A DNA stretch of 64,000 bases from Gemmobacter nectariphilus (GTDB lineage Bacteria > Pseudomonadota > Alphaproteobacteria > Rhodobacterales > Rhodobacteraceae). The notes under the pieces are model-generated. The model was given only the letters and a program-made list of their open reading frames with translations, was not told where the DNA came from and ran no database searches. A program made the translations under genes and the position numbers. Below, piece after piece: positions 1-64,000 of the stretch (its first letter is position 1; every line of letters begins with the position of its first letter). The DNA lies in NCBI GenBank assembly GCA_020721445.1, contig DYMU01000007.1:62001-126000 (forward strand). Reading direction: 5' to 3'.

Positions 1-1
1 G

Positions 2-796
2 AAAATGGATCTGTCACGGCGGCCCCTCGTGCCCAACAACAAGGGTGGCGGTTCGGGTGCCGAGGCACTGCTGCATGTCAGTGCTGCCAGCGATCCTGAC
101 CACACCATCCTTGTGACGCTGAACTCTTTCTTCACCACGCCGCTGCGGCAAGACAATCTGGGGATCGACATCCAGACCTTCACGCCCATTGCGATGATGG
201 GGGTCGATCCGTTCGTGCTGTGGGTTCATGCCAAGTCCGGCATCACGACCGTGGACCAGTTCGTGGAAAAGGCCCGCGCGATGAACGGCGAATTTGTCAT
301 GGGCGGAACCGGGACGGGACAGGAAGACAGCATCGTGATCGCGTTTCTGTCCGGCGCCTATGATCTGAAGATCAAATACATTCCTTATGACGGCGGTGGG
401 GCAGTGGCCCGCGATCTGGCCGGTCAGCAGGTGATGGCGACCGTGAACAACCCGGCCGAGGCCAAGGGGTTCTACGAGGCGGGCGACTTCGTTCCGCTGC
501 TGGCCTTTTCGGATGAACGCCTTATGGCCTTTCCCGATGTGCCGACGATCCGCGAGTTGGGGCACGACTTTTCCTACTACAACCAGCGCGCCGTGGTCGG
601 TGCGCCGGGCATGTCGGAAGAGGCCGCAGAATACTATCGTTCGGTCTTTACCAAGATCTACGAAAGCGAAGATTGGCAGGGCTACCTTGCCTCGGAAAGC
701 CTGTCACCGCTGTGGATGAACGCCGACGAGCAGCGTGCCTATTGGGCGAAAGAAGTCGAAAGCCATCGCGCGCTGCTGGCCGCGCTGGACAGCTGA
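2..796 (+). CDS. tctC: Tripartite tricarboxylate transporter substrate-binding protein (TctC/Bug family), 5' truncated by window edge
   Basis: Periplasmic binding protein that captures a carboxylate for the TctAB membrane complex. The frame is open to the left edge, so the signal peptide and N-terminus lie outside the window; the ATG at 5 is internal. Visible family features are a GGGSGA stretch near the start, the central FVMGGTGTGQED loop, the IPYDGGGAVARDLAGQQV region that contacts ligand in Bug proteins, and the terminal KEVESHRALL helix. tctB follows after 38 bases and tctA after that, the standard tctCBA order. The ligand cannot be deduced; Bug proteins bind citrate, malate, aromatic acids and others. 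Confidence 0.88.
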   Translation, partial: KMDLSRRPLVPNNKGGGSGAEALLHVSAASDPDHTILVTLNSFFTTPLRQDNLGIDIQTFTPIAMMGVDPFVLWVHAKSGITTVDQFVEKARAMNGEFVMGGTGTGQEDSIVIAFLSGAYDLKIKYIPYDGGGAVARDLAGQQVMATVNNPAEAKGFYEAGDFVPLLAFSDERLMAFPDVPTIRELGHDFSYYNQRAVVGAPGMSEEAAEYYRSVFTKIYESEDWQGYLASESLSPLWMNADEQRAYWAKEVESHRALLAALDS

Positions 797-834
797 CCCG
801 CCGATGATCCGGATCTGAACGGCAGGGGACTTCA

Positions 835-1338
835 ATGCGCTACGGCGAAATCGTGACTGCGGGCGTCCTGGCGCTCTTCTCGATCTATCTCATGTGGAAG
901 AGCGCCGACCTGCCGATCGGCTATATCGAGGGCAAGGGTCCGGGGGGCGGTGCCTGGCCGTTCTGGCTTTCGGCAATCATGCTGCTCTCTTGTATCGCCG
1001 TCATGATCAAATGGGTGCGTGGGACAAGCCCGCTGTCGCAGTCTGACGAACCGTTTCTGGATGGTCATGGCTGGCGGATGCTGGGGCTGGTCGGCGGCGG
1101 GCTGGTCGGCTTTGTGGCGCTGATAGCGGTCATTTCGATGTATGGCGCGATCGCTGTCTTCCTGCTGTATTACCTAAGGTTTCTGGGTCGGCATTCCTGG
1201 GCGTTAAGCATCGGGCTGTCGATTGCCACGCCGATCCTGTTTTTCTTCTTCTTTGAAGGGGCGATGCGGATCACCATGCCAACCGGCCTGCCGTTCACGG
1301 ACCCGGTGTTCGATTTTCTTTACGAAATCATCTACTAG
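835..1338 (+). CDS. tctB: Tripartite tricarboxylate transporter small membrane subunit TctB
   Basis: Small integral membrane subunit (167 aa) of a TTT-family secondary transporter. Four hydrophobic segments are visible (about residues 5-25, 40-58, 80-115 and 120-145), matching the TctB fold. An AGGGGACTTCA ribosome-binding region precedes the ATG. The gene sits between tctC and tctA and ends just before the tctA start, so it is co-translated with it. Confidence 0.88.
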   Translation: MRYGEIVTAGVLALFSIYLMWKSADLPIGYIEGKGPGGGAWPFWLSAIMLLSCIAVMIKWVRGTSPLSQSDEPFLDGHGWRMLGLVGGGLVGFVALIAVISMYGAIAVFLLYYLRFLGRHSWALSIGLSIATPILFFFFFEGAMRITMPTGLPFTDPVFDFLYEIIY

Positions 1339-1350
1339 GCGGTGTCTGCG

Positions 1351-2871
1351 ATGGAAATACTCTCGCTTCTTGGCAGCGGCATGTTGCTTGCCGTGCAACC
1401 TCTGAACCTGCTGTTGATCCTGTTGGGCGTTACGGTGGGCCTTTTCATCGGGGCAATGCCGGGGCTGGGGTCGGTCAACGGGGTCGCGATCCTGTTGCCG
1501 ATCACCTTTCTGGTTCCGCCCACAGGGGCGATCATCTTTCTGGCGGCGATCTATTACGGCGCCATGTATGGTGGGGCGATCTCGTCGATCACGCTTGGCA
1601 TTCCGGGGGCGTCGACGGCGGTCGCCACGACGTTTGACGGCAGGCCCCTTGCTCGGCAGGGCCGGGCCAGCCTTGCGCTGGTGACGGCGGCCTTGGCATC
1701 TTTCGTAGGGGGCAGCGTGGCCAACGTCATCTTCACGCTGTTCGCGCCGGTTCTGGCCAGTGTCGCACTGTCGTTCGGGCCGCCCGAAATCTTTGCCCTG
1801 ATGTTGCTGGCTTTTGCCACCTTTGTGGGTCTGGGCGGCGATGACATTGCCAAGACGATCTTTTCCATCTGTTTCGGGCTGGTTCTGGGGGCTGTCGGAT
1901 TCGATCAGATCTCGGGCGCACCGCGCCTTGTGCTGTTCGACATCACCGGATTTTTGCAGGGCATCGGCTTTCTGGTGCTTGCCATCGGCGTCTATGGCAT
2001 CGGCGAAATGCTGTGGACGATCGAGGAGTCGCGTGGCGAGGTTGAAAGCTCCAACCCCAAGATGACGGTGCGGGGCATGGCGTCCGACGCGGCAGAGGCA
2101 ACGCGAAAGGGCTGGAGGGGCATGACCATCGGATCGCTGCTGGGCTTTTTCGTCGGCATCCTGCCAGCAGCCGGCGCGACCCCCGCCGCGTTGATGTCCT
2201 ATGGCGTGGCCAAGATGACGTCGCGCAACCCCGAAGAGTTCGGACAGGGCAAGGTTGACGGTATCACGGCACCGGAGTCTGCAAACAATTCTGCCTCGAC
2301 CGGGTCGATGTTGCCGATGCTGACGCTGGGCATCCCGGGTTCGCCCACCACGGCGATCCTGTTGGGTGGCATGGTCATGTGGGGCCTGACGCCGGGTCCG
2401 CGCCTGTTTCTGGACGAGCCCGAGTTCGTTTGGGGCTTGATCGGGTCGTTCTACATTTCGAACATCGCGGCCTTGCTTATCAACCTTGCGTTCATCCCGG
2501 TCTTCATCTGGATGTTGCGGATGCCGTTCAGCATTCTGGCACCGATGATTTTCGTGCTGTCCATCGTCGGGGGCTATGCCGCGATGAACGACATGTTCGA
2601 CATTTGGCTGATCCTGATCTTCGGCATCGGTGCCTTCGTGCTGCGCCGGTTCGATTATCCGTTGGCGCCGGCGGTTCTGGCCATCGTGCTGGGCCCCATC
2701 GCCGAGCCGACGCTGCGCCAGTCGCTGTTGTTGTCGTCGGGTGACCTTTCGATCTTCCTGACCCGACCCATCGCCGGCACGATCACGGTTGTCGCCCTGA
2801 TCCTGATCTTCCTGCCCGCACTGAAACTGCTGCGGCGCGGTGGGTCAAAGCGGGGCGACAAGGCGGCTTGA
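1351..2871 (+). CDS. tctA: Tripartite tricarboxylate transporter large membrane subunit TctA
   Basis: Large pore-forming permease subunit (about 506 aa, the usual length for the family) with roughly 12 hydrophobic helices. The duplicated TctA motif is present as GAMPGLGSVNG near residue 35 and GILPAAGATPAAL near residue 265, with the LGIPGSPTTAIL signature near 330. Start: ATG at 1351 follows AGGCGG by 8 bases; a GTG at 1342 would add three residues and is less likely. Together with TctB and TctC it imports a carboxylate using the ion gradient. Confidence 0.9.
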   Translation: MEILSLLGSGMLLAVQPLNLLLILLGVTVGLFIGAMPGLGSVNGVAILLPITFLVPPTGAIIFLAAIYYGAMYGGAISSITLGIPGASTAVATTFDGRPLARQGRASLALVTAALASFVGGSVANVIFTLFAPVLASVALSFGPPEIFALMLLAFATFVGLGGDDIAKTIFSICFGLVLGAVGFDQISGAPRLVLFDITGFLQGIGFLVLAIGVYGIGEMLWTIEESRGEVESSNPKMTVRGMASDAAEATRKGWRGMTIGSLLGFFVGILPAAGATPAALMSYGVAKMTSRNPEEFGQGKVDGITAPESANNSASTGSMLPMLTLGIPGSPTTAILLGGMVMWGLTPGPRLFLDEPEFVWGLIGSFYISNIAALLINLAFIPVFIWMLRMPFSILAPMIFVLSIVGGYAAMNDMFDIWLILIFGIGAFVLRRFDYPLAPAVLAIVLGPIAEPTLRQSLLLSSGDLSIFLTRPIAGTITVVALILIFLPALKLLRRGGSKRGDKAA

Positions 2872-2891
2872 ACCGCCTTGTCGCCGTTGCC

Positions 2892-3869
2892 TCAGCGGTA
2901 AAGCCCAGCCACCCGCCCACGCAACTGGATCAATGCCAGCACCGTGTCGATGGTCGGCGTCGGTGTGCCGGTCACCCGGCCCAACTCTTGCACGGACCCG
3001 ATCAGGGCGTCGATCTCCATCGGGCGGCCCGCGTCCAGGTCTTGCAGCATCGAGGTTCGATGTGCCCCCACCGCAGCCCCCCCGTCGATGCGGCGGTCAA
3101 CGTCGATGGGAAAGGTCACGCCCAGACTTTCGGCGATCTGCTGCGCCTCCAGCATCATGGCCCGCGCCACGGCCCGCGTGCCCGGATCGGTGCACAGCAC
3201 ATCCAGCGTGGCATGGGTCAGGGCTGAAATCGGGTTGAAACTGAGGTTCCCCCAAAGCTTGACCCAGATTTCGTCGCGCAGCTTTGGCCGCACCGGCGCT
3301 TTCAGCCCGGCCTTGCCCAATGCCTCTGACAGTCTTTGCGCGCGTTCCGATTTTGATCCGTCGGGTTCGCCCAGCGAAAAGCGGTTGCCCTCGATGTGCT
3401 TGACAACCCCGGGTTCGATCACTTCCGCCGCCGGATAGACCACGCAGCCCAGCACGCGGTCGGGCCCAAAGCCGTTCCACTGCACGTCGCCCGGATCGAC
3501 CGAGGCCAGCCGCGTGCCTTCGCGCGCGCCGCCGATCTTGTGGAAATACCACCACGGCACGCCGTTCACCCCCGATACGATGGTGGTCTGCGGCCCGATC
3601 AGCGGCTGCATCTTGTGAACAACCGGCGGCACCGAATGGGCCTTCAGGGTGACGATGACATAGTCTTGCACCCCAAGCGCCGCAGGGTCGTCAGAGGCGG
3701 TGACCGGAAAGGTCCGGCTCTCGCCTTCCTCGATCAGCGTCAGACCCTTGGCCCGCATCGCCTCCAGATGCGGGCCGCGGGCAACCAGACTGACGTCGGC
3801 CCCCGCCTCGGCCAGCTTTGCGCCCATATAGCCGCCGATGGCCCCGGCGCCAAAAATGCAGATCTTCAT
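2892..3869 (-). CDS. 2-dehydropantoate 2-reductase family protein (ketopantoate reductase-like)
   Basis: NADPH-dependent reductase of the PanE/ApbA family, 325 aa. The N-terminal Rossmann motif GAGAIGGYMGAKLAEAG begins at residue 6, and the C-terminal helical domain carries the WVKLWGNLSFNP catalytic-Lys region. The ATG at 3869 gives a canonical Rossmann start; upstream in-frame codons overlap the preceding gene. It lies 4 bases after the stop of the acyl-CoA synthetase, so the two form an operon. Many PanE paralogues in catabolic operons do not make pantoate, so the substrate here may be another 2-oxo acid. Confidence 0.82.
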   Translation of the reverse strand: MKICIFGAGAIGGYMGAKLAEAGADVSLVARGPHLEAMRAKGLTLIEEGESRTFPVTASDDPAALGVQDYVIVTLKAHSVPPVVHKMQPLIGPQTTIVSGVNGVPWWYFHKIGGAREGTRLASVDPGDVQWNGFGPDRVLGCVVYPAAEVIEPGVVKHIEGNRFSLGEPDGSKSERAQRLSEALGKAGLKAPVRPKLRDEIWVKLWGNLSFNPISALTHATLDVLCTDPGTRAVARAMMLEAQQIAESLGVTFPIDVDRRIDGGAAVGAHRTSMLQDLDAGRPMEIDALIGSVQELGRVTGTPTPTIDTVLALIQLRGRVAGLYR

Positions 3870-3873
3870 GGCG

Positions 3874-5406
3874 TCACGTCTCCGCCACCAGCCCAAGTTT
3901 CTGGGCCAGTCCGATGCGTTGCAGCTTTCCCGTGGCACCCTTGGGGATCTCGGCCAGGATCACCACCTTGCGCGGCACCTTGAAAGCGGCCAGCCGGGTG
4001 GCCGCAAAGTCGCGGATCTGTGCCTCGGTTGCCTCCATGCCTTCCTTCAGCACCACGGCCGCCGCCACCTCTTCGCCCAGCTTGGCGTGTGGCATCGCAA
4101 AGGTGACGACCTGTGCCACGGCCGGGTGTGCCGACAGCACACCGTCCACCTCAAGCGGCGATACCTTTTCACCGCCCCGGTTGATGATCTCTTTCAGCCG
4201 CCCGGTCAGCGACAGATAGCCCTCGTCATCAAACTGGCCCTGATCGCCGGTGCGGAACCAGCGCTTGCCTTCGGCCTCGAAAAAGCTTTTCGCGTTGGCC
4301 TCGGGGTTGCCCTCATAACCGGGGGTCACGTTGGGGCCAGAGATCACGATCTCGCCGACGCCGTCGACCAGACGGTCCTCTACCTCATGCGCGATGCGCA
4401 CCAGTGGCCCGGCCTCGACGCCGACGGACCCTGGTTTCTGGGCGCGCGGCGGCAGCGGGTTGGACGCCATCTGATGCGCGGCTTCGGTCATGCCATAGCC
4501 TTCGATCACCGGCGCGCCAAAGGTTTCGGCCAGCGCCACCATCACCGGTCCCGGCAGCGACGCCGAAGACGAGCGCAGGAACCGCAGCGGCACCCGGGCG
4601 ATCGTGTCGGCATTGCGCCCGGCGCGGGCAAGGATCGTCTGGTGCATGGTCGGCACGGCGGTGTACCAGTTGGGTTGCGCCTCTTCCATCCAGCCAAAGA
4701 ATTTCATCGCGTCAAAGCCGGGCGCGCACCAGACCGATCCGCCAGCCGCCAGACTGGACGACACCGCCGCAATCAAGCCGTGGATATGGAACAGCGGCAT
4801 CACGTTCAGACAGCGGTCATCCGGCGACAGGGCCAGCGAGGCAGCGATATGGCGCGCCGAGGCTGCCACATTGCGTTGCAGCAACGGCACGATCTTGGGC
4901 CGCGACGTGGTGCCCGAGGTGTGCAGGATCAGCGCGATATCCTCGGCCCCCGGCGCGGTCGGATCGGCGCTGCCCGCGCTGCTTTCGGCGGTCAGGGTAA
5001 ACACACCCGCCGGATCGTCCGGATTGAAAGACAGGCGGATGACCGTCAGACCCATCGCCCGTGCCGCGCTGTAGGCGGCGCCGGTTTCCCCCTCGGCCAG
5101 CACGATGGCCTTGGCCTTCAGGTCGCCCAGATAGAAGGCGAACTCGTCTTCCTTGTAGGCCGGGTTCAGCGGGCAGGTCGTGGCCACGCCTGAGATGGTA
5201 ACAAAGGCCACCGCCATTTCCGGCCCGTTCGGCAAGACAATTGCCACCCGGTCGCCACGGCCCACTCCTGTATCATGCAAGGCTGACGTGACCCGTGCCG
5301 CCTGATCTGCAAGCCCGCCAAAGCTGAGCCACGCCCGCCCCGGCGCCCCAATCGCCGGCGCAGCCTTGTCTTGCGCACCAATCAGTGCGGCCAATGTCTC
5401 TGTCAT
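3874..5406 (-). CDS. AMP-dependent acyl-CoA synthetase, oxalate-CoA ligase-like
   Basis: ANL-superfamily ligase (510 aa) that adenylates a carboxylate and transfers it to CoA. Motifs in order: P-loop LHTSGTTSRPK near residue 160, MPLFHIHG near 215, YGMTEAAHQM near 300, RTGDQG near 375, RLKEIINRGGEK near 397, and the C-terminal KGATGKLQR lysine near 492. The overall pattern resembles the Pcs60/oxalyl-CoA synthetase branch. An excellent GGGAGG ribosome-binding site lies 6 bases before ATG. It leads the operon with the ketopantoate-reductase-like gene and converges on tctA, so a joint role in catabolism of an imported acid is an inference. Confidence 0.82.
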   Translation of the reverse strand: MTETLAALIGAQDKAAPAIGAPGRAWLSFGGLADQAARVTSALHDTGVGRGDRVAIVLPNGPEMAVAFVTISGVATTCPLNPAYKEDEFAFYLGDLKAKAIVLAEGETGAAYSAARAMGLTVIRLSFNPDDPAGVFTLTAESSAGSADPTAPGAEDIALILHTSGTTSRPKIVPLLQRNVAASARHIAASLALSPDDRCLNVMPLFHIHGLIAAVSSSLAAGGSVWCAPGFDAMKFFGWMEEAQPNWYTAVPTMHQTILARAGRNADTIARVPLRFLRSSSASLPGPVMVALAETFGAPVIEGYGMTEAAHQMASNPLPPRAQKPGSVGVEAGPLVRIAHEVEDRLVDGVGEIVISGPNVTPGYEGNPEANAKSFFEAEGKRWFRTGDQGQFDDEGYLSLTGRLKEIINRGGEKVSPLEVDGVLSAHPAVAQVVTFAMPHAKLGEEVAAAVVLKEGMEATEAQIRDFAATRLAAFKVPRKVVILAEIPKGATGKLQRIGLAQKLGLVAET

Positions 5407-5631
5407 AGATCCCTCCCCGGAACTGTTCGATTTTTATAGGCGAAACTTCGGCCTGTCTCAATTCCGTAATTCGTCCCACATGTTTGCGCGTTGCACCGTG
5501 TCCGCCCTGCCGGGGACGCCGGTTTTGCGCAGCACGGTCAACTGGCTGAAGGGCAGCAGAACGCGATGGGCACCGATGCCAAGCCAACCGCCATCGCGAT
5601 CCGGCTTTGCATGGCGGTCGGCGTTCAGCGC

Positions 5632-6786
5632 TTAGCTTTGCCGATGCTGCAGGAAGAACCGCATCATTTCGCGCGATGCGGCAGGGCCCCTGGGGTCGGT
5701 ATAGCTGCCACCGGGCATTCCGCCGGACCAGGCATGGCCCACACCTTCGATTTCCCAATGTTCCACAAAGCTGCGGCCCGAGGCATCGAAGTGGCTGGTC
5801 TGACGGTATTTGCGCCCCATGCCGGACACCCCTGACGTGCGCACCGGCCTAAGACCGGGCGCGGCTTGCAGGGCCTGGGTCACGACAGCCGCGCCGTTTT
5901 TCGGATGCACCGTTGTGTCGTCCAGACCGTGGAAGACAATTGTCGGAACGGCGGTTTTCTGGACCTTGCCGGTCGATCCGCAGCGCATGGCCGCAAAGGC
6001 CGATGGAATATCGGTTGCGCCGCCGACAGGCAGGCCGGAATGCACCCCGACCGCGGCGAAAATCCGCGGATAGGCGGCCCCCATGATCGCGGCAGAGGCC
6101 CCACCCGCAGACAGGCCCGCAACATAGACCCGCGCCGGATCGGCGGCATGATTGCGCAGGATATCGGTCGCGATCCCGGCGATCAGGGCGGGTTCGCCAC
6201 GACCTTCAGCCTGATCCTCGGCCCGGAACCAGTTCCAGCATTTGTTGGCATTGGCGCTGTGCGGCTGCTGCGGCCATGCGACCAGACAGCCATGGTCCTC
6301 GGCCAGTGCATTCAGGCCGGTGCCGGTGGCAAAATCTTCGGGCGACTGGGTGCAGCCGTGCAGCATCACGACCAACGGCATCGGCACGTCAGCCCGGTGG
6401 CTGGCCGGAATATACAGCCGGTAATCCCGTGTGCCATGCGCGCTGCGATGGCAAAGCGACAGGAACTGCGCGCCACGCGGCACGTCCGGCGGCGGGGCAG
6501 TTTCTGCACTGCGGGCAGCGGCACGTTCAGCCAGACCGCGCAGCGTGGCGCCCAACCCCATCCGGGTCGCGCGGGGTGCCTTGGCCGCAGGGGTGGCGGC
6601 GGGATCGTCGATGCGGGTGGCGGTGCCCTCGATGACATCGGCATCGTCAGCATCGGCCATTGGCCGGGCCGCGGTTTCCGGCGCTGGCCGCAACAGGGAC
6701 TGGATCAGCGCGGTCGCTGCTTTCAGATTGCCGGACTTTGTCAATTCGGTGGCTTTGGCCAATCCGCGGGCGAAGGGGGTGTTCAT
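5632..6786 (-). CDS. PHB depolymerase-family esterase
   Basis: Alpha/beta-hydrolase of the Esterase_PHB/LpqC type (about 384 aa from ATG 6786; a TTG at 6804 is a possible alternative). Residues 1-100 are a low-complexity helical and Pro/Ala-rich leader without a signal peptide. The hydrolase core then shows VVMLHGCTQSPEDF (oxyanion region, near 139), the nucleophile elbow GLSAGG (Ser near 226), HGLDDTTVHP (acid near 290) and GHAWSGG (His). It probably cleaves polyhydroxyalkanoate oligomers or other short-chain esters. It is 23 bases behind the ribbon-helix-helix regulator and is probably co-transcribed with it. Confidence 0.85.
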   Translation of the reverse strand: MNTPFARGLAKATELTKSGNLKAATALIQSLLRPAPETAARPMADADDADVIEGTATRIDDPAATPAAKAPRATRMGLGATLRGLAERAAARSAETAPPPDVPRGAQFLSLCHRSAHGTRDYRLYIPASHRADVPMPLVVMLHGCTQSPEDFATGTGLNALAEDHGCLVAWPQQPHSANANKCWNWFRAEDQAEGRGEPALIAGIATDILRNHAADPARVYVAGLSAGGASAAIMGAAYPRIFAAVGVHSGLPVGGATDIPSAFAAMRCGSTGKVQKTAVPTIVFHGLDDTTVHPKNGAAVVTQALQAAPGLRPVRTSGVSGMGRKYRQTSHFDASGRSFVEHWEIEGVGHAWSGGMPGGSYTDPRGPAASREMMRFFLQHRQS

Positions 6787-6809
6787 TGGGGGACTCTCGG
6801 ACAAGGGGA

Positions 6810-7241
6810 TCAGGAAATGCGGTCTGCCAAGGCCGCCTTGACGGCATCAGAGGCCTTCAGCGTGCCAAGAACGGACAAGGCGGTAATTGTCTGGCGGGCC
6901 AGGTCGGCGGGAACGTCTGGCGCAATGATGGCAAGGCCCAGAACCCGGATGTCCAGCATCTGCCCCGCCGCACGGGCCGACAGCAGTTCCTCGCGCGTGA
7001 TGTTGCGCAGGCCCAGTTCAACACTTTTGCGGACAACGATCTGCCGCACGGTTTCGGCGTGGCGCTCGATCTGGTTGCGGATGGCCGTGCGAATGAAATC
7101 GCTGCGGTTCGAATAGAACCCTTCGCGCACCAAAAGGTCGATCTGCCCCAGATCAACGAAGCCAAGGTTGATGGTGATCTTTTCCGACTCCGGCACCTTG
7201 GCGGACGCAGATAAGGCAGCTTTCGTCATTTTATCATCCAT
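6810..7241 (-). CDS. Ribbon-helix-helix (CopG/Arc-like) transcriptional regulator
   Basis: Small DNA-binding protein (143 aa). A beta-strand KITINLGFVDLGQIDLLV is followed by GFYSNRSDFIRTAIRNQIERH, the helix-turn-helix part of a ribbon-helix-helix fold. The C-terminal half is an unassigned helical domain that probably drives oligomerisation. The ATG at 7241 lies inside a long palindrome. An ATG at 7229 with GGA at 7 bases is a credible alternative start, which would leave the palindrome entirely upstream. The arrangement points to autorepression and control of the downstream esterase. Confidence 0.8.
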   Translation of the reverse strand: MDDKMTKAALSASAKVPESEKITINLGFVDLGQIDLLVREGFYSNRSDFIRTAIRNQIERHAETVRQIVVRKSVELGLRNITREELLSARAAGQMLDIRVLGLAIIAPDVPADLARQTITALSVLGTLKASDAVKAALADRIS

Positions 7242-7267
7242 ATACCTTCCATGTGGATGGTATATGG
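7238..7267. promoter_or_regulatory. 30-bp palindromic operator at the ribbon-helix-helix gene start
   Basis: Arm CCATATACC (7238-7246) is matched exactly by GGTATATGG (7259-7267). The symmetry extends inward through TTCCA and TGGAT with one mismatch, around a central TG at 7252-7253. It overlaps or abuts the regulator start codon. A site of this symmetry and position is what a dimer-of-dimers RHH autorepressor would use; the assignment to this regulator is inference. Confidence 0.7.
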
Positions 7268-7658
7268 TGGGTTATCCCCCGGATGCAAGGGCTTTGCGAC
7301 CGGTTTTGCCCCAAGGCTCACCGATGTCCGTCACACAGCGGCACCCCGTCAGCCGAAAATGCAGGCCGCAGCTTGGGCGCAGATCAGCCCAGGCTCTGCC
7401 CCCGGCAAGACGCCACGATCACGCCGACGATCCCCGGGATGGTGGACAAGCCCAAGCCGCCGGGTTCGTTGGTCCGCGCGGCAGGGGGCGACCCGCCCCG
7501 ACAGGGCCTCTGGCGTTGGGCTCGGTCTTGACCTGACGCTTGTCTTCACCCATCGCGTGGCGACAGATGCGGGTGGCGGCGTCGGCGCTGCGATCGACGA
7601 TCACCGCGCCGGGCGACCTGCCTTCGGAAAGCAGGTCGGCCAGACCTTGACCCACAGC
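7268..7658. other. Non-coding stretch between the RHH regulator and the DUF3618 gene
   Basis: About 390 bases with no open frame that looks like protein. It should contain the promoter of the RHH/esterase operon (left end) and the 3' end of the stress operon (right end). I see no clear T-rich intrinsic terminator. Confidence 0.5.
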
Positions 7659-8426
7659 CTACAGACCATGCTTGACATCGCTGGCAGCGGTTCGCGGCGC
7701 TGCCGTCGCCTTGTCGCGCTCTTGCCGATACAGCGCCTGCGCGTCGGCGAACAATTGATCGCTGCTGTCGCCCATCGTGTCGTCTTCGATCTTGCTGCGC
7801 TGCAGAACCCCACCGATCGCCGCCCCCAGCGCCAGCGCAAGGGCACCAACGACAAGCGGTTGATCTTCAAAGAAACCCGTAGCCGCGCGCGCGCCGTCTT
7901 TCACAGCCGCCGCCGAAGACAGGCGCGCATCATGCGCTGCCCGGCGGGCGGCCAGCACCCGCGCCTTTGCATCGTCTGACAGACCTTCCAGCCCGGCAGA
8001 CAGCCGATCTGTCAGGGCCGAGGCTGCTTCGCCCACGGCGCTTGCCGTATCCGACACGGCATCGCCCACCGCGTTGGTCGCATCGCGGACAGCGCCCATC
8101 ATACCCGGCGCCGGGTCTGATCGCCCCTGGCCCGATGGCCGACCCGTGTCTTGCGTGCCCGATGCGGCCGGTGTCGTGCGATCCCGACCCAGCCACAACC
8201 AGGCAAGGCCAACGCCCACAAGCGCCACGGCGGCCGGGTTGCGACCCACGGTTTCGCTGACCGACCTTGCGATATCGCCCTGACCACGGAACAGGCCGCC
8301 AATGTCGGCCACGATCGAGTCGAGCGACAACTTCTGTTGCAGATCATTCAAGGTGTCGCGCATGCGGGCGCGTTCATCCTCGATGTCGCGCTCGATCTGG
8401 TCAGCGGTTCGGGTTTCATTTGCCAT
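7659..8426 (-). CDS. DUF3618 domain-containing membrane protein
   Basis: 255 aa. The N-terminus has the DUF3618 pattern TADQIERDIEDERARMRDTLNDLQQKLS, an amphipathic helix, followed by RNPAAVALVGVGLAWLWLG, a membrane segment near residues 64-82. The Ala-rich helical middle is followed by a second hydrophobic segment near 190-210 (LVVGALALALGAAIGGVL). AGGA lies 8 bases before ATG, and the gene overlaps the end of the holin-like gene by 11 bases. Proteins with this architecture often accompany Holin-X proteins in stress-induced alphaproteobacterial operons. Confidence 0.8.
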   Translation of the reverse strand: MANETRTADQIERDIEDERARMRDTLNDLQQKLSLDSIVADIGGLFRGQGDIARSVSETVGRNPAAVALVGVGLAWLWLGRDRTTPAASGTQDTGRPSGQGRSDPAPGMMGAVRDATNAVGDAVSDTASAVGEAASALTDRLSAGLEGLSDDAKARVLAARRAAHDARLSSAAAVKDGARAATGFFEDQPLVVGALALALGAAIGGVLQRSKIEDDTMGDSSDQLFADAQALYRQERDKATAAPRTAASDVKHGL

Positions 8427-8817
8427 TGAAAGCGTCCTTTACGACTGTTGCGTCGCGCTGCACGTTGCGGGCGGCGCGGGTCGGCACAAAGCCGATCTTG
8501 TGAAAGGCGGATTTTGCAAACGCGTACACCGCCAGCGCCACGAAAAGCACGGCAATACCAACCGCTGGCGTCGCCCAGTGCGGCGGCACGCCGGCCCAGA
8601 CAACCAGCGCGACAAGCGACGCGGCGATCAGGTTCAGGCCGGTGACGGCCAGCACAAGCGCCAAGGCCATCGCCACCAGGGATGCGCGGGCCTTGGCCAG
8701 ACTTTCGGCAACCTCGGTGCGGGCAAGGTCAGCCTCGTTGCGCACCAGATTGCCGACATGCCCCAAGATGTCGGACATCATGTCGCCGGTGGATTTGGGG
8801 GTGCCGGTGGCTGTCAT
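8416..8817 (-). CDS. Phage_holin_3_6 (Holin-X) family membrane protein
   Basis: 133 aa. An N-terminal amphipathic helix (MMSDILGHVGNLVRNEADLARTE) is followed by two transmembrane helices near residues 48-70 and 80-102, the layout of the actinobacterial Holin-X family. Despite the family name there is no phage context; these proteins are chromosomal stress or envelope proteins. It overlaps the preceding gene by the ATGA four-base junction and the following DUF3618 gene by 11 bases, so the three are translationally coupled. Confidence 0.78.
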   Translation of the reverse strand: MTATGTPKSTGDMMSDILGHVGNLVRNEADLARTEVAESLAKARASLVAMALALVLAVTGLNLIAASLVALVVWAGVPPHWATPAVGIAVLFVALAVYAFAKSAFHKIGFVPTRAARNVQRDATVVKDAFNGK

Positions 8818-9335
8818 GCTGCCGGACCCGCAGGCTGGGTGTTGGGATTGCCATCATCGACAAAGGCGTCGATCTGCGTGTTGATTTCGGCGGTCTGCTG
8901 CGATGACGTATGGGGTGCGCCATCGCCCGAGGCTTTGGCATAACGGCTGACCACAAAGCCAAGCAGCGCGGCGCTGCCCAGAAACAGGATCGGATGCGCG
9001 CGGGCCACCGTGCTGGCCATCTGCAAGATCTGGCCCAGATCCTTGCCGCGGACCGAGTCCGACATGTCGGCAAGGCTGGTTGCAACCTGACCCAATGTGC
9101 GGTCCTGTGCAGAGCCGCCACGCAGCCCTTCCAAGGCCTTGCGCAGCGCGTCGGCTGCATCCCTGACCTCACTCGCCGCATCCGTCTTTGCCTCGTCGGC
9201 CTTTGACCGGACCCCGGCCACGGCCTGGTCGAACTCTTGCGAGGCGGCGGTCTTGATATCGGTTGCATCGCTGCCGATCATCGAGCCGGCTTCTTTCATC
9301 GGGAAGGCGCCTTGCGTCGTCTGGGTATCTGTCAT
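8814..9335 (-). CDS. Nutrient-deprivation-induced-like protein with one membrane segment
   Basis: About 173 aa from the ATG at 9335 (AAGG 8 bases upstream); an ATG at 9416 with AGAGG 4 bases upstream would add 27 residues. The middle is a long Ala/Lys/Asp-rich amphipathic helix (residues 20-75, resembling ElaB/DUF883-type helices). It is followed by one transmembrane helix (HPILFLGSAALLGFVVSRY, near 115-133) and a short polar tail. It is the first gene of the stress operon, and a candidate EcfG promoter lies just upstream, which favours the 9335 start. The exact function is unknown. Confidence 0.7.
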   Translation of the reverse strand: MTDTQTTQGAFPMKEAGSMIGSDATDIKTAASQEFDQAVAGVRSKADEAKTDAASEVRDAADALRKALEGLRGGSAQDRTLGQVATSLADMSDSVRGKDLGQILQMASTVARAHPILFLGSAALLGFVVSRYAKASGDGAPHTSSQQTAEINTQIDAFVDDGNPNTQPAGPAA

Positions 9336-9433
9336 CGGCTGTGCCTTTTCTAAAGCCGCGACGACAGCGGCCAAAGACGGGCGCGATCTCGCAGGGCTGG
9401 AATGTTCCAAGGCCATCTGACCTCTGCCAGAAC

Positions 9434-9458
9434 AACAACTGGCGGCAACGAACGTTCC
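9434..9458 (-). promoter_or_regulatory. Candidate EcfG (general stress) promoter for the 9335-7659 operon
   Basis: On the minus strand GGAAC (9458-9454) is followed after 16 bases by TGTT (9437-9434), or after 17 bases by GTTG. The alphaproteobacterial EcfG consensus is GGAAC-N16/17-cGTT, so the -35 is exact and the -10 has one deviation. The expected start would give a leader of roughly 90 bases to the ATG at 9335. Confidence 0.55.
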
Positions 9459-9612
9459 GCGGGTTTTATCCGCCGTGGCAAATCCTGGGCGGCACGCAGC
9501 GTCAAAGCAAGGCCGACACCCGCCGCCCGGCGGTTAACCGGGTGCCTTTTCTGGCCCCCACGCAATGGGGTTCATGGCAGTTCAAAAAATTGCCGGTGCC
9601 TGCAAAAATCCG

Positions 9613-9637
9613 GGAACCTTTCTGGGCGATCTGCGTT
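9613..9637 (+). promoter_or_regulatory. Candidate EcfG promoter upstream of the HWE histidine kinase
   Basis: GGAAC at 9613-9617, exactly 16 bases, then CGTT at 9634-9637: a full match to the EcfG consensus. It lies about 115 bases before the kinase start at 9753 and points towards it. Nothing else in this 336-base divergent region (9417-9752) looks like a gene. Confidence 0.7.
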
Positions 9638-9752
9638 ATGTGACCGAAGCTGCGTCAACAGACAGGCCGGTCTTGGTCTGCTGCTGCCAGATCGCGGACC
9701 ACAGGTCCAAGCCGGGCGCAGGGTTCTTACAGTGGTTCGAAAAGGAACGACA

Positions 9753-10769
9753 TTGCCACCCAAGAATTTCAGGGGCCGAGATTTCAGGGGCCTGGAATGG
9801 AACCACGAAGACCTGCGTCGGGCCGTTGACGCGGCAGGCGTGGCCATGTGGATCTGGAATGTCGATACCGACCATCTGGCGATGGATGCGCGGGGCTATC
9901 TTCTTTGGGACGTGCCCCAATCCGAAGAACTGTCCTTTGAAAAGCTTTCCGACAAAATACATCCCGCCGACCGCGACCGGGTTCGGGAAGCCTTTTGGTC
10001 GACCAAGGCAATGACCGGTGATTACGAGATAGATTTCAGAACGCTTGTCGGCCCCGACGTGCGCTGGATTTCCGCCCGCGGAACCGGTGGCGCCGCCGAA
10101 AATGCCCGGAAGGAAATGACAGGGATCTTCATCGACATCACCGGACGCAAGCAGGCCGAGGAAGGGAACGAATTGCTTGCCGGCGAAATGAGCCACCGGG
10201 TCAAGAACCTTCTGGCCATAGCGGCCGGTCTGACCAAGATCACCTGGAGGTCATCGACCGGCGTGGACGACATGTCAAAGCAGTTGACCCAGCGGTTAAT
10301 TGCCCTTGGCCGCGCGCATGATCTGGTTCGACCCTTGCCGGGCGGCCAGGGAAAGGCCGCGTTGCTGGGTGATCTGTTCACGGTTCTTCTGGCCCCTTAC
10401 GACGAAGACGGCGCCTTTGCCGGCCGTATTCGCGTCGCCGTGCCACGGATGGGCATAGGTGCGAAAGCGGCAACCAGCCTTGCCCTTGTGATGCATGAAC
10501 TTGCGACGAACTCTTTGAAATACGGCGCGCTGTCGGTTGAAGCCGGCAGGCTTGATATTTCGGGCAGTCTGTCCGGTGAGAGTGCAAAGATCGAATGGAC
10601 CGAGCACGGCGGGCCCGAGGTTAAACAGGCGCAAGCGGAAGAAAGCTATGGCAGCCGGCTGGTGCGCGAGACGATCGTTTCACAACTTGGGGGAACGATT
10701 GCCTATGACTGGTCAAAGAACGGGCTTCTCGTCACCATCTTGATCGCGGTTGACCGGCTGAACACCTGA
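9753..10769 (+). CDS. PAS-HWE family sensor histidine kinase
   Basis: Soluble sensor kinase, about 338 aa, beginning at a TTG codon with AAGGA 6 bases upstream. One PAS fold covers about residues 20-133 (WIWNVDTDHLAMD ... FIDITGRKQAEE). The kinase core has the phospho-acceptor EMSHRVKNLLAI (His near 148), the N-box HELATNSLKYGAL (near 248-260) and the WTE of the HWE signature (near 282-284). No transmembrane segment or receiver domain is present. HWE kinases commonly feed the PhyR-NepR-EcfG general stress pathway, and a perfect EcfG promoter precedes the gene; the partner regulator is not in the window. Confidence 0.85.
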   Translation: MPPKNFRGRDFRGLEWNHEDLRRAVDAAGVAMWIWNVDTDHLAMDARGYLLWDVPQSEELSFEKLSDKIHPADRDRVREAFWSTKAMTGDYEIDFRTLVGPDVRWISARGTGGAAENARKEMTGIFIDITGRKQAEEGNELLAGEMSHRVKNLLAIAAGLTKITWRSSTGVDDMSKQLTQRLIALGRAHDLVRPLPGGQGKAALLGDLFTVLLAPYDEDGAFAGRIRVAVPRMGIGAKAATSLALVMHELATNSLKYGALSVEAGRLDISGSLSGESAKIEWTEHGGPEVKQAQAEESYGSRLVRETIVSQLGGTIAYDWSKNGLLVTILIAVDRLNT

Positions 10770-10986
10770 CCACGGTCGGGTTGGCCGCAAGCAAGGTGTT
10801 CCTGACGCCAGGTCGGGGTCCCGGCTTTTGCCTTCAGGCCCTGTCGGGCGAAAGGGGGCGGCGGCAGTCCGCTTCGCGATTGTCTGCGCCGCCCACAGCG
10901 CTGCCCGGATCACCGGTTTGGGGTTTGGCATGGCGTGATTGCATCGCGTGGCACCGGCAAAGCGACGCGCATCAACCAGCGCGTGC

Positions 10987-11011
10987 GGAACCAAGCGGGC
11001 GGCAGGACGTT
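10987..11011 (+). promoter_or_regulatory. Candidate EcfG promoter upstream of the small membrane protein
   Basis: GGAAC at 10987-10991, 16 bases, then CGTT at 11008-11011, again a full consensus match. The downstream ATG is at 11055, giving a leader of roughly 35-40 bases. It is the third such element within 1.6 kb. Confidence 0.7.
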
Positions 11012-11054
11012 GGTACGACATCAGTTGATGTACCAATGAAACGGAGTAGAACAC

Positions 11055-11435
11055 ATGGCCGATCCCTTGATCCAACCACGCCCCGGAACCCAGCGTCCGA
11101 CACCTGTCGCCCCTCGGGCAGACACTTATCAAACCGATGGCCGGGGTGACACGGCTTTGGTTGCGACTGCCGGGGGGATGTGGGCAAGCACGGGGGTGGT
11201 TGTCGCCATCGTGTTCGTTGTTCTGGCGGTCATCGCCGCTGTCGTGTTCACCAACCGCGACATTTCGGGTCAGGGCACCGGCCCCGCGACCCCTGCCGCC
11301 GCTGTCGAGAGATCGGCGGCCCCGGCCCCTGCCGCGACCCCGACCGTCGTCGAGCCTGCCGCACCATCGCAAACGCAGGCGGCGCCAGAAACCCCGGCGG
11401 TCCCGGCCAATCCCGCGGCCCCGGCAAACCCGTGA
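11055..11435 (+). CDS. Hypothetical single-pass membrane protein with Pro/Ala-rich tail
   Basis: 126 aa. A polar N-terminus (about 45 residues) precedes one transmembrane helix, TGVVVAIVFVVLAVIAAVVF (near residues 47-66). A periplasmic tail made almost entirely of Ala, Pro, Thr and Val follows. GGAG precedes the ATG. No family was recognised. Its likely EcfG promoter suggests induction under general stress, perhaps as an envelope spacer or anchor. Confidence 0.65.
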   Translation: MADPLIQPRPGTQRPTPVAPRADTYQTDGRGDTALVATAGGMWASTGVVVAIVFVVLAVIAAVVFTNRDISGQGTGPATPAAAVERSAAPAPAATPTVVEPAAPSQTQAAPETPAVPANPAAPANP

Positions 11436-11467
11436 CAGGGTCTGCATCCTGCCGCGTTTGAACCATG

Positions 11468-11490
11468 GGCGGGCACCTGTCGTGCCCGCC
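11468..11490 (+). terminator. Hairpin after the small membrane protein gene
   Basis: GGCGGGCAC (11468-11476) pairs with GTGCCCGCC (11482-11490) across a 5-base loop, 33 bases after the stop codon. There is no T-run behind it, so it may act as an RNA-stabilising or Rho-assisted structure and not as a classical terminator. Confidence 0.4.
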
Positions 11491-11679
11491 ACCGCCGTCG
11501 CGGCCCCCGGATGGTGGCGATCGAGAAAACCTGTTGAAATCCATGCTCTTTTCGCAGCGGCGTGTGCCATCCTGTACGGGATCCGGAGCCAAGTCGAAGT
11601 CACTGGCGTTAAAGTTTTGACGTTTTGAAGACACAACTTGGCAAGGGATCGACATATGGAAGCGGCGACGTAGCCTTCC

Positions 11680-12009
11680 ATGCCGACTTTGCCATTGGCG
11701 CTGCTGCCTGTCGTGCTGACGCTGGGGCTGCTGGCGCTGCAATTGTTTTATTACGGCGATTTCACGCCGCACATTCCGCTTGTTCTGGGCGTCGCGATGA
11801 CCGGATTGGTCGGCGTTCTGCGCGGACAAGACTGGATGGACATTCACGAAGGCATATTCCACGTCATTCACGTCTCGTAGCCATCTCTGGCCGTGCTGGT
11901 CGTGGTAGGGATGTTGATCGGGGTGTGGATCGCGTCGGGCACGGTTCCGACCCTGATCTGTTTTGGCCTGACGCTGCTTAATCCTTCGATCTTTCTGGCG
12001 GCGGGTTGA
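11680..12009 (+). pseudogene. nhaC remnant (Na+/H+ antiporter N-terminus) with in-frame amber stop
   Basis: From ATG 11680 the frame reads as the start of an NhaC antiporter: LPVVLTLGLLALQLFYYGDFTPHIPLVLG, then RGQDWMDIHEGIFHVIHVS. A TAG at 11878-11880 interrupts it. The same frame continues with PSLAVLVVVGMLIGVWIASGTVPTLICF and stops with TGA at 12007. That is about 109 codons, whereas NhaC proteins are about 450-500 aa, so most of the gene is gone as well. Conservation on both sides of the amber codon indicates a fairly recent decay. A sequencing error could explain the TAG but not the truncation. Confidence 0.72.
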
Positions 12010-12143
12010 CGACCAAGAGCCCCAGGGATCGACTGAAAGCAGCCAGCGTGGTGCAGCGGGACTGGTTGATTGGTCTTTTCCCTTTTAGGGTTGTGCCAAA
12101 ATGCAATCGTTCCGGCAATTCCGGACAGAGGATTGGCTTGTCA

Positions 12144-13397
12144 ATGGAGGATCAGTTCTTCAGGTTGGCCGTGGCGCTGGCGATCGGGCTTCTGGTCGGG
12201 TTGGAGCGCGGCTGGCGCGAGCGCGCTGGCCCTGCCGGAAGTCGGACAGCCGGCCTGCGGACTTTCGGCATATTCGGACTTCTGGGCGGGGTTTTCGCGT
12301 TGCTTTCGACCCAGATGGAGGCTCCGGTGATCTTTGCGGCCGGCTTTCTCGGTGTCGGCGCCCTTTTTGGCCTCTTCCAGTTTCAGGAGGCTGGCCATGA
12401 TCAGAACTTCAGCGTGACTAGCGTCATGGCCGGTCTGGGGGTCTTTGGTCTTGGTGGCCTGGCGGTCAGCGGCGACCATCGCATTGCCGCGGCCGGGGCG
12501 GCTGCACTTGCCGCGATCCTGGCAAGCCGCGAAGTCCTGCACACAACCCTCAGACGCCTGAGCTGGATCGAACTGCGTTCGGCTCTGGTCTTGGCTGTGA
12601 TGTCAACCATTGTCCTGCCGCTGCTTCCGAACCGGACGATTGATCCGTGGGGTGGATTGAACCCCTGGGAAATCTGGTTCTTCACGGTGCTGGTCGCGAC
12701 GATTTCCTTTGTGGGATATGTCGCTGTCCGCGTGCTTGGCTCGACCCGTGGTTTGCTGATCAGTGCTTTGGCAGGCGCCCTTGCGTCTTCAACGGCGGTC
12801 ACGATTGCCCTTGCGCGGATGGCGAACGATGTGGCACAGACCGCCCCGATGAGCGGGACGGCGGCGCTGGCCGGGATGGTTTCCATTCTGCGCGTTCTGG
12901 TCGTCGTTGCCCTTCTGCGCCCTGAAATCCTGGCGTATATTGCTGTGCCGGCCCTGTGCGCGGCGGGTGTCCTTGGGGTTGCAGGCTTGGCCTTTCTTCA
13001 CCGCGGCAACAAGACCCAGCAGCCGCATGAACTGTTACGCAACCCCTTCGAACTGCGTGCCTTGCTGGTCTTTGCCGCCCTGTTTGCGCTTGTCTCTACG
13101 GCAAGCGCCGCTCTGGTCAAGCAATTCGGTGGAGCAAGCCTTCCGGCGACCTCGGCCCTTTCGGGAATGTTCGACGTTGACGTCGCCGTGCTCAGTGCAG
13201 TGCGTCTCGATGAAACCCAAGTCGGCTTTCCGATGATCGGCCTGGCAATCCTGATCGCCCTTACCGCCAATGCCTTTGGCCGGATATCGCTGGCAGTGCT
13301 TGCCGGGCCAATCCGCTTCTGGCTGCCACTTCTGGCGGGCACCTTGGCAGCAGCTGTTGTCGGCGCGGTTGCGTTTGTCCTGACGATGCCCATGTAA
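12144..13397 (+). CDS. MgtC/SapB-DUF4010 family membrane protein
   Basis: About 417 aa, starting at ATG 12144. The N-terminus carries the MgtC-like signature FRLAVALAIGLLVGLERGWRER followed by SRTAGLRTFGIFGLLGG. About 12 hydrophobic segments follow, and the C-terminal half matches DUF4010. Members are inner-membrane proteins of unclear function linked to Mg2+ homeostasis by the MgtC domain only. It stands alone on this strand, after the nhaC remnant. Confidence 0.8.
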   Translation: MEDQFFRLAVALAIGLLVGLERGWRERAGPAGSRTAGLRTFGIFGLLGGVFALLSTQMEAPVIFAAGFLGVGALFGLFQFQEAGHDQNFSVTSVMAGLGVFGLGGLAVSGDHRIAAAGAAALAAILASREVLHTTLRRLSWIELRSALVLAVMSTIVLPLLPNRTIDPWGGLNPWEIWFFTVLVATISFVGYVAVRVLGSTRGLLISALAGALASSTAVTIALARMANDVAQTAPMSGTAALAGMVSILRVLVVVALLRPEILAYIAVPALCAAGVLGVAGLAFLHRGNKTQQPHELLRNPFELRALLVFAALFALVSTASAALVKQFGGASLPATSALSGMFDVDVAVLSAVRLDETQVGFPMIGLAILIALTANAFGRISLAVLAGPIRFWLPLLAGTLAAAVVGAVAFVLTMPM

Positions 13398-13702
13398 CGG
13401 ACCTGCGTCCCTTACTCGGCCACGGGCTGCTGGCGTTGCATGACCATCGCGCAGGGGCGCAAGTTCTGTCGGATCGTTCCGCAAGGCCTGTGCAGCGAGG
13501 ATGTCTGGCAGATTCAACGGAAACGCGCGAAACCAACCGCCTTTGGCCGTATCCGGCCCTTTGCGATTGTCGCCGCAATCGCCCTGCACATCCGCCCCCG
13601 TCTGGTGCCGTGCGAACAAGAGGCGACCGCCGTTTGCAGCCAAGCGCACGGCAGATCAAGATCGGTCAGCAGCCATGCGGTCGCGGCGGCACCCGCCGAT
13701 CA
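13398..13702. other. Tail-to-tail intergenic region without a recognisable gene
   Basis: About 305 bases between the 3' ends of the DUF4010 gene and the DUF1523 gene. Several frames are open but none has a ribosome-binding site or a protein-like composition I can identify. It may hold decayed sequence. No clear terminator hairpin with a T-run was seen. Confidence 0.45.
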
Positions 13703-14377
13703 CTACTTTCGAGGCTTTGCTTGCCAGGTTCCCAGCCACGACCGGAACCGCGCCCAGGTGCCCATCGCGCGATCACGCGCGGCGTCGGCGCGGGCGTCAA
13801 CCGAGTCCCATACCTCGCCCACATCTTCCAGCGCCGGGTCGATCGTGCGTTCGCGAAACTGCGCCCACATCCGCCACAACAGCAAGAACACCAGACCCAT
13901 GAAGACGAAGAAGAAGATGTTGAACCATGGCACGATGGTGACATCCGCTGACGCGACCGGGTAGACGGCGACCGCATTGGGGAAAATCGAGATCAGCTCG
14001 TTGCGCCAGCCATAATGCGTGACCACCGCCCATTTCGGGGCCTCGACGGTGGATTTCAGGTCATCAGCCTCGGTCTGCAAGCTGGCGGTGTCGAACTTGA
14101 AATAGGGTGGCCAACTCCACGCGGTATCTTCGTTGCGATAGACCATCGGTTTGCCATCCGGGCGCACCGATTGAATGAACTGCACATCGCGGCTGGTGAT
14201 GGTTGCAGATTGATCATCCGGGCGCGACCAGAAGATCCGTGTCCAGTCGCGCAACTCTTGCCGTTCCTGATAGGTGCCGACGATGCGCACAATGTCATGC
14301 TGCGGCAAGGTGTAGTGCAGGAACGACCCGAAAATCAGAAGGATGGTGGCCACAAAGGCCCATTTGAAATATCGCAT
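13703..14377 (-). CDS. DUF1523 family membrane protein
   Basis: About 224 aa from ATG 14377. Transmembrane helix 1 lies at residues 6-24 (WAFVATILLIFGSFLHYTL), followed by a roughly 130-residue periplasmic domain with the DUF1523 features RIVGTYQERQELRDWTRIFW and the TRDVQFI region. Helix 2 is near 152-172 (WFNIFFFVFMGLVFLLLWRMW), and the tail is a charged cytoplasmic helix. It is the last gene of the AAA+ operon, 7 bases after the 92-aa membrane protein. Function unknown. Confidence 0.75.
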   Translation of the reverse strand: MRYFKWAFVATILLIFGSFLHYTLPQHDIVRIVGTYQERQELRDWTRIFWSRPDDQSATITSRDVQFIQSVRPDGKPMVYRNEDTAWSWPPYFKFDTASLQTEADDLKSTVEAPKWAVVTHYGWRNELISIFPNAVAVYPVASADVTIVPWFNIFFFVFMGLVFLLLWRMWAQFRERTIDPALEDVGEVWDSVDARADAARDRAMGTWARFRSWLGTWQAKPRK

Positions 14378-14384
14378 CACTGCC

Positions 14385-14663
14385 TCACGCGTAATTGACC
14401 AGATATAAGAGCGTCCCGATTGCGATGAAAGGCAACACGATAACGCCCCACAGGAGCTTTCGTCGCAGGCTGCCCTCATAGTCGGCCATGCCCTGCGCAA
14501 TGAACGCAGATCGCCCGTCATCGGTTGCGTCGGGCGGAGGGTCGGCGTCCCATTCTTTTTCCAGCGCTTCGCGGCGCAGCGATCGGGAATAGATCAACAG
14601 CAACCAGTAAGCGACGCCGGCGAATACCGCCCAGAATGCCATCAGCCGCAGAAAGCCTATCAT
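14385..14663 (-). CDS. Small two-helix membrane protein of the AAA+ operon
   Basis: 92 aa: helix at residues 5-24, a soluble acidic middle (SRSLRREALEKEWDADPPPD ... MADYEGSLRRK), helix at 70-90. Its ATG overlaps the stop of the DUF6638-like gene (ATGA), so it is translationally coupled. No family recognised. It probably sits with the DUF1523 protein as a membrane anchor of the operon's product. Confidence 0.68.
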   Translation of the reverse strand: MIGFLRLMAFWAVFAGVAYWLLLIYSRSLRREALEKEWDADPPPDATDDGRSAFIAQGMADYEGSLRRKLLWGVIVLPFIAIGTLLYLVNYA

Positions 14664-16021
14664 TTTCGCCCCCGTGACGCACGTCCCCAGGGACCAGCCA
14701 CCGGCCCAAGATCACGGGCGGGTTTCGGCTCTGGCCTTTGGCGGTCGTCCATGCCCGGCTCTGGCCCGAAAAGGGACTCACGTGCGCCTTGCTTGTCGAC
14801 AACATACTCTCGTTCCAGAAAATCCGCCACATATTGCCGCTTGCGGTCAGACCAGCGGGTATATTGGGCGTAGAACAGCTCTTTGTGGACGATATACATC
14901 TGCCGCACGTCCATCGGCGCCAGTTCCGACAACAGCATGTTGACCAGATCGCGGTCTTTGTGCGCCCGCGCACGCAGGGTGTAGAAATAGGCCGGATGTT
15001 CGCTGGTGATGCGCGGCCATGTCCCTCCGGCCTCGATCCAGCGCAACAGGGCGGCCAGCCCCTGAAACTCCATCGGCAGGCTGGCGCCCAGCCGGTGCGC
15101 GATCTTGCGCAGTTCGGTGCGGCGGGCATCACCGATCTCCAGCCCAAGGGTATCGGCGGCCTCGACCAGAATGAAATCCATCTTCTGCCGGATCACCGCC
15201 GCCGCATCCATGCCCCGCGCCTGCACGATGGGTTCGGCCAGTTGATTGCGCTCCAGCCAGTCGGCAATCTGGTTGCGATGGCCAAGGTCGAACACTGGCG
15301 CAATCGGCACCGCACCAAGGCTTTCGTGCGGCAGGGTCGAGATCACGGCGGGAAAGGCCACATCGCGGAACACATACATGCCGCCGAAATGGCTGGTCCA
15401 GAAGTTCGGCTGCTCGAACGTCATTTGCGGCAGGGTGATCGGCACCCGCGTCACATCGCCGGTCTTTTTGGCCAGCGTGATCATCTCGGCAATCAGCAGA
15501 TCATCGCGCCAGCCATCGGCCTCAGAGCGAAAGCGGTCAATCAGCTTGGCCAGCTTGCCCGCATCGGCAACATGGCCGCCAATCGTATCGGCCTCGACCG
15601 TGATGCGCCGGATCTCCAGCAGCTTGGCGGGGGTGCTGATTTCAAACACCGAGTTCTGCAATTCCCCCGCCACCGCATCGCGGGCGGTCAGGGCAAACAA
15701 CTGCGCCTCGTTGGTTTCAATGAACTGCCGGATGATCCCGCGAGAGGTGGAGAACTTGGCGTTCAGCAGGGGTGCTGTCTTTTGCGCCGTGCTCAGCAGA
15801 ATGAACTGCCGGTTCGCGCCATTGGGGTTGAGGTAGAGGTCGTCGCCAAGCTCGGCCCCGATTTCGGGGGAATAGCCGGAAATGTCGATGTGGAAATCTG
15901 TAAGCGCGGTTTCGCGGCCGCACAGATGCTTCATGGCGCGCTTGTAACGGTCGATCAGGGCGGGGGAGGACACCTCGATCAGGTTGCCGAACATCAGACC
16001 TTTGGCGATGAGGCGTTTCAT
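14660..16021 (-). CDS. DUF6638-like protein of the AAA+ operon
   Basis: About 453 aa, soluble, with no signal peptide. It begins MKRLIAKGLMFGNLIEV, and a conserved-looking HIDISGYSPEIGAELGDDLYLNPNG stretch follows near residues 43-67. The C-terminal part is charged. I believe this matches the family catalogued as DUF6638, but the number is from memory. The ATG overlaps the TGA of the DUF559 gene (ATGA); originally it must have overlapped the lipoprotein stop, because a second, diverged copy of its first 14 codons lies at 16690-16730. Function unknown. Confidence 0.65.
   Translation of the reverse strand: MKRLIAKGLMFGNLIEVSSPALIDRYKRAMKHLCGRETALTDFHIDISGYSPEIGAELGDDLYLNPNGANRQFILLSTAQKTAPLLNAKFSTSRGIIRQFIETNEAQLFALTARDAVAGELQNSVFEISTPAKLLEIRRITVEADTIGGHVADAGKLAKLIDRFRSEADGWRDDLLIAEMITLAKKTGDVTRVPITLPQMTFEQPNFWTSHFGGMYVFRDVAFPAVISTLPHESLGAVPIAPVFDLGHRNQIADWLERNQLAEPIVQARGMDAAAVIRQKMDFILVEAADTLGLEIGDARRTELRKIAHRLGASLPMEFQGLAALLRWIEAGGTWPRITSEHPAYFYTLRARAHKDRDLVNMLLSELAPMDVRQMYIVHKELFYAQYTRWSDRKRQYVADFLEREYVVDKQGARESLFGPEPGMDDRQRPEPKPARDLGPVAGPWGRASRGRK
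15981..16021. repeat. Downstream copy of the 41-bp direct repeat (live gene start)
   Basis: First 41 bases of the DUF6638-like gene. Aligned with 16690-16730, 33 of 41 positions are identical and all substitutions keep the frame (MKRLIAKGLMFGNL against MKRAVAKGLMFGSL). Together the copies bracket the DUF559 cassette. Confidence 0.75.
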
Positions 16022-16527
16022 GGGGTTGGTCCTTCTGGTGGGGTGGCTGGCTGCTGGCCCTCCACCCCTGACCCCTCCCCACAAGGGGGAGGGGAAGCGC
16101 CCGGTTTGGGTGCTCTGCGTGACGGAGCCGATGTCGCCGCTCCCTCCCCCCTCGTGGGGGAGGGATGGGGTGGGGGGGCATCCGCCGCCTCCAGCCAATC
16201 AAGCACTACCTGCATCACGCCATCCAAATTACCATCCACATCGTTGTTCCAGACCCGCAAAACGTTGAAACCTTGTGCGATGAACCACCCATCCCGCACC
16301 GCGTCCGCCGCCCCGCCGTGCTGGCCGCCATCAACCTCGATCACCAGCTTGCGGCCAAAATCGGCGAAGTCTGCGATGTAAGGGCCGACAGCGGCCTGCC
16401 TGCGAAAGTTCAGCCCCAGCCGATGGTTCAGATCGCGAAGCTGCGCCCAGAGTTTGCGTTCCTGCGGGGTCATTTCGGCCCGCAGGGTTCGCGCGCGTTG
16501 GCGGGTTTGGGGGGTGATGCTGGTCAT
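16018..16527 (-). CDS. DUF559 domain protein (Vsr/PD-(D/E)XK-type endonuclease-like)
   Basis: About 169 aa from ATG 16527. Residues 5-115 carry the DUF559 pattern: ARTLRAEMTPQERKLWAQLRD, then FRRQAAVGPYIADFAD, KLVIEVDGGQH and GFNVLRVWNNDV. The D..E.D residues match a restriction-endonuclease-like nuclease core. The last 50 or so codons run through the palindromic repeats and are Pro/Gly/Arg low complexity (PPHPSPTRGEG). Start and stop both form ATGA overlaps with flanking frames. It interrupts an otherwise compact operon and is probably mobile. Confidence 0.8.
   Translation of the reverse strand: MTSITPQTRQRARTLRAEMTPQERKLWAQLRDLNHRLGLNFRRQAAVGPYIADFADFGRKLVIEVDGGQHGGAADAVRDGWFIAQGFNVLRVWNNDVDGNLDGVMQVVLDWLEAADAPPPHPSPTRGEGAATSAPSRRAPKPGASPPPCGEGSGVEGQQPATPPEGPTP
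16062..16177. repeat. Pair of opposed GC-rich palindromes, left of DUF559 core
   Basis: Element 1 (16062-16094): CCCCTCCCC pairs with GGGGGAGGGG across a short loop. Element 2 (16141-16177): TCCCTCCCCC pairs with GGGGGAGGGA, followed by TGGGGTGGGG. The two are in opposite orientation. Both are translated inside the C-terminus of the DUF559 frame. Confidence 0.75.
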
Positions 16528-16550
16528 GCGGTGCACCTGATGACGCCGGC

Positions 16551-16672
16551 CCCCCACCCCAACCCTCCCCACGAGGGGGAGGGAGGGACCAGACGCCAGC
16601 CACCAGCGCCCCCGCCGACCGGTGAAGCAGCGCCTCCCCTCCCCCTTGTGGGGAGGGATGGGGTGGGGGGCG
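16551..16672. repeat. Second pair of opposed GC-rich palindromes
   Basis: Element 3 (16551-16590) repeats element 1 in the same orientation (CCACCCCAACCCTCCCCACGA with a GGGGGAGGG arm). Element 4 (16634-16672) repeats element 2. The spacers within the two pairs differ in sequence, so the pairs are related only through the palindromes. Confidence 0.75.
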
Positions 16673-16689
16673 GTGGAGGACACCCCATC

Positions 16690-16730
16690 AGACTGCCGAA
16701 CATCAGGCCTTTGGCGACAGCACGTTTCAT
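16690..16730. repeat. Upstream copy of the 41-bp direct repeat (relic gene start)
   Basis: 33/41 identical to 15981-16021. It directly follows the lipoprotein gene and shares its TCAT (ATGA on the minus strand) junction, marking where the DUF6638-like gene originally began. Confidence 0.75.
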
Positions 16731-17038
16731 TCACTTAACTCTGTTTTCACAATTGTCCCATCAGCCAGTGAAACATAATAATTTACATCGCCGCCAACCC
16801 AAGCCAGCCCGTCAACATCCCGCAGAAAATACGACACTTTGACTAGATCACCGCACTGCAGTAATATTGGTTCCTGATAACGTTCTCCGAAATCGACCGG
16901 AATTTCTGTCGCAATCGACGCCAGAGCACGCGTCTGAACGTGGGGCGGCACGGCATCGGTACATCGTTCCGAGGCCGACGGCATGCATGCCGAAAGGCCA
17001 ATTGTCCCAAGGGCAAAAATTCCAACGGTCGGCTTCAC
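16727..17038 (-). CDS. Small lipoprotein of the AAA+ operon
   Basis: 103 aa. The short signal peptide MKPTVGIFALGTIGLSAC ends in a lipobox (LSAC, lipidated Cys at residue 18). The mature part is about 85 residues, mostly beta-like with two further Cys (CTD, LQCGD) that could form a disulfide. ATG overlaps the AAA+ ATPase stop by four bases. It implies that the operon reaches the periplasm or an envelope face. No family recognised. Confidence 0.7.
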   Translation of the reverse strand: MKPTVGIFALGTIGLSACMPSASERCTDAVPPHVQTRALASIATEIPVDFGERYQEPILLQCGDLVKVSYFLRDVDGLAWVGGDVNYYVSLADGTIVKTELSE

Positions 17039-18960
17039 CCCTTCCCCTCCAGATACCGCCGCTTGGCCTCTTCCGTCCGCCGGTAGTCCCGCACCATCCC
17101 CTCAATCGCCACTTCATCCGACTTATCGGCATAGCGGAACTCGCTGTCGGCGTAGCGGTTGACCTCCTGGATCACCATTTCCACCGTGATGGGGCTCATC
17201 AGGCCGCGGATCATGGTCAGCTTTTCGTCGTAGGGTTTGAACAGGAACAGGTCGGGGTTTTCCATCCATTCGTCGGGCAGTTCGAAGTCCATCGCCCGCA
17301 CCTTGACTGCATCGGTGATGTTCTTGATGGCGCGGCCGGTGAAGCGGTCATCGGCCTCTTGAATGGCTTTCAGGTAGCGACCGATTTTGGCAATGGTATC
17401 CAGCGGGCCGATGTCGGACGCTACCTTGTCCCAGACCCGCAGCAGGCCGTCTTCGTGCGGTTTGGAATGACCCTCAAAACTGGCGGCGACGGCTTTCTTG
17501 ATCTCTTGCGCGGCAAACAGGTCATGGTCGCCCAAGGGGATCTGGTGGTTCTTGCCCAGCAGCAGCGACAGGATATCAATGTAATCTTCGCGCGTTTTCG
17601 GGCCATCGACGAGGAAGCGCGCACCGGCCCGCTGGCGCAGGGCGTCGTCCACATTCTCGGGGTAGTTGGAAAACATGCCGAAGGTGCAATTGCCGCGCAC
17701 CACGGTGCCTGCGCCGGCAAAGGCCTGCATGAAGACCGCCGTTACCTCTTGCTGGCCCGCCGATGACTGCCGGTCACCGCGCTTGCCTGCGACCTGATCA
17801 ATGTCGTCGATGGTGCCAAAGCCGATCACGCCGGGGTCAAGGACCGAGTCGATAAACGCCTTGGCGTTCTGGCCCGACTTGCCCTGATAGCTGTCGATCT
17901 GGTCGATACTGAAGTTCTGATAGCGGAAGGGGTAGCCCGCAACGGTGCAATAGTCGTTCAGCAGGCCCGCCATCATCTGAATCAGCGTGGTCTTGCCGGT
18001 GCCGGGTTTGCCGTCGCCCATGAAGGTAAAGATGAAGCCACCGAGTTCGGCAAACGGGTTCAGCTTGCGGTCAAAGTCATAGGCCATCAGCATCTTGGCC
18101 AGCCGCAGGGACTGGTATTTGGCGATGTGGTTGCCCACCACTTCATGCGGTTTTTTGAACTGCATGGTGATCTGGCCACCCTTGGCGGCACGGGCGGGTT
18201 TGAAGCCGGCGATGGTCAGACCATCGGCCTCGACCTTCCAACTGGCCCCCGTGAACGCCTCTAGCCTTGGCGCGGTCTGGGCGCGCAGGGCCAGCTTTTC
18301 CATCAGCGCCTCGGCAAAGGCAGCGACGGTGGCGGCAAGGCGCGGCTCGTCAGTGGCGAAGGTGGCGATGTCCTGATCCAGCTCCCACAGCACGCCCTGA
18401 AGGGCGAGCGGGGCGTTGTCGGTCAGGATTTCATCAACGGTGCCGACCTCGACCGTGGTCGCGGTCAGGTGTGGGGCCAAGAGATACGCGGTGGCATTGG
18501 CGAAGGTATACAGCACCAGCAATGCCTCGGCGGCCAACAGGTCGGTGAACTCGGCGCGCTTCAGGTCGGGCAGGCGGCCCTCCAGATTGGCCTTCTTCAA
18601 CTCGACCAGCGCCGATTGCGCGGCAAAGGTCTCGCCCATGGCCAAGGCGATGGCCAGCGAGCGGCGCAGGGCGTGCAGGACGGACGCCTGCAAGGGTGAG
18701 ATCAGGCCATCGGTGCCGGATTCAATCCGCTCGACGATCCGCACGCCGCCGGGGCGGATGGTGGGGCGGGTGACAAGGCCGGGGGTGGTGGACCGGAAGC
18801 GGGGCCGCGTGCCGATGCCGGGGCTGCGTTCGGCCTGCGGGGCCTCCAGCGCCTTTGCCAGACGGGGGGCGTGGTCAAAGCCGGTCAGCAGCGCCAAGGC
18901 CGCGTCATACTGTGCGCGGATCGCGTCTTCCTTCAACTCCATCGTGTCGCGTGTGGTCAT
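17035..18960 (-). CDS. AAA+ ATPase of an uncharacterised operon
   Basis: 641 aa. Residues 1-270 are a mainly helical family-specific region. The AAA+ core spans about 300-500: Walker A GDGKPGTGKTT (Lys near 323), Walker B VIGFGTIDDID (acidic residues near 385-388), sensor-1 segment FGMFSNYPENVDD (Asn near 432), and an Arg-rich RQRAGARF (near 442-449) as arginine finger. The C-terminal lid is helical. No protease, helicase or transmembrane segment is seen, which suggests a remodelling ATPase. Nine bases separate it from the upstream 376-aa protein gene. Confidence 0.8.
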   Translation of the reverse strand: MTTRDTMELKEDAIRAQYDAALALLTGFDHAPRLAKALEAPQAERSPGIGTRPRFRSTTPGLVTRPTIRPGGVRIVERIESGTDGLISPLQASVLHALRRSLAIALAMGETFAAQSALVELKKANLEGRLPDLKRAEFTDLLAAEALLVLYTFANATAYLLAPHLTATTVEVGTVDEILTDNAPLALQGVLWELDQDIATFATDEPRLAATVAAFAEALMEKLALRAQTAPRLEAFTGASWKVEADGLTIAGFKPARAAKGGQITMQFKKPHEVVGNHIAKYQSLRLAKMLMAYDFDRKLNPFAELGGFIFTFMGDGKPGTGKTTLIQMMAGLLNDYCTVAGYPFRYQNFSIDQIDSYQGKSGQNAKAFIDSVLDPGVIGFGTIDDIDQVAGKRGDRQSSAGQQEVTAVFMQAFAGAGTVVRGNCTFGMFSNYPENVDDALRQRAGARFLVDGPKTREDYIDILSLLLGKNHQIPLGDHDLFAAQEIKKAVAASFEGHSKPHEDGLLRVWDKVASDIGPLDTIAKIGRYLKAIQEADDRFTGRAIKNITDAVKVRAMDFELPDEWMENPDLFLFKPYDEKLTMIRGLMSPITVEMVIQEVNRYADSEFRYADKSDEVAIEGMVRDYRRTEEAKRRYLEGKG

Positions 18961-18969
18961 TCTGGCCCC

Positions 18970-20100
18970 CTACCGTGTTGCAATGATCCGCCCCCCGGCA
19001 CCCACCACAAACTTGCGCACGTCGCGAAAGCCCGGCGGGTTCAATTCGGCCAAGGCCTGAAACGGCCTCTCGGGCAGCACGACCATGCGCTCCATCTTCG
19101 TGGTGCCGGTCTCGGCCCCCTTGCCGGCAAAGGGATCGAGCGCGAAAATCTGCCGCTCCACCGTGCTGAACCAGCCATCCTTGACCTGTTCCACCCGGTC
19201 TGACAGCAGGTCTTCCACCGTCCAGACCATCGCCCAATCCTGACCTTCCGGCGCCATGGCGGTGGCCAGCACATCGGAAATCGGCCCCGATTGCAGGGTG
19301 AAACTGTGCGAATACATCGGGCCAAGGTGGATGCGCCGCAGCCGTTTGGGGTGCAGCGTGTCAAAATCGGTGTCAAAGCCCTGGGCGATGGTCAGCAGCT
19401 TCAGCCCGGCACTTGATTGCGCCATCAGGTGATGCTGGGCTTGCGGCCAGCGGCTTTCGTCGGTCGGCAACGGGCGCTTGCCGCTGTCTTCCACGTCCAT
19501 CAGATAGACTACCGGCAGGTTGATCTGGGTATCGTAAATCGCCCAATGCACCAGATAATGGCGGCGGTCTTTCGTATCTTCAAGCCATTGGGCATCGGGG
19601 TCATTGCGGGCCAGAAACAGCCCGCCCTGTGCCAAAGCCTCGTAGTACAGCCGCTGCGACAGGGCGAATTGCAGGTCAGTCGGCAAGGCCAGATCGCCGA
19701 CGATGCGGCGGATCATCCGGTCCTTCAACTCCTCAACCGACGCCGTGCCCGACAGGTGGCGGTCGGCCTGTGCGGCATCCACCGCCATCACCATCAATTC
19801 CTGCGCCACCGGAAAGCCGGATTCGTGGCGGTCAAAGGTCAGGCGCTGTGCGGCGTCGCTGCGCCCCGTCATCAGGTACTTGTAGGACAGCGCCCGAAAC
19901 GTGGTGGCAAGGGCGGTGACATAGCGGCCAATCACCCGCGCTTCGGTGCGGGTAAGCTGACCTTGGGATTCCAACTCGCCCGCAACCCGGCCCAGATGGG
20001 CCGAGATGCGGTCAAACTTGGCGAAATAGCGCCGGGCGATCAGCGTGTCATACAGCTCGGCATGGTCGTTGGTTAGCGCCTCTTTGACGGTGTTGGACAC
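18970..20100 (-). CDS. Uncharacterised soluble protein of the AAA+ operon
   Basis: 376 aa with no signal peptide or membrane segment. The N-terminal 150 residues are helical and basic; the C-terminal half is mixed alpha/beta (YLVHWAIYDTQINLPVVYLMDVED, LGPMYSHSFTLQSGPI, FVVGAGGRIIATR). The start codon follows the stop of the coiled-coil gene with no gap. It has no recognised family and is probably an adaptor or effector of the AAA+ ATPase. Confidence 0.68.
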   Translation of the reverse strand: MSNTVKEALTNDHAELYDTLIARRYFAKFDRISAHLGRVAGELESQGQLTRTEARVIGRYVTALATTFRALSYKYLMTGRSDAAQRLTFDRHESGFPVAQELMVMAVDAAQADRHLSGTASVEELKDRMIRRIVGDLALPTDLQFALSQRLYYEALAQGGLFLARNDPDAQWLEDTKDRRHYLVHWAIYDTQINLPVVYLMDVEDSGKRPLPTDESRWPQAQHHLMAQSSAGLKLLTIAQGFDTDFDTLHPKRLRRIHLGPMYSHSFTLQSGPISDVLATAMAPEGQDWAMVWTVEDLLSDRVEQVKDGWFSTVERQIFALDPFAGKGAETGTTKMERMVVLPERPFQALAELNPPGFRDVRKFVVGAGGRIIATR

Positions 20101-21174
20101 TTATTCCCCATAGGCGTTCTTGTCGTGCTTCTCGACGATCGCCGCAAACCGGCGGTTGAAACGCTCATCCGCCTTGGCCTTTTGCTCAAGGATCTTGCGG
20201 GCAAACACCATATGGCCTTCGTGGGCCTCCAGCATGTCGGCCATTCGGTCATTGGTGGCCGAACCGATGGCAGCCATGGCGGCCTGCGCCTCTTGGTCGG
20301 TTTTCACACCGATTTCGTTGATCCTGTGCGCCACATCTTGCTGTTGCGCGGTTTTCAGGCTGCTGGACAGCGCGTCATACAGCACCACGCGCTGCTTGGT
20401 GTCGGTCTGCAACTTGTTGATCAGCACCAATTGGGTGGCTGCCTGATTTTGCAGAGAGTCCATCCAGGTCTTGCCCTTTTCGATATAGCGTTCAAGGGTT
20501 TGACTTTTGGCCAGCTTCACCTGTTCATCCTGCACTAGCGCGTTGTAACGCGTGTTCAACTCGGCCAGTTGGGTTTCCAGCTTGGTGCGGGCGGCGGCGT
20601 CTTGCTCGACACTGATCTTGTTCTCCAACTCGATGATCTGCGGGTCCATCCCGGCGATCTCGGCCCGCACGCCTTCAAGCGCGCCCACGGTTTCCTCACG
20701 CTCGACCAAGGTGGCCGACAGGTTGGATTCGACACTGGCCTTCTGACCGTTCAACAGGTCAAGCTGGCCTTGCAGCAGTTTTACGATCACATCCGACTTG
20801 GCGATCAGATCCTGCAACTTGTCGTCGATGCTGGCGGTGCGCATCCGTTCCTGCCGCATCGATTCTGCCTTTGCGCTGCTGAAGATGCCGATGAAACTTT
20901 CCATGCCGGTCTTCGAGCGCATCTCGTCAAAGTCCTTGGAAAACCCCGCCGTCACATCGTCCAGCCCCATGATCAGTTCGGCGATATTTGCGTTCATCAG
21001 ATCGGTGTGCCTGTGCACATCGTCCAGCGTGGCGTTTTCGATGTCGATGGCGGCCTCGCCTGCCTCAAGCCTTTGCCGCGCCACCTCAATCTCGCTGGTC
21101 ACGGCGCTGATCTTGGCCTGCGCTTCGGCCACCTGTTTCTGGCTTTCCTGAATCTGCGTGTTGAAATCGGCCAT
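20101..21174 (-). CDS. Long coiled-coil protein, first gene of the AAA+ operon
   Basis: About 357 aa from ATG 21174 (AGGGGG 4 bases upstream). It is almost entirely alpha-helical with heptad character: segments 1-60, 100-190 and 190-250 are rich in Gln, Glu, Lys, Ala and Leu. A short less helical hinge (TGMESFIGIFSSAKAE) lies near residues 85-100. There is no membrane segment. Such a rod next to an AAA+ ATPase recalls PspA/ESCRT-type or TelA-type helical proteins, but I see no motif that settles this. Confidence 0.68.
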   Translation of the reverse strand: MADFNTQIQESQKQVAEAQAKISAVTSEIEVARQRLEAGEAAIDIENATLDDVHRHTDLMNANIAELIMGLDDVTAGFSKDFDEMRSKTGMESFIGIFSSAKAESMRQERMRTASIDDKLQDLIAKSDVIVKLLQGQLDLLNGQKASVESNLSATLVEREETVGALEGVRAEIAGMDPQIIELENKISVEQDAAARTKLETQLAELNTRYNALVQDEQVKLAKSQTLERYIEKGKTWMDSLQNQAATQLVLINKLQTDTKQRVVLYDALSSSLKTAQQQDVAHRINEIGVKTDQEAQAAMAAIGSATNDRMADMLEAHEGHMVFARKILEQKAKADERFNRRFAAIVEKHDKNAYGE

Positions 21175-21396
21175 GATGCCCCCTGCTGGACTGTGCCACA
21201 CTGTCTATGTCGTGAATGTAAATACGACTTACATCCGTTTCCATGGGCAAGGCCGGTGGTGCGGCAATAATTCCGCGTCATCCTTGCGCCCTGTCACCTG
21301 ACGCCATTCTTGCCGCAGTCCCAGCCCATCGCCAAGACCTTATCGGTCCGGCGCAGGGCTAAGGCACTTGGCGCCGGTGCCGACAGCCAGACGCGG

Positions 21397-22854
21397 CTAG
21401 TTTGCGGCCTCCTCTAGCGAAAAGTCATAGCCCGAGATCGCCTTGGCTTCGAGAAACTCTTCCAGCCCCCAGATACCGCCTTCGCGGGCACGGCCAGATT
21501 GTTTGACGCCGCCGAAAAATGACCCCGCGCCGCGCGGTTTGCCGTTCATTTCCACCATGCCCGACCGCAACGCGCGGCCCAGGCGGTTCGCGCGGGCCGG
21601 GTCGCCCGACTGGACATAATTGGTCAGGCCATAGGGCGTGTCATTGGCGATGCGGATGGCGTCTGCCTCGGTATCAAACGGGATGATGCACAGCACCGGG
21701 CCGAAGATTTCCTCGCGTTCGATGGTCATGCCGGGGGTCACGTCGGCAAAGATTGTCGGCTTGACATAAAAGCCGCGGTTAAAGCCTTCGGGCAGGCCGG
21801 GGCCGCCGGTGACAAGACGTGCGCCTTCGTCGATTCCCTTCTGAATATAGCCTTGAATCTGGTCCCATTGCCGCTTGTTGACCACCGGGCCGATATGGCG
21901 ACCGCTTTCATTCGCGGGGCCAACCTTAATGCTTTCGGCAACCGCGACCGCCTTTGTGATCGTCTGGTCATAAACGCTGCGTTCGACCAGCAGGCGCGAT
22001 GGCGCGTTGCAGCTTTGGCCGGTGTTTTCCATCATCCGCCGCACCGAGCGTTCCACAGCCTTGGCATCGGCATCGGCAAACAACAGGTTCGCGCCCTTGC
22101 CGCCCAACTCCAGCGTGACACGCTTCAAAGTATCGGCCGCGGCCTTCGAGATCGCACGGCCGGCGCGGGTAGAGCCGGTGAAGGAAATCATCTCGACATC
22201 CGCATGGCTGGAAAGCTGGCTTCCCACGCCTATGCCATCGCCGTTCACAAGGTTGAATACCCCCGGCGGAATGCCTGCATCATGGCAGAATTCGGCGAAC
22301 AGCATGGCGTTCAGCGGGCTTTCCTCAGACGGTTTCAGCACGCAGGTGCAGCCCGCCAGCATCGCGGGAATCGCCTTCAATGCAATCTGGTTGACCGGCC
22401 AGTTCCATGGCGTGATCAGCCCGACCACGCCGATCGGTTCCATCACCACCGCCGAACCGGGTGCCTGTGGACCCAGCGGGCGCAGCCATTCGATCTGCTC
22501 GAACGCCTTCAAGAAGTTGCGGGTATGCCATGGCAGGCAGGGCGCTTGATCCGACAGCGCAAAGTCGATGGGCGCGCCCATTTCCATGCTGATCGCCTCG
22601 GCAAATTCCTGCAGGCGGGCGTTATACTGGTCAAGGATCGCAGCCACCAGACGCGCACGTTCGGCAGGCGGGGTTGCGGCCCAGGCGGGAAAAGCGGCCT
22701 TGGCGGCGGCCACGGCGGCATCGGTATCGGCCTGGTCGCCAAGGCTGATCACGGCGCAGGGTTCCTCGGTCGATGGGTTGATCACCTCATGATCGCGCGG
22801 CTTGGCGGGGTTGACCCATGCACCGTTGATATAGAACTGGCGTTTCGTCAGCAT
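21397..22854 (-). CDS. NAD(P)-dependent aldehyde dehydrogenase family protein
   Basis: 485 aa, normal length. It oxidises an aldehyde to the acid. Key parts: TPWNWPVNQ near 148 and KPSEESP near 174 (cofactor site), SFTGSTRAG near 224, general base in LELGGKGAN (Glu near 249), catalytic Cys in NTGQSCNAPSR (near 282), and EEIFGPVL near 380. It is monocistronic, divergent from the peroxiredoxin gene across a 263-base gap. The substrate is not predictable. Confidence 0.88.
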   Translation of the reverse strand: MLTKRQFYINGAWVNPAKPRDHEVINPSTEEPCAVISLGDQADTDAAVAAAKAAFPAWAATPPAERARLVAAILDQYNARLQEFAEAISMEMGAPIDFALSDQAPCLPWHTRNFLKAFEQIEWLRPLGPQAPGSAVVMEPIGVVGLITPWNWPVNQIALKAIPAMLAGCTCVLKPSEESPLNAMLFAEFCHDAGIPPGVFNLVNGDGIGVGSQLSSHADVEMISFTGSTRAGRAISKAAADTLKRVTLELGGKGANLLFADADAKAVERSVRRMMENTGQSCNAPSRLLVERSVYDQTITKAVAVAESIKVGPANESGRHIGPVVNKRQWDQIQGYIQKGIDEGARLVTGGPGLPEGFNRGFYVKPTIFADVTPGMTIEREEIFGPVLCIIPFDTEADAIRIANDTPYGLTNYVQSGDPARANRLGRALRSGMVEMNGKPRGAGSFFGGVKQSGRAREGGIWGLEEFLEAKAISGYDFSLEEAAN

Positions 22855-23117
22855 CGCGGTCTCCCTTGGGTGATTTGATCATATCCTGTCAGCTAGGGAC
22901 CGAAGTCGCAAGCAAGGTTGCAAAAGCTGGCCGTCGTTTCATGCTGTAATCTGCCGGGAAGATGGTCACGTTGCCGGGATCGGGACGGACCGCCATCATC
23001 CGATTTGCTTTGTGCAAGGATACCTGATCCTTTTTGTCGCGGATTGCCAGATAGGGGATGCAAACGCAGCATAAAAGTCGTATCTAGGCGACAGGTTAAA
23101 CATTCAAGGACCATAAT

Positions 23118-23771
23118 ATGTCTCTGCGCATCAACGATATCGCCCCCGATTTCACCGCTGATTCCACCGCGGGCAGCGTCACGCTGCACGACTGGATGGG
23201 TGACAGCTACGCCATCCTTTTCAGCCACCCCAAGGATTTTACCCCGGTTTGCACCACTGAATTCGGTGCCGTGGCGCAACTTGCGCCCGAGTTTGCCAAG
23301 CGCAACACCAAGGTGATGGGTGTGTCGGTGGACACGGTGGAAGAGCACAAGCATTGGCTGGCCGATATCGAAAAAGTGGGCGGCGCGCCGGCCAACTTCC
23401 CGATCATCGACGACACCTCGCTGAACGTGGCCAAGCTGTATGACATGCTGCCCGCCGAGGCCTATCTGCCCGATGGCCGCACCGCCGATGACTCGGCATC
23501 GGTGCGCACCACCTTCATCATCGGGCCGGACAAGAAGATCCGCCTGATGCTGATCTATCCGATGACCGTGGGCCGCAACTTTGCCGAGATTCTGCGCGCA
23601 CTGGATGCGGTGCAAGCCGCTGACAAGTTCCCGATTGCCACCCCGGCCGACTGGAAACTGGGCGAGGACGTGATCGTGCGCACCTCGGTGTCGCTGGAAG
23701 ATGCACAAAAGCAGTTCGGGGATGTCAACGTGGTTCTGCCCTATCTGCGCACGGCCAAGCTGCCCGCATAA
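23118..23771 (+). CDS. 1-Cys peroxiredoxin (Prx6 subfamily)
   Basis: 217 aa thiol peroxidase that reduces H2O2 and organic peroxides. The peroxidatic motif FTPVCTTE has Cys at residue 45, and there is no second Cys anywhere in the protein, so it is a true 1-Cys enzyme needing an external reductant. The Prx6-type long C-terminal extension (residues 150-217) is present. It is monocistronic and followed by a terminator hairpin. Confidence 0.9.
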   Translation: MSLRINDIAPDFTADSTAGSVTLHDWMGDSYAILFSHPKDFTPVCTTEFGAVAQLAPEFAKRNTKVMGVSVDTVEEHKHWLADIEKVGGAPANFPIIDDTSLNVAKLYDMLPAEAYLPDGRTADDSASVRTTFIIGPDKKIRLMLIYPMTVGRNFAEILRALDAVQAADKFPIATPADWKLGEDVIVRTSVSLEDAQKQFGDVNVVLPYLRTAKLPA

Positions 23772-23793
23772 GCCCAGACCTTATCCCCTGCCC

Positions 23794-23824
23794 AAGGCCC
23801 CGGATTTTGTCTGGGGCCTTTTGC
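23794..23824 (+). terminator. Intrinsic terminator of the peroxiredoxin gene
   Basis: AAGGCCCC (23794-23801) pairs with GGGGCCTT (23813-23820), followed by TTGCGTTTG. It begins 22 bases after the peroxiredoxin stop codon. Confidence 0.65.
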
Positions 23825-23877
23825 GTTTGTGGGGGGCGTGCCTGTCACGTGACGCTATGTCCCAAAACGGGAATCGC

Positions 23878-23923
23878 TTGAACGGCGTTCAAATCTGCGC
23901 TAGTAATCTTGAACAATGTTCAT
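23878..23923. promoter_or_regulatory. Tandem TTGAAC-N3-GTTCAA palindromes at the promoter of the DUF2157-like gene
   Basis: TTGAAC-GGC-GTTCAA at 23878-23892 is a perfect inverted repeat. TTGAAC-AAT-GTTCAT at 23909-23923 is a second copy with one mismatch, offset by 31 bases (about three helical turns). The first TTGAAC could also serve as a -35 with AGTAAT (23902-23907) as -10, so binding would block transcription. The form is typical of TetR-family operators; no such regulator gene lies next to it. Confidence 0.55.
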
Positions 23924-23933
23924 GGAGGGTGCG

Positions 23934-25127
23934 ATGCACACATTGGCCGACACAAGGCAGCTGGCGCAGGAGGGAATCATCACCGCTGACCAAGCCCGCA
24001 TCATCGAGGTGCGGGCGCGCGAGGCGATGGTGGCATTGTCGATCAATACGCTTTTGTTTGCCGGGATCATCGCGGCTACGGGCGGCATGATCTTCTGGTT
24101 GGCCAATGCGGTGGCGGTGGCCACGGCGGGCAGCCTGTTGCTGGGCGGCGGTCTGTTGATCCTTGCCAAAGGCGGGGCGGTGGTGCGGATGTTCGGCAAT
24201 TCGGCCGCGCTGGTCGGCGCGGGCATGCTGATCGGCGGCGCGGCGATCGAGCTGCTGGACAAATATCCCGATCAGGCCGGGGGCATCATGGCCTTGGGCG
24301 GGTTGATTGTGGCTGGCATTGCCGGCCGCGCCCTGCTGCTGGGCGGGTTGACCACGCGCTTTGTCCAAGGGGCGATTCTGCTGATGGGCCTTGCGCTGCA
24401 TCTGGCCGGCGTTGGCCTTCTGGCGCAGGACTGGGCGATCGGCGGCCTGCTACAGTCGCTGATCTACCTTTATGCCGCCGTGGTGATCGCGGGTGCCGGG
24501 TTGATGATTGATGTCCGCTTTGTCACCGCCCTGGCGATCTTGCCCTTTGCGCAGATGCTGGAAACGGGGACGGGGTATTTCGGTGCGGCCTATGTGTTCT
24601 GGTCACCGGAACCGACGCTGACGATCCTGCAAATGGGCGTCCTGGTGGCAGCGATGCTGTGGGGCGCGGGTCGCCTGCCCGAACGCCTTGCCAGCCACAC
24701 CAGAACGCTGGCCATTATGGGCTTTATTGTGGCCAACCTGTCTGCATTGGTGGGGTCGCTGTTTGGCGATGTGGTGGGGCAGTCGATCTGGGGTCCGGGC
24801 CGCAATTACTGGACGACCAACACCGACCTTGCCACGTGGGAGGCCGCCGAGGCCGCTTTCCGTGCCAGCACGATCGTGATCTCGGACCATGCCTATGCCG
24901 TTCTGTGGGCGCTCGCGCTGATTGGCATCGGCGCGTGGTCGGCGCACAGCGGACGGCGGGTGTTGTTCAACGCAGCGCTGACCTTTGCAGGCATCCACGC
25001 CTATACCCAGCTTTTCGAAAGCTTCGGCGATGAACCGCTGGCCTATGTGATTGGCGGGTTTGCCGCGATCCCGCTGGCGTGGGGGGCATGGCGGCTGAAC
25101 CAGTGGTTTGCCACCAAGCCGGAATGA
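23934..25127 (+). CDS. DUF2157-like polytopic membrane protein
   Basis: About 397 aa from ATG 23934, preceded by GGAGG at 5 bases. A short soluble N-terminus (TLADTRQLAQEGIITADQARIIE, the DUF2157-type entry helix) precedes about 11-12 hydrophobic helices rich in Gly and Ala. No catalytic motif was found. It is monocistronic. Palindromes at its promoter suggest repression by an unlinked regulator. Confidence 0.68.
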   Translation: MHTLADTRQLAQEGIITADQARIIEVRAREAMVALSINTLLFAGIIAATGGMIFWLANAVAVATAGSLLLGGGLLILAKGGAVVRMFGNSAALVGAGMLIGGAAIELLDKYPDQAGGIMALGGLIVAGIAGRALLLGGLTTRFVQGAILLMGLALHLAGVGLLAQDWAIGGLLQSLIYLYAAVVIAGAGLMIDVRFVTALAILPFAQMLETGTGYFGAAYVFWSPEPTLTILQMGVLVAAMLWGAGRLPERLASHTRTLAIMGFIVANLSALVGSLFGDVVGQSIWGPGRNYWTTNTDLATWEAAEAAFRASTIVISDHAYAVLWALALIGIGAWSAHSGRRVLFNAALTFAGIHAYTQLFESFGDEPLAYVIGGFAAIPLAWGAWRLNQWFATKPE

Positions 25128-25169
25128 CCGGGACTTGGGCCAGCCGCAAACCGCGGTTGGCCCCGGATG

Positions 25170-25772
25170 TCAGGCCTTCACCCGCTTGGGGTAAAGCACC
25201 ACCTTTGCGCCGATCGGCACCAGATCGTAAAGCTGCTGGATATGGTCATTCACCAGCCGCACGCAGCCATTCGACACAGCCGAGCCAATGGTCCATGGGT
25301 CTGGCGTGCCGTGGATGCGCAGGAAGGTATCGCCGCGCGCGTCATCAAACAGATACAGCGCCCGCGCGCCCAAGGGGTTGGTCGGCCCGCCCGGCATGCC
25401 GCCGGCATATTTTGCATAGGCACCGGGATTGCGGGCGATCATTTCCTTGGTCGGGGTCCAGCTTGGCCATTCCTTCTTGGCCCCGACCGTGAACACCCCC
25501 GGTTCATACAGATCGCCGCGGCCAACGCCGACAATGAACCGCAGCGCCTTGCGCGGCTCCAGCAGCCAGTAAAGCGAATAGGTGTTGGGATCGACCAACA
25601 AAGATCCCGGTTCAAACTGATCGCGCAACCGCAGCACGATCGGCTGATGTTCGGGCGGCACGACATAGGTTTTGCGGTCAGGCTTGGTCTGGGCAAAAGC
25701 CGGGGCCGCCAGCGTGGCGACCGAGGAGCCAAGAAACAGGCGGCGCGTCAGATGGTGAAGCATGTCAATCAT
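25170..25772 (-). CDS. L,D-transpeptidase (YkuD domain), Tat-exported
   Basis: About 200 aa. The leader has a twin-arginine signal (TRRLFLGSSVATLAAPAFA). The YkuD domain has HGTPDPWTIGSAVSNGCVR, the H-x(n)-SxGCxR signature with the catalytic Cys. It makes 3-3 peptidoglycan cross-links or attaches proteins to peptidoglycan in the periplasm. Start is uncertain: ATG 25772 or 25763. Convergent with the DUF2157-like gene, with 42 bases between stops. Confidence 0.87.
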   Translation of the reverse strand: MIDMLHHLTRRLFLGSSVATLAAPAFAQTKPDRKTYVVPPEHQPIVLRLRDQFEPGSLLVDPNTYSLYWLLEPRKALRFIVGVGRGDLYEPGVFTVGAKKEWPSWTPTKEMIARNPGAYAKYAGGMPGGPTNPLGARALYLFDDARGDTFLRIHGTPDPWTIGSAVSNGCVRLVNDHIQQLYDLVPIGAKVVLYPKRVKA

Positions 25773-25882
25773 TCCATGGTCGGGCGGCACCAGTTTGCGC
25801 GAGTTCTGCTTGCGGAAAAGACCCTGTTGCCAAGATCACGCGCATGTGTAGCGAAATCGGCACGCACCCCCTGCCGCAACAA

Positions 25883-25906
25883 GGCCCCGGTGTCTCCACC
25901 GGGGCC
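25883..25906 (-). terminator. Hairpin downstream of the spondin/VPLPA-CTERM gene
   Basis: GGCCCCGGTG (25883-25892) pairs perfectly with CACCGGGGCC (25897-25906) over a 4-base loop. It lies about 80 bases past the stop of the minus-strand gene and is followed on that strand by only a weak TTGTT. Confidence 0.5.
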
Positions 25907-25987
25907 CTGACCGGGGCTATGACATCCCCCTCGTCCCTTGTCACTTATGCCGCTTTCGTAAGAGTGACCCGCGCCCTTGGAAGGCAA

Positions 25988-26821
25988 TCAAGCTGCACGG
26001 CGCCGACGCAGACGCATGGCCCCCATAAGACCAAACGCCGCTGCAAAGAGCGGCGCAGAGGCTGGAAGGGGAACGGCGGACGGCTGCACAAGTGAGATCG
26101 AGATCTGTCCCAACACAAATCGATCGGGATTGGTCAGGAAATTGTCCGTCCCAAAGTTGAAGACCGATCCATCGGCAAGCGAAAGGCCATTGAAGTCGGC
26201 AAGGCTTCCTGCCGCATGAACCACCCCGCCTTCTGGGGTATTCGCCGCGCCATCGCCACCGACGACGAAGGGTGCGTTTGCCGTGTCAGACAGTTCTGTT
26301 CCTGCATCGTTGAAAAGGTCTGCGGTCAGATTGATCACGCGCGGGCCAAGGAAAGTTCCCATAGCATCGAACAGAGCATAGGCCCTTGGATCGTCATTTC
26401 CGATAAATGTGTCGTTGGACGGCAGGATCATCGACAGAAAGCTCAAATAACGCTGCGTAAGCGGGTCGATGTCGATCTCGACTGTTGCGGTCTCACCGGG
26501 TTGAACCGGAGGAATTCCCCCAGCCGCGATAACTGTAGACGTTGCACCGGGGTCTGCCGCCAAAAGCTCACCCTGAACAACGCTGGGATCGCCCATTTCG
26601 GCAATTTGCTTGACGCCATCACTGGCGGCAGAGCCTGCATCAAAGCTGTCGAACGCGCCGCTGTGAAAGGCGGCCCAAAGCGGGGTATAGGTCAGGTTGG
26701 GTGAAGTGTTCGACACGGTTATGCTGAGTGTCGCCGCCGACGCGGCGCCGGAAAGCAGGCACAGCCCGACCACGGCAGCAGTGGTCGTCAATGAATTTCG
26801 GCTGACAGAATTGCGAGACAT
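25988..26821 (-). CDS. Spondin-domain protein with VPLPA-CTERM sorting signal
   Basis: 277 aa secreted protein. The signal peptide is at residues 1-29 (LTTTAAVVGLCLLSGAASA). The central region TLSITVSNTSPNLTYTPLWAAFH ... PGETATVEIDID matches the bacterial Spondin_N beta-sandwich. The C-terminus VPLPASAPLFAAAFGLMGAMRLRRRR is the VPLPA-CTERM form of PEP-CTERM: motif, hydrophobic helix, Arg cluster. Such proteins are cleaved and anchored by an exosortase, which is not in the window. Monocistronic. Confidence 0.8.
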   Translation of the reverse strand: MSRNSVSRNSLTTTAAVVGLCLLSGAASAATLSITVSNTSPNLTYTPLWAAFHSGAFDSFDAGSAASDGVKQIAEMGDPSVVQGELLAADPGATSTVIAAGGIPPVQPGETATVEIDIDPLTQRYLSFLSMILPSNDTFIGNDDPRAYALFDAMGTFLGPRVINLTADLFNDAGTELSDTANAPFVVGGDGAANTPEGGVVHAAGSLADFNGLSLADGSVFNFGTDNFLTNPDRFVLGQISISLVQPSAVPLPASAPLFAAAFGLMGAMRLRRRRAA

Positions 26822-26941
26822 AAGTCCTCCAACTGTTGAGTGTGGCTTTTTGCCACTTCAATCAGTTCGCGTGCAGCTTGCTGTTCGTTACTCTACGTCC
26901 GTTCACATCGAAGCACGTTGTTGTGTGGCCCAGTAAAATGC

Positions 26942-26973
26942 AAATGGCCCCGATGGATGCATCGGGGCCATTT
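26942..26973 (-). terminator. Terminator hairpin of pnp
   Basis: A 14-bp perfect stem (26942-26955 with 26960-26973) encloses a 4-base loop, starting 23 bases after the pnp stop. On the minus strand it is followed by GCATTTTAC, a short T-run. Confidence 0.7.
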
Positions 26974-26995
26974 GGTTCGGAATAAGACGCAGAAC

Positions 26996-29134
26996 TTACG
27001 CTTCTGCCTCTTCCTTTTTCTCAGTGATTTCCTCGCCGGTTTCCTGATCGACCATCTTCATGCCAAGGCGCACCTTGCCACGGTCGTCAAAGCCAAGCAG
27101 CTTGACCTTCACTTCCTGGCCTTCCTTCAGCACCTCGTTCGGGTGGGTCAGACGCTTGGACGCGATCTGCGATACATGCACCAGACCATCACGCTTGCCG
27201 AAGAAGTTGATGAAAGCGCCGAAATCGACCAGTTTCACCACCTTGCCGGTGTAGATGCGGCCTTCTTCCGGCTCTGCCACGATCGAATAGATCATGTCAT
27301 AGGCGCGCTTGATGGCGGCCGCGTCGTTCGAGGCGATCTTGATCATGCCATCGTCGTTGATATCGACCTTGGCACCCGAGGTTTCCACGATCTCGCGGAT
27401 GACCTTGCCGCCCGAGCCGATGACTTCGCGGATCTTGTCGGTCGGGATCTGCATCGTTTCGATCTTTGGCGCATAGGCACTGAACGCCTGCGCCGAGGTC
27501 AGGGCCTTGGCCATTTCGCCCAAGATGTGCAGACGCCCATCCTTGGCCTGCGCCAGCGCCTGTTCCATGATCGCAGGGGTGATCCCGGCAATCTTGATGT
27601 CCATTTGCAGGCTGGTGATGCCATTGGCGGTGCCGGCCACCTTGAAGTCCATATCGCCAAGGTGATCTTCATCGCCCAGAATGTCGGTCAGAACGGCATA
27701 GCGGCCGTCTTCTTCCAGGATCAGACCCATCGCCACACCGGCGACCGGGGCTTTCAGCGGCACGCCCGCATCCATCATCGACAGCGAACCACCGCAGACC
27801 GTGGCCATCGAGCTTGAGCCGTTCGACTCGGTGATCTCGGACACGACGCGGATGGTATAGGGGAAGTCGGTCGGTGCCGGCAAAACCGCCTGCAACGCGC
27901 GCCAAGCCAGCTTGCCATGGCCGATCTCGCGGCGTCCGGGCGGGCCAAAGCGGCCAACTTCGCCCACCGAATAGGGCGGGAAGTTGTAGTGCAACAAGAA
28001 GTTGGAGCGGCTGTTGCCATGCAGCGCGTCGATGATCTGTTCATCTTCGCCGGTGCCCAGCGTGGTGACCAGCAGGCCCTGGGTTTCGCCACGGGTAAAC
28101 AGCGCCGACCCGTGGGTGCGCGGCAAGATGCCGGTTTCGCAGATGATCGGGCGCACGGTCTTGGTGTCGCGTCCGTCAATCCGTGCGCCACCGTTGATGA
28201 TGTCGCCGCGCAGGATGCTGCTTTCCAGTTTCTTTATCGCCGCGCCCAAGTTTGCGTCGGCCTGCTGCTCGTCGGTCAGCGCTGCCTTGATCGCGGCCGA
28301 GGCCGCGTCAATCGCGTTGGTGCGTTCCTGCTTGTCGCGAATGGCAAAAGCGGCGCGCATCTGCTCCTCGCCTGCGGCTTTCACCGCGGCATACAGCGCC
28401 GAATAATCGGCAGGCTGGAAATCGAACGGTTCTTTGGCACAGTCTTCGGCAAAGTCCAGGATCAGGTCGATCACCGGCTGCATCGCCTCGTGGCCGAACT
28501 TCACGGCACCCAGCATTTCGGCTTCCGACAGCTCATAAGCTTCGGATTCGACCATCATCACCGCGTCTTTGGTCCCGGCAATCACCAGATCAAGCCGTTG
28601 ATCCGGGCTGTTGCGCAGGTTTTGCATGTCTTCGACATCGGGGTTCAGCACATAAGCGCCGCCCACAAAGCCCACACGCGCAGCCCCGATCGGGCCCATG
28701 AACGGCACGCCGGAAATCGTCAGCGCAGCCGAGGTGGCGATCATCGCAAGGATATCTGGCTCATTGACCAGATCGTGGCTCAGCACGGTCACGATCACCA
28801 GCACTTCGTGGTTGAAGCCATCAACGAACAACGGGCGGATCGGACGGTCGATCAGGCGCGAGGTCAGCGTTTCCTTTTCCGAAGGACGGGCTTCGCGCTT
28901 GAAAAAGCCACCCGGGATCTTGCCCGCGGCGTAGTAGCGTTCCTGATAATGCACGGTCAGCGGGAAGAAATCCTGCCCCGGCTTTGCAGATTTCGCGAAG
29001 GTCACGTTGGCCATCACGCTGGTTTCGCCCAAAGTGGCGATCACCGAACCGTCGGCCTGACGGGCAACCTTGCCCGATTCCAGCGTGAGCGTTTCATCGC
29101 CCCACTGGATGGATTTGCGAGTTACGTTGAACAT
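26996..29134 (-). CDS. pnp: Polyribonucleotide nucleotidyltransferase (PNPase)
   Basis: 712 aa, the canonical length, from ATG 29134 ([13 protein letters not shown]). It is a phosphorolytic 3'-5' exoribonuclease of the degradosome. Two RNase PH domains are present ([15 protein letters not shown] near 85; [23 protein letters not shown] near 385), then KH ([17 protein letters not shown] near 560) and S1 ([21 protein letters not shown] near 625) domains, then an acidic Glu/Lys tail. It lies 449 bases downstream of rpsO with a terminator between, so it has its own promoter. Confidence 0.97.
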
Positions 29135-29583
29135 ATATCGTTCCCTATAAGGAAGCACCCACGGCCCCTGCCGTGTCTTCCGCTTGCATGGCGGCCCCAT
29201 TGCCGCCGCCCCCTATCCTGTGCATGCGGCCGGGGGCGGGCCTCACGTCGCAGATTTTTGGGCCATACAGGAAAATGCGGCGTTTGGGAAGCGGGGTGTT
29301 GTGGCATGGCCTTGTCCCGCGCGGCGGGGTTTCGGCTAGGCCGAAAGATCAATAACTTGGGGAACCGGGCTCGTGTTCCGTTTGGATTTGCGACATGGCG
29401 CTTGCCGCTGCCCCCAACACCATTCCCATCCCCAGGGGGGCGGCAAGGTCCGGAACCGCTGGCGGTGCGGTGGTGTGCTGCGCGTCAGGCGCGCAAAGTC
29501 CCTGCCTTTGGCCCCTGTTCCCACCCAGGAAAAAGGCCACAGCGGGTGCTGTGGCCTGTTTCAGAATCGATGTCCGCCGCAGA
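29135..29583. other. rpsO-pnp intergenic region
   Basis: 449 bases containing the rpsO terminator (29530-29557) near its right end and, by position, the pnp promoter and leader. Several long frames cross it but none is protein-like. PNPase autoregulation acts on this leader in other bacteria; I cannot identify a specific processing hairpin here. Confidence 0.5.
29530..29557 (-). terminator. Intrinsic terminator of rpsO
   Basis: AGGCCACAGC (29534-29543) pairs with GCTGTGGCCT (29548-29557), a perfect 10-bp stem with a 4-base loop. On the minus strand it runs straight into TTTTT. It starts 27 bases after the rpsO stop. Confidence 0.85.
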
Positions 29584-29853
29584 TCAGCGGCGCAGACCCA
29601 GACGCGCGATCAGCGAGGCATAGCGGGCCTCGTCCTTGCCCTTGAGATAGTCCAGCAGCTTGCGGCGCTGGGCGACCATCATCAGCAGACCACGGCGCGA
29701 GTGGTTGTCTTTCTTGTGGCCCTTGAAATGCTCGGTCAGCGTGGCGATACGCGACGACAGAATGGCAACCTGAACTTCCGGCGAGCCGGTGTCGTTCTCG
29801 GCGGTGGCGTATTCCTTGATCAGGCGGGCTTTGTCTTCAACGGTGATCGACAT
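29584..29853 (-). CDS. rpsO: Ribosomal protein uS15
   Basis: 89 aa, exact family length. It binds 16S rRNA helices 20-22 in the platform. Signature features: [16 protein letters not shown] near 21-36, then [32 protein letters not shown] near 39-70. GGAG precedes the ATG. It is upstream of pnp as in most bacteria, but is separated from truB/rbfA by an RTX gene and a DUF1643 gene. Confidence 0.97.
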
Positions 29854-30160
29854 CGGGATCTCCTTTTGCGAAGGGGGTTACGGTGCAAGCCGGGATGTCG
29901 TCCAGCAAGACCAGAGGCACCTTTGGGGATCCAAAGGATGCGCGCGTATAGGGGACACAGCGGGAAAAGAAAAGCCCCCGTGCAGCAAAGCGCGGCAAGG
30001 ACCTGTTAAGCCTGCGTGCAGATTCCCCCGCAACCAGCATTTGCGCGATTGGGGCAGGGGTCAAGCCGTGCTAATGTAATCATCAGGAATCCCTTTGGGA
30101 TCATCAGGTTGCAGGAAAACTGGTTAACGCTGCGGCCCTGCCCAGCAGAGTGGAGTGGGT
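29854..30160. other. Divergent intergenic region between rpsO and the RTX gene
   Basis: 307 bases that must hold the rpsO promoter (left) and the RTX gene promoter (right). I see no small gene, RNA or strong palindrome in it. Confidence 0.45.
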
Positions 30161-31222
30161 ATGATGTTGGCATTGCTTGCGATCTTTGGCGCTATCGGGG
30201 CAGGCGTTGTCGCCAGCGCCGTGATCACACCCCACACCGATTCGGAGGCTGAAAGTGACGCGGTCGGATCTGACGCCGAGGCTGAGCCCGCCGATACGGC
30301 AGAGGCTGCCTCGCTGCTGGACTTTGCCTTGGCCGGGGACGCGGCGGCTGACGGTCTGCCCGCTGCCACTGCCGGGGCGGGCATGCCGCTGTCCGATGAC
30401 CTTCCCGACATGCCCGATGCCCCGGTGTCGCTGACCGGGACCGATGCGGATGACATCCTGACCGGGGATGGCGCGCAAGATACGCTGTCGGGCGGGGCAG
30501 GAAACGATCAGCTGACCGGGCGCGGGGGGGATGACACCTTGCTTGGCGACTTGGGCCACGACCACCTCGAAGGCGGCACCGGCAACGACTGGCTGGAGGG
30601 CAATGCCGACAATGACACGCTGAACGCGGGCGCGGGCGACGATGCCCTGTTCGGTGGCAAGGGGCAGGATTCCCTTGCCGGTGCCGAGGGGGATGATCTG
30701 CTGTGGGGCGGCGGCGGCGCAGACACCCTGATGGGCGGTGAGGGTCGCGATACCCTGTCTGGCGGTCTGGGCGAGGATTGGCTTGCCGGTGGCGCGGGGG
30801 ATGATCTTCTGGCGGGTGACGCATCGCAGGACACGCTGGATGGCGGAACGGGCAATGACACACTGTGGGGTGCGGCCATTGACACGCAAGACGCGGCGGC
30901 TGACGCGCTGAACGGTGGTTCCGGCGACGATGTGCTGCATCTGGGCGCGGGCGACGTGGCGACGGGCGGTGATGGGGCCGACAGTTTCGTGCTGCACGAT
31001 TTCACGGCCGAAACAGCGCCGTCCGAGATCACCGACTATGACCCGGCCCTCGATCAGATCGTGGTGTTTTATGACGCTGCCCTGCACCCCGCCCCCGCCC
31101 TTTCGACCGCCGCGGTCGAGGGGTCCGATGACATCACGCTGATCCTTGATGGCGTGGCTGTCGCCCTGATCCGCGATGCCCCAGGGTTTCAGGTGACGCA
31201 GATCGTGCTGCGCGCGGCATAA
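30161..31222 (+). CDS. RTX-repeat calcium-binding protein with N-terminal membrane helix
   Basis: About 353 aa. Residues 1-22 form a transmembrane helix (LALLAIFGAIGAGVVASAVI), followed by an acidic linker of about 70 residues. About ten GGxGxDxLx-type nonapeptides follow, from residue 95 to 270 (GGAGNDQLTG, GGTGNDWLEG, GGEGRDTLSG and others), which bind Ca2+ in a parallel beta-roll. The C-terminal 85 residues resemble the terminal domain of small Rhodobacterales RTX proteins (DFTAETAPSEITDYDPALDQIVVFYD). GGAG lies 5 bases before ATG. Whether it leaves the cell by a type I system is unclear, because of the N-terminal helix. Confidence 0.8.
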   Translation: MMLALLAIFGAIGAGVVASAVITPHTDSEAESDAVGSDAEAEPADTAEAASLLDFALAGDAAADGLPAATAGAGMPLSDDLPDMPDAPVSLTGTDADDILTGDGAQDTLSGGAGNDQLTGRGGDDTLLGDLGHDHLEGGTGNDWLEGNADNDTLNAGAGDDALFGGKGQDSLAGAEGDDLLWGGGGADTLMGGEGRDTLSGGLGEDWLAGGAGDDLLAGDASQDTLDGGTGNDTLWGAAIDTQDAAADALNGGSGDDVLHLGAGDVATGGDGADSFVLHDFTAETAPSEITDYDPALDQIVVFYDAALHPAPALSTAAVEGSDDITLILDGVAVALIRDAPGFQVTQIVLRAA

Positions 31223-31384
31223 GGTTCTTGCCGTAACATCGGCCCCTGCGCCGCTTGCGCGGTGTCTTCCCCGCCGCCAGGGCCCGAAAGGCGGATATGT
31301 CCCTTATCCGCGCGCAAGTGCAGCCGCCCCCGTTTGCGTCCAGCCCCGCCAACCATGATCAGACCCCGCCACTGCAACGGGCAC

Positions 31385-31897
31385 TCAGGCCCAAAGCTCA
31401 GGCTGCCGGTCATAGCCGATGTACAGCGGATGCTTCGGCTGCCCGGCAGCCGTCAGCCCAAGGTGCCACAGCGGTTGCCCCGTGTTCCGCAACAGCGCCT
31501 CAACCGCGGCGCCACGCCCCAGATGCGCCCCATGCGCGCCCCAGGCGCAGACAATGCGGTCAGGCCGCCACTCCCGCACACTTGCCAGGATCGCCGCGTC
31601 ATTGCCGGGCCCCACCGGGTCTGCTGCGGCCCGCATCACCCTTGGGTCGGTGGCGCGGAAGGCAAAGATGTTCACCACCCGAAACGCGCCAAAACCCAAG
31701 GCTCGTGCCCGCCGTTCACAGCGTTCCACCGTCGGGTCATTCTGCACCTCGGTGGCGGTCGAGGGGTTCAGCATCACAAACAGCGCCCGGTGACCCGCAG
31801 CATCCCAGACCCGCGTCAGCAGATAGCGATAGCGCTCGCAGGGTGAATACACCGCCTCTGACTGCGCGTCGTCCTTAAGATGCTGCCGAACCACCAT
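31385..31897 (-). CDS. DUF1643 domain-containing protein
   Basis: About 170 aa, soluble, from ATG 31897. DUF1643 signature: YRYLLTRVWD, then LFVMLNPSTATEVQNDPTVERCERRARALGFG and VVNIFAFRATDPRVM, with CAWGAHG near 117. The family is uncharacterised and often carried on accessory DNA. It lies 136 bases behind truB on the same strand. Confidence 0.85.
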   Translation of the reverse strand: MVVRQHLKDDAQSEAVYSPCERYRYLLTRVWDAAGHRALFVMLNPSTATEVQNDPTVERCERRARALGFGAFRVVNIFAFRATDPRVMRAAADPVGPGNDAAILASVREWRPDRIVCAWGAHGAHLGRGAAVEALLRNTGQPLWHLGLTAAGQPKHPLYIGYDRQPELWA

Positions 31898-32033
31898 ACC
31901 AGACCCTTTGCCTTGCTGCTTTCCCAAATACTCCCGCCGGAGGCTTCGACATATCCACCCACGATCCGGGTGGCAGCTATCTGCGTGGCAACGCCGCCCT
32001 GCGGGGCTCGATGCCCCGCTGGGCGGCCCCGTG

Positions 32034-32939
32034 CTACAGATTGAACACCCGGCTGGGGTGCAGCTCGCCCGCCTTGTAGACCCCCACCGCAACGGCGCGG
32101 CCGAGGTGGCTGGCCCAGGCCTCGTCGCCCCACCCCACGCTGGACGCCATCACCATGCCGGGGTTGCCGTTGCGCAGCCTTGCGGCCCCCTCGGCGGTGG
32201 CGGGCAGTTCCGGCAGGTCGGTCAGGCCCAGTTCCAGCGGGCGCAACAGGGTGTCGATCTCGTCGGTCCGGGCCAGGCGTTCGATCTGTTCCATCGTCAC
32301 GGCCCCTTGTGCCGAAAACGGGCCGGACCATTCGCGCCGCAACCACGCCACATGGCCAAGGCAGCCCAGGGCGCGGCCCAGATCGCGGGCAATCGACCGC
32401 ACATACCCGCCCTTGCCACAGACCAGCTCCAGATCGACATGGTCGGCATCGGGCCGGGCCAGCACGACCAGCCGTTCCACCCACAGCGGGCGGGCGACCA
32501 GATCCATCGCGATGCCTTCACGTGCCAGATCATAGGCGCGCTCGCCCTCGACCTTCACCGCCGAGACCTGCGGTGGCACCTGGCAGATATCGCCACGAAA
32601 GGCGGTCAGCGCCGCCTCGATCTGATCATCGCTTGGCCGCGCCTGACTGGCTTCCAGCACCACGCCCGACGCGTCATCGGTGCTGGTGGCCGCGCCAAAG
32701 GCCACGCGAAAGCGATAGCATTTCAGGCTGTCGGTGACGTATGGCACGGTCTTTGTCGCCTCGCCCAGGGCCACGGCCAGAACCCCGGTGGCATCGGGGT
32801 CCAGCGTGCCGGCATGGCCCGCCTTTTGCGCCTGAAACGCCCATTTCACCTTGTTCACGATGGTGGTCGATCCGATCCCGGCCGGTTTGTCGATGATGAC
32901 CCAGCCATGCACGGCACGGCCCTTTTTCACGCGGCCCAT
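32034..32939 (-). CDS. truB: tRNA pseudouridine(55) synthase TruB
   Basis: About 301 aa from ATG 32939. It isomerises U55 of the tRNA T-loop. Motif [17 protein letters not shown] near 15-30, then catalytic Asp in [22 protein letters not shown] near 37-58, [18 protein letters not shown] near 70, and [10 protein letters not shown] near 178. The C-terminal PUA-like region is present. It is third in the rbfA-glycosidase-truB operon; rbfA and truB both act in RNA maturation. Confidence 0.95.
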
Positions 32940-32958
32940 GCCGTCACTCCCCACGCCG

Positions 32959-33684
32959 TCACTCCTTGTCCACGACCGTGCCAACCATGGGCCCAAGGGC
33001 AAAACCAATGTCGTTGCGGCCCAACGCCGGCGCATAAAGCCGCGAGATCTTGCCATCGAAATACAGCGCATCGGGCAGCCCCAGCCCATCGCGGAACAGC
33101 CGCGCGAAGTGGTGAAAGTTCACCGGCTGGTTGGTGATGGCAAACACCGCGCGGCGGCCATCGGCGCTGACGCCCACGCCGTTGCGAATATACAGGCTGT
33201 CACTGCCGGGCAGAAAGCGCGGGTGCAGCTTGCCCTTGATCACCAGCATCGGCCCCGACTGGGTGGCATCGTCGCAGGCAGGCGGGGCCGCCGCATAGGC
33301 CCGGCTTTCCACCACGGCAAACCGGGGGCCAATGCAGAACACGCCGTTGGGCAGCAGGCCGAAATTGCCCGGACCATCACGGGTGACCAAAGGCGACAGA
33401 TCGCGCCCGGCTTCGCGATACAGCCCCACGGGCGCGCGGTTGTCATGATACATGCCGGCATTCATCGCAAAGCCCAGCGTCTTGCCTTCGGCCGCCAAAG
33501 CCTCATTCACTGCCACAAAGCTGCGCAGCGCGCCGTTCGGGCCGGAATGGAACAGGCGCAGGTCTTCGGTCGCCGACACTTCGCAGGTGGTGACGGACAC
33601 ACCGTCAAACGTCAGGTCGCGACACACACTTGCTGAAACCGCCTGCGGCAGCAGGGCGGCGCAAAGGGCCAGCAGCACGCGCAT
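32959..33684 (-). CDS. Secreted phosphodiester glycosidase (NAGPA-domain) family protein
   Basis: About 241 aa from ATG 33684. The signal peptide is [18 protein letters not shown]. The mature part has the NAGPA-domain features [63 protein letters not shown] and [13 protein letters not shown]. Related proteins remove or cleave sugar-phosphodiesters, but bacterial members are poorly studied. It starts one base after rbfA and ends 19 bases before truB. Confidence 0.8.
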
Positions 33685-33685
33685 G

Positions 33686-34117
33686 TCAATCGTCCTTGGC
33701 ATCGGACAGCTCGTCCGGACCCGCCGCAATGTCACGCACCACGGCAGGGTCGGCAAACAGGCGACGGGTTTCATCCAGCCGGTCAAAGGTCTCATCCGGG
33801 CGAAAGCGCAGGTCGGGCGCGTATTTCAGCGTCAGTTGCGATGCCACCCGGTGGCGCAATTCGGCCTTGTTGCGGGCAAGGGCTGCAATCGCCTCTTCCA
33901 CCGGCACCGACCCCATCAGCGGCATGACGTAAACCGTCGCCACCTTCAGGTCGGTCGAGCATGACACTTCGCCCACCGTGATCGACATGCGGTTCAGATC
34001 GGGGTCGTGAATCTCGGCCCGGTTCAGCACATCGGCCAGCGTGCGGCGGATCAGTTCGCCAACCCGAAGCTGGCGGTGATTGGGGCCTTCGCCCGAGGAG
34101 GTGCGTTTGTTCGACAT
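33686..34117 (-). CDS. rbfA: 30S ribosome-binding factor RbfA
   Basis: About 143 aa from ATG 34117, KH-fold maturation factor for the 5' end of 16S rRNA. Family motifs are [17 protein letters not shown] near 14-30, [17 protein letters not shown] near 50-67, and the [22 protein letters not shown] block near 95-116, followed by an acidic tail. Divergent from dapB with a 99-base gap containing the promoters. Confidence 0.95.
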
Positions 34118-34216
34118 GGGCTGCGATGTAAGCTGTTTTTGCGGTCCCCGCAACGGCGGGCTTTTGTGCCGGCCCGCAACGCGCTAAACCGCGCTTGCAG
34201 CAGACGGGGAAGTATC

Positions 34217-35026
34217 ATGCACGCATTGCCGGGAATTGTTGTCACCGGGGCCTCGGGCCGGATGGGGCAGATGCTGATCCGCATGGTTGCGGCGTCCGAC
34301 AAGGCGCGGCTGGTCGCTTGCGTCGAACGCGCGGGCCATCCGTGGCTGGGCCGCGATGTGGGGGCCTGCATGGGCGGGGCCGACCTTGGCGTTACCGTGA
34401 CCGATGACCCGCTGGAGGCGTTTGCCCGGGCGCAGGGCGTGATCGACTTCACCGCCCCCGCCGCGACCGTGGAATTTGCGGCACTGGCCGCACAGGCCCG
34501 CGCGGTGCATGTGATCGGCACCACCGGGCTGGAGCCTGCGCATCTGGCCCGCATCGAGGCCGCCGCCCGGCATGCGGTGATCGTGCGCGCCGGCAACATG
34601 AGCCTTGGGGTCAACCTTCTGGTGCGGCTGACGCAAAAGGTGGCGCAGGCGCTGGATGCCGATTGGGACATCGAGGTGGTCGAGGCGCATCACCGGATGA
34701 AGGTCGATGCCCCGTCGGGCACCGCGCTGATGCTGGGCCAGGCTGCCGCGGACGGGCGCGAGGTCGCGCTGGATCAGGCCATGGTGTCGGGCCGCGATGG
34801 CATCACCGGCGCGCGGGCGCGCGGCAGCATCGGTTTCAGCGCCATTCGTGGCGGCGATATCGTGGGCGAGCATGACGTGATCTTTGCCGCTGACGGCGAG
34901 CGCATCGTGCTGCGCCACATCGCCACTGACCGCGCGATTTTCGTCCGGGGCGCGCTGCGGGCGGTGCTGTGGGGCCAGGGCCAGAAGCCGGGACACTATG
35001 GCATGATGGATGTCTTGGGTTTGTGA
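34217..35026 (+). CDS. dapB: 4-hydroxy-tetrahydrodipicolinate reductase
   Basis: 269 aa, standard size, from ATG 34217 (GGGGAAG upstream). It reduces the DapA product in lysine and diaminopimelate synthesis. Rossmann motif [12 protein letters not shown] near 10-21, [12 protein letters not shown] near 78, catalytic [17 protein letters not shown] near 156-172, and the [22 protein letters not shown] region near 200-222. Confidence 0.95.
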
Positions 35027-35095
35027 TCCGGGGGCGGTGAACCAAATCCTGCCCTGCCGCGTATAAGCCCGGACCAACCAGAACCGGGGGCTGAA

Positions 35096-35458
35096 ATGCG
35101 CGCCATTGTCTTTGCTGTCTGCCTTGCCTGTGCGCCAGCCCTTGCCCATGCCAACGGGTTTGAACCGATCCGCGACAAGGGCCGGTTTCTAAGCCTGATC
35201 GACGGCAAGGAATTGCGGATCGGGCTGTATGACCTGACGTTGAAAGTCCTGCCCGACGGCCGGATTTCCGGCACGGCGCTGGGCTGGGGGATCACTGGCA
35301 AGTGGAACTGGGAGAACGGCTATTTCTGCCGCGACATGGATTGGAGCGGCTATGCCATCCCGCGCAACTGTCAGCTGGTCGAGGCCAACGGTGAGCGCGA
35401 GCTGCGCTTTACCGTCGATCAGGGCAGGGGCAGGTCGGCATCGTTCCGTCTGCGCTAA
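35096..35458 (+). CDS. Small secreted protein downstream of dapB
   Basis: 120 aa. Signal peptide MRAIVFAVCLACAPALAHA, then a compact beta-rich domain with WGITGKWNWENGYFCRDMDWSGYAIPRNCQLVE, in which two Cys could pair. It is 69 bases after dapB on the same strand. Homologues in this group are sometimes mislabelled dihydrodipicolinate reductase because of this position; there is no Rossmann fold here. Function unknown. Confidence 0.72.
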   Translation: MRAIVFAVCLACAPALAHANGFEPIRDKGRFLSLIDGKELRIGLYDLTLKVLPDGRISGTALGWGITGKWNWENGYFCRDMDWSGYAIPRNCQLVEANGERELRFTVDQGRGRSASFRLR

Positions 35459-35461
35459 GCG

Positions 35462-35659
35462 TCAGAAGTCGATCGCGATGCCCTTTTTTTCCCAATCGCC
35501 ATACCGCACCGGCTCGGGGCCTTTGCGGCCCCCCAGTTCGGGCGGCAGCGTTACCGCTTGCGTGCTGCGCCGGCGCTCCTCGGCCTCGGCAAGCGCGCGG
35601 ATGGCTTCGGGTGGCAGGTCTGGGGGCGGCAGGTCTGTGTGGTCTGGATCATCGGTCAT
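35462..35659 (-). CDS. DUF1674 / succinate dehydrogenase assembly factor 4-like protein
   Basis: About 65 aa from ATG 35659. The conserved C-terminus GPEPVRYGDWEKKGIAIDF is the SdhAF4/DUF1674 signature; the N-terminus is acidic and Pro-rich. In mitochondria SdhAF4 binds flavinylated SdhA. sdh genes are not in the window. It is divergent from the rsmB-like gene by 72 bases, and its stop lies 3 bases from the preceding convergent gene. Confidence 0.82.
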   Translation of the reverse strand: MTDDPDHTDLPPPDLPPEAIRALAEAEERRRSTQAVTLPPELGGRKGPEPVRYGDWEKKGIAIDF

Positions 35660-35731
35660 GGCGGCTTTCCTGTAGGTGGCAATTGATATACGGCCCGTGT
35701 CCAGCAAGACAAGCAGCAGGGGCGTCGCAGT

Positions 35732-36982
35732 ATGAAGGCCGGAACTGAAACTGTCAGCGCACGCGAGGCCGCCGTGGGGTTGCTGAACGCCGTGCTGGGC
35801 GATGGCCAGATGCTGGCGCAGCTTTCCCCGCCGGACGGGCTGTCGGGGCCAGACCGGGCGCGGGCAGAACGTCTGGCGGCGCAGGTGTTGCGGCAGTTGG
35901 AGCGGATCGACCGGGTGCTGAAGCCGCTGTTGCGCAAAGCCCCGCCGCTGGAGGTGCTGAACATCCTGCGTCTGGCGGTGGCGGAACTTGACGGCGGTGC
36001 CGCCGCCTATGGCGTGGTGAACGAGGCCGTGGCCCTGACCCGCAAGGGCAGGCGCACACAGCATCTGTCGGGGCTGGTGAACGCGGTGTTGCGTGCGGTG
36101 CCCGACCCGGTCGGCCTTGCCGCGCTGCCCGCGCCGTTGATGCCGCGCTGGTTGCGCCAGCCCCTGGTGCATGCCCATGGCCGCGATGTGGTGGCGGCGA
36201 TCGAAGCGGTGCAGGCGCAGACGCCGCCGGTGGATATCACGCCAAAGGCAGGGGCGGGGGCGGTGCCCGAAGGCATGGCCTTGCCATCCGGCAGCATCCG
36301 GCTGGCCGTGCCGGGGCAGATCACCCATCTGCCGGGCTATGACACCGGCGACTGGTGGGTGCAAGATGCCGCCGCCGCAATGGCGGTGCGCCTGTTGGCA
36401 CCGCAACCGGGCGAGGACGTGCTGGACCTGTGCGCCGCACCAGGGGGAAAGACCCTGCAACTGGCCGATGCCGGGGCCACGGTCACCGCGCTGGATATTT
36501 CGGCCCCCCGCATGGCGCGGGTGCAGGAAAACCTGACGCGCACCGGGCTGACCGCCCGTTTGCTGGTGGGCGATGCGCTGCACTGGCAGCCTGACGCAGC
36601 CTTTGACGCCATTTTGCTGGATGCCCCCTGTTCGGCCAGCGGCACCCTTCGGCGGCACCCGGATCTGCCGTTTGTCAAGGACGGGTCGGAAATCGAGGCG
36701 CTGGTGGCGCTGCAAGCCGCGTTGCTGGACCGGGCGCTGGGTTGGCTGAAACCCGGCGGTCGGCTGGTGTTTTGCACCTGCTCGCTGCTGCCCGCCGAGG
36801 GCGAAAATCAACTTGCGGCTGCGCTGGAGCGGCACCCGTCACTGACGGTGCAGCGCCCGGACGCTCCGTGGGTTGACCCCGCCTGGATCACGGCGCAAGG
36901 CGGGTTGCGGCTGCGGCCTGACCTTTGGGGTGACACAGGCGGGATGGACGGCTTTTTCATTGCCGTGCTGCGCGCCGCCTGA
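35732..36982 (+). CDS. RsmB/NOP-family rRNA (cytosine-C5) methyltransferase
   Basis: 416 aa. An NusB-like helical N-domain (residues 5-135) precedes the SAM-dependent methyltransferase fold: motif I VLDLCAAPGGKTLQLA near 230, motif IV DAPCSASGTLRRHPD near 297, motif VI FCTCSLLPAEGE near 348 with the catalytic Cys. The NusB-like domain indicates RsmB type, which modifies C967 of 16S rRNA in E. coli. Not co-transcribed with its neighbours. Confidence 0.87.
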   Translation: MKAGTETVSAREAAVGLLNAVLGDGQMLAQLSPPDGLSGPDRARAERLAAQVLRQLERIDRVLKPLLRKAPPLEVLNILRLAVAELDGGAAAYGVVNEAVALTRKGRRTQHLSGLVNAVLRAVPDPVGLAALPAPLMPRWLRQPLVHAHGRDVVAAIEAVQAQTPPVDITPKAGAGAVPEGMALPSGSIRLAVPGQITHLPGYDTGDWWVQDAAAAMAVRLLAPQPGEDVLDLCAAPGGKTLQLADAGATVTALDISAPRMARVQENLTRTGLTARLLVGDALHWQPDAAFDAILLDAPCSASGTLRRHPDLPFVKDGSEIEALVALQAALLDRALGWLKPGGRLVFCTCSLLPAEGENQLAAALERHPSLTVQRPDAPWVDPAWITAQGGLRLRPDLWGDTGGMDGFFIAVLRAA

Positions 36983-37002
36983 CGGGTACTATCTCAGGGG
37001 GG

Positions 37003-37752
37003 CTACTTGCGCGGGGCAAAGATCGCGTAATAGGCCCAATCGGGCAGGAACTGCGACAAACGGAAGAACCATGAAAACACCATGGGAAAGCTGCGCTTGA
37101 AGCTGTCGGTGTTCATGTGGTCAAACATTTCCCGCGCGGCGCCTTCGGGTTCCATCAGGAAGGGCATCGAGAAATCGTTCTTGTCGGTCAGCCGGGTGCG
37201 GATGAAACCGGGGTTGGCGACCTGCACCTGCACACCGCTGCCGCGCAGGTCGGCATAAAGACACTCGGCCAGCGACATCACCCCCGCCTTTGACGCCGAA
37301 TAGCCGACAGACCCCGGCAAACCACGAAAGCCCGACAACGACCCGGTGATCACCACATGGCCCGCGCCGCGCGCCACCATGGCGGGCAGCACCGCGCCGA
37401 TCACCCGGGCGCAACCGGTGAAGTTAATGTCGCACATCGCCTCGACCTGATCTGCGGTGTCGGCGTTCCAGTCCTGCGCACGGGTCGGCCAATAGACCCC
37501 GGCCAGAAACACCACACCGTCCAGCGGACCGGCGGCTTCGGCCGCGGCCCGGACCGACGCGCTGTCGGCCACGTCGCAGGGCAGCGCCATGCTTTTGCCG
37601 GGCAAGGTCTGGACCGCCGCCTGCAACCGATCGGCGGATCGCGCCGACAAGATCACCTCGGCCCCCGCGCGCGACAGGGCTTGTGCAAGCGCCAACCCCA
37701 AGCCTTCGGATGCGCCCACCAACCAATAGCGTTTGCCTGTCCACGTCTTCAT
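37003..37752 (-). CDS. SDR-family oxidoreductase of the RpoE-controlled operon
   Basis: 249 aa. The cofactor motif GASEGLGLALAQAL is near 13, VVFLAGVYWP near 80 replaces the usual NNAG, and the catalytic Ser and YSASK Lys are in VVITGSLSG (near 135) and GYSASKAG (near 150). Last gene of the five-gene operon behind the RpoE-type promoter, 13 bases after the DUF3833 gene. The equivalent R. sphaeroides operon carries a gene of this type. Confidence 0.85.
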   Translation of the reverse strand: MKTWTGKRYWLVGASEGLGLALAQALSRAGAEVILSARSADRLQAAVQTLPGKSMALPCDVADSASVRAAAEAAGPLDGVVFLAGVYWPTRAQDWNADTADQVEAMCDINFTGCARVIGAVLPAMVARGAGHVVITGSLSGFRGLPGSVGYSASKAGVMSLAECLYADLRGSGVQVQVANPGFIRTRLTDKNDFSMPFLMEPEGAAREMFDHMNTDSFKRSFPMVFSWFFRLSQFLPDWAYYAIFAPRK

Positions 37753-37765
37753 TGCCGCCCCCTGT

Positions 37766-38326
37766 TCATGCCGGAACTTTTCGCATCGTTGCCACCAGCT
37801 CGGCCACCTTGACCCCGAACTTGTAAAACTGGCTGCGGTTCATGATGGTTCCATTTTCCATCAGATACATCCAGTCCACCACATCCAGCACATGCCCGCC
37901 GGCCTGGGGTTCCAGCCTGATGCGATAGCGCATTTCCACCGCCGGGCCCATCGCCTGCCCGGTGCCGGTGCCCACCACATCGGGGGCTTCGGCGCGGATT
38001 GACCCGTCATTGCCAAGCGTCAGCGTCCATGCCCGGTTCTGCACCACGCCGCTGTCATAGCGAAAAACCTCTCGCAGGGTGCCGGTGTTGCCGGCCCACG
38101 TGCCTTCCATATCGGCGACAAAGCGGCTGGCGACGCGGCCGGTGGGGCCATAGATCACGCCTTCGCACAGGATCGGGCCGTTCAGATGCTGGCGCAGGTC
38201 AAGCCGCGGGCCGCGAGGCGCCAGATCGGCGGGGCGCTGCGCCCGAAAGCCGGTCGCCCGCTGAAACAGGGCAAGCATCGCCGCGCCAAGGATCATGCCA
38301 GACAGGATCAGCAGCACAGGCGTCAT
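37766..38326 (-). CDS. DUF3833 family membrane-anchored protein
   Basis: 186 aa. One N-terminal hydrophobic helix (VLLILSGMILGAAMLALF) is followed by a beta-rich domain with the DUF3833 pattern RLDLRQHLNGPILCEGVIYGPTG, FVADMEGTW, LREVFRYDSG and DWMYLMENGTIMNRSQFYKFGVKVAELVATM. Possibly lipocalin-like and lipid binding. It lies 12 bases after the MFS gene. Confidence 0.85.
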   Translation of the reverse strand: MTPVLLILSGMILGAAMLALFQRATGFRAQRPADLAPRGPRLDLRQHLNGPILCEGVIYGPTGRVASRFVADMEGTWAGNTGTLREVFRYDSGVVQNRAWTLTLGNDGSIRAEAPDVVGTGTGQAMGPAVEMRYRIRLEPQAGGHVLDVVDWMYLMENGTIMNRSQFYKFGVKVAELVATMRKVPA

Positions 38327-38338
38327 GCCTTACCCCTT

Positions 38339-39610
38339 TTAAACATCGGTCAGGGCCAACAGGCCCATGGCAAACAGTTTCAGCCCGCACGGCAGGGCAG
38401 CGTAAAGCAGCGAAAGCGCCAGCAACGCCTGCGCGCTGTTGGCGGCACCGGGGGCAAAGCCTGCGGCTGCCAGGGCGGGCAACAAGGTTGCCGCCGCGAT
38501 GGCCAGCGACAGTTTCGAGACGAACGACCACAGGCCAAAGGCAGCACCTTCGCCTTCGCCCAAGACGGCAAGGCGACGGGCGAACAGGGCAGGCAGCAGC
38601 GTAAGATCAGCGCCGAGGGCGGCACCCGAGGCTGCGCAGATCAGCGCAAAGGCCGCCGTGTCACCTTCGCGCAGGGTCACCGCCCACAGGAACGCGGCAA
38701 TCGCCAAGGCCATGGCAGCCAGCAGGGCGCGCTTGGCGCCTAGCCGCGTGGCAAGGCGGCCCCAGACCGGGGCCGAGGCGGCGGCGGACAGAAAGAACAG
38801 CAGCAGCAGCGGCCCTTCCCAACCCGGCGCGGCAAGACGGCTTTCGACAAAGAACAAAAACAGGGTCGAAGTGACCGCCACCGGGGCCGCGTTCAACAGC
38901 GCAATCAGCAACAGGCGGCGCGCCAGCGCGTCAGACAAGGCCGGGCGAAACACCGCCCAAGGGTTGCCAAACGCGGTGCCGGGGGCCGTACGCCCGCTGC
39001 CGCGCCATTCGTGGCGCATCAAGACCACGGCCAGCACGGCCAGCGCGGCAAAGCCGATGGCGAAGACGGTGAACGGCCGGTCGGTCAAGGCAGCCAGCGC
39101 CACCGGGGCCACGGCGGCCAGCGAGACCCCGATCAGCGACCCGGTTTCGCGCCAACTGGCCAGCCGGAAATGGCCGCCCGTGCCAAGGCTGGCCGCCTTG
39201 GCAACACCTTGGGCATAGAACACGATGGTCAGAAAGGAAAAGCCGCTGAACAGCAGCGTCAGGCACAGTGCAAACCACAACAGCGGTGCCACCGGAGGGG
39301 TCACCGCAAACAGCCCCAGCATCGCCAGCGCCATGATCAGCGCCGAACCCCAGACCAACGCCCCGCGCCAGCCCTGCGCCACTTCGGCCAGCCAGCCCAA
39401 CAGCGGGTCTTGCACCACATCCACCAGCCGCAAGGCGGCCAGCGTCAGCCCAAGGGTGGCAAGGCTGAGCCTGTGTTCATCAACATAGAACTTCGGCGCG
39501 TGAATATAGATCGGCAGGCCCGCCGCCGCGATCATCGCCGCAAACAGCGACCAGGGCAGCAAGCTGGCCCCCGGCGCCGTGGCAGAAGATGCGGCGGCGG
39601 TGCCGGTCAT
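38339..39610 (-). CDS. MFS transporter (GPH-like) of the RpoE-controlled operon
   Basis: About 423 aa from ATG 39610, with 12 hydrophobic helices. RLVDVVQDPLLGWLAEVAQGWRG near 68-90 is the loop 2-3 signature of the GPH cation-symporter branch of MFS. ATGA overlap with the DUF1365 gene. The substrate is unknown; a role in moving lipid-derived compounds would fit the operon but is inference. Confidence 0.83.
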   Translation of the reverse strand: MTGTAAASSATAPGASLLPWSLFAAMIAAAGLPIYIHAPKFYVDEHRLSLATLGLTLAALRLVDVVQDPLLGWLAEVAQGWRGALVWGSALIMALAMLGLFAVTPPVAPLLWFALCLTLLFSGFSFLTIVFYAQGVAKAASLGTGGHFRLASWRETGSLIGVSLAAVAPVALAALTDRPFTVFAIGFAALAVLAVVLMRHEWRGSGRTAPGTAFGNPWAVFRPALSDALARRLLLIALLNAAPVAVTSTLFLFFVESRLAAPGWEGPLLLLFFLSAAASAPVWGRLATRLGAKRALLAAMALAIAAFLWAVTLREGDTAAFALICAASGAALGADLTLLPALFARRLAVLGEGEGAAFGLWSFVSKLSLAIAAATLLPALAAAGFAPGAANSAQALLALSLLYAALPCGLKLFAMGLLALTDV

Positions 39611-40365
39611 CGGGTCACGTCTTCGGGCGGTGGCACCGGGCGGCTGCGGAACTTCACCCGCTTGAGGGCCAGTTTTGCCGCCTGCCAATGGATCAGCGCC
39701 AGCACCCGGCGCGATCCCAGCGGGCGGCGCACGGCGGCACGCAGGATATAGGCATTGGTCAGCGGCACCCGGGGCCCGATCAGATTGGTGAACAACCCGC
39801 CGCCATCTTCGGTGCTATAGTCGATCCAGATTCCGACCCGCGCATCGGTGATGTCAAAGCGAAAGCGGTATTCGCCTGCCACCGGCTGAAACGGCGAGAC
39901 GTAGAAGATCTTTTTCGCCAGCAGCGTGTCTTCGCGGGTGATCGGGCCGTGGTTGTCGTGATGCGCAAGATAGGAATGACGGTCGCCATAGGTGTTGTTG
40001 ACCTCGGCAATCACCGTGCGCAGCGTGCCTTCGGCATCATGGCACAGCCAGAACGACACCGGGTTGAACACATGGCCCAACACGCGCGGCTGTGCCATCA
40101 GCACAATACGGGCGGGGGCGGGCAGGTCATGCTCGGCCAGCACCTGGCGCACCCATGCGGCGCCCGTGCCCTTGCCGGGCGGGCCGCCGTGATCGGTATC
40201 ATGCACCGCCGTCACATTGCTGCCGTTGCGCGAAAACAGCGACGGACCCTGAACCGGACCTTCCGCCTCAAGCGCCACATAATCCACGGTATAGCGAAAG
40301 CTGTTTTGCACCGCGCCTTTGCGGCCATGATAGGTTTCGCCGCGGATCAGGTCGACGGTTTCCAT
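39607..40365 (-). CDS. DUF1365 protein (UfaO-like candidate)
   Basis: About 252 aa from ATG 40365. DUF1365 features: GETYHGRKGAVQNSFRYTVDYVALE near 8-32, RVLGHVFNPVSFWLCHD near 95-111, EVNNTYGDRHSYL near 120, KIFYVSPFQPVAGEYRF near 153. The R. sphaeroides relative in the same locus is linked to oxygen insertion in furan fatty acid synthesis (UfaO, from memory). Start and stop junctions overlap both neighbours, so translation is coupled. Confidence 0.82.
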   Translation of the reverse strand: METVDLIRGETYHGRKGAVQNSFRYTVDYVALEAEGPVQGPSLFSRNGSNVTAVHDTDHGGPPGKGTGAAWVRQVLAEHDLPAPARIVLMAQPRVLGHVFNPVSFWLCHDAEGTLRTVIAEVNNTYGDRHSYLAHHDNHGPITREDTLLAKKIFYVSPFQPVAGEYRFRFDITDARVGIWIDYSTEDGGGLFTNLIGPRVPLTNAYILRAAVRRPLGSRRVLALIHWQAAKLALKRVKFRSRPVPPPEDVTR

Positions 40366-41645
40366 CAGGCCACCTCGCGGGTGCGCATCGCCTCGACCAC
40401 ATCGGCCGCACTGCCGATGCCGTCTTCGTGAAAGCCGTTCTTCATCCACGCGCCGCAGAACCATGTGTTCGCGGTGCCGTTCATCTGGCGGATGGTCCCC
40501 TGCGCCGACAGGGCGGCCGTGTCATAGACCGGATGGCGGAAGGTCACCTGATCATAGATGCGGTCTTCGCGGATCGTGCGGTTGCTGTTCAGCGTCACGA
40601 AATGCGGGTCATCCTTGGGGATCGGTTGCAGCCGGTTCATCCAATAGCTCAGGTCGATGCGGTCGCCCGGCCCGCCCTTGGGTTCGACATAAGACCAGCT
40701 TGACCATGTCTTGCGCAGGTTCGGCATCACGCTTTCATCGCAGTGCAGGATCGCCTCGTTCGGCTGATAGCGCACCGCGCCAAGGGCCGTGGTTTCGGCC
40801 CCCGAGGCATCGGACAGCAGCGCCAGCGCATCATCGGAATGGGTGGCAAAGACCACATCGTCAAAGGCTTCCCAGTCGTCGCCGGTGGCGCGCACCTGCA
40901 CGCCATCGGGCATCCGTCGCACCCCGGCCACGGGCGCGCCCAGCCGGATATCGACACCTTGTTTTTCCATTACCGCCTGAAGGCGCTGCACATATTGCAC
41001 CGATCCGCCGCGCACCGTGTACCACTGGTGCTGGCCGCTGGTGGACATCAGCCGGTGGTTGTCAAAAAACCGGATCATCGCATCGGCGGGAAAGTCGAGG
41101 ATGCCCTTGGTGGGTGTTGACCAGATCGCGCCCGAAAACGGCGTGATGTAATAATCGCGGAAATAATCGCCGGTGCCCAGGGCAGCCAGCAGGTCGCGGA
41201 TCACCATGCCGGGCCGGGCCACCACCGCCGCCTGCTTGTTGAACTTCAGGATATCGCGGATCATGCCAAGAAACCTGGGGTTCAGCAGGTTCTTGCGCTG
41301 GGCAAACAGCGTATCAAGGCTGTCAAGCGCGTATTCGATCCGCCCGCCATCAACGCTGGCACAAAAGCTCATGTCGCTTTCGGTCACCGGCACATCAAGC
41401 TTTTCGAACAGCTTCACCAGATGCGGATAATTCACCCGGTTGAACACGATGAACCCGGTATCGACAGGCTGATCGCCGCGCTTGCCAGCCATCACCGTGC
41501 GGGCATGGCCGCCCAGACGCGGGGCCGCCTCATACAGTACCACCCGGTGGTCATCGGCCAGCATATGCGCCGCCGACATGCCGGATATTCCACCGCCGAT
41601 CACGGCGATCCGACGGGGCGGGGTGCCGAGCGTTTCAAAGGGCAT
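40365..41645 (-). CDS. FAD-dependent oxidoreductase (COG2907; UfaD-like fatty-acid desaturase candidate)
   Basis: 426 aa flavoprotein of the amine-oxidase fold. The FAD-binding motif IAVIGGGISGMSAAHMLA lies at 13-30, with the RLGGHARTV GG-motif near 42. The C-terminal FAD segment is NGTANTWFCGAWMKNGFHEDGIGSA (near 390). Its relative in R. sphaeroides acts as the desaturase UfaD on methylated phospholipid acyl chains. It leads the operon behind an RpoE-type promoter and is divergent from rpoE. Confidence 0.87.
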   Translation of the reverse strand: MPFETLGTPPRRIAVIGGGISGMSAAHMLADDHRVVLYEAAPRLGGHARTVMAGKRGDQPVDTGFIVFNRVNYPHLVKLFEKLDVPVTESDMSFCASVDGGRIEYALDSLDTLFAQRKNLLNPRFLGMIRDILKFNKQAAVVARPGMVIRDLLAALGTGDYFRDYYITPFSGAIWSTPTKGILDFPADAMIRFFDNHRLMSTSGQHQWYTVRGGSVQYVQRLQAVMEKQGVDIRLGAPVAGVRRMPDGVQVRATGDDWEAFDDVVFATHSDDALALLSDASGAETTALGAVRYQPNEAILHCDESVMPNLRKTWSSWSYVEPKGGPGDRIDLSYWMNRLQPIPKDDPHFVTLNSNRTIREDRIYDQVTFRHPVYDTAALSAQGTIRQMNGTANTWFCGAWMKNGFHEDGIGSAADVVEAMRTREVA

Positions 41646-41671
41646 GACAGGCCTCGTGCTTGTTCTTGGAA

Positions 41672-41701
41672 ATACTACGCACTCCTAAAGCCGTTGGATC
41701 A
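41672..41701 (-). promoter_or_regulatory. RpoE (ECF11-type) promoter of the flavoprotein operon
   Basis: On the minus strand TGATCC (41701-41696), 18 bases, then TAGTAT (41677-41672). This matches the R. sphaeroides RpoE consensus TGATCC-N18-TAnnT in both elements. The start codon of the flavoprotein gene is 26 bases past the -10. Confidence 0.82.
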
Positions 41702-41767
41702 CACTGTCCATTTTTACCGGCAGCCTTGTGACGGGCGACAAAAAATGCCGCAGGCTTGAACAAGTTG

Positions 41768-41797
41768 TGATCCAACCTGCAACGGGGGCCGTATGAC
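41768..41797 (+). promoter_or_regulatory. RpoE autoregulatory promoter of rpoE-chrR
   Basis: TGATCC at 41768-41773, 18 bases, then TATGAC at 41792-41797. The -35 and spacing are exact; the -10 deviates in one consensus base. It rules out an rpoE start at 41803, which would lie on the transcription start. Confidence 0.78.
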
Positions 41798-41907
41798 TTG
41801 ACATGATGTTGGATACCATGTTCGCGCAGATTGCAGATGGACCTGACCGCTTGCAGCCTTATGTTGCAGACGTTGGGCACAGTATGCGCCGCAAAGGAAG
41901 ACCGCGG

Positions 41908-42471
41908 GTGACAGCGGACATGGAGCAAACCGATTGGGCCGCGCTGGTGATGCGCGTCCGCGATCATCAGGACAGAGCGGCCTTTGCCGCGCTGTTTCGG
42001 CATTTTGCGCCGCGGGTGAAGGCCTTCTTGATGAAATCGGGCGCGTCTGAGGCTCTGGCCGAGGAATGTGCGCAAGATGTGATGGCGACCCTGTGGCAAA
42101 AGGCGATCCAGTTTGATCCCGAACGGGCCTCGGTCGCGACCTGGGTTTTCACGATCGCCCGCAACCGCCGGATTGATGCGCTGCGCAAGGCGCGTCGCCC
42201 CGAACCCGAAGACCTGACCTGGGGGCCTGTGGCCGAACCCGATCAGGCCGAGGTGTTCGAGGCCCAGCAAGATACCGAACGGTTGGGGGCGGCCCTGTCG
42301 CAACTGCCGCAAAAGCAGCGCGCGCTGATCGAACGGGCCTATTACGGCGATCTGTCGCACAGCGAGATTGCCGCCGAAACCGGTCTGCCCTTGGGCACGA
42401 TCAAGTCGCGGATACGATTGGCGCTGGAACGGCTGCGCCACCAGATGGACGTGAAGGCACCTGTGAAATGA
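41908..42471 (+). CDS. rpoE: ECF sigma factor RpoE (singlet-oxygen response type)
   Basis: About 187 aa from GTG 41908, with AAGGAAG ending 7 bases upstream. ATG 41920 is a weaker alternative. Region 2: FRHFAPRVKAFLM, DVMATLWQKAIQFDP, ATWVFTIARNRRIDALRK. Region 4: LPQKQRALIERAYYGDLSHSEIAAETGLPLGTIKSRIRLAL. The 3' end overlaps chrR by ATGA, so sigma and anti-sigma are made in a fixed ratio. In Rhodobacter this sigma is freed by singlet oxygen and activates its own operon and the divergent one. Confidence 0.93.
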   Translation: MTADMEQTDWAALVMRVRDHQDRAAFAALFRHFAPRVKAFLMKSGASEALAEECAQDVMATLWQKAIQFDPERASVATWVFTIARNRRIDALRKARRPEPEDLTWGPVAEPDQAEVFEAQQDTERLGAALSQLPQKQRALIERAYYGDLSHSEIAAETGLPLGTIKSRIRLALERLRHQMDVKAPVK

Positions 42472-43112
42472 CGATCAAGCACCACCTTACCGAAGACTTG
42501 CTGATGGCCTATTCGGCCGGCAACCTGCCACAGGCGATCAGTCTGGTGATCGCGGCGCATCTGTCGATGTGTGACGAATGTCGCGCCCGCGCCATGGCCT
42601 TTGATGCGCTGGGCGGCGCGGTGATCGAAGACGATGTTGCCGCGATGTCGGACGGCAGCCTTGACGCCTGCCTTGCCCGGATCGACACCTTGCCCCAGGC
42701 CAATGCCCGCGCACCGCGCCGGGCCGATGGCATCCTGCCCGCGCCGCTGTTCGAATGTATCGGCGGCAGTCTGTCGTCGGTCAAGTGGCGGCCGATCGGG
42801 CTGGGCGCGCGGCAGGCGATCTTGCGCAGTTCAGACGGTCAGGCCACGGCGCGCCTGCTGGCAATCCCTGGCGGCGCTGCCATGCCCGACCATGGACACA
42901 GCGGGTTGGAACTGACGCTGGTGTTGCAAGGCGCGTTTCATGACGGGGAAAAGGTGTTTGGCCCCGGCGATATCGAGGTTGCCGATGCATCGGTCGAACA
43001 TACCCCGGTGGCCGAAGCCGGTCAGGTCTGCATCTGTCTGGCCGCAACCCAAGGCCCGCTGAAGTTCAACACGATGATGCCGCGCCTGATGCAGCCGATT
43101 TTCCGGATCTAG
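42468..43112 (+). CDS. chrR: Zinc-dependent anti-sigma factor ChrR
   Basis: 214 aa. The N-terminal zinc anti-sigma domain has His6, His31, Cys35 and Cys38 (HLSMCDEC), the same positions as in R. sphaeroides ChrR. The C-terminal cupin keeps candidate metal ligands in PDHGHSGLELTLVLQG (His142, His144, Glu148) and EHTP (His178), one residue offset from the known set. It holds RpoE inactive until singlet oxygen triggers its turnover. All sensing residues are intact. Confidence 0.93.
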   Translation: MTIKHHLTEDLLMAYSAGNLPQAISLVIAAHLSMCDECRARAMAFDALGGAVIEDDVAAMSDGSLDACLARIDTLPQANARAPRRADGILPAPLFECIGGSLSSVKWRPIGLGARQAILRSSDGQATARLLAIPGGAAMPDHGHSGLELTLVLQGAFHDGEKVFGPGDIEVADASVEHTPVAEAGQVCICLAATQGPLKFNTMMPRLMQPIFRI

Positions 43113-43218
43113 CAGATCGCTGAAATGCGGCCCGGGGCGGCAACGCCCGTCGCGGTTTGGTGCCGCGCTGCAAGTCAGCGTTCATATCGCCTGCTGTGAG
43201 CCCCAGTTTGCCCGGACC

Positions 43219-43944
43219 CTAGGCAGGGCTGCCCGAGTTTTCCAACTGTCGCCGGGGGCGTGCGGCCTTGCCCTGACCGCGCAGATACTGGATCTGGTGA
43301 ACCACCTCACGCAGGGGCACGGTCTGGCGGATGTCCTGCATCATGCGGATGTCTTCGATCACCCCCTGAACATGCCCGCGCTTGGCCCATTTGCTTGGGC
43401 TGGCGACACCCGGCCATTGCACCACTTCCACCCGGGTGCCCGAGGCTTCCATCAGGCCGTTCACAAACACCTCAAAGCCAAAGCGCGGCAGGGTTTGAAA
43501 GCTGTCCAGATGCGGGCGCAGCAGGGCAATCGGCAACACCCGCTCACCCGAGATGTAGTCAACGCCCAACCAATGCCACAGACGCGGGGCGTTGCCGCGC
43601 AACGACACCGTGGCATCACGCTTGCCGCTGTGCACCGGCGCGATCAGGGCGGTGATATCGGCGGCGGTCAAGCCTTCCAGATCGGCGTCCAGCAGCACGA
43701 CGTGACTGGTCGTCACCGAAGCCAGCCCCTGCGCCAAGGCCCCGGTCTTGCCGTGGTTGGTGTCCAGCGCCAGCACGGTTGCCCCGGCCTTTCGCGCCAC
43801 CTCGACCGTGGCGTCGGTCGATCCATCGTCGATCACGATCACGTCGTTCAGCAACGGGTGGCCGATGGCGGCGGCCAGCACACCGCCAATCCGGGCGGCT
43901 TCATTATAGGCGGGGATCAGGCAGGAAAAACGCGGCGGGGTCAT
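43219..43944 (-). CDS. Glycosyltransferase family 2 protein
   Basis: 241 aa, GT-A fold. FSCLIPAYNEAARIGGVL at the N-terminus, VIVIDDGSTDAT near 36, HVVLLDADLEGL near 80 (DAD motif for metal and nucleotide-sugar). No membrane helices at the end, so peripheral. Its ATG overlaps the DedA stop (ATGA). Last gene of a four-gene lipid/glycolipid operon. The acceptor is unknown; dolichyl-phosphate-type enzymes look similar. Confidence 0.83.
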   Translation of the reverse strand: MTPPRFSCLIPAYNEAARIGGVLAAAIGHPLLNDVIVIDDGSTDATVEVARKAGATVLALDTNHGKTGALAQGLASVTTSHVVLLDADLEGLTAADITALIAPVHSGKRDATVSLRGNAPRLWHWLGVDYISGERVLPIALLRPHLDSFQTLPRFGFEVFVNGLMEASGTRVEVVQWPGVASPSKWAKRGHVQGVIEDIRMMQDIRQTVPLREVVHQIQYLRGQGKAARPRRQLENSGSPA

Positions 43945-44513
43945 CGGCGCTCCTTTCTATAACGGTAAATGGTGATCGCGGCGAACAGGATCAGGGCCCC
44001 GATCACCAAGGCAGACAGGCCAATCAACCAATCTTCGACATTGGAATTTATAGCACCAAAAACCCAGCCCAGCGCGAGAAAAAAGCCGGTCTTCGGCAAT
44101 GTGGCCAGCAGATTAAGCGCCAGAAACCGGCCAAACGGCATCCGCGCCATGCCCGCCGCCACCAGCACCGCAAAACCTGCCGAATGGGTCAGCTTGCCCA
44201 GCACAATCAGCTTGTCGCCATGCACCCGGAACTTTTGCCGCAAGAGAACCATCCGCTTGCGCGACAGCCCCAGTGACCCCAGCCATGGTGCCACGCCGGC
44301 TGTGCCCGCACGACGGCCGACAAGATACATCAGGGCATCGCCCACCAGATCGGCCAGCACCAGACAGGCAAACACCTGCGGCAAACCGATCAGCGACAAT
44401 CGGGCCAGATAGCCCGCAATCACCGAAATGACCGGCCCTTCGATCAGGGCAAGCGGCGCGATGATTGCAAGGCCATGGGTCTGGACCAGCGCCGTCAGGT
44501 CTGCCTCGGTCAT
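43941..44513 (-). CDS. DedA family membrane protein
   Basis: About 190 aa from ATG 44513, with five or so hydrophobic segments. DedA features: LIEGPVISVIAGYLARL near 23, LADLVGDALMYLVGRRAG near 47-64 and the GKLTHSAGFAVLVAAGMARMPFGRFL block near 104-129. Family members move phospholipid or undecaprenyl-phosphate across the inner membrane. Position in a glycolipid operon fits a flippase-like role. Confidence 0.85.
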   Translation of the reverse strand: MTEADLTALVQTHGLAIIAPLALIEGPVISVIAGYLARLSLIGLPQVFACLVLADLVGDALMYLVGRRAGTAGVAPWLGSLGLSRKRMVLLRQKFRVHGDKLIVLGKLTHSAGFAVLVAAGMARMPFGRFLALNLLATLPKTGFFLALGWVFGAINSNVEDWLIGLSALVIGALILFAAITIYRYRKERR

Positions 44514-44526
44514 TCCTGCATCGGTC

Positions 44527-45675
44527 CTATTGTGCCGGAATGGCCGGGACGAGAGGCTGGGCCGAAGCGTCCTTGGCGGTGTCCATGGCTGTGCCACGCC
44601 ATTCAAAACCACGGCGCGCAAAGGTTGCCACCCATAGTGCCGGGATCATCAGATCGCGCAGGATCATTGCGGAAAGTCCGCGCCACCCCAGCGGCAACCC
44701 GGCGGCGCGCACCATCTGCGCCTCGGCCAGATACCACAGACCGACAAAGCCAAAGCCCAGCGACAGATCGGCCCCCGACCCCAGCAACCCGGCAAAGACC
44801 AAGGCCGACGGCACCAGCGCGCCGTTGGTCCATTCAAAGGCGAACAGGAAGGGAAAGCCGTCACGGCGCACCCGGCTCCAGCGCAACTGCCGGTCCCAGA
44901 CCTGCTTCAGGCGGCGCTTGCCGATCGGCTGGGCATAGGGCAGCGGGGTCAGCGTGACCTGACGGCCCATGTCGCGGATGATGCGGGTGGCGCTGACATC
45001 TTCGGCAAGCTTCTGGCCAAGCGCGCGCAGACCGCCCGCATGTTCCAGCAGCGGCTTGTTGAAAAACAGCGTCTTGCCCTGCGCATAGGCCGGACCGATG
45101 CTGTCGGCGGCAAATTGCAGCCGGGCCTGATTGCCGTTCAGGAACGCACATTCCAGATGGCCGCCAAAGCCATCGGGGCGAATGCCCACCGGCGGGCAAG
45201 ACACCAGCCCGGTCGCCGGACCCCAGCTTGCCACCACCGTCGCCAGATAGTCTGGCGGCAAGATCAGGTTGCTGTCGGTCATGCAGATCCAGTCACCGCT
45301 GGCCGCATGCCACCCCTTCCAGACGTTGTTCAGCTTGGGGTTGCCGGTGATCGGATCATAGCCCACCAGCAACCGCGCGGGCACGTGCGGATACTCGGCC
45401 ATCAGACGGCGGACCAGCGGCAGAACCGGGTCGGTCGCTGTCTGCGCACAGAAGATGATCTCATATCGGGGGTAGGCTTGCAGAAACGAACTGCGCAGGG
45501 TTTCCTCGTCAAACGGGTCCAGCCCGCAGACCGGGCGCAACAGCGTGACATGCGGCTGGCCGATCACACCAGACGGCCGGGTCCGTCCGCGCAGCCGATC
45601 CAGAAACAGCGCCACCGTGGCAAGGTGAAACAGCAAGAACGCCGTCGCAGCGGCAAGAAGCATCATCGCGATCAT
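44527..45675 (-). CDS. Ceramide glucosyltransferase-like / HpnI-like glycosyltransferase
   Basis: 382 aa. An N-terminal membrane helix (residues 3-26) precedes a GT21-type catalytic domain: VTLLRPVCGLDPFDEETLRSSF near 42, GNPKLNNVWKGW near 111, WICMTDSNLILPPDYL near 127, and the (Q/R)XXRW acceptor motif as RQLRWSRVRRDGFP near 268. C-terminal hydrophobic helices follow. It transfers a sugar to a lipid such as ceramide, diacylglycerol or a hopanoid. Overlaps the phosphoesterase by ATGA. Confidence 0.82.
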   Translation of the reverse strand: MIAMMLLAAATAFLLFHLATVALFLDRLRGRTRPSGVIGQPHVTLLRPVCGLDPFDEETLRSSFLQAYPRYEIIFCAQTATDPVLPLVRRLMAEYPHVPARLLVGYDPITGNPKLNNVWKGWHAASGDWICMTDSNLILPPDYLATVVASWGPATGLVSCPPVGIRPDGFGGHLECAFLNGNQARLQFAADSIGPAYAQGKTLFFNKPLLEHAGGLRALGQKLAEDVSATRIIRDMGRQVTLTPLPYAQPIGKRRLKQVWDRQLRWSRVRRDGFPFLFAFEWTNGALVPSALVFAGLLGSGADLSLGFGFVGLWYLAEAQMVRAAGLPLGWRGLSAMILRDLMIPALWVATFARRGFEWRGTAMDTAKDASAQPLVPAIPAQ

Positions 45676-46481
45676 GCGCTGACCTGCCCGAATGAGGGTT
45701 CGGTCTGCTGGTCCTGTTCGGCGGCCTCGCGCCCTCCCAACATCTGCAAATGCCCGTCTGCGGTTTCGCCAAGCGCGGTGAAGCTGTCGACCCAGTCGCC
45801 ACAGTTAGCGTAGATCAGACCATGGTCATCGTGCAAGTCGGCAATGTGGAAATGGCCACAGATCACGCCATCGACATTCTTGGCCCGGGCCAATGCGATC
45901 AACCGCCGTTCATGGCCGCGGCGAAGGTGCAACAGCGTGTTGACCGAAGACAACAGCGCTTCGATCGTGCTGCGCGCCTCGGGCCGGCTTTGGCGGCGCA
46001 AGCGCGACAAGCTGCGGTCCAGCACCCGCAACACATGGTCAATCCGGCTGCCCAACCGCGTCATCATGTGGGCGCGCACGGCGCGCACGTCGCAACTGTC
46101 ACCATGCAGCACCAGAAAGCGGCTGCCATTGGCGGTTTCATGAATGATCTCGTCACAAGGCGTTGCAGGAACACGGTATTTTTCAGGTGCGGTTTCCGGT
46201 GCCGGGTCATGGTTGCCGCGCAGATAGATCAGCCGCGCGCCATCGGCCTGACGTGCGGCCAGATGATCGACCACCGCCTGATCGCGCGCGGTCCAATGCG
46301 GCAGCATCGGCTGCCAAAGATCAAGGATATCGCCCACCAACACATAGGTGTCGGCCCGGTTCTCGGCCAGAAAGGCAAGAATAAGATCGCTGCGGCACCC
46401 CAAGGCCCCAAGGTGCAGGTCGGACAAGAACAATGTCCGATGATGTTTCACAAAAGTACCAAGCGGTGCGGGCTGTCCCAA
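45672..46481 (-). CDS. UDP-2,3-diacylglucosamine diphosphatase-like metallophosphoesterase
   Basis: 269 aa with a TTG start at 46481, supported by GGAG 7 bases upstream; a GTG at 46451 is less well supported. All metallophosphoesterase motifs are present: LFLSDLHLG near 17, GDILDLW near 50, RGNHDP near 88, VLHGDSCD near 125, GHFHIAD near 212. It resembles the LpxH-like branch (also called YbbF/UDP-diacylglucosamine pyrophosphohydrolase-like). First gene of the operon with the two glycosyltransferases and DedA, so probably lipid dephosphorylation. Confidence 0.83.
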   Translation of the reverse strand: MGQPAPLGTFVKHHRTLFLSDLHLGALGCRSDLILAFLAENRADTYVLVGDILDLWQPMLPHWTARDQAVVDHLAARQADGARLIYLRGNHDPAPETAPEKYRVPATPCDEIIHETANGSRFLVLHGDSCDVRAVRAHMMTRLGSRIDHVLRVLDRSLSRLRRQSRPEARSTIEALLSSVNTLLHLRRGHERRLIALARAKNVDGVICGHFHIADLHDDHGLIYANCGDWVDSFTALGETADGHLQMLGGREAAEQDQQTEPSFGQVSA

Positions 46482-46596
46482 GGTATTGCTCCATTACGGA
46501 TGCGTCGAACACACAATTCCTCTTTTATCGACACGGTTTCGTGACAGTTTTTCTGCATTGCGGCGAATTTTGCCAGAACGCGGGGCAAAAGTCGAC

Positions 46597-47622
46597 CTAG
46601 CGTTCCACCAGACGGAACAACAGCGGCGCGATCACGATGATAAACAGAATACGCACCACATGATGTAGCGCAACAAACGCAACATCGGCCTGAATGGCCA
46701 GCGCGATCAGCCCCATCTCCGTCAAGCCGCCGGGGGCAAGGGCCAGGATTGCCTGCTCGACACCCACCCCCGCCACCGATTGCATCGCCAGCGCGCCAAG
46801 GAAGGCCAGGGTCAGCGTCAGCACCGTGGCCCCGATGGCCAGAACGCCGGCCTGAACCAGTTCCCGCGGCAAGATGCCCAGAAAGCGGCAGCCCAGCACC
46901 GACCCAAGGATCACCTGCGCGGTGTTCACAATCCATGCCGGCGGCACGCTTTGGGTCAGACCGCCAAGGTGCAGCGCCGCCGAGATGGCGAGGGGGCCAA
47001 GGAACGTCGGTGCCGGAAAGCGCAACACCCGCCCCAGAACACTGCCGAATCCGGCACAGCCCAGCATTACGGCGATATCGGTCAGGGTCAGCGGGGCCTC
47101 GGGCACACCCGTGCCGGTGCCGACCTGATGGCCCATCACAAAGCGAAACCAGAACGCGATCAGGGCGATGGTCACCACGATGCGCAAACTGTGCGCCAGA
47201 ATGACCGGGGCCACCCGGGCACCCTTGGCCTCGCCGATCTCGATCATCTCGGTCAATCCGCCGGGCATGCCGGCGAAATAGGCGGTAACCCAGTCAAAGC
47301 GCCCGACAAAGCGGTAGAACGGCACGACGACCAGGGCCACCGCCACCACATAGGCCATCAATATCGCGACCGTCAGCGACCATGCCCCGGCCTGCGCCAC
47401 AATATCCGGGGTGAACCGCGCCCCCAGCAATACCCCGATCACCGCCACAACCACCGGCCGGATGCGCGCCGGCGGCAGAACCGGCACCTGCAACACGGCG
47501 GCCATCATGGTGGCAAACAGTGCCCCCAGCATCCACGGCAACGGCAGGCGCAGCAAGGCGAAGACCACACCCCCGATCGCCCCGATCAACAGGCCAAGGG
47601 CAATGCGTGGCAGAGGTTTCAT
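46597..47622 (-). CDS. AbrB-family (PF05145) membrane protein
   Basis: About 341 aa from ATG 47622, about 10 transmembrane helices arranged as an internal duplication: LPLPWMLGALFATMM with AGMPGGLTEMIEIGEA in the first half, FPAPTFLGPLAISAALHLGG with LAPGGLTEMGLIALAI in the second. Often mis-annotated as ammonia monooxygenase or AbrB regulator; it is a putative transporter. Divergent from the LysR gene by 257 bases, so likely its target. Confidence 0.83.
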   Translation of the reverse strand: MKPLPRIALGLLIGAIGGVVFALLRLPLPWMLGALFATMMAAVLQVPVLPPARIRPVVVAVIGVLLGARFTPDIVAQAGAWSLTVAILMAYVVAVALVVVPFYRFVGRFDWVTAYFAGMPGGLTEMIEIGEAKGARVAPVILAHSLRIVVTIALIAFWFRFVMGHQVGTGTGVPEAPLTLTDIAVMLGCAGFGSVLGRVLRFPAPTFLGPLAISAALHLGGLTQSVPPAWIVNTAQVILGSVLGCRFLGILPRELVQAGVLAIGATVLTLTLAFLGALAMQSVAGVGVEQAILALAPGGLTEMGLIALAIQADVAFVALHHVVRILFIIVIAPLLFRLVER

Positions 47623-47879
47623 GTCAGGTCTGTCCGGGTTGGGTGTGGCGGGGCCATCAGTCTGGCCACCTTTCGCCAACTCTGCCGCCAATGTCCAGTT
47701 TCCGTGACCCCGATGGCGGCAACCCCCGCGCGCCGGCCCCGCCAGGCTTCGCCCGCTTGTTTCCCGGATTGCGACGATGCCCCACAATTCCCCGGATAGG
47801 ACGCAACGCCGCCGCTATCCTGCCCGATTTCGGGATCACTACAACCTGATACACCCGTATCGCGTCTGTTGGGGGAAAA

Positions 47880-48785
47880 ATGGATCGTCTGACTGAAATG
47901 GAGGCCTTTGCCACGGTCGTGGACCAAGGCGGCTTTACCGACGCGGCCAAGAAAATGGGTATTTCGAAATCTGCTGTCTCCAAGCACGTCTCTGCGCTTG
48001 AGGCCCGGCTGGGGGCGCGTCTGCTCAACCGCACCACGCGCCGGGTCAGCCCGACCGAGATTGGCCTCGCCTATTATGACCGCGCACGTCGCGTGCTGAA
48101 CGACGCCGGCGAGGCGGATGCCCTTGTCACCTCAATGCAAAGCGCGCCGTCGGGCCTGTTGCGCATCAGCGTTGCCACCGATTTCGGGGTGAACCTGTTG
48201 TCGCCCATTCTGGGGGACTTCTTGCTGGAATACCCCGACATCACCGTGAACATGGTGTTGAACAACCGCTATGTCGAGCTGATCAGCGAAGGTTTTGACA
48301 TGGCCATTCGGGTGGGCGATCTGGAGGATTCAACCCTGCGCGCCCGCAAGCTGACCGATACGACCAAACGCATGATCGCCTCGCCCAGCTATTTCCAGCG
48401 TTACGGACGGCCGCTGAAGATTGACGATCTGAACGACCACAAGCTGTTGCATTATTCCAATCAGGCCAATGGCAACGTCTGGAAGCTGACCGCGCCTTCG
48501 GGCGAAAAGCGGCAGGTCCGCACGGCGGGCTGGCTGACGGTAAATGACGGCCAATCGCTGCTGAACGCCGCCATTTCCGGCCTTGGCATCGCCTATCTGC
48601 CCAGCTTTCTTTATGCCGACGCGATGAAGGATGGTCTGGTCGAAGAGGCGCTGCCGGGCCTGCCGACCGAGGTTCTTGGCATATATGCCGTCTATCCGCC
48701 GGGTCGCTTTACCCAGCCCAAGGTGCGGGCCTTCATCGACTTTCTGGCGCGGCGCTATTCCGACAAGGGCCCCGACAAGTGGTAA
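47880..48785 (+). CDS. LysR-family transcriptional regulator
   Basis: 301 aa. The N-terminal winged HTH is MEAFATVVDQGGFTDAAKKMGISKSAVSKHVSALEARLGARLLNRTTRRVSPTEIG (residues 6-62), then a periplasmic-binding-like effector domain (90-300) ending FIDFLARRY. GGGGG lies 6 bases before ATG. Belongs to the AaeR/DmlR-like group. It probably controls the divergent AbrB-family gene. Confidence 0.9.
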   Translation: MDRLTEMEAFATVVDQGGFTDAAKKMGISKSAVSKHVSALEARLGARLLNRTTRRVSPTEIGLAYYDRARRVLNDAGEADALVTSMQSAPSGLLRISVATDFGVNLLSPILGDFLLEYPDITVNMVLNNRYVELISEGFDMAIRVGDLEDSTLRARKLTDTTKRMIASPSYFQRYGRPLKIDDLNDHKLLHYSNQANGNVWKLTAPSGEKRQVRTAGWLTVNDGQSLLNAAISGLGIAYLPSFLYADAMKDGLVEEALPGLPTEVLGIYAVYPPGRFTQPKVRAFIDFLARRYSDKGPDKW

Positions 48786-48810
48786 GGCGGCAAGTGGCGG
48801 GGCGCTGATC

Positions 48811-49779
48811 CTATCGGGTCGAGGTCACGATGACTTCGACACGGCGGTTCTTTTCGCGGCCAGCTTCCGTCAGGTTGCTGGCCCTTGGGGCCAGATAACC
48901 GACACCGCGGGCGTCCACCCGATCTGCCGCCACACCATAGGCAGACAGCAGGACTGCCCGCGCGGCATCGGCGCGTTGGCGCGACAGGGTTATGTTGCCC
49001 TCCAGCCCGCCCGAGGCATCGGTATGGCCAACAAAGGCAATGGTCAGGTCAGGCTTGTCTTGCAACACCTTCGCCAAGGCCCGCAGCGATGGATAGTCGG
49101 TGTCAGACAGTGACGATGTTCCCGAGGCAAACACCAGATCATCCAGCGTCACCGCCCCCTCTGCCAGCAAGCGCGCACCAAGGTCTGACGGTGCGGCCGC
49201 AGCATCGCCATTGGGTGGGGCAAGCGCTGCGATCGGCGCCGGGCTGGCCTTGGTCGAGGCGGTCAGCACCGGGTCTGGCCCCGCACCGCCGACATGGATC
49301 ATCTGCACAAATCCCGCCACGGCCGTGCGGCTGACGATCAGGCTGATGACCTCTGCCCCACGCTCGGCCGCAAAAAACCGGTAATCGCCAAGGTCTACAT
49401 GCATTTCCGGTTCGGGCAGAACGGCAGTGCCATACCGAAAGTCAAACCCGCCACATTCGGCATGATCGCAATCCAGCAGCGGGCGGAACCCGGCCGCGAT
49501 CACCTGCGCCCGCAAGGGTGCCAGCAGTTCCAGCGTCGTGGCGCCGGGGCTTTCCACGCGCCACGCGGTCTGTTGCAAGGCCCCCTCCACCCGCCGGGTC
49601 GGGATCGCACCGTTGGAAAACGGCCCGATCGGCACGGCATAAGAGGTCAGGGTTTCGGATTTTCCGACGCTCAGACGGGCGGTCAGCGGCAAATCAAGGG
49701 TGATGGCCCGGGCAACCCCCACCGGGGCCACCAGCCATAGCAGCAGTGCCATCTGAAGCGGGCGTCGTGTACGTTTCAC
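48811..49779 (-). CDS. OmpA family protein
   Basis: About 322 aa from a GTG at 49779 (an ATG at 49830 would overlap the GNAT gene by 32 bases). The signal peptide is ALLLWLVAPVGVARA. Residues 30-180 form a family-specific domain, followed by an Ala/Pro linker. The OmpA C-terminal domain has FASGTSSLSDTDYPSLRALA near 212, FVGHTDASGG near 247, LSRQRADAARAVL near 263 and TEAGREKNRRVEV near 303, which binds diaminopimelate. Anchors the envelope to peptidoglycan. Confidence 0.85.
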   Translation of the reverse strand: MKRTRRPLQMALLLWLVAPVGVARAITLDLPLTARLSVGKSETLTSYAVPIGPFSNGAIPTRRVEGALQQTAWRVESPGATTLELLAPLRAQVIAAGFRPLLDCDHAECGGFDFRYGTAVLPEPEMHVDLGDYRFFAAERGAEVISLIVSRTAVAGFVQMIHVGGAGPDPVLTASTKASPAPIAALAPPNGDAAAAPSDLGARLLAEGAVTLDDLVFASGTSSLSDTDYPSLRALAKVLQDKPDLTIAFVGHTDASGGLEGNITLSRQRADAARAVLLSAYGVAADRVDARGVGYLAPRASNLTEAGREKNRRVEVIVTSTR

Positions 49780-49798
49780 CTGCTCGGTGCCTTTTCGG

Positions 49799-50509
49799 CT
49801 ATCGTTGTCGATAGTGATAGTTTCCCACAACTTGCATATTCAGGGAAGCATAGAGGCGGCGCGCCGCGACGTTGGCCACCGTGACCACCAAAGACAGCCG
49901 GTCTGCCCCGTTCTCTAGCGCCCAGGTTGCGGCTGCCCGCAGGATGTTGTGCGCGGAACCTTGCCGACGGGCCGCTGGCCGCACCTCCAGCGCGTGCAGC
50001 ATCGCATCGCGGCCGTCGATTGCCACAAAGGCGGCACCGCTGGCATGGTCATTGCTGCGCGCAAGGATCGCACATTTCGGCCCCGCCACGCGCTGCATGA
50101 TCGCAAGCCGCGCTGGCCCAACCCCGCCTTCGGCCCAGATCTCGGCGCAGATCGACAAGGGCGGCCAATGCGCAAAGGCGGCCATCGGCGGAACGGGCGG
50201 CTGCGCAAGCTGTCGGGCTTCTGCGACATAGGCCACCACCGGGTCCACCACCCGATAGCCGCGCGACTGCAGCGCCTGATCCAGCAGGTCATCGCCGTGG
50301 CGGATCAGGAACAGCGCGTCCTGCCCCAGCGCCGCCATGGCCGCTTCGGCCTGCGGCACCGCCTCATCTTGCCAGCCGGGCAGCGCGGTGGCCGCCGATA
50401 CCCGTTTGCCGCCGCCTTGGCCATCACGGATGCACCAGCACCCGACCGTCTGCGTCCGGGCGGGCGGCCATGTCGCCTCCATCAGCTGCGACAGGGTTTC
50501 CGGGGTCAT
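49799..50509 (-). CDS. GNAT family N-acetyltransferase
   Basis: 236 aa. A degenerate N-terminal half (1-120) precedes an acetyl-CoA-binding GNAT core: MLHALEVRPAARRQGSAHNILRAAATWALENGA near 165-197 (RRQGSA is the pyrophosphate loop), then VTVANVAARRLYASLNM near 205. The ATG overlaps the end of the MoCF-domain gene (ATGA). Substrate unknown. Confidence 0.83.
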   Translation of the reverse strand: MTPETLSQLMEATWPPARTQTVGCWCIRDGQGGGKRVSAATALPGWQDEAVPQAEAAMAALGQDALFLIRHGDDLLDQALQSRGYRVVDPVVAYVAEARQLAQPPVPPMAAFAHWPPLSICAEIWAEGGVGPARLAIMQRVAGPKCAILARSNDHASGAAFVAIDGRDAMLHALEVRPAARRQGSAHNILRAAATWALENGADRLSLVVTVANVAARRLYASLNMQVVGNYHYRQR

Positions 50510-51225
50510 CCGAACAGGGCCGCAAGCCGCGTCATCGCGGCATCGATGCGCGCCGGATCGGTGCCCCGGACCACAAGATTGGTGCCATGCGCCCCATTCT
50601 GCACAAAGGGATACGACCCCATGGCCAGATCCGGGAAATCGGCCGCCAAAGCGCCAAAGGCCGTAGCAATCTCACCCTCGCCGCGCTGCACGCGCAGGGT
50701 CTGGCTTAGCAGCGGGTCGCCGCCTGTCAGCGTTGGCAAGACGCTGGCGACCATCGCTTCAAAAATCCGCGGCACCCCGGCCATCACGTGCACATTGCCC
50801 AAGGTAAACCCGGGTGCCGTGCTGACCGGATTGTCGATCAGGCTGGCCCCGTCCGGGATGCGCGCCATGCGCTGCCGGGCCTCGTTGAACTCCAGCCCTG
50901 CCCGGTCGTAATGCGCCTGCAACAGCGCTATCGCATCGGCGCGGCAGGTGATCGGCACCCCAAACGCGGTGGCGATGGCATCGGCGGTGATGTCATCATG
51001 CGTCGGGCCGATGCCGCCGCTGGTAAAGACATGGTCATGCGCCGCGCGCAACGCGTTGACGGCGGTCACGATGGCGGCAGCATCGTCGGCCACCACCCGT
51101 GCCTCGGTCAGCCGGATGCCGTGGCGTGTCAATTCATTCGCCAGAAAGTGCATGTTGGAATCGCGCGTGCGCCCCGACAGGATTTCATCGCCGATCACCA
51201 GCATTGCCGCGGTAGGATTTGCCAT
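50506..51225 (-). CDS. CinA-type molybdopterin-binding (MoCF) domain protein
   Basis: 239 aa, the N-terminal MoCF-only form of CinA. AAMLVIGDEILSGRTRDSN near 7-25, VFTSGGIGPTHDDITADAIATAFGV near 66-90, PGFTLGNVHVMAGVPRIFEAM near 142-162. The nicotinamide deamidase domain of full-length CinA is absent. It first in a gene pair with the GNAT and divergent from the methionine aminopeptidase gene. Confidence 0.85.
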   Translation of the reverse strand: MANPTAAMLVIGDEILSGRTRDSNMHFLANELTRHGIRLTEARVVADDAAAIVTAVNALRAAHDHVFTSGGIGPTHDDITADAIATAFGVPITCRADAIALLQAHYDRAGLEFNEARQRMARIPDGASLIDNPVSTAPGFTLGNVHVMAGVPRIFEAMVASVLPTLTGGDPLLSQTLRVQRGEGEIATAFGALAADFPDLAMGSYPFVQNGAHGTNLVVRGTDPARIDAAMTRLAALFG

Positions 51226-51358
51226 TCACTAAAAGCCTTCTTTCGATGTGTTCTGCCGGGTATAGGCGTCCGTGACCTGCTTTCAAAGCCCTTGGCCTGT
51301 GCCTCTGGTCAAGCCGGTCGGTTTTCCCTATTTAGCTTGCATGAAAGAGGATTTGTAC

Positions 51359-52168
51359 ATGCACGACAAAACCGGGCAGACCACGCGCGACGGGATCCGG
51401 ATTTACGGCGCGGCAGATTTTGGCGGGATGCGTGCCGCAGGCAGGGTTGCCGCCGAAATCCTGGACGGGGTCGCCACCTTGGTGAAACCGGGGGCAACCA
51501 CGGCGGCGATTGACGACTGCATCCGCGAAGAGATTGCCCGCCGCGGCGTTGTGTCGGCCACCATTGGCTACAAAGGCTATAAGCACGCGTCTTGCATTTC
51601 GGTGAACCACGTTGTCTGCCACGGGATTCCGGGGTCCAAGATCCTGACCGATGGCGATATTCTGAACATTGATGTCACGGTGATCGTGGACGGCTGGTTT
51701 GGCGATACCAGCCGGATGTATGTGGCAGGAACGCTGGGCCGCAAGGCTGCCCGACTGATCGACGTGACCCATGAAGGTCTGATGCGCGGCATCGCAGCGG
51801 TCAAGCCGGGAAACACCTTCGGCGACATCGGCCATGCCATCCAAAGCTATGTCGAAGCCAACCGGATGTCGGTGGTGCGTGACTTTTGCGGTCACGGCCT
51901 GGGGCGGGTGTTCCATGCGCCGCCCAATGTGCTGCACTATGGTCGTCCAGGTGCCGGTCCGGTGCTGGAAGAAGGCATGTTCTTCACCATCGAACCGATG
52001 GTCAACCTTGGCAGGCCCGAAACCAAGGTGCTTGCCGATGACTGGACCGCCGTGACCCGCGACAAATCCCTGTCGGCGCAGTTCGAACATTCGGTCGGCG
52101 TCACCGCGACCGGCTGCGAGATTTTCACGCTGTCGCCAGCGGGCAGGTTCCACCCGACCTGGGGCTAG
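51359..52168 (+). CDS. map: Type I methionine aminopeptidase
   Basis: 269 aa from ATG 51359 (GAGG 8 bases upstream). It removes the initiator Met from nascent proteins. Ligands visible: GYKHASCISVNHVVCHGIPG (His near 82), NIDVTVIVDGWFGDTSRMYV (two Asp near 100-111), GHGLGRVFHAPPNV (His near 176), FFTIEPMVNLG (Glu near 207), and AQFEHSVGVT (Glu near 241). Complete catalytic set. Confidence 0.93.
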   Translation: MHDKTGQTTRDGIRIYGAADFGGMRAAGRVAAEILDGVATLVKPGATTAAIDDCIREEIARRGVVSATIGYKGYKHASCISVNHVVCHGIPGSKILTDGDILNIDVTVIVDGWFGDTSRMYVAGTLGRKAARLIDVTHEGLMRGIAAVKPGNTFGDIGHAIQSYVEANRMSVVRDFCGHGLGRVFHAPPNVLHYGRPGAGPVLEEGMFFTIEPMVNLGRPETKVLADDWTAVTRDKSLSAQFEHSVGVTATGCEIFTLSPAGRFHPTWG

Positions 52169-52269
52169 ATCGGGCCGGTGCAGTGGGTGAGCAGGCGGTG
52201 CAGCCAACGCGCTGGCCGGAACAGCCGACACAGCCGCCGCGCAGACAAAACAAGCGCCCCACAACCGGG

Positions 52270-53373
52270 TCAATTGACCACGAATTCGGCATGCAGCGCC
52301 CCGGCGGCCTTGATGCTTTTCAGGATGTCGATCATGTCGTTGGGGGCCACGCCAAGCGCATTCAGGCCCGCAACCAGTTCAGACAGCGATGTGCCGCCGG
52401 TGATCTCGGCCAATCCGGTGCCCGGTGCCTTGTTGATGTTGGCATTGGTGCGCGGCACCACCACCGTCTCGCCTTGGGCGAACGGGTTGGGTTGCACCAC
52501 CATTGGGGCCTCTTCGATGCGCAGCGTCAGGTTGCCCTGTGCGACCGCCACCTTGCTGATCCGCACATCCTCGCCGATCACGATGGTGCCGGACCGCTGA
52601 TCGACCACGACCCGCGCCTTGGTCTGTGGCGAGATCGTCAGGTTTTCGACCCGGCCCACAACATGGGCGGGTGATCGCATCCCGGCCGCCGCGATATCCA
52701 GCTCGACTGTTCCGGCATCCAGCATCAGCGCCACGCGCCGGCCAAACTCCTGGTTCAACACCGCTTCAATCCGGGCGGCTGTGGTAAAATCCGGGCTGCG
52801 CAGGGCCAGCCGCACCGATTGCAGGGTGGTGAAATCAAACTCCACCTCACGCTCGACCCGTGCACCGGACGGGATGACGCCGGCGGTGGGCACGCCTTGC
52901 ACCACGCGCGCGGCCTCACCCTCGGCCACGATGCCCCCGGCAATGATGGTGCCCTGGGCCACGGCGTAAATCTGGCCGTCGGCGCCGTTCATCGGCGTCA
53001 TCACCAGCGTGCCGCCCAGCAGGCTTTTGGCGTCGCCAATGGCCGATACGGTCACATCAATCCGCCCGCCGGCACGGGAAAACGGCGGCAGGCTGGCGGT
53101 GACGAAAACGGCGGCCACGTTCTTGGGGCGATACGCCTCGCCCGCCACGTTGACGCCCAGCCGCTCCAGCAGGTTCGACATGATTTCTTCGGTAAAGGGC
53201 GCATTGCGGATGCCATCGCCGGTGCCGTTCAGGCCGACAACTAGGCCATAGCCCACCAGATCGTTGCCCCGGACACCGTCAAACTCGACCAGATCCTTGA
53301 GGCGGATTTCATCGGCCTGCGCCGCGAAGGCGCAAACCAGCACGACAAAGACGCACCATAGCCACCTCATCAC
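52270..53373 (-). CDS. flgI: Flagellar P-ring protein FlgI
   Basis: 367 aa. The signal peptide is MMRWLWCVFVVLVCAFAAQA (cleaved for the periplasm), then RLKDLVEFDGVRGNDLVGYGLVVGLNGTGDG, the invariant FlgI start. It forms the P-ring around the rod in peptidoglycan. Its ATG overlaps flgL by four bases, so the cluster is translationally coupled. It ends the five-gene run in the order motB-flgE-flgK-flgL-flgI. Confidence 0.95.
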   Translation of the reverse strand: MMRWLWCVFVVLVCAFAAQADEIRLKDLVEFDGVRGNDLVGYGLVVGLNGTGDGIRNAPFTEEIMSNLLERLGVNVAGEAYRPKNVAAVFVTASLPPFSRAGGRIDVTVSAIGDAKSLLGGTLVMTPMNGADGQIYAVAQGTIIAGGIVAEGEAARVVQGVPTAGVIPSGARVEREVEFDFTTLQSVRLALRSPDFTTAARIEAVLNQEFGRRVALMLDAGTVELDIAAAGMRSPAHVVGRVENLTISPQTKARVVVDQRSGTIVIGEDVRISKVAVAQGNLTLRIEEAPMVVQPNPFAQGETVVVPRTNANINKAPGTGLAEITGGTSLSELVAGLNALGVAPNDMIDILKSIKAAGALHAEFVVN

Positions 53374-54371
53374 AAGAAATCCGTCAACGACAGACGAGAC
53401 AGCCGGGCCGTGACCGCATAGACGGTTTCAAGGTTGGTCTGAACCGCCTCCAGTTCGGTCGCCAGACGGTAGGGGTCGCCTTGCAGCAATTCGGCCTGTG
53501 CCAGTTCAAACGACAGCACCTCGGCCGAGTGGCGGGACTGGACCGCCTCGATCCGGCCTTCTGTCATGCCTATTTGCGCGGCAAGCTGTGTCAGGTCGTC
53601 CTGTCCGGCAATCAGCTGCCGGGCGGCCAGCTGCGCGAAATCCTGCACGGCGGAAGCGGGCAGCCCAAGGGCCGGATCGTTCATCAAGGCGGCGGCGGTC
53701 AGACCCTTCAGGGCAGACCGGAACGCCGCATCGTTTGCCGTGGGGCCAAGTCCGACCTTTTCCGTGGCCGAAACCGCCAGATCCGCCAGATCCGCGCCGC
53801 CTTGATAGGCCAGTGCGGTAAAGCCTGCCGGATCATCAAACCAATCCGAAATCCGGGCCATGGCCTCTTCGGCGGTCAGGGCCCCGGTGATCTGACCGCG
53901 CAAAGCCGACAGGATCGTGTCGGTATCGCGGACAGCGGCACCATCTGCCGTGACGCCGGCCAGCAGCGTGCGGCCGGCCAGTGATGTGTTCAGGCCGGCA
54001 AGAACCCCGTCAAGCCGGGTGCGGGCTTCGGTCACCGCAAGGTCAATCTGGTCCGGCGATCCCGCCTGCGACGCCAGCAGCAAAGGTGACACCAGCGCCT
54101 GCGTGTTTTCAGCAACATGGGCCACGATGGTCTGCACGGCACCGGTGTGAAACGCCGCTTCCTGCGCCGCACCCAGATAGCCCTTTGCAAGATTGTGGGA
54201 CCGCGCCAAACCCGACAGCAGGCTGAAATCGCCCGACACCGCTGCGCCAACATCACTGACCCGGCCAGATGCCAGTTCCTGCGTGATCCGCCCCGAGTCA
54301 GCCTTCAGCCGCGCCATCTGGGACTTGAGCAAAAACGATTGCGCCAGATCGCCGAATGAAACCATGGTCAT
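53370..54371 (-). CDS. flgL: Flagellar hook-filament junction protein FlgL
   Basis: 333 aa. Flagellin-like N- and C-terminal helices are visible: SQMARLKADSGRITQELASGRVSDVG near 17-42 and AVQTNLETVYAVTARLSRLSLTDFL at the end. The middle region is variable. ATGA overlaps with flgK upstream and flgI downstream. It builds the junction between hook and filament. Confidence 0.9.
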   Translation of the reverse strand: MTMVSFGDLAQSFLLKSQMARLKADSGRITQELASGRVSDVGAAVSGDFSLLSGLARSHNLAKGYLGAAQEAAFHTGAVQTIVAHVAENTQALVSPLLLASQAGSPDQIDLAVTEARTRLDGVLAGLNTSLAGRTLLAGVTADGAAVRDTDTILSALRGQITGALTAEEAMARISDWFDDPAGFTALAYQGGADLADLAVSATEKVGLGPTANDAAFRSALKGLTAAALMNDPALGLPASAVQDFAQLAARQLIAGQDDLTQLAAQIGMTEGRIEAVQSRHSAEVLSFELAQAELLQGDPYRLATELEAVQTNLETVYAVTARLSRLSLTDFL

Positions 54372-55831
54372 CGTGATATCCCCAACAGAATGTCAATCAT
54401 GTTGCCTGCGGTCTGAATGACCTTGGCATTGGCGGCATAGGCCTGTTCGATCAAAAGCAGGTTCTGCATTTCCTGATCGGTATCGACCCCGTCGCGCATC
54501 AGTTCTGCCTTCAGGCCTTCGGTGCGGGCGGCAGCAAAGCCAAGTTCAGCTTCGGCGGACAGACGGTGACCGGACACCGACGACGCAATCTGGGTCGCAA
54601 TATCAGACAGGCTGTGCGCGCCGGGCGAAAAGCTGCCCGAGGCTGGCACGATTTTGCCCGTCAGCGCGCCGCCAAGGGCCGCAAGACCGGCGGATTGCCC
54701 CGACGGCCCTGCCGTGACGGCACCCAGCCCATCGCGCAGATGCCACAGGGCGCCACCGGCCTCGGGCAGCACCAGCGCATTGATGCTGACCCGCCCGGCA
54801 AGCCCGACCTCGTCTGCGGGGTCAAGCGGGGTGCCGTGATCGGTAAACAGGCCCACATCGCCGGGTGACAGGGTCGGGTCAACGGCGGGCGCGGCAAACC
54901 GCTCGATCAGGTTGCGCGCGAAAGCATCGACCTGCGCCTGCGCCGCCGGTGCCAGCGTATCGCGTAGATCAAACAGCGCTGCGAGCCGACCTTCGCCAAG
55001 GCGGCCCCCCTCTGGCCCGGTGCTGACCGGCCGGCCATCGACCGTCAGGCCAGACAGCGCGCCCGAAGTCAGCGTCATGTCGGCGGTCAAGGTGCCGGTG
55101 GCGCTGAAGTCAAGTTTCGCCGGACGCCCATCCAGCATGATCGTTCCGCCGGTCGAGACCAGAGCGATCTGGTCATGATCGCGGGCCAGTTCCCGCACCG
55201 GAATGATCGAGGCAACCTGATCCACCAGCTTTTGGCGTTGATCCATCAGGGCAGATGTCTCGCGGCCTGTGGAAGCGTAGGTTCTGATCCGCAGGTTCAG
55301 GTCGGAAATCCCGGCAAGGGCCTGGTTCACCGTGGTCACATCGGCGGCAATCTGGGTGTCTGCCGTCTTTCGCGCCGTCTGGATCTGTGTGGTCAGATCC
55401 GACAAGCCGGTTGTCAGGCCGCGGGCGGCATCAACGACCGATGCAAGACGTGCCTCGGATTCGGGGCGGGCGGTGGCCTCGACCAGGCTGCGTTCCAGGG
55501 CGGTGATGCGACCGGACAGCGAATTTGCCTGATCAGGCGCCCCGATTGTTTGTTCCAACCGCGCCAGAAAACCGGCCGTAGGTTCACGATAGCCCTGGGC
55601 TGCCGAGGCAAGCCGAAGGTCGCGCAGCAAGACCTGATCCATCGCGCGCGCAACACCGTCGATGCTGACGCCGCTGCCGGTCTGCCCCAGCACGCGCGCC
55701 GAAAGCTGCACCTCGCGCCGACCATAGCCTTCGGTCAGCGCGTTCGAGATGTTTGAGGCGGTGACCTCGGCCATTCTTGATGACGCGGCAAGGCCCGTCA
55801 TGGCGCTGGACAACGCGGATGAAATGCTCAT
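54368..55831 (-). CDS. flgK: Flagellar hook-associated protein FlgK
   Basis: 487 aa. N-terminal ISSALSSAMTGLAASSRMAEVTASNISNALTEGYGRREV is the FlgK start, and the C-terminal LLLIEQAYAANAKVIQTAGNMIDILLGI is the matching coiled-coil end. Follows flgE by 15 bases and overlaps flgL by four. First hook-filament junction protein. Confidence 0.92.
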   Translation of the reverse strand: MSISSALSSAMTGLAASSRMAEVTASNISNALTEGYGRREVQLSARVLGQTGSGVSIDGVARAMDQVLLRDLRLASAAQGYREPTAGFLARLEQTIGAPDQANSLSGRITALERSLVEATARPESEARLASVVDAARGLTTGLSDLTTQIQTARKTADTQIAADVTTVNQALAGISDLNLRIRTYASTGRETSALMDQRQKLVDQVASIIPVRELARDHDQIALVSTGGTIMLDGRPAKLDFSATGTLTADMTLTSGALSGLTVDGRPVSTGPEGGRLGEGRLAALFDLRDTLAPAAQAQVDAFARNLIERFAAPAVDPTLSPGDVGLFTDHGTPLDPADEVGLAGRVSINALVLPEAGGALWHLRDGLGAVTAGPSGQSAGLAALGGALTGKIVPASGSFSPGAHSLSDIATQIASSVSGHRLSAEAELGFAAARTEGLKAELMRDGVDTDQEMQNLLLIEQAYAANAKVIQTAGNMIDILLGISR

Positions 55832-55846
55832 CTGTCAGGCCCTTCC

Positions 55847-57160
55847 TCAGCGTTTGATGTTGGTGGTTTCCTGCAGCATCTCATCGACGGTCTGGATGAC
55901 CTTTGCGTTCGATGAATAGGCCCGCTGCGTGGTGATCAGCGCGGTCAACTCTGCCGCGACATCGGTGGCCGACCCCTCGCGGGCATAGCCGACCACACTG
56001 CCCGTCGGCCCTTCTCCGGCGTTCCACAAAAAGAACGAACCGGATTCGGGCGAGACCTGGAAGGTCTGGTTGTTCAATGGCGTCAGACCATTGACACTGG
56101 GCACGTCAACCAAGGGAATCTGATAAATCCGGCGGATGAACCCGGTGTCATAGCTGGCAAGGATGTAGCCGTTTTCATCCACCTCGACCGCTGTCAGGTT
56201 GCCCACTGGCGAGCCGTCCTTGGTGATGGCGGTCGGGGCGAAACTGTCAGAAAGCTGGGTCAGCCCGTTCGGATCGCCCGCGCGCCCTATGGTGACAGTG
56301 ATAGGCCCGCCCGCCACGGTCAGCGCCAGCGTGCCGGCCGCGGCGTCATAGGCGCCGCCAGACAGGGTGGTGACCGAAGAAAGGGTGCCGCCCGATCCGC
56401 GTGCGTCATCAAAGGTCAGCTCATATTCACCGACCACGGCGCCATCCAACCCGCTGTCCCGGATGACCATGGTCCAGCTGTTGGACGACCCGGTTGCCGG
56501 AATGACCGGCGTGAACGTGATATCCAGCGTTTCCGATGTGCCAAGATTGCCGAAATATTCCACCGACAGTGGCAAGGTATCGCCCGCCGAGCCGGCCTCG
56601 GTTTCGGTGGCGGGCAGGTTGACGCCAAGCGACATCTTTGTGGTGGGGTCGCCCGCCGTCTGGTTGGAGTTGATCACCACGGGTTCCAGGGCCGACATCG
56701 AGTCGCGGGGATAGGTTGGTACTGTTCCATCGGCGTTGGCAGGCCAGCCCAGAAGAACCAGCCCCGAGTCGGTGCGCAGGACGCCCGTAGCATCGGTGCG
56801 AAAGGCCCCCGTGGTGGTCATCATCATGGGCTGTTCGCCGATACCGCTGTCTGTCATGCGGACCGACGGTACCACGGGCAGCATGCCGCGCCCTGAGACG
56901 GCCAGGTCAAGCGCGTTGGACGTGCCGACGATCGCCCCGCGATCCTCGATCATGCGTTGGGTCGATGCCCTGACCCCACCTGCGGAATAGGTTCCCGCCC
57001 CGCGGGCACTGGTAATGACCATGCTTTCAAATTCGGTCGACGCCCGTTTGTAGCCAAAGGTCGAAGAGTTTGCGATGTTGTCCGAGATGGTGGCAAGCCG
57101 GGTCGCATTCGCGTTCAGGCCAGCCACACCCGCGTTCAGCGAGGAAGAGATCGTCATCAA
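55847..57160 (-). CDS. flgE: Flagellar hook protein FlgE
   Basis: 437 aa. MMTISSSLNAGVAGLNANATRLATISDNIANSSTFGYKRASTEFES is the rod/hook N-terminal coiled coil and the C-terminus ALITTQRAYSSNAKVIQTVDEMLQETTNIKR the matching helix; the domain between is variable. Has its own 93-base leader after motB with a candidate CtrA box. Confidence 0.92.
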   Translation of the reverse strand: MMTISSSLNAGVAGLNANATRLATISDNIANSSTFGYKRASTEFESMVITSARGAGTYSAGGVRASTQRMIEDRGAIVGTSNALDLAVSGRGMLPVVPSVRMTDSGIGEQPMMMTTTGAFRTDATGVLRTDSGLVLLGWPANADGTVPTYPRDSMSALEPVVINSNQTAGDPTTKMSLGVNLPATETEAGSAGDTLPLSVEYFGNLGTSETLDITFTPVIPATGSSNSWTMVIRDSGLDGAVVGEYELTFDDARGSGGTLSSVTTLSGGAYDAAAGTLALTVAGGPITVTIGRAGDPNGLTQLSDSFAPTAITKDGSPVGNLTAVEVDENGYILASYDTGFIRRIYQIPLVDVPSVNGLTPLNNQTFQVSPESGSFFLWNAGEGPTGSVVGYAREGSATDVAAELTALITTQRAYSSNAKVIQTVDEMLQETTNIKR

Positions 57161-57215
57161 TACCGCCTTTCTACAGGTCGATGCGCTATATGCCTCGCAC
57201 CCTGCACCAAGGCGA

Positions 57216-57230
57216 TTAACAGCCCGCTAA
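57216..57230. promoter_or_regulatory. Candidate CtrA box upstream of flgE
   Basis: TTAA at 57216-57219, 7 bases, CTAA at 57227-57230: 7 of 8 matches to TTAA-N7-TTAA. It lies 56 bases before the flgE start, in the motB-flgE gap. AT-rich half-sites like this are rare in the surrounding GC-rich DNA. Confidence 0.4.
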
Positions 57231-57253
57231 TGCGTTCAATTTGACGGATCGGG

Positions 57254-58093
57254 TTATCGGTTGCTGCGCAGCAAGACCACCTCAAGCCGGTTGTTGCGCA
57301 GGACCGACGGATCAGGCGTCAGCGGCTTGCGGTCGGCAAAGCCGGTGACGCGGGCAAAGCGGTTGTCCGCCAAGCCATCACCTTCCAGCAACAGCCGCAT
57401 CGCCAAGGCGCGGTCGGCAGACAGCGGCCAGACCGGGTTGGCCTTCAGCATCAGCGGATAGCTGCGCACGTAACCCCCGACAGCCAAAGGATTTTCGGTG
57501 GCGACCAGCACGTCGGCCAACACGGAAGACAACTCCTGCAGGGTTTTGGTCGGCGTCGCTGCGTCGGGCTCAAACAATGGCGCTTGCGGCAGATCGAACA
57601 CCTCGATCACCAGCCCTTCATCGGTCACTTTTGTGACCACATGGCGCAACAGACGTTCCATCGTCATGCTTTCGCCGCTGCGCGCCAGCAGGGTCTTTTC
57701 GACCTGTGCCAGCTTTTCCTGTTCCTCGGCCTTGGCGGCGGTGTCGCCAGCCGCTTCGCCGTTGGCCTGCCGGTCATTGGTGGGTTTTTCGGCAGCGGCC
57801 CCGGTTCCATTCTGCGCCAGCGTCTTTTCGGACATCACCGAATCCCCGCCAAAAGCGCCGTCGCCGCCGCCCGAGATCCGGTTGATCGGGATTGTCGGAC
57901 TGAAATAGTCCGCAATCCCCTTGCGTTGCTTTTCCGTCGTCGCGTTCAACAGCCACATCAGCATGAAGAAGGCCATCATGGCCGTCACGAAATCGGCATA
58001 GGCAACCTTCCACGCACCCCCGTGGTGGCCACCTGCGATGACGACTTTCTTCCGCTTGATGATGACTGGCGCGGCATTTGATTGCCCGGCCAT
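57254..58093 (-). CDS. motB: Flagellar stator protein MotB
   Basis: About 279 aa from ATG 58093. The plug and transmembrane helix YADFVTAMMAFFMLMWLLNA near residues 33-52 carries the proton-binding Asp. A periplasmic linker rich in Ala/Glu (90-150) leads to an OmpA-like peptidoglycan-binding domain (180-279) ending in RNNRLEVVLLRSNR. First gene of the flagellar run in this window; motA is not seen. Confidence 0.92.
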   Translation of the reverse strand: MAGQSNAAPVIIKRKKVVIAGGHHGGAWKVAYADFVTAMMAFFMLMWLLNATTEKQRKGIADYFSPTIPINRISGGGDGAFGGDSVMSEKTLAQNGTGAAAEKPTNDRQANGEAAGDTAAKAEEQEKLAQVEKTLLARSGESMTMERLLRHVVTKVTDEGLVIEVFDLPQAPLFEPDAATPTKTLQELSSVLADVLVATENPLAVGGYVRSYPLMLKANPVWPLSADRALAMRLLLEGDGLADNRFARVTGFADRKPLTPDPSVLRNNRLEVVLLRSNR

Positions 58094-58182
58094 CACACAC
58101 CCATGTTTCACACCCGTCTACCGGTCTACAGCAGGTCGGTGAACGGGCGCTTAAAGGATGGGGTTTTAGGCAGTTTGCGGGC

Positions 58183-59211
58183 CTATTCCGCCGAAGACCG
58201 CGCCCACAGGTTGATGTCTTCTTCCGCCGAAACCCGGTCGATTTCCGCCAACTCGTGTGCTGTGAACGCAAGGTTGCCAATGGCCCCCGCGCAATCCACC
58301 ACCTGTTCGGGCCTTGACGCGCCGATCAGCGCAGTGGTGATCTTGCCGTCGCGCAGCACCCAGGCAATCGCCATCTGCGCCAGCGTCTGACCGCGCGCCT
58401 GCGCGATCGCGTCCAGCGCGCGCACGCTTTCGATGGCGCGCGGCGTGATCGTGGCGGGGTTCAGGCTTTTGCCCTGTGCGGCCCGGCTGCCCTGGGGGAT
58501 GCCGCCAAGGTATTTCGTGGTCAGGATCCCTTGTGCCAGCGGCGTAAAGGCAATCGACCCGATGCCCAGATCTTCCAGCGTTTCGCGCAATCCGTCCTTT
58601 TCCACCCAACGGTTGAGGATGTTATAGCTGGGCTGATGGATCACGCAGGGCGTGCCAAGGTCTTTCAGGATCGCCGCCGCCTGCCGGGTCTTGGCGCTGG
58701 AATAGCTGGAAATGCCGACATAAAGCGCCCGGCCTGACCGCACGATATGGTCCAGCGCGCCCATGGTTTCTTCCAGCGGCGTGTCGGGGTCGAAGCGGTG
58801 CGAATAAAAGATATCCACGTAATCCAGCCCCATCCGCTTCAGGCTTTGGTCACAGGACGCGATCAGGTATTTGCGGCTGCCCCATTCCCCGTAAGGCCCC
58901 TGCCACATGTTGTAGCCGGCTTTCGAGCTGATGATCAGCTCATCCCGGTGGTGCGCGAAATCGGTGCGCAAGATCCCGCCAAACGCCTCTTCGGCGGAAC
59001 CGGGGGGCGGGCCATAGTTGTTGGCAAGGTCGAAATGGGTAATCCCGTGGTCAAAGGCCGTGCGGCAGATCTCGCGCTTTACCTGATGCGCCGTGTCATG
59101 ACCAAAGTTGTGCCACAGGCCAAGGCTGATCGCCGGAAGCTTCAACCCCGATGCGCCGCAGCGGCGATAGGTCATGCGGGAATAGCGGACGGGATGGGGG
59201 ACATAGGTCAT
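58183..59211 (-). CDS. Aldo/keto reductase (L-glyceraldehyde-3-phosphate reductase-like)
   Basis: About 342 aa from ATG 59211. Motifs: RRCGASGLKLPAISLGLWHNFG near 16-37, FDLANNYGPPPGSAEE near 61-76 (catalytic Tyr), LIISSKAGYNMWQGPYG near 91, YSHRFDPDTPLEETMGAL near 126, ALIGASRPEQV near 296. Matches the YghZ branch, acting on L-glyceraldehyde phosphate or methylglyoxal-type aldehydes. Monocistronic, with its start 87 bases from the divergent YihY gene. Confidence 0.87.
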   Translation of the reverse strand: MTYVPHPVRYSRMTYRRCGASGLKLPAISLGLWHNFGHDTAHQVKREICRTAFDHGITHFDLANNYGPPPGSAEEAFGGILRTDFAHHRDELIISSKAGYNMWQGPYGEWGSRKYLIASCDQSLKRMGLDYVDIFYSHRFDPDTPLEETMGALDHIVRSGRALYVGISSYSSAKTRQAAAILKDLGTPCVIHQPSYNILNRWVEKDGLRETLEDLGIGSIAFTPLAQGILTTKYLGGIPQGSRAAQGKSLNPATITPRAIESVRALDAIAQARGQTLAQMAIAWVLRDGKITTALIGASRPEQVVDCAGAIGNLAFTAHELAEIDRVSAEEDINLWARSSAE

Positions 59212-59298
59212 GGGAACGGCTCCTGTTTGCGCTATCTTTTCAGCAGTAAAACCCCTGCGCAAGTTGCGCATGCCAGAATAACACGCTTAGGTGGGCTG

Positions 59299-60198
59299 AT
59301 GTTGCAGCGGCTTTTTGCATTCAGGGATTTTCTCTGGTCGGTCTGGTGCCGGGTCGGGGATGGTCATTTCGGGCTGATCGCTGCCGGGGTGGCATTCTAC
59401 GCGATGTTCGCGGTCTTTCCCGGCCTTGCCGCCAGCATTGCGATCTGGGGCCTGGTGGCCGATCCGGCGGTGATTGCCGATTATCTTGCGGTGGCCGAGC
59501 GTTTCTTGCCCGCCGACGCGGCAAGGCTGGTCCACGATCAGGTGACGGGCCTTCTGACCACCCCCCGCGCGACCCTTGGATGGGCAACCCTCGTCTCGCT
59601 GATGATTGCGCTTTACTCCGCGCGGGCAGGGGTTTCCGCCCTGATCACAGGTCTGGATGTGGTTCACCGGGCCACGCCGCGCAACTGGCTTTGGGGCTGG
59701 GCGGTCGACATCCTGATGACGCTTGCGCTGATCTTTGCCAGTCTGTTCGGCCTTGGCACGATCGTGCTGGTGCCCTTCGTGCTTGGTTTTGTCGATCTGG
59801 GTCCGGCGGAACAAATGGTGCTGCTGGTCCTGCCGTGGCTTGCCATGTTTCTGCTGGTGCTGAGTTGCCTGTCGATCATCTATCATTTCGGCCCCAACCT
59901 GCCCCAGGCCGCGGGGCGGCCTTGGGTCAGCGTTGGCGTCGTGGTGGCCGCGGTGACATGGTCGGCGGTCAGCTTCGCGTTTTCGGCTTATCTGGCCAAC
60001 TTTGACAGTTACAACCGGATCTACGGGTCGATCGGCGCGGTGGTGGCGCTGCTGATGTGGCTGTATCTGGGTGTCTGGGCGGTGCTGCTGGGCGGCGCGG
60101 TCAATGCCGAGCTGACAACCCCACGCGTCAACGCCCGAACCGGCACCCGAACTGGCACCCCTGTCAACGATCAACCACAACGGTCTGATTTGCCGTAA
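59299..60198 (+). CDS. YihY/virulence-factor BrkB family membrane protein
   Basis: About 299 aa from ATG 59299. Six hydrophobic helices with the family signature FGLIAAGVAFYAMFAVFPGLAA near 20-41 and YNRIYGSIGAVVALLMWLYLGVWAVLLGGAVNAEL near 236-270. Formerly mis-called ribonuclease BN. Function unresolved. Its 3' end overlaps the convergent CRTAC1 gene by 35 bases. Confidence 0.85.
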   Translation: MLQRLFAFRDFLWSVWCRVGDGHFGLIAAGVAFYAMFAVFPGLAASIAIWGLVADPAVIADYLAVAERFLPADAARLVHDQVTGLLTTPRATLGWATLVSLMIALYSARAGVSALITGLDVVHRATPRNWLWGWAVDILMTLALIFASLFGLGTIVLVPFVLGFVDLGPAEQMVLLVLPWLAMFLLVLSCLSIIYHFGPNLPQAAGRPWVSVGVVVAAVTWSAVSFAFSAYLANFDSYNRIYGSIGAVVALLMWLYLGVWAVLLGGAVNAELTTPRVNARTGTRTGTPVNDQPQRSDLP

Positions 60199-61693
60199 CC
60201 TCTTGCCAACCCGAGATGTGGCCATCGGGCCAGATGACCCTGACCTGCGCCTTGTCCGCCGCTCCAAGCCCGAAATGCTGTGGCCCCCAGATGCCGCTGG
60301 CATGGCCGCCGCCCACTGTCACCTCGTGCCTTTGCCGGCGGTCGCCGCTTTGCACCTCGACAAAGGCCCCGATCGCGGTCGGGTTCGGCCCCGGCTGTGA
60401 CAAGGCCAGCCTGACCCAGTTTCCCACCGGCCCGGCATTGCGCCAGACCTGCGCCGGGGCATTGCGGTTCACCACCACAAGGTCAAGCGCGCCATCGGCG
60501 TTCAGATCGACCACCGCCGCCCCGCGCGACGGCTGCATCGACGCCGTGCCCGCCTTGTCCGCCACTTCGACAAACACACCGTCCGGCCCTTGCAGCAACA
60601 GGTTGTTCGGGTCGGCCAAGGCAAAATCGGGCATGTCCCAGACATTGCCCTTTGCCACGAACAGATCGGCCCGCGTGTCGTTGTTCACATCGGCAAATTG
60701 GGCGTGCCAACCGGTAGACGGGCGCGGATCGTCGCCCACGAATGGCCGATGCGCCGTAACCCCCCGCGCCCATGCCACATCGCTGTAATCGGGCGTGGTT
60801 CCAGGCGCAGGTGCGACAAGGGTTTGCAACTTGTGGTCGGCCATGCTGGTCAGGTAAAATTCGGGGTATCCGTCGGCGTTCAGATCGGTGCTGGCGATCC
60901 CCATGCCCCAGATGCGCAACCGCTTCCAACCCTCGGCCTCGGTGTAAAGCCGCGGCGCATCCCCGGTTGGCAGGTGCCACATCTGCTCTTGTCCGCCCTT
61001 GTAATACTCACGGTCATTCGACACCCGCAGCGATTTGCGCCCCGACGCATTCCAGTCGGTAAACAGCAGCGACAGGGTGCAATAACTGGGCGTCAACGGG
61101 ACCCTCGTGCCATAGCCGCGACCCGCGGGGCGGTGCAGGTGGTTGTCGGTGCAATTGCCCCAGGGAAACGCTTCTTGTGTGCGGTCGATATAGGTGCCGA
61201 TGGCCAGTGTCGGAAACTCCTGCCCCGTTTCCCATGTTGCCGCAAAGGCGGTGGACCAGGCATCGCCACCGTCAAACCCCCACGCTTCATTCGCCCGCTG
61301 AAACCGGCAATCGCCCAGACCGCGCATCAGCACGTCTTCACCCACGCGCAACAGCGCAAGGTCGGTGATGCCGTCACTGTCAACGTCCAGCGGATAGGCC
61401 CCGGTGACGCCGGTCAGTTCCAGCCCGCTGGTCTGCACGGTCAGCGTCAAGGCCCCGCCCGTGGGGCTGTCATTGCGCCAAAATCCCGCCGGGGCAGCGC
61501 CCCCCGCCATGAACACCTCGGGCCGGTCATCGCCGGTGCAGTCAAACACCGCAACGCCGCCGCCCACCATATATTCCCAGTCGCCGCTATAGCTGTGCGT
61601 CAGCCCGGCGCTGGCCGTTTCCTCGACAAAGCGTGGCACCTCTTGCGCCACGGCGGGCAGGGCCAGCAAGCAAAGACCAAACGCGCGGATCAT
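60164..61693 (-). CDS. CRTAC1-like FG-GAP/ASPIC-UnbV repeat protein, secreted
   Basis: 509 aa. Signal peptide MIRAFGLCLLALPAVA, then FG-GAP beta-propeller repeats with Ca-type motifs (DCTGDDRPEVF, DVDSDGITDLA, DLNADGYPEF, DVNNDTRADLF, DLNADGALDLV). The C-terminal ASPIC/UnbV domain shows VGNWVRLALSQPG, NPTAIGAFVEVQSG and VRVIWPDGHISGWQEV. Four bases of the 3' end of the haloperoxidase-like gene overlap its start (ATGA), so the pair is coupled. Function unknown. Confidence 0.83.
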   Translation of the reverse strand: MIRAFGLCLLALPAVAQEVPRFVEETASAGLTHSYSGDWEYMVGGGVAVFDCTGDDRPEVFMAGGAAPAGFWRNDSPTGGALTLTVQTSGLELTGVTGAYPLDVDSDGITDLALLRVGEDVLMRGLGDCRFQRANEAWGFDGGDAWSTAFAATWETGQEFPTLAIGTYIDRTQEAFPWGNCTDNHLHRPAGRGYGTRVPLTPSYCTLSLLFTDWNASGRKSLRVSNDREYYKGGQEQMWHLPTGDAPRLYTEAEGWKRLRIWGMGIASTDLNADGYPEFYLTSMADHKLQTLVAPAPGTTPDYSDVAWARGVTAHRPFVGDDPRPSTGWHAQFADVNNDTRADLFVAKGNVWDMPDFALADPNNLLLQGPDGVFVEVADKAGTASMQPSRGAAVVDLNADGALDLVVVNRNAPAQVWRNAGPVGNWVRLALSQPGPNPTAIGAFVEVQSGDRRQRHEVTVGGGHASGIWGPQHFGLGAADKAQVRVIWPDGHISGWQEVTANQTVVVDR

Positions 61694-62997
61694 GCCAGCG
61701 TCCGCAACCGCACAGCATGGTCGCCGATGCAGCGGCCCTGATCCAGACCCCGGTCAATCGCCGCCCGAAAGTGGATGCCGCCGTACAGCCGCGAGATCGC
61801 CGCCTCTTCGGCTGCGGCCCAAAAGCTTGGAAAGCTGCGCGCGGCAAGGCCATCTGCTTCGTGTGTGGCATCGGCAAAGGCGAAATCCGCGCCAAACGTG
61901 GCCGTCAACACCGTGGCCGCGGCCCCGGACAGGGTTGAATGCCCCGACGGATATTCGGGGAAAGGCGGCGTAATCAGCAGCGGTTCCCACTTCGGGTCAA
62001 TCACCCGGTGGATATAGGTGACCGGGCGCAACAGGTCATGCGCGAACTTGGCCTGCCAGCAGCCTATGAACGCATCCGCCATCGCCACACCAAGGCGCGC
62101 CATGATGTCGGCGCTGCGCAGCGCGTCCAGCCTGTCACGGTCAATGATCTGCAACACAATCTCTACCCAATGCCCCGGCGGGGTGGGCGACAGCATCGGG
62201 TCATCCGACCAGAACCGCGCAATGGTTTTTTGTTCCTCGGTCAGGCTGCGACTGGTGGTGTAAACCTCCATCGCCTCGGCATGGAACGCCGACCCCGCTG
62301 CTTCGCTATAGGCGGGGGGCGGGGGCAATGCGCAGGTGTTGCCCGCAGGCAGGGCAAAGGGGCGGTTCTTGTGCCAATCGGGCAAAAGCGGGGTTTGCTG
62401 CTGGCGGATCAGGCTGGTCGGCACCCAATGCGCCGGACCGTCTGTCAGCACATATTCCATGGGAAAGCCCATGTTTTCCACCACCGCGCCACCATCGGTC
62501 ATCGACCACGCGATGATATGCTCGGCAATCGCCTGCCCGTGGCTTTCGCTGCGGGCCAGCACATCGGCGGGCAGGGCGTCCAACCCACTTCCCATCTGCC
62601 GCGCCATGGCCTGCATCGCGCGCTGGCCGGTCGGGCCGGTGTTGCCAAAAAATGCGGCCACCGCCCGCGACAGGGTGGCGTTCAGAATGGCCGACGGGTC
62701 ATAGGCCAAAGCCGGGTCGCAGGTGGGCAGGGCTGTCAGCCCGGTCAGTTGCCCCGCCAGCGATACCGTGTCCGTGCGGCATGACGCCAGCGCCTCCCAC
62801 GCGGCCACGCCAAGATAGCCAAAGGCGCGGCTGGCGACGGGCGGCGAATAGGTGGCGGTGTGGCGCACCAGTTCCAGCACCAGCCGGTACCAGTTCCGCA
62901 GCACCGGCGCGGGGTCCGCAGCCGCAAGCGCCGGACGGGGCAAGGCAAGGCCCGCAAGGGCCGCGCCGCCAAAGCCAACAAAACTGCGTCTGTTCAT
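61690..62997 (-). CDS. Vanadium-dependent haloperoxidase-like PAP2 enzyme, Tat-exported
   Basis: About 435 aa from ATG 62997. Tat signal NRRSFVGFGGAALAGLALPRPALA. The three vanadate/phosphate-binding motifs are all present: KFAHDLLRP (KxxxxxxRP, near 310), PSGHSTLSGAA near 345, and SRLYGGIHFRAAID (SRxxGGxHF, near 398). Cofactor could be vanadate (halide oxidation) or it could be a phosphatase; the sequence alone does not decide. Upstream of and coupled to the CRTAC1 protein. Confidence 0.82.
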   Translation of the reverse strand: MNRRSFVGFGGAALAGLALPRPALAAADPAPVLRNWYRLVLELVRHTATYSPPVASRAFGYLGVAAWEALASCRTDTVSLAGQLTGLTALPTCDPALAYDPSAILNATLSRAVAAFFGNTGPTGQRAMQAMARQMGSGLDALPADVLARSESHGQAIAEHIIAWSMTDGGAVVENMGFPMEYVLTDGPAHWVPTSLIRQQQTPLLPDWHKNRPFALPAGNTCALPPPPAYSEAAGSAFHAEAMEVYTTSRSLTEEQKTIARFWSDDPMLSPTPPGHWVEIVLQIIDRDRLDALRSADIMARLGVAMADAFIGCWQAKFAHDLLRPVTYIHRVIDPKWEPLLITPPFPEYPSGHSTLSGAAATVLTATFGADFAFADATHEADGLAARSFPSFWAAAEEAAISRLYGGIHFRAAIDRGLDQGRCIGDHAVRLRTLA

Positions 62998-63037
62998 CGC
63001 GCCCTCCACGGTCAAAAGACGGTATCGGATGACGGCA

Positions 63038-64000
63038 TCAGGTGAAGGTGTTCCACAGGTTCTCCAGCCGCTCTTGCCGCCCCGATTTTGGCTGCGGTTC
63101 CAACCCTTCGGCGGTCACACGCGCCGCCGCCGCGTCCAGCCCGCCCGACAGCATCGCCTGCGCGGCGGGGGTATCCCACCCGGCATAGCGCGTGCGGCGG
63201 TTGGCCTCCAGCTTGTCCGACTCCAGCATCGCGGCGGCGCATTTCAGTGCCCGCGCGCAGGTGTCCATGCCGCCGACATGGGCAAGGATCAGGTCTGCCG
63301 GGTCAAGCGACTGCCGCCGCACCTTGGCGTCAAAATTGGTGCCGCCCGTGGTGTATCCACCCGCCCGCAGGATCTCGTAGAACGCCAAGGCTTTTTCGGC
63401 ATGGTTGTTCGGGAATTGGTCGGTGTCCCAGCCCGATTGGTAATCGTTGCGGTTGATGTCGATCGACCCGAAGATCCCCAAGGCCGAGGCCAATGCGATT
63501 TCATGTTCGAACGTATGGCCCGCCAGAATGGCGTGGCCCTGTTCGATATTGGTCTGCACCTCACGCTCCAGCCCGAACTCTTTCAGAAAGCCATAAACCG
63601 TAGCAACATCGTAGTCATACTGGTGCTTGCTGGGTTCCTGTGGCTTGGGTTCAACCAGAATGCGGCCCTTGAAGCCGATCTTGTGCTTGTATTCGACCAC
63701 CTGCTGCAAGAACCGCCCGGCATGGGCGCGTTCGGCCCCAAGATCGGTGTTCAGTAGCGTCTCATAGCCTTCACGCCCGCCCCACAGCACATAGTTCTGA
63801 CCGCCCAAACGGTGGGTGGCGTCCATGTTTGCCTTCACCGTCGCCGCCGCAAAGGCATAGACATCGGGGTCTGGGTTGGTTGCGGCCCCGCTCATCCAGC
63901 GCCGATGGCTGGTCATGTTGGCGGTGCCCCACAACAACTGCGTCTTGTGGCTTGCCTGCTTCTCGGCAAGGTAATCCACCATCTCGTCTAGGTTGCGCTT
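63038..64000 (-). CDS. xylA: Xylose isomerase, N-terminus beyond window edge
   Basis: The last 320 codons are in the window; the frame is still open at base 64000. TIM-barrel metalloenzyme interconverting D-xylose and D-xylulose. Features: [25 protein letters not shown] (catalytic His region), [49 protein letters not shown] and SIDINRND (metal ligands). The C-terminus LENLWNTF is typical of the long class II enzymes. Transcription is towards the haloperoxidase-like gene. Confidence 0.95.

Follow-up and report, generated by a model that had tools for sequence, protein, structure and literature searches.

A conserved AAA+ ATPase operon with an exchangeable gene slot in Gemmobacter nectariphilus and its relatives: a possible platform for defense

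The minus-strand operon at positions 13703-21174 of the window, the 64,000-nucleotide stretch of Gemmobacter nectariphilus DNA analyzed here (contig DYMU01000007.1), raises the question of whether its genes form one dedicated system and what such a system would serve. A preliminary description, made from the sequence of the window, had proposed an energy-driven machine at the inner membrane.

Operon layout and its proteins

All seven genes of the operon and a DUF559 cassette were found by ORF inspection. The core gene g1 (20101-21174) encodes a 357-aa rod protein and the core gene g2 (18970-20100, GTG start) a 376-aa alpha/beta protein, neither with a Pfam match over the cut-off. They are followed by the core gene g3 (17035-18960) for a 641-aa AAA+ ATPase (PF00004; Pfam, 3.2e-11) with its own N- and C-terminal regions, the lipoprotein gene g4 (16727-17038; 103 aa, lipobox LSAC recognized by eye, no Pfam match), the DUF559 gene (ORF 16018-16734, likely ATG start at 16527; Pfam, 1.1e-28), the core gene g5 (14660-16021; 453 aa; Pfam, 2.2e-208), g6 (14385-14663; 92 aa, no Pfam match over the cut-off), and g7 (13703-14380 from a GTG start or to 14377 from an ATG start; Pfam, 4.1e-71). 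The tight packing reported earlier, apart from one cassette, was confirmed, with a g1/g2 junction of 0 bases, a g2/g3 gap of 9 bases, 4-base overlaps of the g3 stop with the g4 start, of the DUF559 stop with the g5 start, and of g5 with g6, and a g6/g7 spacing of 4 to 7 bases.

In g3, the residues K323, D385, D386, N432, R442, and R444 were invariant in 114/114 aligned sequences, and the classical AAA+ (PF00004) features Walker A, sensor 1 Asn, and arginine fingers (K323, N432, R442, and R444) were present. The catalytic Glu that usually follows the Walker B Asp was absent from all 114 aligned sequences, in which Asp386 takes its place and aligns to the Glu of i-AAA and Vps4; the earlier statement that Walker A/B, sensor, and arginine finger were intact is correct except for this residue. 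Judged by profile match, the homology of g3 to AAA+ proteins stands despite the missing usual catalytic residue, and the best alignments were to i-AAA protease and Vps4 domains.

The g5 product is a full-length DUF6638 protein (PF20343; 693 bits versus a gathering score of 27, profile positions 1-438 of 439) and the g7 product a full-length DUF1523 protein (PF07509; 238.4 bits versus a gathering score of 23, profile positions 1-176 of 176). We know of no function for either family. Foldseek searches at E<=0.001 returned no match in the PDB or among viral structures for the AF2 model of g2 (pLDDT 87.3, pTM 0.86) and none in the PDB for that of g5 (pLDDT 80.4), so the predicted folds of these two core proteins are without a solved-fold match. 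Sequence-profile searches of the PDB likewise gave no significant match for g1, g2, or g5.

The two small membrane proteins named earlier were recovered as g6 and g7, with two hydrophobic segments each, about 120 aa apart in g7, and none were seen in g1 to g5 on the same simple hydropathy scale. In the loci inspected, the membrane protein 3' of g5 was g6 plus DUF1523, DUF1523 alone (L060), or, in rhizobia, a DUF2333-like protein; on Vibrio plasmids mfd follows g5, without a membrane protein there. In the literature, a DUF2333 gene near an hcp3 locus is described as uncharacterized.

Conservation and setting of the core

Repeated co-occurrence of the core genes had been set beforehand as the test of a dedicated system. 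The order and strand of g1-g2-g3-g5 were the same in 32/32 untruncated whole-genome loci, 24 of which contained g6 and 25 g7, and all six conserved genes kept order and strand in 71 of 80 further contig loci, two of them (L112 and L141) with one core gene split in two pieces. Genuine exceptions among the 80 were three loci with parts lost, L086, L143, and L148. Rhizobia and Vibrio plasmids kept the four-gene core, as did one strongly diverged genome from another class; there the four-gene order persisted, with g1 (E 6.5e-11) and g2 (E 5.7e-7) barely recognizable. The one other class, that of genomes G353 and G964, lies in the same phylum and is probably Gammaproteobacteria; the label Rhodobacteraceae (family f1) was inferred from named relatives, and the label rhizobia (family f160) from named relatives and from neighbors shared with Sinorhizobium meliloti pSymB. 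This order and co-occurrence bear out the proposal of a dedicated system of several genes that combines a conserved AAA+ motor with membrane partners.

Of 149 genomes sampled from Rhodobacteraceae, the family of the window, 69 had DUF6638, which marks the core. A further match in genome G273 (L072; E 6.9e-4) was rejected as a false positive, with two stops and without the neighbors. The core was present in 13/15 congeners, and the genes adjoining it were ordinary ones that recur as neighbors among the loci. An origin of the core in phages or viruses was considered and rejected: no match was obtained in phage records with the g3 of the window or of Vibrio as queries, nor any relative in viral contigs by a pattern-based search. 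The literature search returned no paper on DUF6638 and no report of its function, and combined-term searches gave no description of the operon in the entries listed, which agrees with the earlier view of an undescribed system.

Variable slot between g3 and g5

Gaps of at least 300 bp were found between g3 and g5 in 72/101 non-redundant loci, between g1 and g2 in 27/101, and between g2 and g3 in 9/101, and at neither g5-g6 nor g6-g7 (0/91 each). In the window, the g3-g5 slot (16018-17038) holds the lipoprotein gene and the DUF559 cassette, which are variable contents and not core. Their placing in an exchangeable slot is new relative to the preliminary description: the seven genes listed there are all present, the lipoprotein included, but g4 and the DUF559 gene stand outside the conserved set.

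Called ORFs in the g3-g5 slot ran mainly along the operon, 96 versus 18 opposite and 75 versus 17 among those of at least 100 aa, and 30 of these 75 co-directional ORFs overlap the g3 stop by exactly 4 bases. This count is a maximum, since each ORF was taken to begin at its first possible start codon. The GC content of g4 was 51.3%, compared with 57.6-63.0% in the six conserved genes. Soluble g3-g5 cargo had a median GC 13 points under the core (g3 plus g5), with 19/22 lower, whereas flank ORFs did not differ from g3 alone.

Most slot cargo had no Pfam family. In a chosen sample of 82 of the 120 proteins of at least 85 aa (72/85 from g3-g5 and 10/35 from the other two gaps), scanned against Pfam and PADLOC, the Pfam matches included DUF559 (6) and Mrr, TIR/ThsB, Fic, PIN_10, Schlafen AlbA_2, and AbiJ_NTD4 (1 each), which we take to be conflict-type domains. 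As a control, 82 flanking ORFs of 85-350 aa, compared with 97-521 aa for the cargo, gave 115 Pfam families, with none conflict-type among the 25 of 115 listed; against PADLOC, flank ORFs matched 11 families, the best at 1.4e-10. Cargo genes were identified with simple ORF rules. By rough classes, in which "empty" and "other" are not sharply distinct, the slot was empty in 20/100 loci, held unrecognized content in 20/100, and most commonly contained small membrane proteins (31/100). Cargo is not obligatory, because the slot is empty in these 20 loci and in the Vibrio locus.

Slot contents are exchanged between species and are often unlike between close relatives. Among 48 pairs of loci with g3 >90% identical, the cargo class was shared in 12, and pooling "empty" and "other" raises this to 18; among the 19 pairs with recognized cargo on both sides, it was shared in 8. 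On the g3 tree, loci of one cargo class grouped together slightly more than under label shuffling, with 54 changes versus a shuffle mean of 59.8 (4/300 shuffles at or below) and, after merging, 43 versus 51.1 (2/300 at or below). This slot turnover with frequent conflict-type genes had been missed by the preliminary description.

The DUF559 cassette of the window (limits 15958-16730) contains G-rich palindromes, with 5 matches to the palindrome pattern versus 0.01 expected, and repeats D1-D4 and I1-I8. The 5' end of g5 is present in two copies at the cassette (15958-16021 and 16668-16730). Such a duplication was clear in the window and in L079, weaker in L078, and in small excess in L117 and L038; it was rejected as the entry route of the cargo, the rest of the 25 loci listed of 80 being not clearly above noise. 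The DUF559 gene (PD-(D/E)XK / Vsr-like) was the only DUF559 match in the window genome assembly, and in a search in which 8/10 genomes had been picked for having DUF559 in the slot, the slot gene was the sole match in three Rhodobacteraceae genomes and in one of six rhizobial genomes searched. Support inside the rhizobial slot group of the DUF559 tree was low.

Possible roles and comparison with known systems

Slot turnover and conflict-type cargo therefore open a reading in terms of defense. The operon is tentatively read as a stable ATP-driven inner-membrane complex that serves as a platform for defense, anti-phage or in other intracellular conflict, with exchangeable conflict genes. A more specific form is possible and is offered with greater reserve: an undescribed platform in which a four-protein inner-membrane complex fires exchangeable effectors from a slot translationally coupled to the AAA+ gene, the weapon being swapped and the trigger kept. 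In the broader reading, g3 would assemble into a membrane-bound AAA+ ring anchored by g6/g7, or by DUF2333 in rhizobia, with g1, g2, and g5 as its adaptors; the production, release, or activation of the slot product would be timed by ATP-driven remodeling, which the Glu-to-Asp change in Walker B may slow.

The fixed order of the core as far as the other-class genome, the confinement of inserts to g1-g2, g2-g3, and above all g3-g5, the co-directional slot ORFs with their 4-base overlaps, the low GC and frequent exchange of the cargo, its conflict-type domains, absent from the flank families listed, and the slots that hold the sole DUF559 match of a genome all argue for a defense platform. Against it are the empty and unrecognized slots, the predominance of cargo without a Pfam family and of small membrane proteins, the partial clustering of cargo classes on the g3 tree, the upper-bound nature of the coupling count, and the PADLOC matches of flank ORFs. 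Moreover, the core lacks the mobility of most defense systems, the phage records and viral contigs searched yielded no copy, and none of its proteins matched PADLOC 2.0.0 below 5e-4 (best TRIP13 at 7.5e-4 through the AAA domain and LmuB at 0.0016 through the coil).

The main rival, which we regard as a serious though less than probable explanation, is an AAA+ stress or assembly machine of the inner membrane with a housekeeping task of its own, whose slot is a tolerated landing site where the operon promoter expresses acquired genes. The presence of the core in most congeners among recurrent ordinary neighbors, the empty slots, the unrelated kinds of cargo, and the membrane protein found 3' of g5 everywhere inspected except on the Vibrio plasmids are what such a machine would leave. 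Inserts nevertheless avoid g5-g6 and g6-g7, although the same promoter would serve there, and recognized cargo is largely conflict-type, unlike the flanks in the 25 of 115 control families listed.

A variant of the NTP-dependent conflict systems with variable effectors is improbable. The vWA-MoxR and FtsH ternary systems (PMC7159879) likewise combine an AAA+ core with effector domains that vary, and the FtsH class has extra alpha-helical proteins, too. In the operon proteins, Pfam listed no vWA or MoxR, and the AAA domain is PF00004, so that the defining features fail; the variable genes are separate and lie in a fixed slot, and the operon is known mainly from Rhodobacteraceae and rhizobia.

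Equally hard to sustain is membership in a known membrane-remodeling or tellurite family, either PspA/ESCRT-III with a Vps4-like ATPase or TelA/Ter. The alignment of g3 to i-AAA protease and Vps4 domains would suit it, as would the length of g1, which is probably all-helical by its composition, with a single proline (P178) invariant in a 16-row alignment. A local profile match of g1 to TelA was colinear over 138 columns, with E 0.0017 for one comparison alone. Nevertheless, hhalign probabilities were 15% local and 0.6% global for g1 versus TelA and 4.9% local and 1.4% global for g1 versus PspA, with 7.8% for the TelA-PspA control. Neither PF04012 (PspA_IM30) nor PF05816 (TelA) was listed by Pfam for the g1 of the window, a Pfam scan covering all eight proteins of the operon gave no Ter-type domain, and the window genome encodes a true TelA elsewhere and gave no PspA match. 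The PspA resemblance mentioned in the preliminary description is thus rejected for the rod by profile comparison, and a TelA kinship is weakly indicated at best. Of its energy-driven inner-membrane machine, the AAA+ motor with membrane partners is conserved, but the remodeling role is not borne out, as no result of this analysis points to membrane remodeling. Unrelated genes that are neighbors by chance, for which the parts lost in three loci could be cited, are effectively refuted by the gene order kept across wide divergence and by the presence of g2 in all 15 of 15 DUF6638-positive genomes.

If the slot genes are effectors, the operon would represent a new modular immune design, and novel toxins and defense proteins could be sought in its slot. 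If they are not, a common AAA+ membrane machine awaits a function, and its strict preference for the insert site needs explaining.

In BREX-type multi-gene systems, an ATPase-containing operon carries accessory defense genes inside. The present operon resembles them in this respect and differs in that its core proteins match no PADLOC model at the above threshold. At the level of single cargo genes, VsrA of Caulobacter is a Vsr-like DUF559 endonuclease and so shares its domain with the slot cassette; its functional partner is a solitary cytosine methyltransferase and not this operon (PMC12907096). The core defense hotspots of Pseudomonas aeruginosa also keep variable conflict genes at a fixed chromosomal place; their median sizes are 26 and 6 kb and they contain complete systems (PMC10250203), whereas the slot described here comprises one to three genes within a single operon, most of them in its orientation.

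Conservation and gene order of the operon

The operon is located on the minus strand at positions 13703-21174 and was recovered as the preliminary description had it, with all seven genes and an inserted cassette in the order g1 (rod), g2, g3 (AAA+ ATPase), g4 (lipoprotein), the DUF559 cassette, g5 (DUF6638), g6, and g7 (DUF1523), packed with gaps of 0 to 9 bases or overlaps of 4 bases except in the cassette region. The membrane proteins g6 and g7 have two hydrophobic segments apiece. The proposed repeated co-occurrence of the core genes was borne out. From 35 regions extracted around DUF6638 matches, one false positive (L072) and two short contigs (L047 and L056) were set aside, and g1-g2-g3-g5 occurred in the same order and strand in all 32 remaining regions, with g6 present in 24 and g7 in 25. 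A second set of loci was obtained by an alignment search of genome contigs with g3. Among the best 80 of 460 relatives, 71 loci carried all six genes in order, including L112 and L141, where core genes are split in two. The split genes, g3 in L112 and g1 and g2 in L141, reflect decay or sequencing errors. The nine exceptions comprised six loci at contig ends (L074, L083, L096, L100, L113, and L133) and three with genuine loss of parts (L086, L143, and L148). Some strains were common to both sets, and dropping identical g3 genes left 101 loci with g1, g2, g3, and g5.

In rhizobial loci, the core is followed by a DUF2333-like membrane protein gene (Pfam-confirmed in two), and on Vibrio vulnificus and V. 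parahaemolyticus plasmids the four core genes stand alone, followed by mfd. These large plasmids (loci L154 and L155, about 0.9 Mb), where the core adjoins this mfd-like transcription-repair coupling factor gene, were typed as non-mobilizable. The core order was kept despite strong divergence in locus L226 from another class of the phylum, probably Gammaproteobacteria (genome G964; profile E values of 6.5e-11 for g1, 5.7e-7 for g2, 1.5e-64 for g3, and 2e-46 for g5). It is followed there by two ORFs resembling membrane proteins by eye, for which no Pfam match was found. Directly upstream of g1 in this locus is an M50B-like peptidase gene (L226:14581-15246; Pfam 1.2e-35). Judged from these sequences, the core is real and old.

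The best named relative of the window genome places it in the Rhodobacteraceae, near Pseudotabrizicola. Within the window's family, 69 of 149 genomes carried DUF6638, which was also detected in the window genome itself and 13 of 15 congeners (the two without it being assemblies 82 to 83% complete), in 6 of 289 genomes of the class sample, the false positive included, in 15 of 200 genomes of the phylum sample, and in 2 of 321 genomes of the class of G353, the same other class. The g2 profile matched in 26 of 398 genomes, including all 15 DUF6638-positive genomes of the phylum sample. Ten of 72,556 plasmid records were positive.

In g3, a classical AAA+ domain (residues ~317-450) is flanked by N- and C-terminal regions of its own. 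The Walker A Lys, sensor Asn, and Arg residues were invariant in 114 of 114 aligned sequences, all of which have Asp at the Walker B position occupied by Glu in i-AAA and Vps4. The g1 protein has a single proline, invariant across a 16-row alignment. Structures were predicted confidently for g2 (pLDDT 87.3, pTM 0.86) and with moderate confidence for g5 (pLDDT 80.4, pTM 0.73); neither had a match in the PDB at E ≤ 0.001.

Cargo in the g3-g5 slot

In 72 of 101 loci, g3 and g5 lay at least 300 bp apart; gaps of this size occurred at g1-g2 in 27/101 and g2-g3 in 9/101 loci, and at g5-g6 and g6-g7 in 0/91 each. Up to three genes were called in the slot, and its ORFs ran mostly with the operon (96, against 18 in the opposite direction). 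Among 75 co-directional slot ORFs of at least 100 aa, 46 started no more than 15 bases past the g3 stop and 30 at exactly -4, counts that are upper bounds because the first possible start was taken. Cargo in L118 and L120 overlapped both neighbors by 4 bases. Of 100 loci, 20 slots were empty and 20 had unrecognized content only.

Pfam scanning of 82 of the 120 cargo proteins identified 20 families, namely DUF559 (six members) and its relative MTES_1575, Mrr, TIR/ThsB, Fic, PIN_10, DUF433, Schlafen AlbA_2, AbiJ_NTD4, HEPN (weak), DUF3825, a weak histidine-kinase-like ATPase, and a few weak others; the majority of the scanned proteins had no Pfam match. In 82 flank ORFs used as a control, Pfam matched 115 families, none of the 25 listed being conflict-type. 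PADLOC matched 29 families in cargo (25 listed, best 9.2e-33) versus 11 in the flanks (best 1.4e-10). The median GC of soluble g3-g5 cargo was 0.13 under that of the core (19/22 lower), with 0.05 for membrane g3-g5 cargo (39/53) and 0.09 for g1-g2 membrane cargo (15/16), versus no difference in flank ORFs (46/82 lower, P = 0.76). One rhizobial genome has a gene between g2 and g3 (L068:6403-7230), by eye the Fic member of the scan, that begins 1 base past the g2 stop. The small proteins encoded in the g1-g2 gap make up a rapidly changing family, seven being profile-linked (L103, L135, L152, L095, L081, L090, and L089), and several have by eye a common C-terminal ending like W-x-D-x-x-G-x-DRD.

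Cargo classes required 54 changes on the g3 tree (100 loci) versus 59.8 with shuffled labels, and only 4 of 300 shuffles were as low; some cargo is therefore inherited. Among 48 pairs with g3 more than 90% identical, the class was the same in 12, or 18 with "empty" and "other" merged, and in 8 of the 19 pairs with recognized cargo in both members. The slot shows conflict-type or membrane genes being added or swapped by species directly after the motor gene.

The DUF559 cassette

At window positions 15958-16730, G-rich palindromes frame the DUF559 gene (5 matches to the pattern versus 0.01 expected), and a copy of the g5 5' end lies at each border, the two being spaced about 710 bases apart. 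The segment resembles a mobile cassette bordered by repeats. A comparable copy of the g5 start was evident in L079 and less so in L078. DUF559 was searched in ten genomes, eight of them picked for having a slot copy. The slot copy was the sole match in the window genome, G002, G015, and the rhizobial G595; G005 had none, and the other five had 5 to 9 matches, fragments counted. In an unrooted tree, Rhodobacteraceae slot copies fell together on one side of a branch (support 0.98), and the six rhizobial slot copies clustered, with weak inner support, amid rhizobial copies from elsewhere. This grouping suggests, short of proof, two independent DUF559 entries into the same slot.

Functional readings and known systems

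The conserved order, membrane partners, and motor point to a putative ATP-driven inner-membrane complex. Together with the swapping of conflict-type or membrane genes in the slot, this leads us to favor, tentatively, a defense platform; every step from complex formation through to effector control we infer. Almost as plausible is a stress machine carrying a site that tolerates insertions, because slots can be empty, the core is retained within the genus, and it was not found in the phage records and viral contigs searched. Profile comparison of g1 left the suggested kinship with PspA unsupported and lent that with Tel/Ter very weak support. The window genome carries a TelA gene apart from the operon (G000:C50:58789-59781, E value of 3.8e-104). 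By a Pfam scan of its proteins, which showed neither vWA nor MoxR domains, the operon does not belong to the vWA-MoxR systems, whose logic is similar (PMC7159879).
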